41,732 nt of DNA. It comes from Hydrogenophaga sp. (GTDB lineage Bacteria > Pseudomonadota > Gammaproteobacteria > Burkholderiales > Burkholderiaceae_C). How positions within the stretch are numbered: position 1 is the stretch's first letter; the number at the start of each line of letters is the position of its first letter. The translations under genes were made by a program, and so were the position numbers. This document shows, piece after piece, positions 1 through 41,732 of this stretch. Under the pieces are notes generated by a model that was given only the letters and a program-made list of their open reading frames with translations, had not been told where the DNA came from and did not search any database. The stretch is taken from assembly GCA_018993155.1 (NCBI GenBank), contig JAGKSX010000021.1:1-41732 (forward strand). Reading direction: 5' to 3'.

Positions 1-56
1 CCGAAGTGCAGCTCTTCGGCCAGCACGAGGAAGTAGCGCAGGTGGCGGAATTCCAT
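1..56 (-). CDS. LysR-family transcriptional regulator, N-terminus only (partial)
   Basis: Reading leftwards from the ATG at 56, the 18 codons in the window give [19 protein letters not shown]-type sequence, the typical opening of the LysR winged helix-turn-helix (helix 1, 'LRYF..VAEE.HF'). The rest lies outside the window. It is divergent from the glutaryl-CoA dehydrogenase gene with 100 bp between the two starts, and LysR regulators usually control a divergent neighbour, so a GcdR-like role in glutarate/lysine breakdown is a reasonable inference. Only the first 18 residues are seen; family assignment is good, function is inferred from position. Confidence 0.8.
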
Positions 57-156
57 GAATCTGAAATTTGTATGGATGAATACACCAACGATATTAGACA
101 GATATTCATCAGCCGTCGACAATCGCCGCATCGCCACCCGAACACCGGAGACAAGC
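57..156. promoter_or_regulatory. Divergent LysR/gcdH control region with inverted repeat
   Basis: This 100-bp divergent spacer is much richer in A+T than the flanking genes. It holds a perfect 8-bp inverted repeat, GATGAATA at 75-82 and TATTCATC at 103-110, separated by 20 bp. A further ATGAAT at 55-60 overlaps the LysR start codon and lies exactly 21 bp (two helical turns) before the ATGAAT at 76-81. Such phased half-sites are what LysR tetramers commonly bind. The gcdH ribosome site GGAG is at 147-150. No promoter hexamers were assigned with confidence. Confidence 0.5.
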
Positions 157-1341
157 ATGAGCACCCCCAAAGCCCGCTTCAGCTGGGAAGACCCGTTCCA
201 GCTCGACCAGCAACTGAGCGACGATGAGCGCCAGGTGCGCGACGCCGCCCACAGCTACTGCCAGGAAAAGCTGCTGCCGCGCGTGACCGAGGCCTTCCGC
301 CACGAAAAGACCGACGCCGCCATCTTCCGCGAGATGGGCTCGCTCGGCCTGCTGGGCCCGACCATCCCCGAGGCCTACGGCGGCAGCGGCCTGAACTACG
401 TCTGCTACGGGCTGGTGGCGCGCGAAGTGGAGCGCGTGGACTCGGGCTACCGCTCCATGATGAGCGTGCAGAGCTCGCTGGTGATGGTGCCCATCAACGA
501 ATTCGGCTCCGAGGCGCAGAAGCAGAAGTACCTGCCCAAGCTGGCCACCGGCGAGTGGATCGGCTGCTTCGGCCTGACCGAACCCAACCACGGTTCCGAC
601 CCCGGCAGCATGGTCACCCGCGCCAAGAAGGTGGCCGGCGGCTACAGCCTGTCCGGCGCCAAGATGTGGATCACCAACTCGCCGATCGCCGATGTGTTCG
701 TGGTCTGGGCCAAGGACGACGAAGGCGCGATCCGCGGCTTCATCCTGGACAAGGGCATGAAGGGCCTGAGCGCCCCGGCCATCCACAGCAAGGTGGGCCT
801 GCGCGCCTCCATCACCGGCGAGATCGTGCTGGACGAGGTGTTCTGCCCCGAAGAGAACGCCTTCCCCGAGGTGCGCGGCCTGAAAGGCCCGTTCACCTGC
901 CTCAACAGCGCGCGCTACGGCATCGCCTGGGGCGCGCTGGGTGCGGCGGAAGACTGCTACTTCCGCGCCCGCCAGTACGTGCTGGACCGCCAGCAGTTCG
1001 GCCGCCCGCTGGCCGCGAACCAGCTGATCCAGAAGAAGCTGGCCGACATGCTGACCGAAATCAGCCTGGGCCTGCAGGGCTGCCTGCGCCTGGGCCGCAT
1101 GAAGGACGAGGGCACGGCCGCCGTCGAGATCACCTCCATCCTCAAGCGCAACAGCTGCGGCAAGGCCCTGGACATCGCCCGCCTGGCGCGCGACATGATG
1201 GGCGGCAACGGCATCAGCGACGAGTTCGGCGTGGCGCGCCACCTGGTGAACCTGGAGGTGGTCAACACCTACGAGGGCACGCACGACATCCACGCCCTCA
1301 TCCTGGGCCGCGCGATCACCGGCATCCAGGCGTTTTCCTGA
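157..1341 (+). CDS. gcdH: Glutaryl-CoA dehydrogenase
   Basis: Acyl-CoA dehydrogenase flavoprotein of 394 residues that would oxidise and decarboxylate glutaryl-CoA to crotonyl-CoA in lysine, tryptophan and glutarate breakdown, passing electrons to ETF. The FAD/substrate region '[16 protein letters not shown]' and the C-terminal '[17 protein letters not shown]' are seen; the catalytic base is Glu373 of YEGT. The motif '[17 protein letters not shown]' carries the arginine that in glutaryl-CoA dehydrogenases binds the substrate's free carboxylate, separating it from other acyl-CoA dehydrogenases. An upstream in-frame ATG at 55 exists, but 157 is chosen because GGAG precedes it and the protein then matches the family's usual length of about 395. 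It stands alone, divergent from a LysR gene. Confidence 0.93.
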
Positions 1342-1367
1342 GCGCTGTGCCCGCAGGGCGCGGGCCC

Positions 1368-1382
1368 GCCGGTTGAGCCGGC
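1368..1382 (+). terminator. Possible weak hairpin after gcdH
   Basis: GCCGG (1368-1372) and CCGGC (1378-1382) can form a 5-bp stem with a TTGAG loop 26 bp past the gcdH stop. No T-tract follows, so intrinsic termination is doubtful; it may only be a chance GC hairpin. Confidence 0.25.
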
Positions 1383-1412
1383 AACTCGGTCGGATATGGG
1401 GGGTGGGGTATA

Positions 1413-1434
1413 TTACTAACCCACCGGTCATTAA
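1413..1434. promoter_or_regulatory. Predicted TetR operator upstream of the efflux operon
   Basis: An imperfect 22-bp palindrome ends six bases before the TetR start codon. Its arms are TTACTAACC (1413-1421) and GGTCATTAA (1426-1434), matching as TTA-x-T-x-ACC / GGT-x-A-x-TAA around a 4-bp centre. Site size and placement fit autoregulation by the TetR protein encoded immediately downstream. A TATATT stretch at 1409-1414 overlaps its left edge and could be a -10 element, so binding would block transcription; no convincing -35 was found. Confidence 0.6.
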
Positions 1435-1440
1435 AGCCCC

Positions 1441-2121
1441 ATGTCTGCCCCCACGCCCCTGACCTCCCCCGAATCCGACGCCGAACCGCGCCAGCGCCGC
1501 GCCCGGCGCAAGGAGGCGCGCCCGGGCGAATTGCTGGACGCGGCGCTGCGCCTGTTCGTTGAAAAGGGCTTCGCCGCCACCCGGGTGGAAGAAGTCGCCG
1601 CCCTGGCCGGCGTGTCCAAGGGCACCCTCTTCCTGTACTTCCCGAGCAAGGAAGAGCTGTTCAAGGCCGTGGTGCGCGAGAACCTGGCCGGGCGCTTTCC
1701 CGAGTGGAACGAGGAGCTCGACCACTTCGAGGGCGACAGCGCCGAGCTGGTGCGCTACTGCCTGCACACCTGGTGGGAGCGCGTGGGCATGACGCCCGCC
1801 TCCGGCATCACCAAGCTGGTGATGAGCGAGGCCGGCATGTTCCCCGAGATCGCGGCCTTCTACCAGAAGGAGGTGATCGAGCCCGGCCACGAACTGATCC
1901 GGCGCATCCTGCAGCGCGGCATCGACCGCGGCGAGTTCCGCCCGCTGTCCATGGACTACGCCGTCTACAGCCTGATCGCGCCCATGATCTTCGTGCTGAT
2001 GTGGAAACATTCCATGGCGCCCTGCTGCGCCTCGAACGAGACGCTGGACCCGATCGGCTTCATCGACAACCAGGTGGACCTGCTGCTGCACGGCATGCTC
2101 GCACCCAGCCCCACATCCTGA
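1441..2121 (+). CDS. TetR/AcrR-family transcriptional repressor of RND efflux operon
   Basis: Protein of 226 residues. An N-terminal arginine-rich stretch precedes a TetR helix-turn-helix at about residues 30-76 ('[20 protein letters not shown]', then '[20 protein letters not shown]'). The remaining roughly 150 residues are the helical ligand-binding and dimerisation domain. It starts the gene run TetR, adaptor, RND pump and lies 13 bp before the adaptor, so it very probably represses that operon and itself through the palindrome just upstream. The inducer cannot be read from sequence. The frame is unambiguous and the ATG sits just past the predicted operator. Confidence 0.88.
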
Positions 2122-2134
2122 CCTCCAAGCCACC

Positions 2135-3280
2135 ATGAACGCTCCCCGCTCGCGCTCCACCTGGATCAAATGGCTCCTGCTGGCCGTGCTGGTGCTGGGT
2201 GTCGGCCTGGGCCTGGTGCGCGCGCTGGACAAGCGCAAGACCCAGGGCGAAACCGCGCGTGCGGCCGCCGAGGCGCTCAAGACCGCGCCGGTGTACACGC
2301 TCTCCGCGCGCGACGTGGTGGCCGTGCAGGCGCTGGAGCTGACGCAGACGGTGGGCCTCTCGGGCTCGGTGCAGGCCTTGCAGACGGCCGCCATCAAGGC
2401 GCGCACCGCCGGCGAGATCCAGGGCCTGAGCAAGCGCGAAGGCGACGCGGTGAAGGCCGGTGAGGTGGTGGCGCGCATCGACAGCACCGAGGCCGACGCA
2501 CGCGTGCGCCAGGCCACGCGGCAGGCCGAGTCGGCCCAGTCGCAGGTGGCGATCGCGCGGCGCACGCTGGACAACAACCAGGCTCTGGTGCGCCAGGGCT
2601 TCATCTCGGCCACCGCGCTGGAGACGGCCAGCGCCAACCTCGCCGGCGCCGAGGCCACGCACCAGGCCGCACTGGCCGCGCTGGACATCGCGAAGAAGGC
2701 CCTGGCCGACACCACGCTGCGCTCGCCCCTGAACGGCCAGATCTCGGCCCGCCTGGTGCAGAACGGCGAACGCGTGGGCGTGGACACGCGCGTGTTCGAC
2801 GTGGTGGACCTCTCGGCCTTCGAGATGGAGGCCGCCATCACCCCGGCCGACGCGGCGTCGGTGAAGGTGGGCCAGACGGCGAACCTGCGCGTCGAAGGCC
2901 TGGCCGAGCCGGTGCGGGCCACGGTCTCGCGCATCAACCCCAGCGTGCAGGCGGGCAGCCGCAGCGTGCTGGTGTACCTGCGCGTGCCGGCCGCCGAAGG
3001 CATGCGCCAGGGCCTGTTCGCGCAGGGCCAGATCGTCACCGGCGCGGTCAACGCGCTGGCGGTGCCGCTGTCCTCGGTGCGCAACGACAAGCCCCAGCCC
3101 TATGTGCAGGTGGTGCGCGAGAACAAGATCGCCCACGTGGTGCTGGACGGCGGCGCCACCGGCCTGCGCGGCAGCGAGCCCATGCGCGAGGTCAAGGGCC
3201 TGCAGGCCGGCGAGCCGGTGCTCAGCGCCCAGGCCGGCGCCATCCGCGAAGGCACGGCCGTGCGCCTGGCCACCCACTGA
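2135..3280 (+). CDS. RND efflux periplasmic adaptor (membrane fusion protein)
   Basis: HlyD/AcrA-type adaptor of 381 residues that would bridge the inner-membrane pump and an outer-membrane channel. Residues about 9-28 are a hydrophobic signal anchor ('WLLLAVLVLGVGLGLVRAL'). A biotinyl-lipoyl half ('GLSKREGDAVKAGEVVARID') follows, then an alanine-rich coiled-coil hairpin at about residues 120-185, the second lipoyl half ('LADTTLRSPLNGQISARLV') and a beta-barrel/membrane-proximal domain. There is no lipobox cysteine, so anchoring would be by the uncleaved helix. It lies 13 bp after the TetR gene and 12 bp before the pump gene, consistent with one transcript. Confidence 0.9.
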   Translation: MNAPRSRSTWIKWLLLAVLVLGVGLGLVRALDKRKTQGETARAAAEALKTAPVYTLSARDVVAVQALELTQTVGLSGSVQALQTAAIKARTAGEIQGLSKREGDAVKAGEVVARIDSTEADARVRQATRQAESAQSQVAIARRTLDNNQALVRQGFISATALETASANLAGAEATHQAALAALDIAKKALADTTLRSPLNGQISARLVQNGERVGVDTRVFDVVDLSAFEMEAAITPADAASVKVGQTANLRVEGLAEPVRATVSRINPSVQAGSRSVLVYLRVPAAEGMRQGLFAQGQIVTGAVNALAVPLSSVRNDKPQPYVQVVRENKIAHVVLDGGATGLRGSEPMREVKGLQAGEPVLSAQAGAIREGTAVRLATH

Positions 3281-3292
3281 GCGCGCCGCACC

Positions 3293-6200
3293 ATGTGGTT
3301 CACCCAGGTCTCGCTGCGCAACCCGGTCTTCGCCACCATGGTGATGATCGCCTTCGTGGTGCTGGGCCTGTTCTCGTTCCAGCGCCTGCAGGTGGACCAG
3401 TTCCCCAACATCGACTTCCCGGTGGTCGTGGTGCAGGTGGCCTACCCGGGCGCCTCGCCCGAGATCGTCGAGTCCGAGGTCACCAAGAAGGTCGAGGAGG
3501 CGGTCAACGCGATCGCGGGCGTCAACACCCTGACCTCGCGCAGCTACGAAGGCCAGTCCCTCGTCATCATCGAATTCCAGCTGACGGTGGACGGGCGCAA
3601 GGCGGCCGAGGACGTGCGCGAGAAGATCGCCATCCTGCGCCCGGTGTTCCGCGACGAAGTGGAAGAGCCGCGCGTGCTGCGCTTCGACCCGGCCAGCCGC
3701 TCGATCTGGTCGGTGGCCGTGATCCCCCAAGCCGTGGACGGCAAGGCCCCGAGCGCGGTGGAACTCACCACCTGGGCCGAGCAGGTCTTCAAGAAGCGGC
3801 TGGAGAACGTGCGCGGCGTGGGCTCGGTGACGCTGGTGGGTGCCACGCGGCGCGCCGTCAACATCGAGCTCGATCCCTCGGCCATGGAAGCGCTCGGCGT
3901 GACCACCGAACAGGTCAACGCCGCCGTGCGCAACGAGAACCAGGACCTGCCGGTCGGCACGCTCAAGACCGGTGAGGCCGAGCGCGTGGTGCAGGTGCTC
4001 TCGCGGCTGCAGAACCCGCAGGACTTCGAGCACATCATCGTCGCGCGCCGCGGCGGCCAGGCCGTGCGCCTGGGCCAGGTGGCGCGCGTGAGCGACGGCA
4101 CGCAGGAAGTGGAGAGCCTGGCGCTCTACAACGGCCAGCGCACCCTGCTGCTGCAGGTTCAGAAGGCGCAGGACGAGAACACCATCGCGGTGACCGACGG
4201 CCTCAAGGCCGCCGTGGCCGCCCTGGGCGCCGAGCTGCCGCCCGGCGTGCGGCTGGAGCAGATCGCCGACGGCTCGCGGCCGATCCGCGTCTCGGTCGAG
4301 AACGTGCGCCGCACGCTGATCGAAGGCGCGGTGCTCACCGTGCTGATCGTGTTCCTGTTCCTGAACTCCTGGCGCTCGACCGTCATCACCGGCCTCACGC
4401 TGCCGATCGCGCTGATCGGCACCTTCTTCTTCATGAACCTGTTCGGGTTCACCATCAACATGATCACGCTGATGGCACTCACGCTCTCGGTGGGTCTGCT
4501 GATCGACGACGCCATCGTGGTGCGCGAGAACATCGTGCGCCACGTACAGATGGGCAAGCGCCCGTTCGACGCGGCCATGGACGGCACGCAGGAGATCGGC
4601 CTGGCCGTGCTGGCCACCACGCTGTCCATCGTGGCGGTGTTCCTGCCCATCGGCTTCATGGGCGGCATCATCGGCAAGTTCTTCCATGAGTTCGGCATCA
4701 CCATGGTGGCGGCCGTGCTGATCTCCATGTTCGTGAGCTTCACGCTCGACCCGATGTTGTCCTCGGTCTGGCACGACCCCGAGATCGAGAAACACGGCCA
4801 CGCCGCCAGCGGCCCGAAGACCTTCTACGACCGCACCATCGGCCGCGTGACCGGCTGGTTCGACCGCTTCCAGGACGACCTGAGCCACACCTACCAGGGC
4901 ACGCTGCGCTGGTCGCTCAGGCACAAGCTGGCCACACTGGGCCTGGCCCTGGCCACCTTCGTGGGCAGCCTTTTCATCGTGCCGCTGCTGGGCACCGAGT
5001 TCGTGCCCACGGCCGACTTCTCCGAAACCTCGCTGAGCTTTCACACGCCGGTGGGCTCCTCACTGGAGGCCACCGAGGCCAAGACGCGCGAAGTCGAGGG
5101 CATCCTGCGCGAGTTCCCCGAGGTGAAGTACACGCTGTCCACGCTGAACACCGGCAACGCGCAGGGCACCATGTACGCCAGCATCTACGTGCGCCTGACC
5201 GACCGCCACCAGCGCACGCTGAGCGCGCTCGAGATGTCGGCGCGCCTGCGCGAGCGGCTGCGCGGCGTGCCCGGCATCACCGTGACCCACGTCGGCCTGC
5301 TCGACGCCGTGGGCGGCAACAAGCAGGTGGAGTTCTCGCTGCAGGGCGACGACCTGGCCGAGCTCGAACGCCTGACGCAGACCGTGATGGAGCGCATCCG
5401 CCCCATCGTCGGCCTGGTCGACCTGGACGCCAGCGTGAAGCCCAACAAGCCCACGGTGGACGTGAAGATGAAGCGCGACCTGGCGTCCGACGTGGGCGTG
5501 AGCGTGGCCACGGTGGGGGCCAGCCTGCGCACCCTGGTGGCTGGCACCACGGTGGGCAACTGGCGCGCCGCCGACGGCCAGAGCTACGACGTGAACGTGC
5601 GCCTGGCGCCCAGCGGGCGCGAGCGCGCGAGCGACCTGGAACAGCTGCCCTTCGTGGTCGGCACCGACAGCGACGGCACAGCGCGCGTGGTGCGCCTGGG
5701 CCAGGTGGCCGACGTGGTGGACGCCACCGGCCCCAACCAGATCAACCGCCGCAACCTCAACCGCGAGGTGTCGATCAACGCCAACGTCTACGGGCGCTCG
5801 CCGGGCGAGGTCTCGACCGAGATCCGCCAGGTGCTCGACAGCATCGCCTTCCCGCCCGGCTACCGATACGAATTCGGCGGCTCCACCAAGAACATGCAGG
5901 AATCCTTCGGCTACGCGCTCTCGGCGCTGGCCCTGGCCATCATCTTCATCTACATGATCCTGGCCAGCCAGTTCCAGAGCTTCCTGCAGCCGCTGGCACT
6001 CATGACCTCGCTGCCGCTCACGCTGATCGGTGTGGTGCTGACCCTGCTCATGTTCGGCTCGAGCATGAGCATGTTCTCGGTCATCGGCATCGTGCTGCTG
6101 ATGGGCCTGGTCACCAAGAACGCCATCCTGCTGGTCGATTTCGCGATCCGCGCGCGCGAGGGCCGCGCGGGCGAGCCGCCGATGGACCGCGAGTCCGCCC

Positions 6201-6475
6201 TGCTGCTGGCCGCGCGGGTGCGGCTGCGCCCCATCCTCATGACCACGCTGGCCATGGTGTTCGGCATGGTGCCGCTGGCGTTCGCGCTCACCGAAGGCTC
6301 GGAGCAGCGCGCGCCCATGGGCCAGGCCGTCATCGGCGGCGTCATCACCTCATCCCTGCTCACCCTGGTGGTGGTGCCGGTGGTCTATTGCTACATGGAC
6401 GACCTCGGCAACTGGTTCCGCCGCCGGCTCGGCCTGGCGATACCCCACCCCGTCCCCGACGGTCCCACTCCTTAA
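3293..6475 (+). CDS. RND-family multidrug efflux pump, inner-membrane subunit
   Basis: Hydrophobe/amphiphile efflux (HAE1) transporter of 1060 residues, the family's normal length, with 12 predicted membrane helices and two large periplasmic loops. The proton-relay pair is Asp405-Asp406 in 'SVGLLIDDAIVVREN', corresponding to Asp407/408 of AcrB. The second half carries the matching 'LMGLVTKNAILLVDFA' helix with the relay lysine. It would drive proton-coupled export from membrane or periplasm to an outer-membrane channel. Sequence character is nearer to MdtB/MdtC/CeoB-type pumps than to AcrB, but substrate is unknown. Its stop TAA lies inside a TAAAAT motif preceding the next gene. Confidence 0.93.
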   Translation: MWFTQVSLRNPVFATMVMIAFVVLGLFSFQRLQVDQFPNIDFPVVVVQVAYPGASPEIVESEVTKKVEEAVNAIAGVNTLTSRSYEGQSLVIIEFQLTVDGRKAAEDVREKIAILRPVFRDEVEEPRVLRFDPASRSIWSVAVIPQAVDGKAPSAVELTTWAEQVFKKRLENVRGVGSVTLVGATRRAVNIELDPSAMEALGVTTEQVNAAVRNENQDLPVGTLKTGEAERVVQVLSRLQNPQDFEHIIVARRGGQAVRLGQVARVSDGTQEVESLALYNGQRTLLLQVQKAQDENTIAVTDGLKAAVAALGAELPPGVRLEQIADGSRPIRVSVENVRRTLIEGAVLTVLIVFLFLNSWRSTVITGLTLPIALIGTFFFMNLFGFTINMITLMALTLSVGLLIDDAIVVRENIVRHVQMGKRPFDAAMDGTQEIGLAVLATTLSIVAVFLPIGFMGGIIGKFFHEFGITMVAAVLISMFVSFTLDPMLSSVWHDPEIEKHGHAASGPKTFYDRTIGRVTGWFDRFQDDLSHTYQGTLRWSLRHKLATLGLALATFVGSLFIVPLLGTEFVPTADFSETSLSFHTPVGSSLEATEAKTREVEGILREFPEVKYTLSTLNTGNAQGTMYASIYVRLTDRHQRTLSALEMSARLRERLRGVPGITVTHVGLLDAVGGNKQVEFSLQGDDLAELERLTQTVMERIRPIVGLVDLDASVKPNKPTVDVKMKRDLASDVGVSVATVGASLRTLVAGTTVGNWRAADGQSYDVNVRLAPSGRERASDLEQLPFVVGTDSDGTARVVRLGQVADVVDATGPNQINRRNLNREVSINANVYGRSPGEVSTEIRQVLDSIAFPPGYRYEFGGSTKNMQESFGYALSALALAIIFIYMILASQFQSFLQPLALMTSLPLTLIGVVLTLLMFGSSMSMFSVIGIVLLMGLVTKNAILLVDFAIRAREGRAGEPPMDRESALLLAARVRLRPILMTTLAMVFGMVPLAFALTEGSEQRAPMGQAVIGGVITSSLLTLVVVPVVYCYMDDLGNWFRRRLGLAIPHPVPDGPTP

Positions 6476-6493
6476 AATCTCGCGGTTCCCGCC
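6471..6493 (+). promoter_or_regulatory. TAAAATC-CGCGGTT motif, possible -10 region
   Basis: TAAAAT at 6473-6478, continuing TCTCGCGGTTCCCGCC, lies 56 bp before the methyltransferase start. A nearly identical motif (TAAAATCGCGGTTTCGCC) occurs at 34793-34810, 51 bp before ppnP. Common spacing to a start codon suggests a promoter -10 element plus initial transcribed sequence. No clear -35 is visible, so this is tentative. Confidence 0.35.
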
Positions 6494-6528
6494 GCCCCCT
6501 CGAAACACCGTTCCCACGAGTCGATGCC

Positions 6529-7236
6529 ATGACCACTTCCACCGCTCCCGCCCCCGCCCTCAGCCTGAGCCAGGCCCGTTTCAACATGATCGAGCAGCAG
6601 ATCCGACCCTGGGAGGTGCTCGACGCCCGGGTGCTCGCCCTGCTGGACCGCGTGCACCGCGAGCAGTTCGTGCCCGCCGCGCACCAGTCGCTGGCCTTCG
6701 CCGACATGGAACTGCCGCTGAACCACCCCGCGGTGGACGGCCAGGCGATGCTCGCGCCCAAGGTCGAGGCGCGCCTGCTGCAGGACCTCGCGCTCAAGCC
6801 CAGCGACAAGGTGCTCGAAATCGGCACCGGCAGCGGCCACATGGCGGCCCTGCTGGCCAGCCTCGCACAGCACGTGGTGAGCATCGAAATCGACGAGGCG
6901 CTGGCCCGCCTGGCGCGTGAGAACCTGCAGAAGGCCGGCATCACCAACGCCGAGGTGCGCTGCGCCGATGCCGCCGCCAAGGGCTTCGCGGCCTGCGCGG
7001 ATGGCGCGCCGTTCGACGCCATCGTGCTCAGTGGTTCGGTCGCCGAGATCCCCTCGGCGCTGCTGGACCTGCTGGCCCCAGGCGGCCGCCTGGGCGCGAT
7101 CGTCGGCTTCGAGCCCATGATGCGCGCGACCATCGTCACCCGCACCGGCGAGGCCGCCTTCCAGACCGCCCAGCCCTGGGACACCGTGGCCCCGCGCCTG
7201 CGCCACTTCCCGGAACCCTCGCGTTTCCGCTTCTGA
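6529..7236 (+). CDS. Divergent PIMT-like (protein-L-isoaspartate O-methyltransferase family) protein
   Basis: SAM-dependent methyltransferase fold of 235 residues. The SAM-binding glycine loop is 'VLEIGTGSGHMAALLA' (about residue 100) and acidic 'VVSIEIDEALA' follows. The N-terminus ('RVLALLDRVHREQFVPA') resembles protein-L-isoaspartate methyltransferases. The family signature loop (GQTISQP-type, holding the conserved serine) is replaced here by 'DGQAMLAPKVEARLL', and the usual 'VTAA' strand by 'IVLSGSVAEIP'. Genuine isoaspartate repair is therefore doubtful, although automatic annotation would probably call it Pcm. The start at 6529 is chosen over an upstream frame extension because it begins the conserved part. 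Next come a rhodanese and TolC. Confidence 0.75.
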   Translation: MTTSTAPAPALSLSQARFNMIEQQIRPWEVLDARVLALLDRVHREQFVPAAHQSLAFADMELPLNHPAVDGQAMLAPKVEARLLQDLALKPSDKVLEIGTGSGHMAALLASLAQHVVSIEIDEALARLARENLQKAGITNAEVRCADAAAKGFAACADGAPFDAIVLSGSVAEIPSALLDLLAPGGRLGAIVGFEPMMRATIVTRTGEAAFQTAQPWDTVAPRLRHFPEPSRFRF

Positions 7237-7270
7237 GCCCGGAAACCTTCCCCCGCCCACGGACGCCGCC

Positions 7271-7621
7271 ATGAACTCGATCACCCCCGCCCAACTGCCC
7301 GATTGGCTGAAGCAGGCCGCCGACCCCGCCGCACCACAGGCCCTGCCCGTCGTGCTGGACGTGCGCGAACCCTGGGAGCTGCAGACCGCTTCCGTGAAGC
7401 CCGAGGGCTTCGAGCTGCGCGCCATGCCCATGCGCACGGTGCCGGCGCGCCTGCTCGAACTCGACCGGCACCAGCCCATCGCCGTGCTGTGCCACCACGG
7501 CGGCCGCAGCGCGCAGGTGGTGCAGTTCCTGGAAGGCAACGGTTTCACGCATGTCGTGAACATCCATGGTGGCATCCATGCCTGGTCCCAAGAGCGCGAC
7601 CCGGGCATCCCGGTGTACTGA
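7271..7621 (+). CDS. Single-domain rhodanese-like sulfurtransferase
   Basis: Small cytoplasmic protein of 116 residues. 'VVLDVREPWEL' is the first rhodanese motif, and the active-site loop 'IAVLCHHGGRSAQVVQFL' presents the persulfide cysteine at about residue 77. The C-terminal 'VVNIHGGIHAWS' is also typical. Single-domain rhodaneses carry sulfane sulfur as protein persulfide to acceptors such as thiols or cyanide; the partner here is unknown. It lies 34 bp after the PIMT-like gene and before the TolC gene, separated from the latter by a hairpin repeat. Confidence 0.88.
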   Translation: MNSITPAQLPDWLKQAADPAAPQALPVVLDVREPWELQTASVKPEGFELRAMPMRTVPARLLELDRHQPIAVLCHHGGRSAQVVQFLEGNGFTHVVNIHGGIHAWSQERDPGIPVY

Positions 7622-7626
7622 GATGG

Positions 7627-7745
7627 AACACCCCCCTGCGCCGCTTCGCGGCTTCCCCCCTCTCTGGCGCGCCTTCGGCGCTTGGAGGGGGGACGGCATC
7701 TCGGGCCGGCGAAGCCGGACCCTTGATGCCCCTGGGGGGGTTGCC
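7627..7745 (+). repeat. Multi-hairpin intergenic repeat, copy R1 (longer variant)
   Basis: The rhodanese-TolC spacer holds a string of GC hairpins: CGCCGCTTCGCGGC-like, a CCCCCCTC...GAGGGGGG arm pair enclosing GGCGCGCCTTCGGCGC, GGCCGGCGAAGCCGG, and a GATGCCCC end. It opens with CACCCCCCTGCGCCGC, very like copy R3 (38413 onward). The layout matches short repeats common between genes in Comamonadaceae genomes. It may weaken read-through from the rhodanese gene into TolC or stabilise upstream RNA. No coding capacity seen. Confidence 0.7.
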
Positions 7746-7798
7746 TCTCGCATAGGCCTCTTCATTTCCTCGCACCGTCCCGCTCCAAGGAACACCGC

Positions 7799-9145
7799 AT
7801 GAAAGCAGTTTCGTCCGCCCGCACATCGTCTCTGTTTCCGCTGGCGGTCATGCTGGCGCTGGGGTCGCTCGCCACCGGTGCCCAGGCGCAGAGCCTGGTT
7901 CAGCTGTACGAGGCGGCGCGCGGGTTCGATGCCACCTACCTGGCCGCGCGCTCGCAATACGACGCGTCCTTGGCCCAGGCCGCGCAGGCCCGTGCCGGCC
8001 TGCTGCCGCAAGCCGGCCTGGCCGCCGCGGCCAGCTGGGCGCGGCGCGAGGTCAGCAACTACGGCGCGCTCGACGGCAACAGCAACAACCAGAGCGCCAC
8101 GCTCTCCGCCAGCCAGCCGCTGTACCGCCCGGCCAACAGGATCACCAACGACCAGGCCGAGCTCAGCGTCGACATCGCCAAGGCCCGACTCACCCTGGCC
8201 GAGCAGGACCTCATCGTGCGCACCTCGCAGGCCTACTTCGACGTGCTCGCGGCGCAGGACACGCTGGCCTTCGTGCAGGCGCAGAAGACCGCCGTGGCCG
8301 AGCAGCTGGCCGCGGCCAAGCGCAACTTCGAGGTCGGCACCACCACCATCACCGATTCGCGCGAGGCGCAGGCCCAGTACGACCTGGTGCTGGCGCGCGA
8401 AATCGCGGCCGAGAACGACCTGCGCGTGAAGAAGCTCGCGCTCAACCAGCTGGTGGGCCGCCCCTCGGTGGAGCCGCGCCCGCTGGCCGCGCCCGTGACC
8501 CTGCCCGAGGTGGTGCCGGCCGACCCGCAGGCCTGGGTGGACCGCAACCCCGGCACGCACCCGACCATCCTGCAGGCCACGCGCAACCTGGAAATCGCCC
8601 AGCTCGAAACCAGCAAGGCCGAAGCCGGGCACAAGCCCACGCTGGACCTGGTCGGCCAGTACCAGGTGGCGCGCGGCCCCATGACCACCCTGCCGATCCC
8701 CGGCAATGTGCGCACCAACACCGCCAGCGTCGGCGTGCAGTTCAACCTGCCGCTGTTCGCCGGCTTCGCGGTCCAGAACCGGGTGAAGGAAACCCTGGCG
8801 CTGGAAGAAAAGGCGCGCGCCGACCTCGAGGCCGCGCGCCGGGGCGTGGACCTGTCCACGCGCAGCGCCTACCTGGGCGTGGTCTCGGGCCAGGGCCAGG
8901 TGCGTGCGCTGCAGGCCGCCGAGGCCTCCAGCCAGAGCGCGCTGGACGCCAACCGCCTGGGTTACCAGGTGGGCGTGCGCATCAACATCGACGTGCTCAA
9001 CGCGCAGAGCCAGCTGTTCCAGACCAAGCGCGACCTGGCCCAGGCGCGCTACAACGTGCTGCTGAGCAGCCTGCGCCTGCGCCAGGCCAGCGGCGCCCTG
9101 CTGCCCGAAGACCTGCTGCCCATCGATTCCCTGCTCTCGAAGTGA
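7799..9145 (+). CDS. TolC-family outer-membrane efflux protein
   Basis: Protein of 448 residues with a signal peptide of about 30 residues ending 'ATGAQAQS', then two repeats of the outer-membrane factor fold with long amphipathic helices ('RASQAYFDVLAAQDTLAFVQ', and near the C-terminus 'QSQLFQTKRDLAQARYNVLL'). It opens with 'LVQLYEAARGFDATYLAARS', characteristic of the TolC (rather than NodT lipoprotein) branch; there is no lipobox. AAGGA at 7786-7790 gives a good ribosome site. It would provide the exit duct for the RND pump upstream and probably for type I secretion as well. Its separation from the pump by two unrelated genes and a hairpin repeat suggests separate expression. Confidence 0.92.
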   Translation: MKAVSSARTSSLFPLAVMLALGSLATGAQAQSLVQLYEAARGFDATYLAARSQYDASLAQAAQARAGLLPQAGLAAAASWARREVSNYGALDGNSNNQSATLSASQPLYRPANRITNDQAELSVDIAKARLTLAEQDLIVRTSQAYFDVLAAQDTLAFVQAQKTAVAEQLAAAKRNFEVGTTTITDSREAQAQYDLVLAREIAAENDLRVKKLALNQLVGRPSVEPRPLAAPVTLPEVVPADPQAWVDRNPGTHPTILQATRNLEIAQLETSKAEAGHKPTLDLVGQYQVARGPMTTLPIPGNVRTNTASVGVQFNLPLFAGFAVQNRVKETLALEEKARADLEAARRGVDLSTRSAYLGVVSGQGQVRALQAAEASSQSALDANRLGYQVGVRINIDVLNAQSQLFQTKRDLAQARYNVLLSSLRLRQASGALLPEDLLPIDSLLSK

Positions 9146-9168
9146 GCTCCGCTACACTCGACCGCCAA

Positions 9169-9188
9169 GTTGGCGTCAGCCAGCCAAC
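9169..9188 (+). other. Small inverted repeat after tolC-like gene
   Basis: GTTGGC (9169-9174) and GCCAAC (9183-9188) can pair in the 62-bp gap before the next gene. There is no T-tract; it overlaps the region where the next gene's leader would lie. Possible weak terminator or leader hairpin. Confidence 0.3.
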
Positions 9189-9207
9189 ACCCGCAGAAGA
9201 GGAAGCC

Positions 9208-9948
9208 ATGCAGACCGTCAACGTGTTGTGCATCAAATGGGGCAGGAAGTACGGCCCCGAGTACGTCAACAAACTCCACAGCATGGTGTCGCGGCACCTG
9301 CACCGGCCCTTCCGTTTCGTCTGCCTGACCGACGACGGTGAAGGCATCGACCCCGCCGTCGAGGTCAAGCCCATCCCCGCCGTGGGTTTCGACGAATTCG
9401 ACCAGCGCAAGCCCTGGAGCTTCGGCCACGGCTGGCTCAAGCTCACCAGCTTCGCCGATCCGCTCTACGACCTCACCGGCCAGACGCTGTTCCTCGACCT
9501 GGACATCGTCATCGTCGACAGCCTGGACGAGTTCTTCGACCAGCCCGGCACCTTCATCGTCATCAAGGAATGGGACAAGAAGGACGGCACGGGCAACACC
9601 TCGTGCTACCTCTACACCATCGGCGCGCACGCCGACGCCCTGGAGCACCTGAAGAACGGCTACCCGGAGTCGATCGCGGACGTGCGCAACGAGCAGGAGT
9701 ACATCACCGGTTACCTCAACCGGCAGGGCAAGGTCAGCTACTGGCCCGAGGCCTGGTGCCGCAGCTTCAAGCGCCACTGCATGCGCCCGGGCATCCTGGG
9801 CTGGTTCTCGCCGCCCACCATCCCGCCCGGCGCCAAGATCATCGTGTTCCACGGCAAGCCCAACCCACCCGATGTCATTGCCGGCGTGAGCGGCAAGTGG
9901 TACCGGCGCGTGTTGCCCGCCCAATGGGTCGCCGACCATTGGCGCTGA
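9208..9948 (+). CDS. Putative GT-A glycosyltransferase of the LPS locus
   Basis: Protein of 246 residues, not matched to a named gene. The N-terminal 'VNVLCIKWGRKYGPEYVNKL' resembles the opening of nucleotide-diphospho-sugar transferases. 'QTLFLDLDIVIVDSLDEFF' (about residues 90-108) supplies a DxD-type metal/nucleotide-sugar motif, and 'HGKPNPPDV' near the C-terminus resembles the closing motif of GT8-like enzymes. AGAGGAA precedes the ATG at 9208; an in-frame ATG at 9142 would overlap the TolC stop and is less likely. It overlaps the next gene by about 25 bp, implying coupled translation with WaaA-KdkA and a role in LPS core assembly. Donor and acceptor are unknown. Confidence 0.7.
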   Translation: MQTVNVLCIKWGRKYGPEYVNKLHSMVSRHLHRPFRFVCLTDDGEGIDPAVEVKPIPAVGFDEFDQRKPWSFGHGWLKLTSFADPLYDLTGQTLFLDLDIVIVDSLDEFFDQPGTFIVIKEWDKKDGTGNTSCYLYTIGAHADALEHLKNGYPESIADVRNEQEYITGYLNRQGKVSYWPEAWCRSFKRHCMRPGILGWFSPPTIPPGAKIIVFHGKPNPPDVIAGVSGKWYRRVLPAQWVADHWR

Positions 9949-11957
9949 GCAGCCCGGTTTCGCTGCCCCATCGGGCGTACCGACTGCTCAGCCGCGCCCT
10001 GGCCGCTCCCCTGCTGGGCTGGTTGTGGTGGCGTGGCCGGCGTGAGCCCGGCTACCGCCAGAACCTGCGGCAGCGCCTCGGTTTCATTCCCATCGACCCC
10101 GAGCAGCTCGGCTGCATCTGGATCCACGCCGCCTCGGTGGGCGAGGTGCAGGCCATGCAACCGCTGCTGCACGCCCTGCTCGAAGAATGGCCCGCGCACG
10201 CCGTGGTCGTCAGCACCCAGACCCCCACCGGTGCGCGCGCGCTGCAGACGCACTGGGGCGACCAGATCCGCCACGTCTACGCGCCCATCGACACGCCCGG
10301 TGCCGTCGCCCGCTTCCTGAACCGGCTGCAGCCCCGGCTGCTGATCCTCGTGGAGCGCGAGCTCTGGCCCGAATGGCTGCAGCAGTGCAGGGCCAACGCG
10401 ATCCCGGTTGCGCTCGTCAACGCGCGCCTCTCCGAAGGCTCGGCGCGCACCTACCGGCGATGGCCGGGCCTGATGCGGCCCGTCTGGCCACAGCTCACGG
10501 TGGCGGCCGCCGACACCACCAGCGCCGAGCGCCTGCGCGGGCTGGGCGTGCCCGAGCCGCGCCTGCACGACACCGGCAACCTGAAATTCGATGTCGCCGT
10601 GCCCGCCGCGCGCGTGGCGCTGGCGCCCGAGCTGCAGGGGCGCACGCTGCTGGTGGCGGGCAGCACGCACGAAGGCGACGAGGCCGCCTGGCTGGCGATC
10701 TGGAGCGAGCTCTCGCCAGTCAACCCGAGCTGGCTGCTGGTGCTGGTGCCGCGCCATCCCCAGCGCTTCGACGAGGTCGCGGCCCACGTCCAGCACAGCG
10801 GCCTGAGCTTCGTGCGGCGCAGCAGCGGGCAGGCGGTGTCACCAGGCACGCAGGTGCTGCTGATCGACGCCATGGGCGAGCTCATGCACTGGTACCAGCA
10901 CGCCTCGCTGTGTTTCGTGGGCGGCACGCTGGCGCCCGTGGGCGGGCACAACCCGCTGGAGCCCATGTCGGTCGGCCAGCCGGTGCTGTTCGGCCCTCAC
11001 GTCCACAACGCAGCGCCGCTGTTCGAGGAGATCGCGCGCAGCGGCGCGGGCGAGCGCGTGCGCGACGCGCGCGAACTCGCGGCGGCGGTGCAGCGCTGGC
11101 TGATGCAACCCGAGACCTGGCAACGCCGCGCCCACGCCGCGCGCGAGCTGATCGCCCGCAACCAGGGCGCCTCGGCGCGCACACTGGCCGTGGTGCGGCC
11201 GCTGTGGCGGCCCGCGCACACCGGCAACGTGTCGCGCGTGCGGGCCTCGGTGGACGCAGGCCGCACCGCCTGGTTCGATCCGCACCACCTGAGCCAGGTC
11301 AGCGCGCGAACCTTCGACCCGATCGCCCATGTGGGCGGCACGGCCCTGGCCACGGGCAGCGGGCGCGGCCAGGCGCTGCTGGTCCACGAGGGCGGGCAAG
11401 GCTATGTGCTGCGCCACTACCGGCGCGGCGGCCTGATGGCCCGCCTGAGCCACGACCGCTTCTGGCGCGCCGCCCCGCACGACAGCCGCGCCATGCGCGA
11501 ATTCACCCTGCTGCGCCTGATGCGCTCCTGGCAACTGCCGGTGCCCGAGCCGGTGGCCGCCAGCCACTGGCCCCGCGCCGGTCTGTTCTACGAGGCCGAC
11601 ATTCTCGTCGGCCTCATCCCGGGCAGCGCGAACGTGGTGCAACGGCTCCAGCAAGGGCCGCTCGCGCCAGCCGAATGGCAGGCCCTGGGCCGCGCGATCC
11701 GGCAACTGCATGAGTGGCAGGTGTTCCATGCCGATCTGAACGCCCACAATCTGCTGCTAGACCAGGCCGGCCAGGCCTGGATCGTGGACTTCGACAAATG
11801 CGGGGTGCGCCCGGGCAGCGACTGGAAAGCGCGCAACCTGGAGCGTCTGCGGCGCTCGCTGCGCAAGGAAGCCACCCGCGTCACCCCCTACCACTGGACC
11901 GAAGCCGACTGGGCCCCGCTGATGGCGGGCTACCAGGATCGACCCCCTCCCCCATGA
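9924..11957 (+). CDS. waaA: WaaA-KdkA fusion: Kdo transferase plus Kdo kinase
   Basis: One open frame of 677 residues encodes two enzymes. Residues about 15-432 are Kdo transferase WaaA: N-terminal membrane helix 'ALAAPLLGWLWWRGRREPGY', catalytic Glu74 in 'IHAASVGEVQ', and 'GGTLAPVGGHNPLEP' in the nucleotide domain. Residues about 440-677 are 3-deoxy-D-manno-octulosonate kinase KdkA: 'GYVLRHYRRGGLMARLSHDR', catalytic-loop 'FHADLNAHNLLLD' and metal-binding 'WIVDFDKC'. Adding Kdo to lipid IVA and phosphorylating it would thus sit in one membrane-associated protein. The first ATG of the frame near the preceding stop is 9924; TTG at 9939 is an alternative. The stop overlaps the next start (ATGA). 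Confidence 0.9.
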   Translation: MGRRPLALSSPVSLPHRAYRLLSRALAAPLLGWLWWRGRREPGYRQNLRQRLGFIPIDPEQLGCIWIHAASVGEVQAMQPLLHALLEEWPAHAVVVSTQTPTGARALQTHWGDQIRHVYAPIDTPGAVARFLNRLQPRLLILVERELWPEWLQQCRANAIPVALVNARLSEGSARTYRRWPGLMRPVWPQLTVAAADTTSAERLRGLGVPEPRLHDTGNLKFDVAVPAARVALAPELQGRTLLVAGSTHEGDEAAWLAIWSELSPVNPSWLLVLVPRHPQRFDEVAAHVQHSGLSFVRRSSGQAVSPGTQVLLIDAMGELMHWYQHASLCFVGGTLAPVGGHNPLEPMSVGQPVLFGPHVHNAAPLFEEIARSGAGERVRDARELAAAVQRWLMQPETWQRRAHAARELIARNQGASARTLAVVRPLWRPAHTGNVSRVRASVDAGRTAWFDPHHLSQVSARTFDPIAHVGGTALATGSGRGQALLVHEGGQGYVLRHYRRGGLMARLSHDRFWRAAPHDSRAMREFTLLRLMRSWQLPVPEPVAASHWPRAGLFYEADILVGLIPGSANVVQRLQQGPLAPAEWQALGRAIRQLHEWQVFHADLNAHNLLLDQAGQAWIVDFDKCGVRPGSDWKARNLERLRRSLRKEATRVTPYHWTEADWAPLMAGYQDRPPPP

Positions 11958-13192
11958 CCCCCCCGTCCACCCTCCTTCAGCAGGGCGCCAAGGCTTCGCT
12001 CACCCTGGCCTTCTTCGCGTTCCCGATGTCGGTCGCGCTCGCCAATGTGGCGCTGCTGCTCACCCTGGTGTTCTGGCTGCTTGGCTGCGTCTGGGGCCAT
12101 TCGCTGCGCGACACCCGCCAGGCGCTGAGCAACCCCCTGGCGCCGCCGGCGCTGGCGCTGTTCGCCTGGATCGCGCTCGCGGCCCTGTGGTCGCCAGCCG
12201 AGGGGCCGCTCATTGGCGCGGCGCTGGGCAAATACAGCAAGCTGCTGTGGGTGCCGGTTTTCATCGGCCTGCTCAACGACCCGGCCATGCGCCGCCGCTG
12301 CGCTCAGGCCTTCGCGCTGGCCATGCTGTTCACGCTGGTGGTCACCTGGCTCAATGTCTGGTTCGATTTCTCCTGGACGCGCACGCACAACCAGGGCTTC
12401 GGCGAGGACCACACCGTCTTCAAGGACCGCATCGCGCAAGGCATCCTGATGTCGTTCTTCACGGTGATGGCCCTGCACCAGGCCATGCGTGCGCCGACGC
12501 GGGCCCGGGGCGTGCTCGCCGCCCTGGTGGCCGCGCTGGCGGCGTTCAGCGTGCTGTTCCTGTCGTCGGGCCGCACCGGCTACCTGGCCCTGCTGCTGGC
12601 CCTGGCGGTGTTCGCGGTCTTCGCCGTCGGCCTGCACCGGCGCCGGCTGGCCATCGCGGCACTGGCCCTGGTCGCCGTGATGGCCATCACCTTCACCACG
12701 TCGACCCAGCTGCGGTCGCGCGTCAACGAGGCCTGGCTCGAAGCCCGGGACAGCAGCATCACGGTGCCTGTCACGTCTGCAGGCGCCCGCATGGAGATGA
12801 ACCGCTTCGCGCTGCAGAGCGCGCTGGAGCACCCTGTGCTCGGCCACGGCACCGCGTCCTACCCGGTGCTGTCGCCCACGCATTTCACCGATCCTGCGTG
12901 GTGCGCCGTGGTCTGCGTGCACCCGCACAACCAATTCGCCTTCTTCCTGTTCGAACAAGGCCTGATCGGCCTGGCCCTGTTCCTGTGGTTCGTGTTCGCC
13001 ATCGCACGGCAGGCCTGGCGCGAAGACACGCCGCGCCGGGCGCTCATGATGGGTTTTGTGACGGTGCTGCTGGTCGCCAACACGACGCACAGCTCGTTCT
13101 GGCTCTCGACGGAAAACCATTTCTTCATCCTGATGTCCGCGCTGCTGATGGCCGCCATCCCGATGCGCCAACGGGAGCGGGTGGCCCCATGA
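11954..13192 (+). CDS. O-antigen ligase / polymerase family (WaaL-like) membrane protein
   Basis: Polytopic protein of 412 residues with about 10-12 hydrophobic helices. The large periplasmic loop and following helix contain 'HPVLGHGTASYP' and 'CVHPHNQFAFFLFEQGLIGL', typical of the Wzy_C/O-antigen ligase domain where a conserved histidine is needed for ligation. It would join O-antigen or another glycan from undecaprenyl diphosphate to lipid A-core on the periplasmic face. It begins inside the stop of the WaaA-KdkA gene (ATGA at 11954) and ends in another ATGA overlap with the next glycosyltransferase, so the three are translationally coupled. WaaL versus Wzy cannot be settled from sequence alone; context favours ligase. 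Confidence 0.82.
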   Translation: MTPPSTLLQQGAKASLTLAFFAFPMSVALANVALLLTLVFWLLGCVWGHSLRDTRQALSNPLAPPALALFAWIALAALWSPAEGPLIGAALGKYSKLLWVPVFIGLLNDPAMRRRCAQAFALAMLFTLVVTWLNVWFDFSWTRTHNQGFGEDHTVFKDRIAQGILMSFFTVMALHQAMRAPTRARGVLAALVAALAAFSVLFLSSGRTGYLALLLALAVFAVFAVGLHRRRLAIAALALVAVMAITFTTSTQLRSRVNEAWLEARDSSITVPVTSAGARMEMNRFALQSALEHPVLGHGTASYPVLSPTHFTDPAWCAVVCVHPHNQFAFFLFEQGLIGLALFLWFVFAIARQAWREDTPRRALMMGFVTVLLVANTTHSSFWLSTENHFFILMSALLMAAIPMRQRERVAP

Positions 13193-14250
13193 CGAAGACC
13201 ATCGCCTTCCACTCCAACCAGCTGTCGATCCGGGGCACCGAGGTCGCGCTGTACGACTACGCGCTTCACAACGAGACGGTGCTGGGCCACCGCAGCCTGG
13301 TGGTCTACAACGCCGACAGCCCGCACAACAGCGCCGAGGCCCTGGCCAAGTTCAGTGCGCGCTTCGAGGTGCTGGGCTACCGCCGGATCGACGAACTCGA
13401 TGCCCTGCTCGGCCGCCACCACGCGGACCTGCTGTACGCCATCAAGGCCGGCAAGAACGACGGCGTGTGGTCGCGCACGGTGCCCACCATGGTGCACGCG
13501 GTCTTTCCAACCAACCCCGCGCAGGCCCATGGCGCCTCCTACGCCTTCATCTCCGAATGGCTGAGCCGGCATTGCGCGAACGGCAATATCCCCAGCGTGC
13601 CGCACATCGTCGAGCTGCCGGATGTGAACGAGGACTTGCGCGTCGAACTGGGCATCCCGCCGCAGGCCAAGGTGCTGGGCTGCCACGGCGGCGCCAACAG
13701 CTTCGACGTGCCCAGCGCCATCGAGGCGGTGCGCCAGGTGCTGGCGCGTTCGCCCGACACCTGGTTCGTCTTCCTCAACATCGCGCCCTTCGTGGACCAC
13801 CCGCGCGCCCTCTTCCTGCCGGGCAGCAGCGACATGGTCTACAAGACGCGTTTCATCAACACCTGCGACGCCATGCTGCACGCGCGCCTGCAGGGCGAGT
13901 CCTTCGGGCTGGCGTGCGGCGAGTTCTCGATCCGCAACAAGCCCGTCATCACCTATGCGCGCGGCAAGCACCGGCACCACATCGACGTGCTGGGCGACTC
14001 GGGCTTCTGCTACACCGATGCGCGCTCGCTGGTCGACATCATCGAGAAGCTGGACCCGCAAGACCTGAAGCGACATCACTGGGACCGGTATTCCGCGCTC
14101 TACAACCGGGACGTGGTGATGGGCCTGTTCGACCGGTACCTGATCCAGCCCGCGCTGCGCAACCCCGACCGCACGAAACCCCAATTGAACCTGCGCTGGG
14201 TCGACCAGCTGCCGTACTACCGGCTCAAGCTGAGCATGCGCTTCGGCTAG
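13189..14250 (+). CDS. GT-B-fold glycosyltransferase, LPS core
   Basis: Protein of 353 residues of the two-Rossmann (GT-B) type. 'IAFHSNQLSIRGTEVALYDY' at the N-terminus is the acceptor-domain glycine loop. 'HARLQGESFGLACGEFSIRN' at about residue 230 is the E-x7-E-like donor motif of GT4/GT1-type enzymes. The substrate is not recognisable. It is coupled to the WaaL-like gene by an ATGA overlap at 13189. Its stop TAG at 14248-14250 overlaps the stop of the convergent minus-strand gene in the palindrome CTAG, leaving no room for a terminator between the two units. Confidence 0.78.
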   Translation: MTKTIAFHSNQLSIRGTEVALYDYALHNETVLGHRSLVVYNADSPHNSAEALAKFSARFEVLGYRRIDELDALLGRHHADLLYAIKAGKNDGVWSRTVPTMVHAVFPTNPAQAHGASYAFISEWLSRHCANGNIPSVPHIVELPDVNEDLRVELGIPPQAKVLGCHGGANSFDVPSAIEAVRQVLARSPDTWFVFLNIAPFVDHPRALFLPGSSDMVYKTRFINTCDAMLHARLQGESFGLACGEFSIRNKPVITYARGKHRHHIDVLGDSGFCYTDARSLVDIIEKLDPQDLKRHHWDRYSALYNRDVVMGLFDRYLIQPALRNPDRTKPQLNLRWVDQLPYYRLKLSMRFG

Positions 14251-15038
14251 CGCCGGGCCAGGTCGTCGGCCTGTGGCGCGTCGTAGCGCAGGGCCGCGTA
14301 GCGGAAGAAGGTCTCAAGCGCGATGAACTGGCTGTAGAGAAAGCCCGGACCACCGCACAGGAAGGCGCGCTGGAAGATGTACACCCGCAGGAACACCAGG
14401 CCGCCCATGACGAGGCCCCGCCACACGCCGCCCTTCTTGCCCTGCGCGCTGCGTTTGGTGGCACCGAGTTGCACATACTGCGCGAGCTTGCGCAGGCTGC
14501 CATACACCGTGGGGCGCGAATGGTGCAACAGGCGCGCGCGAAAGTCGCGCACCGGCACGGCCTGGCGCAGCACCGGTGCTTCGTGTACCACGCCCTCGAA
14601 ACGCTCCAGGGTGGCGCGGCGAAACAGCCGCTGGATACCGCCCCTGGGCTTCATGCGCGTGAGCGCGCGGCCGAAGGCCACTTCATCCCACCAGACGCGC
14701 CAGACGGCATCTTCGTCCGACGACACCGCCCGCTCGATCTCGGCCCGCAGCGCGGGCGAGATCTCCTCGTCGGCGTCGAGGAAGAACACATAGTCCGTGT
14801 GCAGGTGCTCCAGGGCGCGGGTGCGTTGCACGGCAAAGCCCCGCCAGTCCCCGTGCACATGGACCACCGCCCCCAGGCGCTCGGCGCGTTCGCGGGTGTC
14901 GTCGGTGCTGCCGCTGTCGATCACCACGATCTGGTCGGCGAAGGCGGCGCTGCGCAGGCAGGCTTCGATGCGTTGCGCTTCGTTGAGCGTGAGCACGGCC
15001 ACGCCCAGCATCGGGTGTCGGGCGGGGGTCTCAGTCAC
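14247..15038 (-). CDS. GT2 glycosyltransferase, WaaE/KdtX-like
   Basis: Family 2 glycosyltransferase of 263 residues. 'GVAVLTLNEAQRIEACLRSA' opens the GT-A fold, 'VVIDSGSTDDT' is the nucleotide-binding strand and 'YVFFLDADEEISP' holds the DxD motif. The shape, including the hydrophobic C-terminal part, matches WaaE/KdtX-type enzymes that add glucose to the first heptose of LPS core. The GTG start at 15038 is preferred because GGAGG lies 4 bp upstream and it overlaps the stop of the preceding gene by 8 bp; ATG at 15011 is the alternative. Its stop shares CTAG with the convergent gene. Confidence 0.82.
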   Translation of the reverse strand: MTETPARHPMLGVAVLTLNEAQRIEACLRSAAFADQIVVIDSGSTDDTRERAERLGAVVHVHGDWRGFAVQRTRALEHLHTDYVFFLDADEEISPALRAEIERAVSSDEDAVWRVWWDEVAFGRALTRMKPRGGIQRLFRRATLERFEGVVHEAPVLRQAVPVRDFRARLLHHSRPTVYGSLRKLAQYVQLGATKRSAQGKKGGVWRGLVMGGLVFLRVYIFQRAFLCGGPGFLYSQFIALETFFRYAALRYDAPQADDLARR

Positions 15039-15897
15039 GCAGCCTCCAGCGCACCAAGCCCATCCAGCGCCCGGCCATGCGCGCGAGCAGGCGCGGCGAC
15101 CACGCGATCGCGCGCAACGGCAGGGCCAGGGTGGTGCCCAGCAGCACCGACCAGCGCTGGCGCCGCGCCTTCGCGTGCGACCGGTGCTTGGCGGTGTAGA
15201 TCAGCTTGGACTGGGCGTGGTGGTAACCGCGCAGGTACTCGCTCTTCCAGGGCGTCTTGCCCTTGACCGAGCCGCGCGCACGGTGCACGGCCGCCACGGC
15301 GGGCCACACGACGATGGGCCGCTGCTGCTGGAACAGCCGCAGGCAGAGGTCGTCGTCTTCGTAGTACAGGAAGAAGCGTTCGTCGAAGAAGCCCACGCCC
15401 TCGAAACGCGAGAGCCGGAACAGCATCGCCGCGCCCACCACGAAACCCACGCAGGCAGGCCCCTCGGCGCCGGGTCCGCGCGAGGACCAGGCGGTGCTGG
15501 GCCAGCGGTAGTTCACGTCGGGCCGGCCGGGCGCGCCTTCGAGCTGCGGCGCCACGATGGCGGCCTCGGGCATGCCGTTGGCCACGCGCACCAGCTCGCG
15601 CAGGCCCTCGGGCGTGACTTCGCAATCGGGGTTGACCAGCAAGGCCAGCGGCGTGCGCGTGGCAGCCAGGGCGCGGTTGTTCGCGGCACCAAAGCCCAGG
15701 TTGCGGCCATGCTCGAGCACGGTGGCCTGCGGCCAGCGCGCGCGCGCCAGCGCGGGGGTGTCGTCGGTGCTGCCGTTGTCCGAGATCACCACGTGCGGGC
15801 AGTGCGCGAGCAGCGCATCCAGCGCGTCCAGGCAATGGGCGCTGTGGTACGTGACCAGCACGACCGTGACCTCGTTCAACAGATCATCAGAGTGCAT
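15031..15897 (-). CDS. GT2 glycosyltransferase, rhamnosyltransferase-like (WbbL type)
   Basis: Protein of 288 residues. 'VTVVLVTYHSAHCLDALDAL', 'VVISDNGSTDDTP', 'LGFGAANNRAL' and 'LLVNPDCEVTP' are the ordered motifs of GT2 enzymes of the rhamnosyltransferase/WbbL branch. 'FFDERFFLYYEDDDLCLRLF' carries the ED(D)D catalytic-base region. It probably adds a sugar to LPS core or O-antigen primer. ATG at 15897 is used; an upstream TTG at 15915 without ribosome site is the alternative. It overlaps the downstream GT2 gene by 8 bp, so the pair is coupled. Confidence 0.82.
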   Translation of the reverse strand: MHSDDLLNEVTVVLVTYHSAHCLDALDALLAHCPHVVISDNGSTDDTPALARARWPQATVLEHGRNLGFGAANNRALAATRTPLALLVNPDCEVTPEGLRELVRVANGMPEAAIVAPQLEGAPGRPDVNYRWPSTAWSSRGPGAEGPACVGFVVGAAMLFRLSRFEGVGFFDERFFLYYEDDDLCLRLFQQQRPIVVWPAVAAVHRARGSVKGKTPWKSEYLRGYHHAQSKLIYTAKHRSHAKARRQRWSVLLGTTLALPLRAIAWSPRLLARMAGRWMGLVRWRLRD

Positions 15898-15935
15898 ACG
15901 GCGACCGAAAAGCAACGAATGAAGAAGTGCCGGTC

Positions 15936-16015
15936 CAGGATGCCGCGGAACCGGCTTTGCCGGGCCGCAGGCATCGCCCCCTTGAGGGGGTGGCGCGAAG
16001 CGCCGCAGGGGTGTT
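15936..16015 (-). repeat. Multi-hairpin intergenic repeat, copy R2
   Basis: Between the phosphomannomutase stop and the GT2 start lies a copy of the repeat in minus orientation. Its reverse complement reads CACCCCTGCGGCGCTTCGCG, then a CCCCCTCAAGGGGG hairpin, then CGGCCCGGCAAAGCC continuing GGTTCCGCGG (core at 15943-15967). The core's 25 bases equal those of copy R4 at 39198-39222. Three stable hairpins could attenuate read-through from the mutase into the glycosyltransferases or protect RNA ends. Confidence 0.8.
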
Positions 16016-16019
16016 CATC

Positions 16020-17402
16020 TCAATGCGCACTGGCACCCAGCACGGCGTCGGGCTTGGCCTGCTTGAGCAAGGCCAGCATGGTGGCCTCGATGCGGTGCAG
16101 TGCCTCGGTGGTCTGGCCTTCGAAGCGCAGCACCAGCACCGGCGTGGTGTTGGAGGCGCGAATCAGACCGAAGCCGTCGGGCCAGTCCACGCGCACGCCG
16201 TCGATGGTGGAGAGTTTGGCCGGCGCGTCGAACTTCGCCAGCGCGACCAGCTTGTCCACCACCGCGTGCGGCTCGCCTTCGGCACAGGCCACGTTGAGCT
16301 CGGGCGTGCTGTGGCTGGTGGGCAGGGCGTTGAGCACGGCGCTCGCGTCGGGACTGCGGCTGAGGATTTCCAGCAGGCGCGCGCCGGCGTAGGTGCCGTC
16401 GTCGAAACCGAACCAGCGCTCCTTGAAAAAGATGTGGCCGCTCATCTCGCCGCCCAGCGGGCTGTCCAGCTCTTTCATGCGCGCCTTGATCAGCGAGTGG
16501 CCGGTCTTGTAGATGTGGGCCACGCCGCCCGCGGCCTCGATCGCCGGGGCCAGGCGCTGTGAGCATTTCACGTCGAACACGATGTCGCCGCCGGGCACGC
16601 GCGAGAGCACGTCCTGCGCGAACAGGATCATCTGGCGATCGGGGTAGATGGTCTGGCCGTCCTTGGTGACGATGCCCAGGCGGTCGCCGTCGCCGTCAAA
16701 AGCCAGGCCGAGTTCGGCGTCGGTCTCGCGCAGCGTGCGGATCACGTCCTGCAGGTTCTCGGGCTTGCTCGGGTCCGGGTGGTGGTTGGGAAAGTTGCCA
16801 TCCACCTCGCTGAAGAGTTCGATCACCTCGCAGCCCAGCGCGCGGAAGATCGCCGGGGCCGAGGCGCCGGCCACGCCGTTGCCGCAGTCCACCACCAGCT
16901 TCATGGGGCGCGCGAGCTTGGCGTCGGACACGATGCGGGCCTGGTAGGCGGCCTGCACGTTGATCAGGCGCACGCGACCACCCTCGGCGCGCCGGTGCGT
17001 CTCGGCTTCCATGGTCTTGCGCAGGGCCTGGATGTCCTCGCCATAGATCGCGCGGCCGGCCAGCACCATCTTGAAACCGTTGTAGTCCCTGGGGTTGTGG
17101 CTGCCCGTGACCTGGATGCCGCTGCTGCACAGCGTGGCGGCGGCGAAGTACAGCATGGGCGTGGTCGCCAGACCGATGTCGATGACATCGATCCCGGCGG
17201 CCACCAGGCCCCGGATCAGCGCGGCGGACAGACCCGGGCCGCTCAGGCGGCCGTCACGGCCCACGGCCACGGTCTTTTCGCCCAGTTCCAGGGCCCGGGT
17301 GCCGAAGGCCAGGCCCAATGCCTCGGCCACGCCTTCGTTCAACGCGGTGGGGGTGACGCCCCGGATGTCGTAGGCCTTGAAGATGGACGCGGCAACTTGC
17401 AT
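16020..17402 (-). CDS. Phosphomannomutase/phosphoglucomutase
   Basis: Alpha-D-phosphohexomutase of 460 residues, close to AlgC/ManB/PMM-PGM, interconverting hexose 6- and 1-phosphates for nucleotide-sugar synthesis. 'FKAYDIRGVTP' is the N-terminal substrate loop. Phosphoserine is Ser101 in 'VTGSHNPRDYNGFK'. Metal-binding 'FDGDGDRLG' and sugar-binding 'GEMSGHIFF' follow in order, and the C-terminal 'RASNTTPVLVLRFEG' is the phosphate-binding domain. ATG at 17402 is chosen because AGGA lies upstream and the family start is reproduced; an extension to 17435 exists. It precedes the two GT2 genes on the same strand and would feed GDP-mannose, UDP-glucose or dTDP-rhamnose routes for the LPS locus. 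Confidence 0.9.
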   Translation of the reverse strand: MQVAASIFKAYDIRGVTPTALNEGVAEALGLAFGTRALELGEKTVAVGRDGRLSGPGLSAALIRGLVAAGIDVIDIGLATTPMLYFAAATLCSSGIQVTGSHNPRDYNGFKMVLAGRAIYGEDIQALRKTMEAETHRRAEGGRVRLINVQAAYQARIVSDAKLARPMKLVVDCGNGVAGASAPAIFRALGCEVIELFSEVDGNFPNHHPDPSKPENLQDVIRTLRETDAELGLAFDGDGDRLGIVTKDGQTIYPDRQMILFAQDVLSRVPGGDIVFDVKCSQRLAPAIEAAGGVAHIYKTGHSLIKARMKELDSPLGGEMSGHIFFKERWFGFDDGTYAGARLLEILSRSPDASAVLNALPTSHSTPELNVACAEGEPHAVVDKLVALAKFDAPAKLSTIDGVRVDWPDGFGLIRASNTTPVLVLRFEGQTTEALHRIEATMLALLKQAKPDAVLGASAH

Positions 17403-17519
17403 AGGGTTTTTCCTCGTGACGGGCAAAACGGGCATTGTAGGAGGGGGTCTCCATCATGCCGGAGGCACATGTCCGGAAACGGCCAGTCAACCCCGTCCGA
17501 ACGGCCTACCATGGCAGCC

Positions 17520-19040
17520 ATGAACCGCTCAGACCGCATCGACGAAGACGCCTGCTACCGCGCGCTGTGCTCGCACGACGCGCGCTTCGACGGCCAGTTC
17601 TTCACCGCCGTCACCTCCACCGGCATCTACTGCCGGCCGGTGTGCCGCGTGCGCACGCCCCGGCGCGAGAACTGCCGTTTCTTCACGCACGCCGCGCAGG
17701 CCGAACAGGCGGGCTTCCGGCCCTGCCTGCGCTGCCGGCCCGAGCTGGCGCCACGCGAGCGGCATTGGTCGACGGAAGACGCCTCCACCATCCTGGTGCA
17801 GCAGGCCACGCTGTGGCTGGACGACCCCCAGCACTGGCAGGACGACGACGGCGGTGCGATGGGCGAGCGCCTGGCGGCTCGGCTGGGCGTGAGCGACCGC
17901 CACCTGCGGCGCGTGTTCGAGGAACGCCTGGGCGTCTCGCCGCTGCAGTACCTGCTCACGCGCAAGCTGCTGACGGCCAAGCAGCTGCTGGCCGACACCG
18001 ACCTGCCCGTCACCCAGATCGCCCAGGCCAGCGGCTTTGCCAGCGTGCGGCGCTTCAACGCGGCCTTTCTCGAGCACTACCGGCTCAACCCCACGCAGCT
18101 GCGGCGCGAAACCGCCACCCGCGCCCGCGACGCCGGCCAGGGCACCCCGGTGCGGCTGGGCTACCGGCCGCCGTACGACGTGGCGGCCACGCTGGGCTTC
18201 TTCCGCCAGCGCCTGATCGACGGCGTGGCCTTCGTCGACGAACAGGGCCTGCGCCTGGGGCAGACCCTGCGCATGGAGCTGGGCGGGCGCACCCACAAGG
18301 GCTGGCTGGTGGCCGGTTTCGACGAGGCCCGCTGCCAGCTCGAGCTGCGAGTCAGCGACGACCTGCGCGAGGTCTTGCCCCAGGTGATTCACCGCCTGCG
18401 CGCCGCGCTCGACCTGGACGCCGACCCGACCGCCATCAACGCCGTGCTGCACGGCGCGTTCCCGGCCGGCGATGGCCTGCGGGTGCCCGGCGCGCTCGAC
18501 GGCTTCGAGCTCGCGGTGCGCGCCGTGCTCGGCCAGCAGATCACCGTGGCGGCCGCGCGCACGCTGGCGCAACGGCTGGTGAACCGCTTCGGCGAGCCCA
18601 TCGAGACGCCGCACGCCGGCCTCTCCCGCCTGTTCCCCAGGCCCGCCGCACTGGCCCAGGCCGAAGGCGACGGCTTGGGGGAACTCGGCATCGTGCGGCA
18701 GCGCCAGGCCGCCATCGTGGCGCTGGCGCGCGGCGTGGCCGAGCAGGGCCTCGTGCTCAACGGCAGCGCCGACGTGCCCGCCACCCTCACCGCCCTCAAG
18801 GCCATGCCGGGCATCGGCGACTGGACCGCGCAGTACATCGCCATGCGCGCCCTGCGCTGGCCCGACGCCTTCCCTGCGGGTGACGTGGCACTGCACAAGG
18901 TCATGGGCGTGCGCGAAAGCAAACACCCGGCCCGCGAGGCCGAAGCCGCCTCCCTCGCCTGGAAGCCCTGGCGCAGCTACGCCGTCGTGCGCGCCTGGTC
19001 GGCAGGCAACGTCGTCTCATCCACAGGAGCATCCGCATGA
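17520..19040 (+). CDS. AdaA-AlkA fusion: methylphosphotriester sensor and 3-methyladenine DNA glycosylase II
   Basis: Protein of 506 residues with three parts. Residues 1-75 are the Ada zinc domain: Cys38, Cys42, Cys69 and Cys72 have exactly the numbering of E. coli Ada, which supports the 17520 start over the in-frame ATG at 17511. Cys38 is the expected acceptor of methyl from phosphotriesters. Residues about 110-195 are an AraC-type double helix-turn-helix. Residues about 210-506 are an AlkA glycosylase with the helix-hairpin-helix 'LKAMPGIGDWTAQYIAMRAL' and catalytic Asp455 in 'FPAGDVALHK'. Known fusions of this type sense alkylation and excise alkylpurines. An ATGA overlap couples it to ogt. 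Confidence 0.93.
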   Translation: MNRSDRIDEDACYRALCSHDARFDGQFFTAVTSTGIYCRPVCRVRTPRRENCRFFTHAAQAEQAGFRPCLRCRPELAPRERHWSTEDASTILVQQATLWLDDPQHWQDDDGGAMGERLAARLGVSDRHLRRVFEERLGVSPLQYLLTRKLLTAKQLLADTDLPVTQIAQASGFASVRRFNAAFLEHYRLNPTQLRRETATRARDAGQGTPVRLGYRPPYDVAATLGFFRQRLIDGVAFVDEQGLRLGQTLRMELGGRTHKGWLVAGFDEARCQLELRVSDDLREVLPQVIHRLRAALDLDADPTAINAVLHGAFPAGDGLRVPGALDGFELAVRAVLGQQITVAAARTLAQRLVNRFGEPIETPHAGLSRLFPRPAALAQAEGDGLGELGIVRQRQAAIVALARGVAEQGLVLNGSADVPATLTALKAMPGIGDWTAQYIAMRALRWPDAFPAGDVALHKVMGVRESKHPAREAEAASLAWKPWRSYAVVRAWSAGNVVSSTGASA

Positions 19041-19537
19041 AACACGATCCCCTCACCGTCTTCACCACCTGGCAAGGCCCGATGGGCGCCATGACGCTGG
19101 CGGCCACGCCGCGCGGCCTGAGCGGCGTCTGGTTCGACGGGCAGCGCCACGGCCCGGACCGCGCGGCCTGGCGCCACGACCCCGACCACCCGGTGCTGCG
19201 CCAGGCCATCGAACAGCTCACGCAGTACTTCGCCGGGCAGCGCCAGCGCTTCGAGCTGCCGCTGGACCTGAGCATGGGCACGCCCTTCCAGCAGCAGGTG
19301 TGGCAGGCTTTGCTGGGCATCGCGCCCGGCGCCACCACCAGCTACGGGCGCCTGAGCACGGCCATCGGCAAGCCGGCCGCGGTGCGCGCGCTGGGGGCGG
19401 CGGTCGGCCGCAACCCGATGAGTGTGGTGGTGCCCTGCCACCGCGTGCTGGGCACCGACGGCTCGCTCACCGGCTACGCGGGCGGGCTGGATCGCAAGAC
19501 CGCCCTGCTCTCGCTCGAAGGCGCCATCCGGCTGTGA
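19037..19537 (+). CDS. ogt: Methylated-DNA--[protein]-cysteine S-methyltransferase
   Basis: Suicide repair protein of 166 residues that removes methyl from O6-methylguanine and O4-methylthymine. The active-site motif 'VVVPCHRVLG' places the acceptor at Cys134. 'FQQQVWQALLGIAPGATTSY' is the DNA-binding helix-turn-helix with the family spacing. There is no N-terminal phosphotriester domain; that function is in the upstream AdaA-AlkA protein, so the pair together re-create the activities of a complete Ada system plus AlkA. Start ATG overlaps the previous stop (ATGA). Confidence 0.93.
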   Translation: MKHDPLTVFTTWQGPMGAMTLAATPRGLSGVWFDGQRHGPDRAAWRHDPDHPVLRQAIEQLTQYFAGQRQRFELPLDLSMGTPFQQQVWQALLGIAPGATTSYGRLSTAIGKPAAVRALGAAVGRNPMSVVVPCHRVLGTDGSLTGYAGGLDRKTALLSLEGAIRL

Positions 19538-19549
19538 AGCAGGCGCGAC

Positions 19550-19568
19550 GAACGGCATTGTGCCGTTC
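19550..19568 (+). terminator. Perfect hairpin after ogt
   Basis: GAACGGCA (19550-19557), loop TTG, TGCCGTTC (19561-19568) form an 8-bp perfect stem 12 bp past the ogt stop. A T-run does not follow (CACTCATC), so it may be a pause, an RNA-end stabiliser or a non-canonical terminator separating the repair pair from the EamA gene. Confidence 0.45.
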
Positions 19569-19643
19569 CACTCATCAATCCAGGCCCCATCCGGCATCAA
19601 TCGCGCGCCGAGACCACCGGGGCGCCATGCATACTTTGACGCC

Positions 19644-20555
19644 ATGAGTCCCACCCTCGTCCTGGAATTCCTGCTGCTGGCCGCCCTGTGGGGTGCCTCC
19701 TTCTTGTTCATGCGCCTGGGCGGCGCCGAATTCGGCGCGCTGCCAACGGCCGGCCTGCGCGTCGCGCTCGCCGCCCTCTTCCTGCTGCCGGTGTTCTTCA
19801 TCAAGGGCGTGTGGGCCGACTTCCGCTCGCGCGCCCGGCCCATCCTGTTCGTCGGCCTGCTCAACTCCGGCATCCCCTTCGCCTTGTTCGCCTACGCCGT
19901 GCTGCACATCCCAACCGGCCTGACCTCCATCCTCAACGCCACCGTGCCGCTGTCGGGTGCGCTGGTGGCCTGGCTATGGCTCAAGGACCGGCCGGGCGGC
20001 TCGCGCATGCTGGGCCTGGCGATCGGCTTTGCCGGTGTCACCTTGCTGGTGATCGGCAAGTCCGGTTTCAGCGCGGCCGGGGTGGTGAGCGACGGCCCCG
20101 TGGCCAGCACGCTGATCGCCATGGGTGCCTGCCTGCTCGCCACCCTGTTCTACGGCATCGCCGCGAGCTTCACCAAGCGCTACCTCACGGGCGCCCACCC
20201 GCTGGCCACCGCCACGGGCAGCCAGATCGGCGCGGCCCTGGGCCTGGCCATTCCCACCGCCCTGCTGTGGCCCAGCCAGCCGGTGAGCAGCACCGCCTGG
20301 GGCGCGGTCGCCGCCGTGGCCTTGCTGTGCACGGCCATCGCCTACATCATCTTTTTCCACCTGATCGAGAAGGCCGGCCCGAGCCGCGCGCTGACCGTCA
20401 CCTTCCTGGTGCCGGTGTTCGCGCTGGTCTACGGCTCGGTGTTCCTCAACGAGGTCATCACGCCCTGGATGATCGGCTGCGGCGTGGTCATCGTCTGCGG
20501 CACCGCCCTGTCCACCGGGCTGGTGCGGCTGGGCTGGCTGGAGCGCGCGGCCTGA
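19644..20555 (+). CDS. EamA/DMT-family transporter
   Basis: Inner-membrane protein of 303 residues with about ten helices in two homologous EamA halves. The N-terminal 'LLLAALWGASFLFMRLGG' is the classic first helix of the drug/metabolite transporter superfamily. The second half starts near 'LIAMGACLLATLFYGIAASF'. Members export amino acids, purines or other metabolites; the substrate cannot be told. The ATG at 19644 begins directly at the first helix. It is convergent with the LysR gene, leaving 10 bp between stops. Confidence 0.88.
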   Translation: MSPTLVLEFLLLAALWGASFLFMRLGGAEFGALPTAGLRVALAALFLLPVFFIKGVWADFRSRARPILFVGLLNSGIPFALFAYAVLHIPTGLTSILNATVPLSGALVAWLWLKDRPGGSRMLGLAIGFAGVTLLVIGKSGFSAAGVVSDGPVASTLIAMGACLLATLFYGIAASFTKRYLTGAHPLATATGSQIGAALGLAIPTALLWPSQPVSSTAWGAVAAVALLCTAIAYIIFFHLIEKAGPSRALTVTFLVPVFALVYGSVFLNEVITPWMIGCGVVIVCGTALSTGLVRLGWLERAA

Positions 20556-20565
20556 GGGCACGCGG

Positions 20566-21534
20566 TCACTTCGCGGCCGCCGCGCGTGGGCGGGCCTTGC
20601 CCGCCGAGGGCGAGCCGGGCAGCGCCAGCGCCACTTCCTCGAGGTAGCCGGCCAGCACCTGCGCCTCGTCGCTGAGCGGGCGGATCGCCGAGCGGTAGAT
20701 CTCCGTCCCGAGCTCGATGCGCGGGCGGAAGGGCCGCGTCACGATGTCCGGGAAGATGCCGGTGGACAGCAGCATGGGGTTGATCAGCCCGATGCCCACG
20801 TTCTGCTGCACCAGCGCGCACACCCCCATGGAGGTGCTGGCGACCGTGCCCTGCCCCACCAGCACGCCGGCTTCCTGCAGCGTGGCGCGCACCAGGATCG
20901 ACGTGGGCGACTCCTCCGGCAGCGCGATCACCTCGGTGTCCACGAGGTCCTGCGGCCGCACCAGGGCCTTGGCCACCAGCGGGTGGCGCCGGTGCATGGC
21001 CACCACCAGCAAGTCCTCGGAGATGGTGCGGCGCTCGCACAGCTCCACGGCGCTGATGGTGTTGGGCGCGGGCGGGTTGGTGACGCCCAGATCGACCTCG
21101 TGGTGAGCGACCAGCCGCAGCACCTCGGGCGGACCCTCCACCCGCACCCGCACCTTGACCTCGGGGTGGCTGAGCTTGAAGCGCTGGATCGCGCCGGGCA
21201 GGATGGCGATCAAAGGGGGCGCGTGCGCCGCCACCGTCACCGTGCGGTTCGAGGCCTGGTCCAGCGTGGCGGCTTCGGCCAGCGCCCAGGCCAGGTGGTT
21301 GGCCGCCTGCTCGGCGCGCGGCAGCAGGCGGCGGGCCGCGGCAGTGGGTTCCAGCCGGCCACCGTGGCGCGTGAACAGCTCGACGCCGGTCTCTCGCTCC
21401 AGCAGGGCCAGGGTCTTGCTGACGGCGGCCTTGGAAATGCCCAGCTTGAGCGCGGCCTCGCCCAGCCCCCGGCTGCGCATCACCGCGGTGAAGATCTGGA
21501 AATGGCGGCCGTTGAGCAGCGAGGACACGGGCAT
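20566..21534 (-). CDS. LysR-family regulator, divergent from Bug receptor gene
   Basis: Regulator of 322 residues. The winged helix-turn-helix is at about residues 10-70 ('FQIFTAVMRSRGLGEAALKL', 'GISKAAVSKTLALLERETGV'), followed by the two-lobe periplasmic-binding-like effector domain from about residue 95 and a basic alanine-rich tail. It resembles LysR proteins paired with Bug receptors and catabolic genes in Burkholderiales. It is divergent from the Bug gene at 21675 across a 140-bp spacer with a palindrome, so it probably controls that gene and the alcohol dehydrogenase after it. The effector is unknown. Confidence 0.88.
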   Translation of the reverse strand: MPVSSLLNGRHFQIFTAVMRSRGLGEAALKLGISKAAVSKTLALLERETGVELFTRHGGRLEPTAAARRLLPRAEQAANHLAWALAEAATLDQASNRTVTVAAHAPPLIAILPGAIQRFKLSHPEVKVRVRVEGPPEVLRLVAHHEVDLGVTNPPAPNTISAVELCERRTISEDLLVVAMHRRHPLVAKALVRPQDLVDTEVIALPEESPTSILVRATLQEAGVLVGQGTVASTSMGVCALVQQNVGIGLINPMLLSTGIFPDIVTRPFRPRIELGTEIYRSAIRPLSDEAQVLAGYLEEVALALPGSPSAGKARPRAAAAK

Positions 21535-21572
21535 GGCAAGGCGAAACGTGGGTGGGGGTCAAGGGCAAAATC

Positions 21573-21589
21573 GTCAACCAGAGGTTAAC
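21573..21589. promoter_or_regulatory. Candidate LysR operator in the LysR/Bug spacer
   Basis: GTCAACC (21573-21579), AGA, GGTTAAC (21583-21589): a 7-bp inverted repeat with one mismatch, 39 bp upstream of the LysR start and about 86 bp from the Bug start. Position and size fit an autoregulatory LysR recognition site. The spacer has no other clear symmetry. Confidence 0.45.
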
Positions 21590-21674
21590 AAGAAAGTGCC
21601 TTGCGCTCCCGGGTGCCTCCCTAGAATTTCCCTCATCCCTTCACCCATTCCCCCAAGAACCGAGGTAGTCCCCC

Positions 21675-22634
21675 GTGATCCGACAACTGCTCCCCGCCCT
21701 GGTCGTTTCGGCCTTTGCCCCCTTCGCCGCGGCCCAGTCCTTCCCCTCCAAACCCGTGACCATCGTGGTCTCGGTGCCGGCCGGCGGCACCATCGACGCC
21801 ATCGCGCGCATGGTGGCCAAGGACATGGGCGAGGCCCTGGGACAGCCGGTGGTGATCGACAACCGCGCGGGCGCCAACGGCAACATCGCCGCCGAGTTCG
21901 TGCGCCGCGCGCCGGCCGACGGCCACACGCTGCTGATGCTGGCCTCCAGCACGCTGACGCTGGGCCCCTATGTCATGGACAAGGTGCCGTTCGATCCGAT
22001 CAAGGACTTTGCGCCCGTCGCCATGACGGCCGGCCTCAACATGGCCCTGCTGGCCCACCCCAAGGTGGGCGTGAGCGATGTCAAGGGCCTGGTCGAGAAG
22101 ATGAAGGCCAGCCCCGGCAAGCTGAACTACTCCTCCACCGGCAACGGCTCCTTCCCGCACGTGGCGGGCGCCCTGCTGAACCTGGAGACCGACACCCAGG
22201 CCGAGCACCTCGCCTACAAGGGCCTGGCGCCCTCGATCCAGGACCTGCTGGCCGGCGTGGTGGATTTCACCTTCGACTCGGGCAGCGCCATCCATGTGAA
22301 GGCCGGCAAGCTCAAGGCCCTCGCCGTGATCGGCCCCAAGCGCGCCGCCGCGCTGCCCGACGTGCCCACCTTCCGCGAGGTGGGTCTGCCCGAGCTGGAG
22401 AAGATCAGCGGCTGGCACGGCGTCTTTGCCCCCGCCGGCACGCCGGACGACGTGATCCGCCGCCTGAACGCCGAGATCAACAAGAGCCTGAAGAAGCCCG
22501 CCTCCATCGAGCGCGTGCAGGCCATGGGTTTCGAGAGCGTCACAACCACCCCGGCCGAGCTGGGCAACGTGCTGCGCAAGGACCACAAGACCTACGGTGA
22601 GCTGATCACGCGCACCAAGATCTCCATCAACTGA
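21675..22634 (+). CDS. Bug-family (TctC-like) periplasmic solute receptor
   Basis: Protein of 319 residues with a signal peptide ('LLPALVVSAFAPFAAAQS') and the Bug fold: 'FPSKPVTIVVSVPAGGTIDA' lines the ligand pocket, 'GQPVVIDNRAGANGNIAAEF' follows, and 'YKGLAPSIQDLLAGVVDFTF' is the domain 2 motif. Bug proteins capture carboxylates or aromatic acids, classically for tripartite tricarboxylate transporters. No TctA or TctB membrane gene is present. The start is GTG at 21675, supported by GAGG at 21662-21665. The iron alcohol dehydrogenase follows on the same strand, suggesting a shared catabolic role. Confidence 0.9.
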   Translation: MIRQLLPALVVSAFAPFAAAQSFPSKPVTIVVSVPAGGTIDAIARMVAKDMGEALGQPVVIDNRAGANGNIAAEFVRRAPADGHTLLMLASSTLTLGPYVMDKVPFDPIKDFAPVAMTAGLNMALLAHPKVGVSDVKGLVEKMKASPGKLNYSSTGNGSFPHVAGALLNLETDTQAEHLAYKGLAPSIQDLLAGVVDFTFDSGSAIHVKAGKLKALAVIGPKRAAALPDVPTFREVGLPELEKISGWHGVFAPAGTPDDVIRRLNAEINKSLKKPASIERVQAMGFESVTTTPAELGNVLRKDHKTYGELITRTKISIN

Positions 22635-22716
22635 CCGCCCGGGCGCGCCGCGCCCCGCCCCCTCGCCTGTGAACGACATCGCCCGATCGACGGCGAGGGG
22701 CCTTGCTTCGCCTTTC

Positions 22717-23877
22717 ATGTCCCGCTCCATGCCCAGCTTCCAATTCGAAACCCCACCCCGCATCGTCTGCGAGCGCGGCGCGGCCCTGCGACTCGCACCG
22801 CTGCTGCAAGGACGTGGGCATGCCTTCGTCGTCACCGACGCCGGCCTGGTGCGCGCAGGCCTGATCGACGCCCCGGTGGCCGCGCTGCGCAAGGCCGGGC
22901 TGCGCGTGACGGTGCACGACAAGGTGGAGGCCGACCCGCCCGAGCACGTGGTGCTCGCGGCGGTGGAAGCGGCGCGTGCGGCCGGGGCCGACTGCGTCAT
23001 CGGCCTGGGCGGCGGCAGCTCGCTGGACACCGCCAAGCTGGTCGCGCTGCTCACGGCCAGCCCCCAGCCGCTGGCCGACATCTACGGGCCGCAGCGCGCG
23101 ACCGGCCCACGCCTGCCGCTGATCCAGGTGCCGACCACGGCCGGTACCGGTTCCGAGGCCACGCCCACCTCGGTGGTCTCCACACCGGACCACCAGAAAC
23201 GCGGCGTCATCAGCTCGCTGCTGTACCCCGATGTCGCCGTGCTGGACGCCCAGCTGACCCTGGCCCTGCCGCCCGCGCCCACCGCCATGACCGGCGTGGA
23301 TGCGATGGTGCACGCCATCGAGGCCTACACCACCCGCCACCTGAAGAACCCGATCTCCGACGCACTGGCGGTGCGCGCGCTCCAGCTGCTCGACCGCCAC
23401 CTTGGGCGCGTGATCGCCCAGGGCGACGACATCGAGGCACGGGAAGCCATGCTGCTGGGCTCGATGCTGGCCGGCATGGCCTTCGCCAATGCGCCGGTGG
23501 CCGCGATCCACGCCCTGGCCCACCCGCTGGGCAGCCACTTCCACGTGCCCCACGGCCTGGCCAACGCCTTGGTCATGGTGCCGGTGCTGCGCTTCAACCT
23601 GCCCGAGGCGGGCGCGCGCTACGCCGAACTCGCGCGCGCCTTGAACCCGGCGCTGCACGCGGCCGGCGATGCGGAAGCGGCCGAAGCCTTCATCGCCACC
23701 ATGGCCGGGCACGTGGCGCAAGCCCCGATGCCGCAGCGGCTGCGCGAGGTGGGCATCGCCGCCAACGACCTGCCCATGCTGGCTGAGGCCGCCATGGGCG
23801 TGCAAAGGCTGCTGGCCAACAACCCACGCGAGCTGAACCAGACCCACGCCCTCGTCCTGTACACCCAGGCGCACTGA
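22717..23877 (+). CDS. Iron-containing (group III) alcohol dehydrogenase family protein
   Basis: Dehydroquinate-synthase-like dehydrogenase of 386 residues. 'CVIGLGGGSSLDTAKLVALL' is the NAD(P)-phosphate loop and 'VPTTAGTGSEATPTSVVS' the conserved nucleotide/substrate segment. Metal ligands are in 'TGVDAMVHAIEAYT' (Asp, His) and 'AIHALAHPLGSHFHVPHGLA' (two His). The family includes butanol, lactaldehyde and maleylacetate reductases; substrate cannot be fixed. An upstream GTG at 22669 lengthens the frame, but ATG 22717 (or 22729) sits immediately before the family's normal start. Being 82 bp after the Bug gene, it may process the captured compound. Confidence 0.85.
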   Translation: MSRSMPSFQFETPPRIVCERGAALRLAPLLQGRGHAFVVTDAGLVRAGLIDAPVAALRKAGLRVTVHDKVEADPPEHVVLAAVEAARAAGADCVIGLGGGSSLDTAKLVALLTASPQPLADIYGPQRATGPRLPLIQVPTTAGTGSEATPTSVVSTPDHQKRGVISSLLYPDVAVLDAQLTLALPPAPTAMTGVDAMVHAIEAYTTRHLKNPISDALAVRALQLLDRHLGRVIAQGDDIEAREAMLLGSMLAGMAFANAPVAAIHALAHPLGSHFHVPHGLANALVMVPVLRFNLPEAGARYAELARALNPALHAAGDAEAAEAFIATMAGHVAQAPMPQRLREVGIAANDLPMLAEAAMGVQRLLANNPRELNQTHALVLYTQAH

Positions 23878-23881
23878 GGCC

Positions 23882-23937
23882 GAGCCAGAAGCGCTTCTAC
23901 CGGGTTGGCTCTGACCAAGGCAGCCCGCCTGGTCAGA
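23882..23937. terminator. Stacked palindromes between convergent genes, likely bidirectional terminator
   Basis: Between the convergent dehydrogenase and LuxR genes: a perfect 12-bp palindrome AGAAGCGCTTCT (23887-23898) enclosed by GAGCCA (23882-23887) and TGGCTC (23906-23911), then TCTGACCA (23910-23917) and TGGTCAGA (23930-23937) as an 8-bp stem with a 12-base loop. No long T-tract on either strand, but location suits termination of both genes. Confidence 0.5.
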
Positions 23938-23969
23938 GGGTCATGGCAACGCGATCGGTCTATGTCACG

Positions 23970-24779
23970 TCAGTTCGACAGCAGCAGCAACTCGCTGCGC
24001 GCCTCGATGCCCAGCTTGATGTAGGCGCGTTTGCGCAGGGTCTGCACCGTGGACGGGGCCACGCCCATGTCCGCAGCGATGGCGTCCACACTGAGACCGT
24101 CCACGATGCCCACGCAGACCTCGCGCTCGCGCCCGGACAACCGGGGTGCCCGCTCCAGCAGGTTCTGCTCGACCAGGGCCTTGCGCGCCTGCGCATGCAG
24201 GCGCTGCCGCCGGACATGCAAGGCGTTGAGGTGCACCTTGCGAAGAATGGGCGCGATGGCGGTCAGGCGGTCGATTTCCAGGGGTGCAAATGGCCCGCAG
24301 GACACATCGCGGTAGAGGTTGATGGCAAACGCGGTGCGGGCGACCGGCGCGTACAGGAAGCTCAACCGGCCCGTGAGTTTCGAATGCTCAAAAATCTCCT
24401 GCCGCCAGCAGATGTCCGGAATGTCCTCCAGGCCATAGTGCACCACGGTCACATCCGGCGAGGGATGCACATCCTGCTGGACCCGGCCCGCCAGGTGCGT
24501 CACCTCGTCCAGCTGGCTGTACTGCCGCTTGTAGCGGGCAAAGCACTCGCCCGTGATGTTGGGCAGGTGGTCCCGGTGCGTGCATCCATCCACCTGCGAG
24601 GGCACGGCCCCCGAGTACTCGACCAGGGAGAGGTAGTCCACCTCCACGTGCGCGTTGATGAAGTTCAGCAAGCCGCGCCCGGGTGTGGTGCTCGTTGGCA
24701 CATCGAGCAGCAGGTTCATGGCCGCCGCGTCCACATGGTGGCCGGGCGGTGGCGTGAGGACATTCCAGGTGGAGCGCAT
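23970..24779 (-). CDS. LuxR-family helix-turn-helix regulator
   Basis: Protein of 269 residues with a C-terminal GerE/LuxR helix-turn-helix at about residues 205-265 ('LSGREREVCVGIVDGLSVDA', 'IAADMGVAPSTVQTLRKRAY'). The N-terminal 190 residues show neither a response-regulator receiver nor an obvious autoinducer-binding domain; I do not recognise the sensor. It is the last gene of a minus-strand run after a Rieske oxygenase and a Bug receptor, 97 bp beyond the latter, and probably regulates them. Starts: ATG 24779 is used; the frame is open to a TTG at 24857, and ATG at about 24719 is also possible. Confidence 0.82.
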   Translation of the reverse strand: MRSTWNVLTPPPGHHVDAAAMNLLLDVPTSTTPGRGLLNFINAHVEVDYLSLVEYSGAVPSQVDGCTHRDHLPNITGECFARYKRQYSQLDEVTHLAGRVQQDVHPSPDVTVVHYGLEDIPDICWRQEIFEHSKLTGRLSFLYAPVARTAFAINLYRDVSCGPFAPLEIDRLTAIAPILRKVHLNALHVRRQRLHAQARKALVEQNLLERAPRLSGREREVCVGIVDGLSVDAIAADMGVAPSTVQTLRKRAYIKLGIEARSELLLLSN

Positions 24780-24876
24780 GGCGCAGCCAGTTTGAAACCT
24801 CGCCGAGAGGGCACCAATAGGGCTTACCCGGTCGGCGGCCGCGCGGCCGCGGGTCAACCTGACCGGCGCCCTCTTC

Positions 24877-25866
24877 TTACTGCGCCACCAGCCCGAAGTC
24901 CTTGATGCGCTTGAGGATCACCTCGGCTTCCGCGCGGTGGCTGGCCTCGAACTCCCTGGGGGTGCTGTTCATGATGTCCAGGCCCCGCTCGTTCATCAAC
25001 CGGCCGACTTCGGGGTCCGCCAGAATCTTGCGGATCTCGTCCGCGAGTTTCTTCACCACAGGCTCGGGCGTCCTGGCCGGCGCGACGAAGGCGATGTAGA
25101 CGGCCGCATCGAACAAGGGATCGTCGAAACCTTGCTCCCGCATGGTCGGGACTTGCGGCAAGGCCGGCGACCGCTCTTTGCCCATGATGGCCAATGCGGT
25201 CACCTTGCCCGCCAGCACGTGCTGCTTGGCCAGCCCGGCCGAGGTCAGGCCCACGCTGACGGTTTTCGACAGCAGATCGGCCATCACCGGCGCCTCGCCG
25301 CGCTGCGGCACATGGACCATTTCGGCACCGATGATGCGATTGAGCTGTTCACCCGCCAGATGGCCCAGGCCACCAGGCCCCCAGGAGCCATAGGTCAGCT
25401 TGCCGCGCTGCTCGGCCGCGTAGCGCCTGAAGTCGGCCATGGTCTTGACGGGGAGGTCCGCGTTCGCGGAAATCACCGCCGGGCTGCGAACGGCTTGCGT
25501 GATGTAGCTGAAATCCTTGAACGGGTCGTACGACAGCGTCTTGTACATCGCCACGTTGTTGATCAGGGTGTCACCCAAGGTCACCAGCAGCGTGTACCCG
25601 TCCGGTGCGGCGCGAGCCACCTCGGAAGCGCCCAGGGCACCGTTCGCTCCCGCCTTGTTGTCCACGATGACCGGTTGGCCGAGTTGCTTGGACAAGCGCT
25701 CACCGACGGTTCTGGCGACAAAGTCCGTGGCGCCCCCAGCGGCCGCGGAGGCCACGATGCGGATGGGCTTGTTCGGGAATGCGGCGGGCGCCTGAGCGAG
25801 CACCGCGAAAGGCAGCGTGGCGGCGCCGACGAGCGCCCACAGGCGAAGAATGGTTCGACGGATCAT
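24877..25866 (-). CDS. Bug-family periplasmic solute receptor in Rieske cluster
   Basis: Second Bug/TctC-like receptor of the window, 329 residues, with signal peptide 'LWALVGAATLPFAVLAQA' and 'FPNKPIRIVASAAAGGATDF' as the pocket loop, then 'GQPVIVDNKAGANGALGASE'. An AGGAG ribosome site precedes the ATG. It begins 34 bp after the Rieske oxygenase stop, so the two are almost certainly cotranscribed, and it probably captures the aromatic acid that the oxygenase attacks. No membrane partner is nearby. It is clearly distinct in sequence from the receptor at 21675, so not a recent duplicate. Confidence 0.9.
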   Translation of the reverse strand: MIRRTILRLWALVGAATLPFAVLAQAPAAFPNKPIRIVASAAAGGATDFVARTVGERLSKQLGQPVIVDNKAGANGALGASEVARAAPDGYTLLVTLGDTLINNVAMYKTLSYDPFKDFSYITQAVRSPAVISANADLPVKTMADFRRYAAEQRGKLTYGSWGPGGLGHLAGEQLNRIIGAEMVHVPQRGEAPVMADLLSKTVSVGLTSAGLAKQHVLAGKVTALAIMGKERSPALPQVPTMREQGFDDPLFDAAVYIAFVAPARTPEPVVKKLADEIRKILADPEVGRLMNERGLDIMNSTPREFEASHRAEAEVILKRIKDFGLVAQ

Positions 25867-25900
25867 GGGGTTGTCTCCTGGGTGGGGGTGTTGTTCTGTT

Positions 25901-26965
25901 CTAGGCCGCGACGACCGCCGGGCGAGCGGGCGCGCGCTCGCGCTCCTTCGCCAGCTCGCTGTCCACGAGGCGGCGGAACTGCACCAGCGCGTGGTCCATC
26001 GCCATGGGCAGCATCGGCGCGGCGGGATTGAGAAGCAGGTTCCGGTACTGGGCCGTGATGATCGAGCGGTCTTCCTCGAAGGCGGCGAGCAGTCCCTGGA
26101 AGATGGTGGCCGTGGTCCCGGGAATGGGCGCGGGCGCGTGGTAGGCCTGCTGGAAGAAGTAGTGGGTGGAGGTTGCCGTCTCGGGCGTCAGCGTCTGGCA
26201 GCTGTGCAGGCGCACCGCGCCCGCCATGTCGCCCTCGGCCTGGCCCGTCGGGCGCCCGCCGGACTCCATGATGAGGGTGCCGGGCAGCAGGAAGTCGTAG
26301 ACGAACCAGCGGTCGACGTTGCCTTCGAATTCGTGGAACGAGCGCCAGTACGCGGAGGGCGGCACGTCCGGCACGTGGCGCGTGACCCGGATGCCCTGCG
26401 GCACGCGCTCCACCTCGGGCTTCGACTGCGCGATCCGCGTGGAGCCCCCCAGGGTGTTCTCGTGCACGTACGACAGGTGCGAAAAGTCAAGCAGGTTGTC
26501 GCAGATGAGCATGTAGGGCGTCTCGTAGTGCAGATAGCCCGGCTGGTAGTGCCACTCGGGGTGGTCGCAGGAGAAGTTGTCCGGCAGCAGCGCGGTGTCC
26601 GCGAGACCCGGATCGCCCATCCAGACGAACACCCACCGGTTTCGCACGGCAACGGGGTAGCTGCGCACCTTTGCCTTGATGGGGATGCGGTCGAGGCCTG
26701 GCGCTTCGACGCAGGCGCCGTCGGGCGAGAACTTCAGCCCGTGGTAGCCACAGCGCACGCAGTCGCCCTCGCGCCGACCGGCGGAAAGCGGTGCGAGGCG
26801 GTGGCAGCACCGGTCTTCCAGCGCCACGGTCTCGCCATTGGCCAGGCGGTACAGGAGCAGCGGCTCGCCCAGAATGACGCGGGAAAACAGGCCTTGCTCG
26901 GGGATCTCGTGCGCCCAGGCGGCGACGTACCAGCAGTTTCGAATGAACATGTCTTTGGCTTCCAT
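25901..26965 (-). CDS. Rieske non-heme iron oxygenase, VanA/dicamba-monooxygenase-like
   Basis: Oxygenase component of 354 residues. The Rieske cluster ligands are complete: Cys53-x-His55-x16-Cys72-x2-His75. The mononuclear iron centre shows Asn157-xx-Asp160-xx-His163-x4-His168 in 'ICDNLLDFSHLSYVH', the pattern of vanillate O-demethylase and dicamba monooxygenase. Such enzymes O-demethylate or hydroxylate aromatic acids, taking electrons from a separate reductase, which is absent here. The start may be ATG 26965 or ATG 26950 (MFIRNCWYV, the usual family start). It leads the cluster Rieske-Bug-LuxR. Confidence 0.9.
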   Translation of the reverse strand: MEAKDMFIRNCWYVAAWAHEIPEQGLFSRVILGEPLLLYRLANGETVALEDRCCHRLAPLSAGRREGDCVRCGYHGLKFSPDGACVEAPGLDRIPIKAKVRSYPVAVRNRWVFVWMGDPGLADTALLPDNFSCDHPEWHYQPGYLHYETPYMLICDNLLDFSHLSYVHENTLGGSTRIAQSKPEVERVPQGIRVTRHVPDVPPSAYWRSFHEFEGNVDRWFVYDFLLPGTLIMESGGRPTGQAEGDMAGAVRLHSCQTLTPETATSTHYFFQQAYHAPAPIPGTTATIFQGLLAAFEEDRSIITAQYRNLLLNPAAPMLPMAMDHALVQFRRLVDSELAKERERAPARPAVVAA

Positions 26966-27005
26966 CGTGGATGGATGCCAATCTAGACGAGGGCCATTCG
27001 CGCGT

Positions 27006-27027
27006 CTGTCCTTCGCTTGAGGGACAG
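27006..27027. promoter_or_regulatory. Inverted repeat upstream of the Rieske gene
   Basis: CTGTCC (27006-27011) and GGACAG (27022-27027), extendable inward with one mismatch, lie about 41 bp upstream of the Rieske start. It could be an operator for the cluster's LuxR-type regulator. The rest of 26966-27097 shows no gene and no other clear signal. Confidence 0.4.
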
Positions 27028-27097
27028 CGCCACACGAGACGCCGGCAAAGCGCTCTGCGATGACGTGGTTCCAAGTGGGGAAATGGGGCGCCAGAAA

Positions 27098-27132
27098 CCA
27101 AAATGGGCTACGCGATTTCTCACGTAACCCAT
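27098..27132 (-). terminator. Terminator of the tRNA transcript
   Basis: On the minus strand ATGGGTTACGTG (27132-27121), a 6-base loop, and CGCGTAGCCCAT (27114-27103) form a 12-bp stem with two imperfect positions, followed by TTTGGTTT. It lies 10 bp past the tRNA-Asp CCA end, the expected place for an intrinsic terminator of the tRNA operon, and also insulates the Rieske cluster. Confidence 0.75.
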
Positions 27133-27141
27133 TGATTTATT

Positions 27142-27218
27142 TGGCGGAGTGGACGGGGCTCGAACCCGCGACCCCCGGCGTGACAGGCCGGTATTCTAAC
27201 CAACTGAACTACCACTCC
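27142..27218 (-). tRNA. tRNA-Asp (GUC)
   Basis: 77 bases including encoded CCA (27144-27142). The acceptor stem GGAGTGG pairs with CCACTCC, D-loop AGTTCAGTTGGTTAGAATA, anticodon loop CCTGTCACG giving GUC, and T-arm GGGTTCGAGCCC are all present. The G discriminator fits Asp identity. Last of three tRNAs on this strand. Confidence 0.97.
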
Positions 27219-27287
27219 TGGTAGATGGCGTTCGTTCTTGCGAACCAAGTGCCAACCACTTGTTGCCTACTTGCCTTGCGGCTTGTT

Positions 27288-27363
27288 TGGCGACCCTACG
27301 GGGATTCGAACCCCGGTACTCACCGTGAAAGGGTGATGTCCTAGGCCTCTAGACGATAGGGTC
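27288..27363 (-). tRNA. tRNA-Glu (UUC)
   Basis: 76 bases with encoded CCA. Acceptor GACCCTA pairs with TAGGGTC; the anticodon loop CCCTTTCACGG gives UUC; the T-arm is GGGGTTCGAATCCCC. It lies between tRNA-Ala and tRNA-Asp and about 250 bp downstream of gltX, the synthetase that charges it. Confidence 0.97.
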
Positions 27364-27458
27364 ATAACCTGGACTTAAAGAGCCTTCCATTGTAGCAGCG
27401 ACAGAGCTTGTTTTTTCTGCCGATGCCGCGATGAAAACCTCTTCGCGACTTCAATCCT

Positions 27459-27534
<76 letters not shown>

Positions 27535-27593
27535 ACAGGGTTTGCTGACCGCTCTTTGCGACTTGTCGCTCAGTGCATTTCAGCAAGCCTCAA

Positions 27594-27624
27594 ATTATAG
27601 GCGATTTTTTCAGGCGTTCTGCAA
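27594..27624 (-). promoter_or_regulatory. Promoter for the tRNA-Ala-Glu-Asp operon
   Basis: On the minus strand a perfect TATAAT (27599-27594) lies 59 bp upstream of tRNA-Ala, preceded by TTGCAG (27624-27619) with a 19-bp spacer; the -35 falls inside the last gltX codons. Although the gap to gltX is only 75 bp, the tRNAs thus have their own promoter. The long spacer makes the -35 assignment less secure than the -10. Confidence 0.6.
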
Positions 27625-28998
27625 ACGCTGCAGAACAACGTCACGATTTTGCAGTTCGAGCACCGCATCGAGCGACGGCGTCTGGGCCGTGCCCATCACC
27701 AGCACGCGCACCGGCATGGCCAGTTGCGCCATCTTCAGGCCGTGCGCGGCGAGCACTTCCTTGATGGCCGCCGAGAGGCTGGCCTTGTCCCAGGCACAGG
27801 CCGTGAGCTTCTCCGCCAGCGTGGCCAGCACGGGCCGCACGGCGTCGGTGACGTGTTGCGCGTGCTCGTCGGCGTTGGGCGTGATGTCGGCGTAGAAAGC
27901 CTTGGCCCACTGGGCCAGCGCCACGGTGGTGTCGCAGCGGTCCTTGAACAGGCCGCAGATGCGCGGCAGGCGCGCGTCGGTCGTGATGCCCTGCTGCTGC
28001 AGGTGCGCGGCCACCAGCGACGCAAGCGCGTCGTCGGCCATGGCCTTGAGGTGCTGCGCGTTGACCCACCTGAGTTTGGCTTCGTCGAACTGCGCGGCGC
28101 TGCGGCCCAGGTGGTCGAGGTTGAACCACTCGAGAAACTGCGCGCGGCTGAAGATCTCATCGTCGCCGTGGCTCCAGCCCAGGCGCGCGAGGTAGTTCAC
28201 CATGGCGTCGGGCAGATAGCCTTCGTCGCGGTACTGCGTGACGGGCTTGGCGCCGTTGCGCTTGCTCATCTTCTCGCCCTGCTCGTTGAGCACGGTGGGC
28301 AGGTGGGCGTACACCGGCGGCTCCTTGCCGAGCGCGCGGAAGATGTTGATCTGGCGCGGCGTGTTGTTCACGTGGTCGTCGCCACGGATCACGTGGCTGA
28401 TGGCCATGTCGATGTCGTCCACCACCACGCAGAAGTTGTAGGTGGGCGTGCCATCGGGCCGGGCGATCACGAGGTCGTCGAGTTCGTCGTTGGCGATTTC
28501 GATGCGGCCTTTGACCTTGTCGTCCCAGGCCACCACGCCACCCTGCGGGTTCTTGAAGCGCAGCACGGGCTTCACGCCTTCGGGCACGGGCGGCAGGGTC
28601 TTGCCGGGCTCGGGCCGCCAGGTGCCGTCGTAGCGCGGCTTCTCCTTCGCGGCCATCTGTTTTTCGCGCAGGGCATCGAGTTCGGCCACGCTCATGTAGC
28701 AGGGGTAGACCAGGCCGCCCGCCACCATCTCGGCGAGCACCGCCTTGTAGCGGTCCATGCGCTGCATCTGATAGAACGGCCCTTCGTCGTGGTCCAGGCC
28801 GAGCCACTTCATGCCTTCGATGATCACGTCCACCGCGGCTTGCGAGGAGCGTTCGAGGTCGGTGTCTTCGATGCGCAGGATGAAGGCGCCGCCGGTGGAG
28901 CGCGCGAACGCCCAGGGGTAGAGCGCGGAGCGGATGTTGCCCAAGTGGATGAAACCGGTGGGCGACGGGGCGAAGCGGGTGCGGATGGGTGCGGACAT
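27610..28998 (-). CDS. gltX: Glutamyl-tRNA synthetase
   Basis: Class I synthetase of 462 residues charging tRNA-Glu. The HIGH-type signature is '[18 protein letters not shown]' and the second ATP motif is '[10 protein letters not shown]'. The C-terminal half is the helical anticodon-binding cage, complete to the stop. ATG 28998 is chosen because [15 protein letters not shown] is the family's usual beginning; the frame opens further to 29025 inside metZ. The start follows the metZ stop by one base, so translation is probably coupled. The last codons contain an 8-bp inverted repeat (27616-27636). Confidence 0.96.
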
Positions 28999-28999
28999 G

Positions 29000-30205
29000 T
29001 CAGAAGGAAGAAAGACCACGGTCAAGGTCGGCCTGGATATCGCCCAGGTGCTCCAGCCCCACGGCCACTCGGATCAGCCCCTGCACCACGCCCGCCGTCT
29101 GGCGCTGCGCTTCGGTCAGGCGGCCGTGCGAGGTGCTGGCGGGGTGGGCGATCAGCGTCTTGGTGTCGCCGAGGTTGGTGGAGAGCGACATCACCTGCAG
29201 CGAGTCGAGCACGTGGAAGGCGCGCTGGCGGGCTTGCTCGGGGTCGGCGCCCTTCACTTCGAAGGACAGCACGGCACCGCCGCAACCCGATTGCTGCGCC
29301 ATCGCCAGCGCGTGCTGCGGATGGCTGGCGAGCCCGGGGTAGTAGACGCGGGCGACCGACGGGTGAGCCTCCAGCCACTGCGCCAGGGCCAGGGCGTTGG
29401 CCGACTGGGCGCGCATGCGGATGTCGAGCGTTTCCAAGCCCTTGAGCACGACCCAGGCGTTGAAGGGCGCGAGCGTCATGCCCGCGCTCTTGAGCACCGG
29501 CAGGAAGGTCTTGGTCACCAGTTCCTGGCTGGCGCACAGGGCGCCAGCCATCACGCGGCCCTGGCCGTCGAGGTACTTGGTGCCCGAATGCATGACGATG
29601 TCGGCGCCCAGCGCCATCGGGCGCTGCAGCGCTGGCGTGGCGAAGCAGTTGTCCACGCACAGCAGCGCACCGGCGGCGTGCGCGATGTCGGCCAGCGCGC
29701 GGATGTCGCAGACCTCGGTCAGCGGATTGGTCGGCGTCTCGGCGAACATCAGGCGGGTGTTGGGCTTGACGGCCGCCTTCCAGGCTGCCACGTCGGTCTG
29801 CGACACGAAGCTGGACTCGACGCCGAACTTGGCGAGGTCCGAGCCGATCAGCTTGATGGTGGAGCCGAACATGGAGTGCGAGCACACCACGTGGTCGCCG
29901 GCCTTGAGCAGGCCCATGCACATCATGAGGATGGCCGACATGCCCGAGGCGGTGGAGATGCAGGCCTCGGCGCCTTCGAGCGCGGCCAGGCGCTGTTCGA
30001 AGCTGGCCACCGTGGGGTTGCCATAGCGGCCGTAAGTGAAGCCTTCTTCGTCGCCCGCGAAGCGGCGCGCGGCGGCTTCGGCGCTGGGCTGCACGTAGCC
30101 GCTGGTGAGGTACAGGGCTTCGGAGTTTTCGCCGTACGGGCTGCGTTCGACGGCTTCGCGCACGGCGAGCGTGTCGCGGTGCAGGTCAGGTTTCTTGGCG
30201 TTCAT
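29000..30205 (-). CDS. metZ: O-succinylhomoserine sulfhydrylase
   Basis: PLP-dependent Cys/Met metabolism enzyme of 401 residues that makes homocysteine directly from O-succinylhomoserine and sulfide. '[20 protein letters not shown]' is the N-terminal cofactor segment, '[12 protein letters not shown]' the phosphate-binding part, and '[19 protein letters not shown]' contains the PLP lysine. Sequence and the purF-metZ order are those of MetZ in pseudomonads and Burkholderiales rather than MetB. It starts 12 bp after purF and its stop nearly touches the gltX start. Confidence 0.92.
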
Positions 30206-30217
30206 GAAGATGGGGCG

Positions 30218-31723
30218 TCAGACGACCTGGGCATTGGGCAAGGCGAGGCGCGAGGTGTCTTCCTCGCCCTCTTCGCTCTGGTCGCGGCCGGCGTTGAGGC
30301 GGGCGATGTCGGCCGGCGTGATGTCGCCGGTGACGTACACGCCGTCGAAGCACGAGGCATCGAAACCATCGAGCTTGGGGTTGAGCGAGCCGATGGCCTG
30401 CTTCATCGCGTCCACGTCCTGGTAGATCAGCGCGTCGCAGCCGATGATCTCGCGCACCTCGTCGACCGTGCGGCCGTGGGCCACGAGCTCGTCGGGCGTG
30501 GGCATGTCGATGCCGTAGACGTTGGGGTAGCGCACGGGCGGCGCGGCGCTGGCCAGGTAGACCTTGCGCGCACCGGCGTCGCGCGCCATCTGCACGATTT
30601 CGCGGCTGGTGGTGCCACGCACGATGGAGTCGTCCACCAGCAGCACGTTGCGGCCCTTGAATTCGCTGCCGATCACGTTGAGCTTCTGGCGCACCGATTT
30701 CTTGCGCACGCCCTGCCCCGGCATGATGAAGGTGCGGCCCACGTAGCGGTTCTTCACGAAGCCTTCGCGGTACGGCAGGCCCAGCAGCTGGGCCAGCTCC
30801 ATGGCACTCGGGCGCGAGGATTCGGGAATCGGGATCACCACGTCGATTTCGTTGGGCGGCACGGTGGAGACCACGCGCTTGGCCAGCGTCACGCCCAGGT
30901 TCAGCCGCGCCTGGTAGACCGAGATGCCGTCCATCACCGAGTCGGGCCGGGCCAGGTAGACGAATTCGAAGATGCAGGGGTTGTGGCTGACCTTGTCGGC
31001 GCACTGCTCGAACTGCATCTGGCCTTCGAGGTCGACGAACACCGCTTCACCGGGCTGCAGGTCGCGGTCGAACTCGAAACCGTTGCCCTCCAGCGTGACG
31101 GACTCGCTGGCCACCATCACGCCACCGTCCTTGTTGCGGCCCAGGCACAGCGGGCGGATGCCATGGGGATCGCGGAAGGCCAGCAGGCCATGGCCGGCGA
31201 TCAGCGCCACCACGGCGTAGGAGCCCTTCACACGCCGGTGCACGCCGCGCACGGCGGCGAACACGTCGGCCGGCTTGAGGGTGGTGCCGCGCGTGACCTT
31301 CTCCAGTTCATGCGCCAGCACGTTGAGCAGCACCTCGGAGTCGCTTTCGGTGTTGACGTGGCGGTGGTCGGTCTGGAAAAGCTCCTGGGCCAGCGCCTTG
31401 GCGTTGGTCAGGTTGCCGTTGTGCACCAGCACCAGGCCGAAGGGTGCGTTCACGTAGAAGGGCTGCGCCTCTTCCTCGCTGAAGGCATTGCCGGCGGTGG
31501 GGTAGCGCACCTGGCCCAGGCCGCACAGGCCGGGCAAGGCGCGCATGTTGCGGGTGCGGAAGATGTCGCGCACCATGCCCTTGGCCTTGTGCATGAAGAA
31601 CTTGCGACCCTGCTGGGTCACGATGCCGGCGGCATCCTGGCCTCGGTGTTGCAACAGCAACAGCGCGTCGTAGATAAGCTGATTGACTGGCGTCTTGCTG
31701 ACCACGCCCACGATTCCACACAT
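30218..31723 (-). CDS. purF: Amidophosphoribosyltransferase
   Basis: First enzyme of purine synthesis, 501 residues, making phosphoribosylamine from PRPP and glutamine. Cys2 directly after the initiator is the glutaminase nucleophile ('MCGIVGVVSKTPV', no propeptide). 'RYPTAGNAFSEEEAQPF' and 'VHNGNLTNA' complete the glutamine site, and 'VLLVDDSIVRGTTSREI' is the PRPP loop. GAGGA lies 8 bp before the ATG. It sits between cvpA (19 bp) and metZ (12 bp). Confidence 0.97.
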   Translation of the reverse strand: MCGIVGVVSKTPVNQLIYDALLLLQHRGQDAAGIVTQQGRKFFMHKAKGMVRDIFRTRNMRALPGLCGLGQVRYPTAGNAFSEEEAQPFYVNAPFGLVLVHNGNLTNAKALAQELFQTDHRHVNTESDSEVLLNVLAHELEKVTRGTTLKPADVFAAVRGVHRRVKGSYAVVALIAGHGLLAFRDPHGIRPLCLGRNKDGGVMVASESVTLEGNGFEFDRDLQPGEAVFVDLEGQMQFEQCADKVSHNPCIFEFVYLARPDSVMDGISVYQARLNLGVTLAKRVVSTVPPNEIDVVIPIPESSRPSAMELAQLLGLPYREGFVKNRYVGRTFIMPGQGVRKKSVRQKLNVIGSEFKGRNVLLVDDSIVRGTTSREIVQMARDAGARKVYLASAAPPVRYPNVYGIDMPTPDELVAHGRTVDEVREIIGCDALIYQDVDAMKQAIGSLNPKLDGFDASCFDGVYVTGDITPADIARLNAGRDQSEEGEEDTSRLALPNAQVV

Positions 31724-31742
31724 GATTGAATCCTCAGGAAAA

Positions 31743-32228
31743 CTAACGGATATATCGGGCCACGGCCTCGGGCAACAAGGGCTTGATCTCGTGCAGCGAG
31801 GCCGACAGCACGGAAGCGGTGGCCGACTCGCGCCACCACGCGGCCCCCTCCATCTGCGTCATGCTCACCACGAGCGCCACCGCCAGCAGGATCACCCCGC
31901 CGCGCAAGAGGCCGAACGCGCCTCCGAGCACCCGGTCCACCGGTCGCAGGCCGACCGAGGCCACCAATTTCTGCACCAGCCAGGCCCCCAGGCCGGCGGC
32001 GAAAGCCACCACCACGAACACCAGGACAAAGCCGACCGCCACCCGCATCGGCGGCGACAGACCGTCCATCGGCAACCAGGCCCCGGCCTCCTCGGCGAAG
32101 GCCTGCGCCAGCACGAACGCCGCCACCCAGCCTGCCACCGACAACACCTCGTACACCAGACCGCGCCACAACCCCAGCAGCACCGACAGCAGCAGCACCG
32201 TGAGCAGCACCCAGTCGGTCAATGCCAT
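31743..32228 (-). CDS. cvpA: CvpA family membrane protein
   Basis: Inner-membrane protein of 161 residues with four hydrophobic helices; 'WVLLTVLLLSVLLGLWRGLV' and 'DRVLGGAFGLLRGGVILLAV' are the family's typical segments. In E. coli CvpA is needed for colicin V production and lies before purF in the same order as here. Its biochemical role remains uncertain. Gap to purF 19 bp, to the SPOR gene 22 bp. Confidence 0.9.
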   Translation of the reverse strand: MALTDWVLLTVLLLSVLLGLWRGLVYEVLSVAGWVAAFVLAQAFAEEAGAWLPMDGLSPPMRVAVGFVLVFVVVAFAAGLGAWLVQKLVASVGLRPVDRVLGGAFGLLRGGVILLAVALVVSMTQMEGAAWWRESATASVLSASLHEIKPLLPEAVARYIR

Positions 32229-32250
32229 CAGCGCGTCACCCCACCCGACG

Positions 32251-32973
32251 TCACAGCGTCAGGACGGCAGCGGGCAACCCCAGGGCCTTGACCCGGGCGG
32301 CAGCCTTCTCGGCGTCCGCGCGGTTTTCAAACGGTCCTACGCGCACCCGGATGCGCTTGCCATCAGGTGTCTGCGCCTCGTGCACATAGGTCTTGAGCCC
32401 AGCGCCCTCGAGCTTCAGACGCACGGCGCGCGCGCCGGCCGCTTCGGAGAACGCCCCGACCTGCACCACAAGGCGCTCGGCCGTGGCGGCCGGCTTGGCG
32501 GACGCACTGGCGGGCGCGGTGGCCGGCTTGCCTTCGAGCAGCGCGCGGGCCCGGTCTGCCTCGGCGGGTTTGGCAGGTGCAGGTGCGGGTACCGGCGCTG
32601 CAGCCACAGGCGCCGGGGCCGGCGCCGGGGCCGCAGCGGCGGGGGCCGGTTTGGGGGCGGCTTCGACCACTTCCTCGCGGGCACCCAGGCCCTCACGCAC
32701 CGGCAGCGGTGCGCTGGCGGCGGCGGCAGGCGGCTTGGTGGCGGCGGGCTTGGCGACCGGCGCGGGCGTGCCCTTGGCCGGGATCTCGATGGGAATGTCG
32801 ACGGGGATCGGGCGGGGCTGCGTGTCGAACAGCAGCGGGAAGCCGACCACGCCCAGCAGCACGAGCACGCTGGCGCCGATCAGGCGATGGCGGGCGCGGC
32901 GGCGCACGGCCTCGATGCTCTGCGGCGGGGGGGGCGAGGCGTTGCCCTGGGAACCTGAACGGGATTTGAACAT
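32251..32973 (-). CDS. SPOR-domain (DedD-like) cell-division protein
   Basis: Bitopic protein of 240 residues: basic cytoplasmic N-terminus, one membrane helix at about residues 31-49 ('LIGASVLVLLGVVGFPLLF'), a long Ala/Pro-rich periplasmic linker of about 110 residues, then a C-terminal SPOR domain (about residues 165-240, 'RLVVQVGAFSEAAGARAVRL'). SPOR domains bind denuded peptidoglycan at the division septum. It is the same architecture and place (between folC and cvpA) as E. coli dedD. The linker is low-complexity and its length may vary between strains. Confidence 0.9.
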   Translation of the reverse strand: MFKSRSGSQGNASPPPPQSIEAVRRRARHRLIGASVLVLLGVVGFPLLFDTQPRPIPVDIPIEIPAKGTPAPVAKPAATKPPAAAASAPLPVREGLGAREEVVEAAPKPAPAAAAPAPAPAPVAAAPVPAPAPAKPAEADRARALLEGKPATAPASASAKPAATAERLVVQVGAFSEAAGARAVRLKLEGAGLKTYVHEAQTPDGKRIRVRVGPFENRADAEKAAARVKALGLPAAVLTL

Positions 32974-32997
32974 CGGGGGGACCGTGGCGATAAAAGG

Positions 32998-34350
32998 CTA
33001 GGCGGACAGGTGTTTCGCCGACATTCGGGGCACGCCGTCCTGCAATACGCCACCCACGGTGTAGAACGATCCGAAGACCACGATTCTATCAGCGGGGTCC
33101 GCGGCGGACACCGCGGCCCGCAGGGCGTCCATGGGGTCGGTGTGCCTTCCCGCCACCCGGCCCTTGCACTGGGGATGGGCCTCCAGCTGCTCGGCCAGGG
33201 CGGCGGCCGAACTGGCGCGCGGCAGGGGCAGGTTGGTGAGGTGCCAGCGGTCGATCAGCGGCGCGATGCGGTCCAGCATGGCGCCCAGGTCCTTGTCGGC
33301 CATGGCGCCGAACACGGCGTGCGTGGTGGGGTGGAAGCCCATGGCGTCGAGGTTGGCGGCGAGCGCGGCCACCGAATGCGGGTTGTGCGCCACGTCCAGC
33401 ACCAGGGTGGGCGTGCCGGGCACGATCTGGAAGCGCCCGGGCAGCTCCACCAGGGCCAGGCCGTTGCGCACCGCCTGCGCCGTCACCGGCAGCCGCCCGC
33501 GCAGGGCCTCCACCGCCGCCAGCACGCCCGAGGCGTTGACCAGCTGGTTCGCGCCGCGCAGCGCCGGGTAGGCCAGGCCGGCGTAGCGCCGCCCGCCGTG
33601 CGAGGGGTGCATGGCCCAGCCCCATTGCTGCTGGTCGCCCGCGAAATGGAAGTCCTTGCCCAGGCGCCAGAGCTCGGCGCCGATCTCCAGCGCGCGGTCC
33701 AGGATGCTCTGCGGCGGCACCGGGTCGCTCACCACCACCGGGCGGCCGGTGCGCATGATGCCGGCCTTCTCGAAGCCGATGGCCTCGCGGTCGTTGCCCA
33801 GCAGGGCCATGTGGTCGAGGGCGATGCTGGTGATGACCGCGCAATCGGCGTCGATGATGTTCACCGCGTCCAGCCGGCCGCCCAGGCCCACCTCGAGAAT
33901 CGCCACGTCCAGCCCGCTGCGCGAGAGCGTGCGCAGGATGGCGAGCGTGGTGATTTCGAAGTAGCTCAGGCTGATCTCGCCGCCCTCGTCGCCGGCCTGT
34001 CCCTTGCGGGCCACCTCCACCTCGGCGAAGGCCGGCACCAGGTCGTTGGCGGCCACCGCCTCGCCCGCGACGCGGCAGCGCTCCTCGAAATGCACCAGGT
34101 GGGGCGAGGTGTAGACACCGGTGCGGTAGCCCGACTGCGTGTAGACGGCCTCCAGCATCGCGCAGGTGGAGCCCTTGCCGTTGGTGCCGGCGACCGTGAT
34201 CACCGGGCAGTCCAGCGCCAGGCCCATGCGCTGGGCCACGCGCTGCACGCGGTCCAGCCCCATGTCGATGGTGACCGGGTGCAGGCGTTCGGCATGGGCC
34301 AGCCAGTCGGCCAGGGTGGTGGGGTGATCGGGCACGGGAATGTCAAGCAT
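32998..34350 (-). CDS. folC: Bifunctional folylpolyglutamate synthase / dihydrofolate synthase
   Basis: Mur-ligase-like enzyme of 450 residues that makes dihydrofolate from dihydropteroate and adds glutamates to folates. 'CPVITVAGTNGKGSTCAMLE' is the ATP P-loop, 'YTSPHLVHFEERCRV' the folate loop, and 'LEVGLGGRLDAVNI' plus 'VLDVAHNPHS' the remaining family motifs. ATG 34350 (MLDIPVPD) is preferred to the open extension to 34407, which has no conserved sequence. First gene of the minus-strand block and divergent from the ArsC-like gene with a 65-bp spacer. Confidence 0.94.
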   Translation of the reverse strand: MLDIPVPDHPTTLADWLAHAERLHPVTIDMGLDRVQRVAQRMGLALDCPVITVAGTNGKGSTCAMLEAVYTQSGYRTGVYTSPHLVHFEERCRVAGEAVAANDLVPAFAEVEVARKGQAGDEGGEISLSYFEITTLAILRTLSRSGLDVAILEVGLGGRLDAVNIIDADCAVITSIALDHMALLGNDREAIGFEKAGIMRTGRPVVVSDPVPPQSILDRALEIGAELWRLGKDFHFAGDQQQWGWAMHPSHGGRRYAGLAYPALRGANQLVNASGVLAAVEALRGRLPVTAQAVRNGLALVELPGRFQIVPGTPTLVLDVAHNPHSVAALAANLDAMGFHPTTHAVFGAMADKDLGAMLDRIAPLIDRWHLTNLPLPRASSAAALAEQLEAHPQCKGRVAGRHTDPMDALRAAVSAADPADRIVVFGSFYTVGGVLQDGVPRMSAKHLSA

Positions 34351-34415
34351 GGGCAGGATTGTCCCATCGCCGTCCCGGACCCGGGGCCGCGGGGACATGG
34401 CGGACAATGCGGGCC

Positions 34416-34763
34416 ATGATCACCGTTCACGGCATCCCCAACTGCGACACCGTCAAGAAGGCCCGCACCTGGCTGGCGGAACACGGCGTCGAGCACCACT
34501 TCCACGATTTCAAGAAGCAGGGCGTGCCCGAGGCCGCGCTCGACCGCTGGCTGGCCGCCGCCGGCTGGGAGACCGTGATCAACCGCAAGGGCACCACCTG
34601 GCGCCAGCTCGACGAGGCCACGCGCACCGGCGTGAACGACGGCGCGAGCGCCCGCGCCGTGGCGCTGGCGAACCCGAGCGTGATCAAGCGCCCGGTCGTG
34701 CAGTGGGGCGACGGTGCCATCACCGTGGGCTTCGACGCCGCCGCCTGGCAGCAGCGCCTCTGA
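34416..34763 (+). CDS. ArsC/Spx-family (YffB-like) thioredoxin-fold protein
   Basis: Small protein of 115 residues. 'VHGIPNCDTVKKARTWLAEH' has a single cysteine (Cys10) where arsenate reductases carry theirs, 'HDFKKQGVPE' follows, and 'VIKRPVVQWGDGAITVGFD' is the cis-proline/C-terminal arginine-containing region. This is the YffB/Spx-like branch; in E. coli the equivalent lies beside dapE. No ars genes nearby, so arsenate reduction is unlikely; a glutathione-linked reductase role is suggested for the family but not proven. Confidence 0.85.
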   Translation: MITVHGIPNCDTVKKARTWLAEHGVEHHFHDFKKQGVPEAALDRWLAAAGWETVINRKGTTWRQLDEATRTGVNDGASARAVALANPSVIKRPVVQWGDGAITVGFDAAAWQQRL

Positions 34764-34792
34764 GCCGGCGCGGCGCGCCCCGGCCCGCGGCC

Positions 34793-34810
34793 TAAAATCG
34801 CGGTTTCGCC
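34793..34810 (+). promoter_or_regulatory. TAAAATCGCGG motif upstream of ppnP
   Basis: TAAAAT at 34793-34798 continues CGCGGTTTCGCC, nearly repeating the motif at 6473. It lies 51 bp before the ppnP ATG, with no recognisable -35. Likely a -10 element; see the companion site. Confidence 0.4.
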
Positions 34811-34843
34811 TTTCGTCTTCGCTATACCTCCCCCTCCAACACC

Positions 34844-35161
34844 ATGAGCACCACCCAATTCGACGGCGTGACCGTCAACACCCAGGCCAATGTGTACTTC
34901 GACGGCAAGTGCGTCAGCCACGGCATCACCCTCGCCGACGGCACGAAGAAGTCGGTCGGCGTGGTGCTGCCCGCCACCCTCACCTTCAACACCGGCGCGC
35001 CCGAGATCATGGAATGCGTGGCCGGCGGCTGCGAGTACCTGCTGGCGGGCACCACGGAGTGGAAGAAGTCGGGCCCTGGCGAGAAATTCAACGTGCCGGG
35101 CAACAGCAGCTTCCAGATCCGCGTGACCGAGCCCTACCACTACATCTGCCATTTCGGCTGA
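34844..35161 (+). CDS. ppnP: Pyrimidine/purine nucleoside phosphorylase (DUF1255)
   Basis: Small cupin-fold protein of 105 residues, the full family length, matching YaiE/PpnP. 'VTVNTQANVYFDGKCVSHGI' opens it, and 'GVVLPATLTFNTGAPEIMEC' and 'GEKFNVPGNSSFQIRVTEPY' contain the conserved cupin residues. The E. coli protein phosphorolyses several nucleosides to base and ribose-1-phosphate. It lies 30 bp before argG and may be cotranscribed with it. Confidence 0.92.
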   Translation: MSTTQFDGVTVNTQANVYFDGKCVSHGITLADGTKKSVGVVLPATLTFNTGAPEIMECVAGGCEYLLAGTTEWKKSGPGEKFNVPGNSSFQIRVTEPYHYICHFG

Positions 35162-36523
<1,362 letters not shown>

Positions 36524-36540
36524 CCGCCTTTCTTGCAAAG

Positions 36541-36660
36541 ACCTCTTCAGATCGGGGCGCCGCGGCGCTCTGCTCCGCGGGTGTCCCCCGAACCGGCTTC
36601 GCCGGTTCTCCTCCTTTACCCCGCTGCGCAGAGCGCCACGTCACCCCGATCTGAAGAGGT
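36541..36660. repeat. 120-bp nested palindrome after argG
   Basis: Three nested pairs of arms: a perfect 17-bp outer pair, ACCTCTTCAGATCGGGG (36541-36557) with its complement (36644-36660); a perfect 10-bp pair GGCGCTCTGC (36564-36573) and GCAGAGCGCC (36628-36637); and a central hairpin GAACCGGC-TTC-GCCGGTTC (36590-36608). It can form one long stem or cruciform and should stop or stabilise the argG transcript, though it lacks a T-tract. No transposase is near; it may be a miniature mobile repeat. Confidence 0.85.
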
Positions 36661-36697
36661 GCAGGCGCCACAGCGTTGGCGGGCCTTCGCGTGGGCA

Positions 36698-36801
36698 GGT
36701 CCGACGACGCCGGGTGGTTGGCGCAGCGAAGTAAAGGGGGAGAGGCGGCGAAGCCGACTCGGAGGACATTCGCGGAGCCGACCACCCGGCGGCGTCGGAC
36801 C
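36698..36801. repeat. Second large inverted repeat in the argG-murB gap
   Basis: A 24-base arm at 36698-36721 (GGTCCGACGACGCCGGGTGG then TTGG) matches the reverse complement of 36778-36801 at 22 of 24 positions, with a 56-bp middle containing GGCGGCGAAGCCG-type hairpins. It ends 25 bp before the murB stop. Together with the preceding palindrome it fills the 302-bp gene-free interval 36524-36825; no gene is seen there. Confidence 0.85.
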
Positions 36802-36825
36802 CGAAGAAAAGGCAGGCGCGAAACC

Positions 36826-37878
36826 TCAGACCACCACAGGCTCAGGCTCCAGCAAGATCCCGAACCGCTCATACACACTGGTCTGGATGGCCTTCGCCAG
36901 GGTCATCACCTCCCCCCCGGTCGCCCCACCCCGGTTCACCAGCACCAGCGCCTGCTTCTCGTAGACCCCGGCATTCCCCACGCCCCGGCCCTTCCAGCCA
37001 CAGGCGTCGATCAGCCAGCCCGCCGCCAGCTTGATGCTGCCATCGGCCATCGGGTAATGCACCACCTTCGGGTCGCGCGCGATGATGTCCGCGCACTGCT
37101 CCACGCTCACCGTCGGGTTCTTGAAGAAACTGCCCGCGTTGCCGATCACCGCCGGGTCCGGCAGCTTGGCGCGCCGGATCGCACAGATCCAGTCGAAAAT
37201 TTGCTGCGCGTCGGGCTGGGTCACGCCCGTTTCGCCCATCTTGCGCTCCAGGTCCGCATACCCCAGCACCGGTTTCCAGGGCTTGGGCAGCCAGAAGCGC
37301 ACCCGCGTGATGAGGGCACGGCCCGCCAGGCCCAGGCCCTTCTCGCCCGCCGGCGTGTGCTTGAACACCGAGTCCCGGTAGCCGAAACCGCACTGCGCCG
37401 CGTTCAGGGTGAAGCTCTGCCCTGTGTGCAAGTCGATCGCATCCAGCTCGTGAAAACGGTCCTGCAGCTCCACGCCGTAGGCACCGATGTTCTGCACGGG
37501 CGAAGCACCCACACAACCGGGGATCAGAGCGAGGTTTTCCAGTCCCGGCCAACCCTGCGCCAGCGTCCAGGCCACGGTCTCGTGCCAGTTCTCGCCCGCA
37601 CCGGCCTCCACCAGCCAGCCCCGGGCGGTTTCCTCCACCAGCCGGCGCCCGCGAATCTCCACTTTCAGCACCAGCGGCCTGATGTCGCCCGTCACCACCA
37701 GGTTGCTGCCGCCCCCCAGCACGAACGGCGGCGCGTCGCGTGTCAGCGCAGGCCATTCGGGGCCCGCCATGAGCGCGCGCAGATCCGCTTCGTCGCGCAC
37801 ACGGGCCAGCCGCAGCGCGCGCGCCACGATGCCAAAACTGTTGTATGGCTGGAGCGCCACGTTGTTCTCGACTACCAT
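36826..37878 (-). CDS. murB: UDP-N-acetylenolpyruvoylglucosamine reductase
   Basis: FAD enzyme of 350 residues completing UDP-N-acetylmuramic acid for peptidoglycan. '[20 protein letters not shown]' is the FAD loop, '[20 protein letters not shown]' the FAD-binding PGxxGAxPxQN motif, and '[12 protein letters not shown]' holds the catalytic serine. '[19 protein letters not shown]' supplies the C-terminal glutamate, so it is the E. coli-like type I form. Divergent from the YajQ-family gene with only 38 bp between starts. Confidence 0.95.
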
Positions 37879-37916
37879 CCCCGGATTGTCTCACCCACCC
37901 TCAGGATTCATCAGCC

Positions 37917-38408
37917 ATGCCTTCTTTTGACACCGTACTCGAAGCCGATTTCGTCGAAGTGAAAAACGCGGTGGACCAGGTCACGCGCGAGATCGGCACG
38001 CGCTTCGATTTCAAGGGGACCGGCGCCGCCATCGAACTCAAGGAAAAAGAGAAGGAAATCATCCTGCACGGCGACGCCGAGTTCCAGCTGCAGCAGATCG
38101 ACGATGTGCTGCGCGGCAAGCTCACCAAACGCGGCGTGGACGCACGCTTCCTCGACGTCGGCAAGGTCGAAAAAGCCGGCGGCGACAAGGTCAAGCAGGT
38201 CGTCAAGGTGCGCAACGGCATCAGCACCGAAGACGGCAAGAAGATCCAGCAGGTCATCAAGGGCAGCAAGCTCAAGGTGCAGGGCGCGATCCAGGGCGAT
38301 GCGGTGCGCGTGACCGGGGCCAAACGCGACGACCTGCAGACCGCCATGGCACTGATCCGCAGCGAGCTCAAGGACCTGCCGCTGTCCTTCAACAATTTCA
38401 GGGATTAA
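37917..38408 (+). CDS. YajQ-family nucleotide-binding protein
   Basis: Protein of 163 residues, full family length (E. coli YajQ is about 161), with two ferredoxin-like halves. '[20 protein letters not shown]' and '[20 protein letters not shown]' are the family's start; '[20 protein letters not shown]' and the ending '[11 protein letters not shown]' are diagnostic. YajQ proteins bind RNA/nucleotides, and a Xanthomonas member binds cyclic di-GMP and a LysR regulator; whether this one does is unknown. An upstream in-frame extension is rejected because the conserved start is at 37917. The next frame begins at the base after the stop (TAA-GTG). Confidence 0.94.
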
Positions 38409-39146
38409 GTGAGCACCCCCTGCGCCGCCTTCGGCGTCACCCCCCTCCAGGGAGGCGGCGCTGGCGGCCCGGCAGAGCCGGTTCCGCGGCGCCTCTGGTC
38501 CAACAGCTTCGCGTTCGTGGCGGGCGTTCTTCTGGCGCTGCCCGCCCTGTCCCAGCAAGTCGCGCTGTCGGGTGTGGCCGGTGGCAAGGCGCTGGTGAAC
38601 ATCGATGGCGCCGCGCCGCGTTTCATGAGCCCCGGCCAGATCCAGCAAGGTGTGAAACTGCTGAGCCTGCAGGGCGAGGCGGCCGTGTTCGACATCAACG
38701 GCCAGCGCCTCACCCTGCGGGTGGGCGATGCGCCGGTCAGCCTGGGCCGGTCTTCATCGGGCCCGGATGGCGGTAGCGCCCAGCGCATCGTGCTCACCGC
38801 CGACGCCCAGGGTCACTTCATGCCCACTGGCCAGATCAACGGGCGCACCGTGCAGTTCATGGTGGACACTGGCGCGACGACGGTGATCCTCAGCGAATCC
38901 GATGCCAAACGCATCCAGCTGGACTACAGCAAGGGCCGCAAAGTGGGTGTGGCCACCGCCAATGGCCGCGTCGTTGGCCATCAGGTGCAACTGGAGTCGG
39001 TGCGCGTGGGCGATGCCCAGGTGTACAACATCGCGGCCATCGTGCTGCCGCAACCCATGACCTATGTGCTGCTGGGCAACAGCTTTCTCACGCGCTTCCA
39101 GATGCAGCGCCACAACGACCAGCTGACGCTGGAAAAACGCTATTAG
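38409..39146 (+). CDS. Retropepsin-like aspartic protease, secreted; N-terminus encoded by a repeat
   Basis: Protein of up to 245 residues with a retroviral-type aspartic protease domain (about residues 125-245): 'VQFMVDTGATTVILSESDAK' has the catalytic Asp153-Thr-Gly, and 'PMTYVLLGNSFLTRFQM' is the usual ending of the clan AA (TIGR02281-like) bacterial proteins. Residues about 27-49 ('RRLWSNSFAFVAGVLLALPA') form a signal peptide. The only upstream start is GTG 38409, abutting the YajQ stop; codons 2-28 are then the hairpin repeat R3. A GTG at 38520 would give a shorter, charge-less signal. Probably translated by coupling to YajQ. Confidence 0.83.
   Translation: MSTPCAAFGVTPLQGGGAGGPAEPVPRRLWSNSFAFVAGVLLALPALSQQVALSGVAGGKALVNIDGAAPRFMSPGQIQQGVKLLSLQGEAAVFDINGQRLTLRVGDAPVSLGRSSSGPDGGSAQRIVLTADAQGHFMPTGQINGRTVQFMVDTGATTVILSESDAKRIQLDYSKGRKVGVATANGRVVGHQVQLESVRVGDAQVYNIAAIVLPQPMTYVLLGNSFLTRFQMQRHNDQLTLEKRY
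38413..38500 (+). repeat. Multi-hairpin repeat, copy R3, overlapping a coding N-terminus
   Basis: CACCCCCTGCGCCGCCTTCG, then CCCCCCTCCAGGGAGG, then the core CGGCCCGGCAGAGCC-GGTTCCGCGG at 38465-38489, one base different from the core of copies R2 and R4. It lies inside the open frame of the protease, encoding its first 25-30 residues, and is in the same orientation as R4. Confidence 0.8.
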
Positions 39147-39149
39147 AGC

Positions 39150-39233
39150 GTCACCCCCGCGGCGCTTCGCGCCACCCCCTCAAGGGGGCAACACCTGCGG
39201 CCCGGCAAAGCCGGTTCCGCGGTGTTTCTGGAT
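39150..39233 (+). repeat. Multi-hairpin repeat, copy R4
   Basis: CACCCCCGCGGCGCTTCGCG, CCCCCTCAAGGGGG, and the core at 39198-39222. It occupies the whole gap between the convergent protease and RidA-family genes, where its hairpins could end both transcripts. Together with R3 it brackets the protease gene in direct orientation. Confidence 0.82.
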
Positions 39234-39607
39234 CAAGAGGCCTGTGTTTGTGCGGCCGTCACCACGATCTCGATGCGCCAGGCCGGGTTGGCCAGCGCGG
39301 CCTGCACCGTGGCGCGCGGCGGCGCGGTGCCCGGCACCACCCACGCGTCCCACACCTCGTTCATGGCCGCGATGTCGCGGATGTCGGTGAGGTAGATCTG
39401 CGCGCGCAGGATGCGCGACTTGTCGCTGCCCGCTTCGAGCAGGCGCTGCTGCACCTGCTCCAGCACGTCCTGCGTCTGGCCCGCGATGTCGGTGTCGCCG
39501 CGCTCGGGCACCATGCCCGCGAGGTAGACCACGCCGTTGAACACGGCGGCCTCGCTGTAGCGCGCGGCCATGCCGATGCGGGTGATGTCCTTGTGCAGAT
39601 CGCTCAT
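39233..39607 (-). CDS. RidA/YjgF/RutC-family protein
   Basis: Small protein of 124 residues of the YER057c/YjgF family, which form trimers with clefts between subunits. '[20 protein letters not shown]' and '[20 protein letters not shown]' are the family core; the ending '[20 protein letters not shown]' keeps the cleft arginine (Arg98) and glutamate (Glu113) of imine/enamine deaminases. The sequence is nearer to the YoaB/RutC-like branches than to canonical RidA, so the substrate is open. Its start overlaps the plsY stop (ATGA). Confidence 0.88.
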
Positions 39608-40227
39608 TTCTTCTTCGCTCCGAGCTTGCTTTCCTTCCCGGCCAGCAGGCGGTTGATGTTTTCCGAATGCCGCCAGATCAGCAGCAGGCCCATGACGGCC
39701 AGGCTCAGCACCTGGACACCGGGCGCGTCCCAGGCCACGCGGTTGCCGAACAGGAAGTACGCGGGCGCGAAGACCGCCGTGACGATGGAGGCCAGCGACG
39801 AATAGCGGAAGAAGACCGCAATGATCAGCCAGGTCAGCAGCGAGGCCAGCCCCAGCCAGGGGTTGAAGGCCAGGATGACACCGGCCGCCGTGGCCACGCC
39901 CTTGCCACCCTGGAAGCGGAAGAACACCGGGTACAGATGGCCCAGGAAGGCCGCCAGCCCGACCAGCGCCACCGTGCCGTCGCCCAGGCCGTAGGGCTCA
40001 CCCCACCACTTCACGGCCACCACGGGCAGCCAGCCCTTGAAGGCATCGAGCAGCAGGGTGATGACGGCCGCCGCCTTGTTGCCCGAGCGCAGCACGTTGG
40101 TGGCGCCCGGGTTCTTGCTGCCGTAGGTGCGCGGGTCGTTCAGCCCCATGAGGCGGCTCACCAGCACGGCGAAGGACAGCGAGCCGATCAGGTAGGCGGC
40201 CAGCGTGGCCAGCAAGGGGTAGGTCAT
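39604..40227 (-). CDS. plsY: Acyl-phosphate:glycerol-3-phosphate acyltransferase
   Basis: Membrane enzyme of 207 residues with about five to seven helices that starts phospholipid synthesis from acyl phosphate. Signature segments are '[18 protein letters not shown]', '[17 protein letters not shown]' (acyl-phosphate site) and '[18 protein letters not shown]' (glycerol-3-phosphate site). The acyltransferase motifs are intact. ATG 40227 has AGGAG eight bases upstream; an extension to 40257 is rejected. It overlaps the RidA-like gene by 4 bp. Confidence 0.95.
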
Positions 40228-40288
40228 GAAGAAAGCTCCTCGTTCTCGTGGGGCCACCGCGTCTGCGCGCGAAGCCGTGTCTGGGCGG

Positions 40289-40780
40289 CTATTCTGCCAG
40301 CGCGCAGTTCACCGGCTTGGCGCCCAGGGGACCAGCGAGCACCGCCGGATCGATGCCAACGAGGAAACCCCGGCGCCCGCCGTTGATCCAGATCTTCGGC
40401 AGGGTGAGCACCGTGGCTTCCACCCACACCGGCATGTCGCGCTTGAGGCCGAACGGCGAGGTGCCGCCCACGAAATAACCGCTGTGCCGGTTGGCGACCT
40501 CGGGCTTGCAGGGCTCGACCGACTTGGCGCCAATCTGCCGCGCGAGGTTCTTGGTGGAGACGGTGCGGTTGCCGTGCATCAGCACCGCCAGCGGCCTGGC
40601 CGCCTCGTCCTGCATGATCAGCGTCTTCACCACCGCGAAGGGGTCGAAGCCGAGCACCTGGGCGCTGTGCTGCGCGCCGCCGTGCTCCAGGTACTCGTAG
40701 GGGTGCTCGGTGAACACCACGCCGTGCGCCTTGAGCCAGGCGGTGGCGGGCGTTTCACTCACATGCGATTTTTTCGCCAA
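40289..40780 (-). CDS. ybaK: Cys-tRNA(Pro)/Cys-tRNA(Cys) deacylase
   Basis: Editing-domain protein of 163 residues of the YbaK/EbsC family, which hydrolyses Cys-tRNA(Pro) made in error by prolyl-tRNA synthetase. '[13 protein letters not shown]' contains the essential lysine (Lys52); '[20 protein letters not shown]' and '[13 protein letters not shown]' are family motifs. The start is TTG at 40780: a GAGGTGA ribosome site lies just upstream, overlapping the stop of the aldo/keto reductase gene 8 bp away, and no ATG is near. Coupled expression with that gene is likely. Confidence 0.92.
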
Positions 40781-40788
40781 CCTTCACC

Positions 40789-41732
40789 TCATTGCGCGGG
40801 ATCGCGCGACTCCCAGCGGATGGCGTCGATCGCAGCCAGCAGTTCGGGCGAGAGTTTCGTGTCCCAGGCGTCCAGGCACTCGTCGAGCTGGGCCAGCGTG
40901 GTCACACCGATGATGGTGCTGGCCACGCGCCGGTTGGTGTAGCAGAAGGCCAGCGCGAGCTGCGAGGGCGTGAGGCCGTGCTCGCGCGCCAGCGCGTTGT
41001 AGCGGCGTGCGGTGTCCAGCGCCTCGGGGCGGCCCCAGCGTTGCTTGCGCATCGATTCGTAGATCGCCATGCGGCCGGCGTTGCCCACCAGGCCGGTTTC
41101 GTCGTACTTGCCGCTCAGCAGGCCGAAGCCCAGCGGCGAATACGCCAGCAGCGACACGTCCAGGCGGTGGCAGGTTTCATCGAGCCCGTTCTCGTAGCTG
41201 CGGTTGATCAGGCAATACGGGTTCTGCACCGTGGCCACGCGCGGCAGGCCGTGCTGCTCGGCCAGGCGCACGAACTCGTGCACGCCGTACGGGGTTTCGT
41301 TGGACAGGCCGACGGCCTTGACCTTGCCGGCCTTCACCAGCTCGGCCATCGCTTCAAGCTGCTCCAGCACCGAGGGCGCCGGCTTGTCCTTGGCCGGGTC
41401 GAAGTAGATTGCACCGAAGGCCGGCACGTTGCGCGCGGGCCAGTGGATCTGGTAGAGGTCGATCACCTCGGTCTGCAGGCGGCGCAGGCTGGCTTCGCAG
41501 GCCTCGATGATGCCGGCCTTGCTCATCTCCGGGCGCAGCCAGGGCATGCCGCGCGCCGGCCCTGCCACCTTGGTGGCCAGCACCACCTTGTCGCGCACGC
41601 CCGGGCGTTTGGCGAACCAGTTGCCCAGAATGGTTTCCGTCGAACCGCTGGTCTCGGCGCGCGCGGGCACCGAGTACATCTCGGCCGCGTCCAGGAAAGT
41701 GACCTCACGCTCCAGCGCGCGGTCCAGGATGC
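40789..41732 (-). CDS. Aldo/keto reductase, Tas-like (5' end outside window)
   Basis: Partial: the frame is open to the window's right edge, with codons for ILDRALEREVTFLDAAEMYS preceding the first internal ATG at 41679, so the true start lies beyond 41732. About 314 residues are seen. 'VTFLDAAEMYSVPARAETSG' carries the active-site Asp and Tyr, 'LQTEVIDLYQIHWPARNVPA' the His, and 'RRVASTIIGVTTLAQLDECL' the NADPH-binding end. The long insertion before 'IYFDPAKD' matches the Tas protein of E. coli. Physiological substrate unknown. Confidence 0.9.
   Translation of the reverse strand, partial: ILDRALEREVTFLDAAEMYSVPARAETSGSTETILGNWFAKRPGVRDKVVLATKVAGPARGMPWLRPEMSKAGIIEACEASLRRLQTEVIDLYQIHWPARNVPAFGAIYFDPAKDKPAPSVLEQLEAMAELVKAGKVKAVGLSNETPYGVHEFVRLAEQHGLPRVATVQNPYCLINRSYENGLDETCHRLDVSLLAYSPLGFGLLSGKYDETGLVGNAGRMAIYESMRKQRWGRPEALDTARRYNALAREHGLTPSQLALAFCYTNRRVASTIIGVTTLAQLDECLDAWDTKLSPELLAAIDAIRWESRDPAQ

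Follow-up and report, generated by a model that had tools for sequence, protein, structure and literature searches.

A WaaA-type transferase and a Kdo kinase share one open frame

The window, by which we mean the whole analyzed stretch of 41,732 nucleotides from Hydrogenophaga sp., contains a surface-polysaccharide locus that lies between a gene for a TolC-like outer-membrane efflux protein (7799 to 9145, plus strand; PF02321) and a phosphomannomutase/phosphoglucomutase gene (16020 to 17435, minus strand; PF02878-80 and PF00408). These two genes form the left and right borders of a slot whose content appears to be exchanged (see below). Within the slot, a plus-strand frame at positions 9924 to 11957 runs for 677 codons (677 amino acids) without a stop, and both of its halves matched Pfam and NCBIfam profiles. 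The gene directly upstream (9142 to 9948, plus strand) overlaps this frame by 25 nt; its product gave no Pfam or NCBIfam match, and its DLDIVI and HGKP motifs suggest a putative GT-A-type glycosyltransferase. Downstream, an O-antigen-ligase-like gene (Wzy_C; 11954 to 13192, plus strand; PF04932, E = 1.6e-18) overlaps the frame by 4 nt. The original prediction had the fusion overlapping or abutting three lipopolysaccharide genes, which holds for these two; the third, a glycosyltransferase-like gene (13189 to 14250, plus strand) with a weak Glycos_transf_1 match below the cut-off (E = 0.00088), overlaps the ligase-like gene instead. The prediction of a real fusion inside a surface-polysaccharide locus was supported, and the fusion is conserved in relatives. 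Of the 40 locus rows from the genus, 39 extend to the 5′ end of the fusion, and in every one of these the same gene is its upstream neighbor, as it is in eight of nine loci from other genera.

The N-terminal half comprises a WaaA (Kdo transferase) domain at residues 19 to 427 (9978 to 11204, plus strand), for which the NCBIfam WaaA model NF004388 was the best model. It was matched over nearly its full length with 405.7 bits, under the curated cut-off of 438, and because this score lies under the equivalog cut-off we call this half WaaA-type. Pfam placed Glycos_transf_N (PF04413) at residues 47 to 224 (E = 1.7e-59; 200.8 bits against a cut-off of 23.9), and a PDB sequence search returned the relatives 2xci and 4bfc. 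The C-terminal half comprises a KdkA (Kdo kinase) domain at residues 446 to 672 (11259 to 11939, plus strand). Here the KdkA equivalog NF002475 passed its cut-off of 142 with 246.6 bits, Pfam placed a Kdo/WaaP kinase at residues 477 to 670 (E = 7e-38), and the genome search gave the same stretch. Between the two profile matches lies a linker (residues 428 to 445; 11205 to 11258, plus strand) that varies among relatives. In the Hydrogenophaga genome, the sole PF04413 match and the sole PF06293 match (E threshold, 0.001) both fell inside the fusion; the fused gene is thus the only WaaA and the only Kdo kinase detected in this genome. Instead of separate waaA and kdkA reading frames, one frame was found here and in 47 further ORFs. 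ATG 9924 is our best guess for the start codon; its exact position is unsure, since the residue aligned with this first one is methionine in 19 of 48 fusions.

The active-site motifs were located where the original prediction had put them. Glu74, presumably the catalytic base, lies in an S-x-G-E motif (SVGE, continuing as SVGEVQ; codon 10143 to 10145, plus strand) and aligned with the ASIGE glutamate of Aquifex WaaA (structure 2xci); all 46 fusions with a residue at this site carry glutamate (2 gaps). The kinase catalytic loop HADLNAHN starts at residue 602 (11727 to 11750, plus strand) and the metal-binding VDFDKC at residue 621 (11784 to 11801, plus strand). Asp604 and Asn609 of the former and Asp622 of the latter are each invariant among the 47 fusions that have a residue there (1 gap). 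Compared with the closest named relative, dN/dS was 0.21 in each domain and 0.63 in the linker; against more distant relatives the domain values rose to 0.43 to 0.58. Judged by these sequence comparisons, purifying selection acts on both domains, whereas selection on the linker is relaxed. A structure prediction for the whole protein was good for the WaaA half, with a long N-terminal helix (residues 14 to 40) presumed from the model to be a membrane anchor, and the 50 PDB matches listed by a fold search with the predicted structure are WaaA and other GT-B-like enzymes. The interface between the domains was not interpreted because the kinase half was modeled at low confidence (33 to 82 in 10-residue blocks, mostly under 66). 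A structure of this half would be informative, since no PDB chain matched it in a sequence search better than E = 0.036.

The fusion is conserved in relatives

Within Hydrogenophaga, 39 of 67 genomes carry the fusion in frame, and four of these 39 are assembled into a single contig; H. palleronii and H. intermedia are among the species with the fusion. Outside the genus it occurs in a few further genera of the same family and in one gammaproteobacterium. Five named genome contig records carry the fusion, with best-segment identities of 45 to 81%. Of 49 locus stretches taken from genomes with the fusion, window included, 48 have parts of both domains within a single open frame; in the exception (L255), the gene is divided between two contigs and the stretch covers its 5′ half. 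A sequencing error near positions 11200 to 11260, which the original prediction named as a refutation, was excluded because the fusion frame is conserved in relatives, within the genus and beyond. That we are dealing with an artefact of assembly or sequencing, or with a damaged gene, has next to no probability in our view: the assembly of the window itself consists of 176 contigs, and in two relatives with fragmented assemblies the WaaA half is broken over several frames (G343) or the halves lie in different frames (G041), but the occurrence in 39 of 67 genus genomes, the intact active sites and the purifying selection argue against it.

We also considered whether the one frame yields two separate proteins, through an internal start or proteolysis of the linker, in which case the fusion would have no mechanistic meaning. 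The linker could be cut, as it is variable (majority fraction of 0.41 versus 0.66 and 0.69 in the domains of the 48 fusions); the stretch around it (residues 424 to 461 of the window protein) is poorly conserved and measures 31 to 39 amino acids. However, scanning of the 48 fusions revealed no conserved internal start in the linker region. An SD-like 4-mer preceded 3 of 144 in-frame start codons there, at three different positions, compared to 142 of 1,935 in the rest of the frame, and the in-frame junction is retained in 48 ORFs, down to about 42% WaaA identity. We therefore regard two separate proteins as improbable.

Among other KdkA-bearing genomes sampled from the order and class, no further fusion was confirmed, the kinase frame being short or the genes lying apart, and eight KdkA genomes from another family of the order yielded none. 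Two long frames over KdkA matches were rejected as fusions: for one of 951 amino acids (G521), waaA lies on the opposite strand, and for one of 671 amino acids (G1305), the 10 kb examined contained no waaA match. At class level, kdkA lies tail to tail with waaA in 18 of 31 loci; the other 13 have no waaA in the stretch examined. The idea that an inversion was needed to form the fusion was dropped because kdkA follows waaA on one strand in three loci (L277, L279 and L280) of the family to which the gammaproteobacterial fusion belongs. In each domain tree, all sampled fusions formed one clade that included the gammaproteobacterial fusion (support of 100/99 for WaaA and 96/98 for KdkA). Since each domain groups all fusions in this way, one fusion event together with lateral transfer is the simplest reading of the trees.

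Tandem waaA genes occupy the same locus in other species

Twenty of the 67 Hydrogenophaga genomes carry two divergent tandem waaA genes without a kinase at the same locus. No genome of the genus contains both arrangements (0/67) and none of the 20 tandem genomes gave a kinase match; fusion and tandem pair are thus mutually exclusive within the genus. In the stretches examined, the phosphomannomutase gene adjoins the locus in 30 of the 40 fusion rows and in all 20 tandem loci. A tree of this gene, with 29 of the fusion rows and all 20 tandem loci, was used in place of a species tree. The two states needed at least six changes on this tree, of which the starred branches force only two. Repeated exchange of the states is therefore no more than suggested, the more so as this gene borders the exchanged region. 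The placement of the tandem copies in the WaaA tree was not trusted because their branches are long (1.17 and 1.24), and non-fusion Hydrogenophaga rows were left out of later WaaA trees.

A proposed enzyme for Kdo transfer and phosphorylation

We propose, with a probability of roughly 0.7, that the fused protein acts at the membrane, transferring Kdo to lipid IVA and then phosphorylating this Kdo at O-4. Kdo is the sugar that WaaA joins to lipid A, the anchor in the outer membrane. The product would be a two-domain enzyme of the inner membrane. Its N-terminal half, anchored by the first helix, would move Kdo from CMP-Kdo onto lipid IVA, and its C-terminal half, attached through a flexible linker some 30 residues long, would use ATP to phosphorylate O-4 of this Kdo on the same side of the membrane. 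By replacing a second Kdo, the phosphate would allow later acylation and core assembly to proceed. Both activities, the membrane anchoring, the O-4 site, one Kdo per lipid and the coupling of the two steps are all predicted features of this scheme.

Addition of a single Kdo by the WaaA half, and with it the one phosphorylated Kdo of the original prediction, is plausible only by analogy; the genome has one detected WaaA and one kinase. Rescue of E. coli depleted of waaA by the H. influenzae enzymes is reported to require both WaaA and KdkA. According to the accessible portions of the published accounts, a WaaA that adds one Kdo accompanies KdkA in Haemophilus, Bordetella and Vibrio, and O-4 of Kdo carries either a phosphate or a second Kdo; both points speak against a fused enzyme whose WaaA half adds two Kdo residues and whose kinase acts on a terminal or second Kdo or on only a fraction of the molecules. 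The WaaA half may nevertheless add two, because it scores under the NF004388 cut-off and falls outside the clade of WaaAs that lie tail to tail beside KdkA. In addition, KdkA was found in the genomes of only 4 among the 29 best-matching class-level WaaA loci (95 of 369 for the class sample as a whole). We consider the two-Kdo enzyme unlikely, if less so than two separate proteins. The core may also differ from those behind the one-Kdo analogy, since the genome search found no heptosyltransferase I.

Taken together with the tandem loci, the proposed transfer and phosphorylation by one enzyme leads to a broader and tentative scenario, to which we give about one chance in three. One slot would alternate between Kdo-4-phosphate (fusion) and a second Kdo-like sugar (tandem pair), with the two steps coupled in the fused enzyme and the core perhaps lacking heptose. 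The fusion may have arisen when a heptosyltransferase gene was lost from between waaA and kdkA, an origin suggested by the gene arrangement in a gammaproteobacterial relative. The cassette would be exchanged between species along with the upstream glycosyltransferase-like gene.

Comparison with known systems

The fused WaaA-KdkA is a new variant within a known pathway, and our literature searches found no description of such a fusion. It constitutes evidence for a functional coupling of Kdo transfer and Kdo phosphorylation and provides a single polypeptide in which transfer followed by phosphorylation could be assayed. Fusion and tandem species, compared at one locus, provide a natural experiment on what must occupy O-4 of Kdo.

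The N-terminal half has its sequence and fold relatives in WaaA/KdtA of family GT30 (Aquifex 2xci, Acinetobacter 4bfc and Bordetella KdtA) and keeps their motif glutamate; these proteins end after the transferase domain, whereas the Hydrogenophaga protein continues in frame into the kinase. The kinase half, which passes the cut-off of the model representing KdkA of Haemophilus, Vibrio and Bordetella, keeps the HxD and DFD motifs but is joined to WaaA, while KdkA is free-standing elsewhere. In the gammaproteobacterial locus L277, waaA and kdkA share a strand and follow each other in the order seen in the fusion; unlike in the fusion, a heptosyltransferase-family gene (PF01075, E = 4e-51) lies between them on the other strand. 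A functional parallel would be the betaproteobacterium Bordetella pertussis, where, as far as the available part of the source describes, KdtA and KdkA have the same two activities that we predict for the fusion and produce a single phosphorylated Kdo. The original prediction that characterized systems have separate genes agrees with this source and with our order and class samples, in which none of the other KdkA matches turned out to be part of a fusion: in B. pertussis, kdtA (BP0095) and kdkA (BP2349) are distant genes, whereas Hydrogenophaga encodes both in one frame.

One open reading frame encodes both a Kdo transferase and a Kdo kinase

The frame at 9924-11957 (+) encodes 677 residues without a stop codon and was predicted originally to be a WaaA-KdkA fusion. 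Pfam searches matched residues 47-224 to Glycos_transf_N (E 1.7e-59) and residues 477-670 to the Kdo/WaaP kinase family (E 7e-38). With the NCBIfam models, KdkA scored 246.6 bits over residues 446-672, above the cut-off of 142, and WaaA scored 405.7 bits over residues 19-427, below the curated cut-off of 438. The predicted motifs are where they had been placed in the window protein (Glu74, HADLNAHN at 602 and VDFDKC at 621). The closest PDB sequences are the WaaA chains of Aquifex and Acinetobacter, and the 2xci residue aligned with Glu74 is the Glu of its ASIGE motif. In the window genome (assembly 94% complete), PF06293 and PF04413 each gave a single match at E 0.001, both inside the fusion frame; the fusion is the sole detected WaaA and the sole detected Kdo/WaaP-family kinase of this genome. 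An AlphaFold2 model built from 9 sequences had a mean pLDDT of 72.4 and a pTM of 0.63, with 10-residue blocks mostly above 75 in the WaaA half and mostly below 66 in the kinase half. In a Foldseek comparison with the PDB, WaaA ranked first (2xci, E 9.3e-22; 4bfc, E 2.5e-14). Literature searches of open-licence papers, mostly titles and the beginnings of abstracts, yielded no description of a WaaA-KdkA fusion, which is not proof of absence.

Both halves are conserved, and the linker is not a likely start site

The integrity of the fusion was assessed in 48 open reading frames containing stretches of both domains (39 from the genus and 9 from elsewhere). Wherever a residue was present at the site, Glu74 was Glu (46/46), and Asp604, Asn609 and Asp622 were conserved (47/47). 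The linker region measured 31 to 39 residues and was weakly conserved, with a majority fraction of 0.41 versus 0.66 for WaaA and 0.69 for KdkA. For the window and its closest named relative (L003), dN/dS was 0.21 in both domains and 0.63 in the linker; in the order WaaA, KdkA and linker, the values were 0.31, 0.34 and 0.45 against L004, 0.58, 0.43 and 1.60 against L005, and 0.56, 0.46 and 1.05 against L006, all of them limited by high synonymous change and a linker of only 31 codons. Alternatively, an internal start in the linker could yield two separate proteins. This is without support, because only 3 of 144 in-frame start codons in the linker region had a Shine-Dalgarno-like 4-mer, all three at different positions, compared with 142 of the 1935 start codons elsewhere in the frame.

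The fusion is common in Hydrogenophaga and rare beyond it

The in-frame arrangement recurs in named relatives, namely in four Hydrogenophaga records (63-81% identity in the best segment) and one Rhodoferax metagenome-assembled genome (45%). Across the genus it was found in 39 of 67 genomes, in 37 as a single match over almost the whole query; the gene was cut at a contig end in G149 and split over two contigs in G158. Another 20 genomes carried two tandem waaA-like frames, two a single other standalone waaA (G163 and G181) and two waaA pieces at contig ends (G141 and G164), and the fusion query had no match in four (G130, G156, G157 and G167). Fusion and tandem pair never occurred together (0/67), and no tandem genome had a match to the kinase half (0/20).

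Wider samples, which partly overlap, were searched at four ranks; frames were judged as not fused from their length, except at loci read directly. In about one genome per genus of the family (119 genera), a near-full-length single match was present in 3 of 120 genomes (G000, the window genome; G082; G089), and in G041 the query matched in pieces. KdkA exceeded the cut-off in 14 of 399 genomes of a larger family sample, and a WaaA stretch shared the open frame of the kinase in 13 of these. In the fourteenth, G041, a possible fusion, the two halves lie in different frames of a fragmented assembly. Among the 13, the kinase of G341 was cut by a contig end, and only the C-terminal part of WaaA lay in the kinase frame of G343. 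The order sample had KdkA in 9 of 300 genomes: the window genome and eight from one other family, with frames of 241-455 aa and no waaA match in flanks of about 1.5 kb (10-11 kb for four of the eight). KdkA was found in 95 of 369 class-level genomes, with frames above 600 aa only in the window genome and G521; the latter was rejected, as its waaA and kdkA face each other. At phylum level, KdkA passed the cut-off in 53 of 369 genomes, and two frames besides that of the window genome exceeded 600 aa. One is a genuine in-frame fusion in a gammaproteobacterial genome (G1225; L287:4127-6199), and the other (G1305) proved not to be a fusion on inspection of its locus. The 12 other genomes of the G1225 family with KdkA in the class and phylum samples had short kinase frames (241-352 aa).

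The same slot alternates between the fusion and a tandem waaA pair

The original prediction of overlaps with neighboring LPS genes held in part: the fusion overlaps the upstream gene by 25 nt and a ligase-like gene downstream by 4 nt. The upstream gene (9142-9948) had no Pfam or NCBIfam match, and its product contains what we take to be GT-A-like motifs. In all 39 genus loci that reach the 5′ end of the fusion, a homolog was its nearest upstream neighbor; the same held for 8 of 9 loci from other genera, L144 lacking the gene; identity in other genera was 69-80% (63% for one piece), above the conservation of the fusion. Two further conserved frames of the locus, 17456-18883 and 18880-19647, likewise lacked Pfam and NCBIfam matches. 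Within the stretches examined, 37 of 40 genus loci had a TolC-like gene ahead of the fusion, and 30 of 40 had a phosphomannomutase after it.

In 20 genus genomes (L133, L134, L137-L139 and L257-L271), this slot is filled by a tandem pair of divergent waaA-like genes, with no Kdo kinase. The pair adjoins the same phosphomannomutase in 20/20 loci and has the TolC-like gene upstream in 8/20. The Glu aligned to Glu74 was kept in 40/40 tandem copies, and the site of Glu146 was Glu in 46/46 fusions versus Asp in 39/40 tandem copies. The phosphomannomutase tree suggests that the two states were exchanged several times; its starred branches force only two changes.

The phylogeny is most simply read as one fusion event

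All 20 sampled fusions clustered in the WaaA tree (SH-aLRT 97) and in the KdkA tree (96, and 88 after more kinases were added). In careful trees, the fusions and L287 formed one clade, both for WaaA (100/99; 64 rows after thinning, with L287 and 12 other fusions) and for KdkA (96/98; 71 rows, with L287 and 20 other fusions), with L287 nested among the fusions of the family (98/90 and 95/83, respectively). L145 was placed differently in the two trees. The L287 stretch has 53-58% GC and lies between unrelated genes; the window has 69% GC. The simplest reading of these trees would be a single fusion event with lateral transfer, in either direction. The WaaA half falls on the gammaproteobacterial side, at a distance from most standalone WaaAs of its family (25 of 27). 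Two standalone family WaaAs (L016 and L033, from G038 and G051) group with gammaproteobacterial WaaAs outside the family's own clade. The WaaA half matched WaaAs from outside the family better (up to 335 bits in the class sample and 315 in other families of the order) than standalone ones of its own family (up to 262 bits with the fusion query), a comparison that is approximate given queries of 427 versus 677 aa.

Separate waaA and kdkA genes are arranged variously. Of 31 class-level KdkA loci (L102-L132), 18 had waaA in the stretch examined, in each case in a tail-to-tail orientation on the opposite strand, and 13 had none within it. Elsewhere, the two genes share a strand with kdkA first (L272, L273, L274 and L278) or point apart (L276). 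The order waaA-kdkA on one strand occurs in L277, L279 and L280, all from the family of the gammaproteobacterial fusion, whose kinases adjoin the fusions in one KdkA tree (95; together with one f170 and one f185 kinase). In L277 (2191-5502), the two are separated by an oppositely oriented gene of the heptosyltransferase family (PF01075, E 4e-51; TIGR02193, 129.7 bits, below the cut-off of 185.3). Loss of such a gene would join both frames, and this arrangement is consistent with a possible forerunner of the fusion.

Predicted product of the fusion

Three places in the window genome resemble lipid A acyltransferase genes. The heptosyltransferase I model (TIGR02193) found matches in E. coli and in four further genomes used as controls but gave no candidate at all in the 94% complete window assembly. 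This may reflect an unusual core outside the Kdo region, possibly without heptose, or a gene located in sequence that the assembly lacks. On the number of Kdo residues, part of the evidence runs against a single Kdo: the fusion could make a two-Kdo product, because its WaaA half falls outside the KdkA-linked WaaA clade in the trees, and, of the 29 class-level loci best matching this half, just 4 belong to genomes in which KdkA was found, versus 95 of 369 genomes overall. A one-Kdo product is instead suggested by known systems. A one-Kdo WaaA acts with KdkA in Haemophilus influenzae, Bordetella pertussis and Vibrio cholerae, and in B. pertussis the Kdo residue has to be substituted by a second Kdo or by a phosphate (PMC3078933, PMC10743493, PMC3178793). 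By analogy with these separate enzymes, the fusion would convert its substrate to Kdo-4-phosphate lipid IVA.
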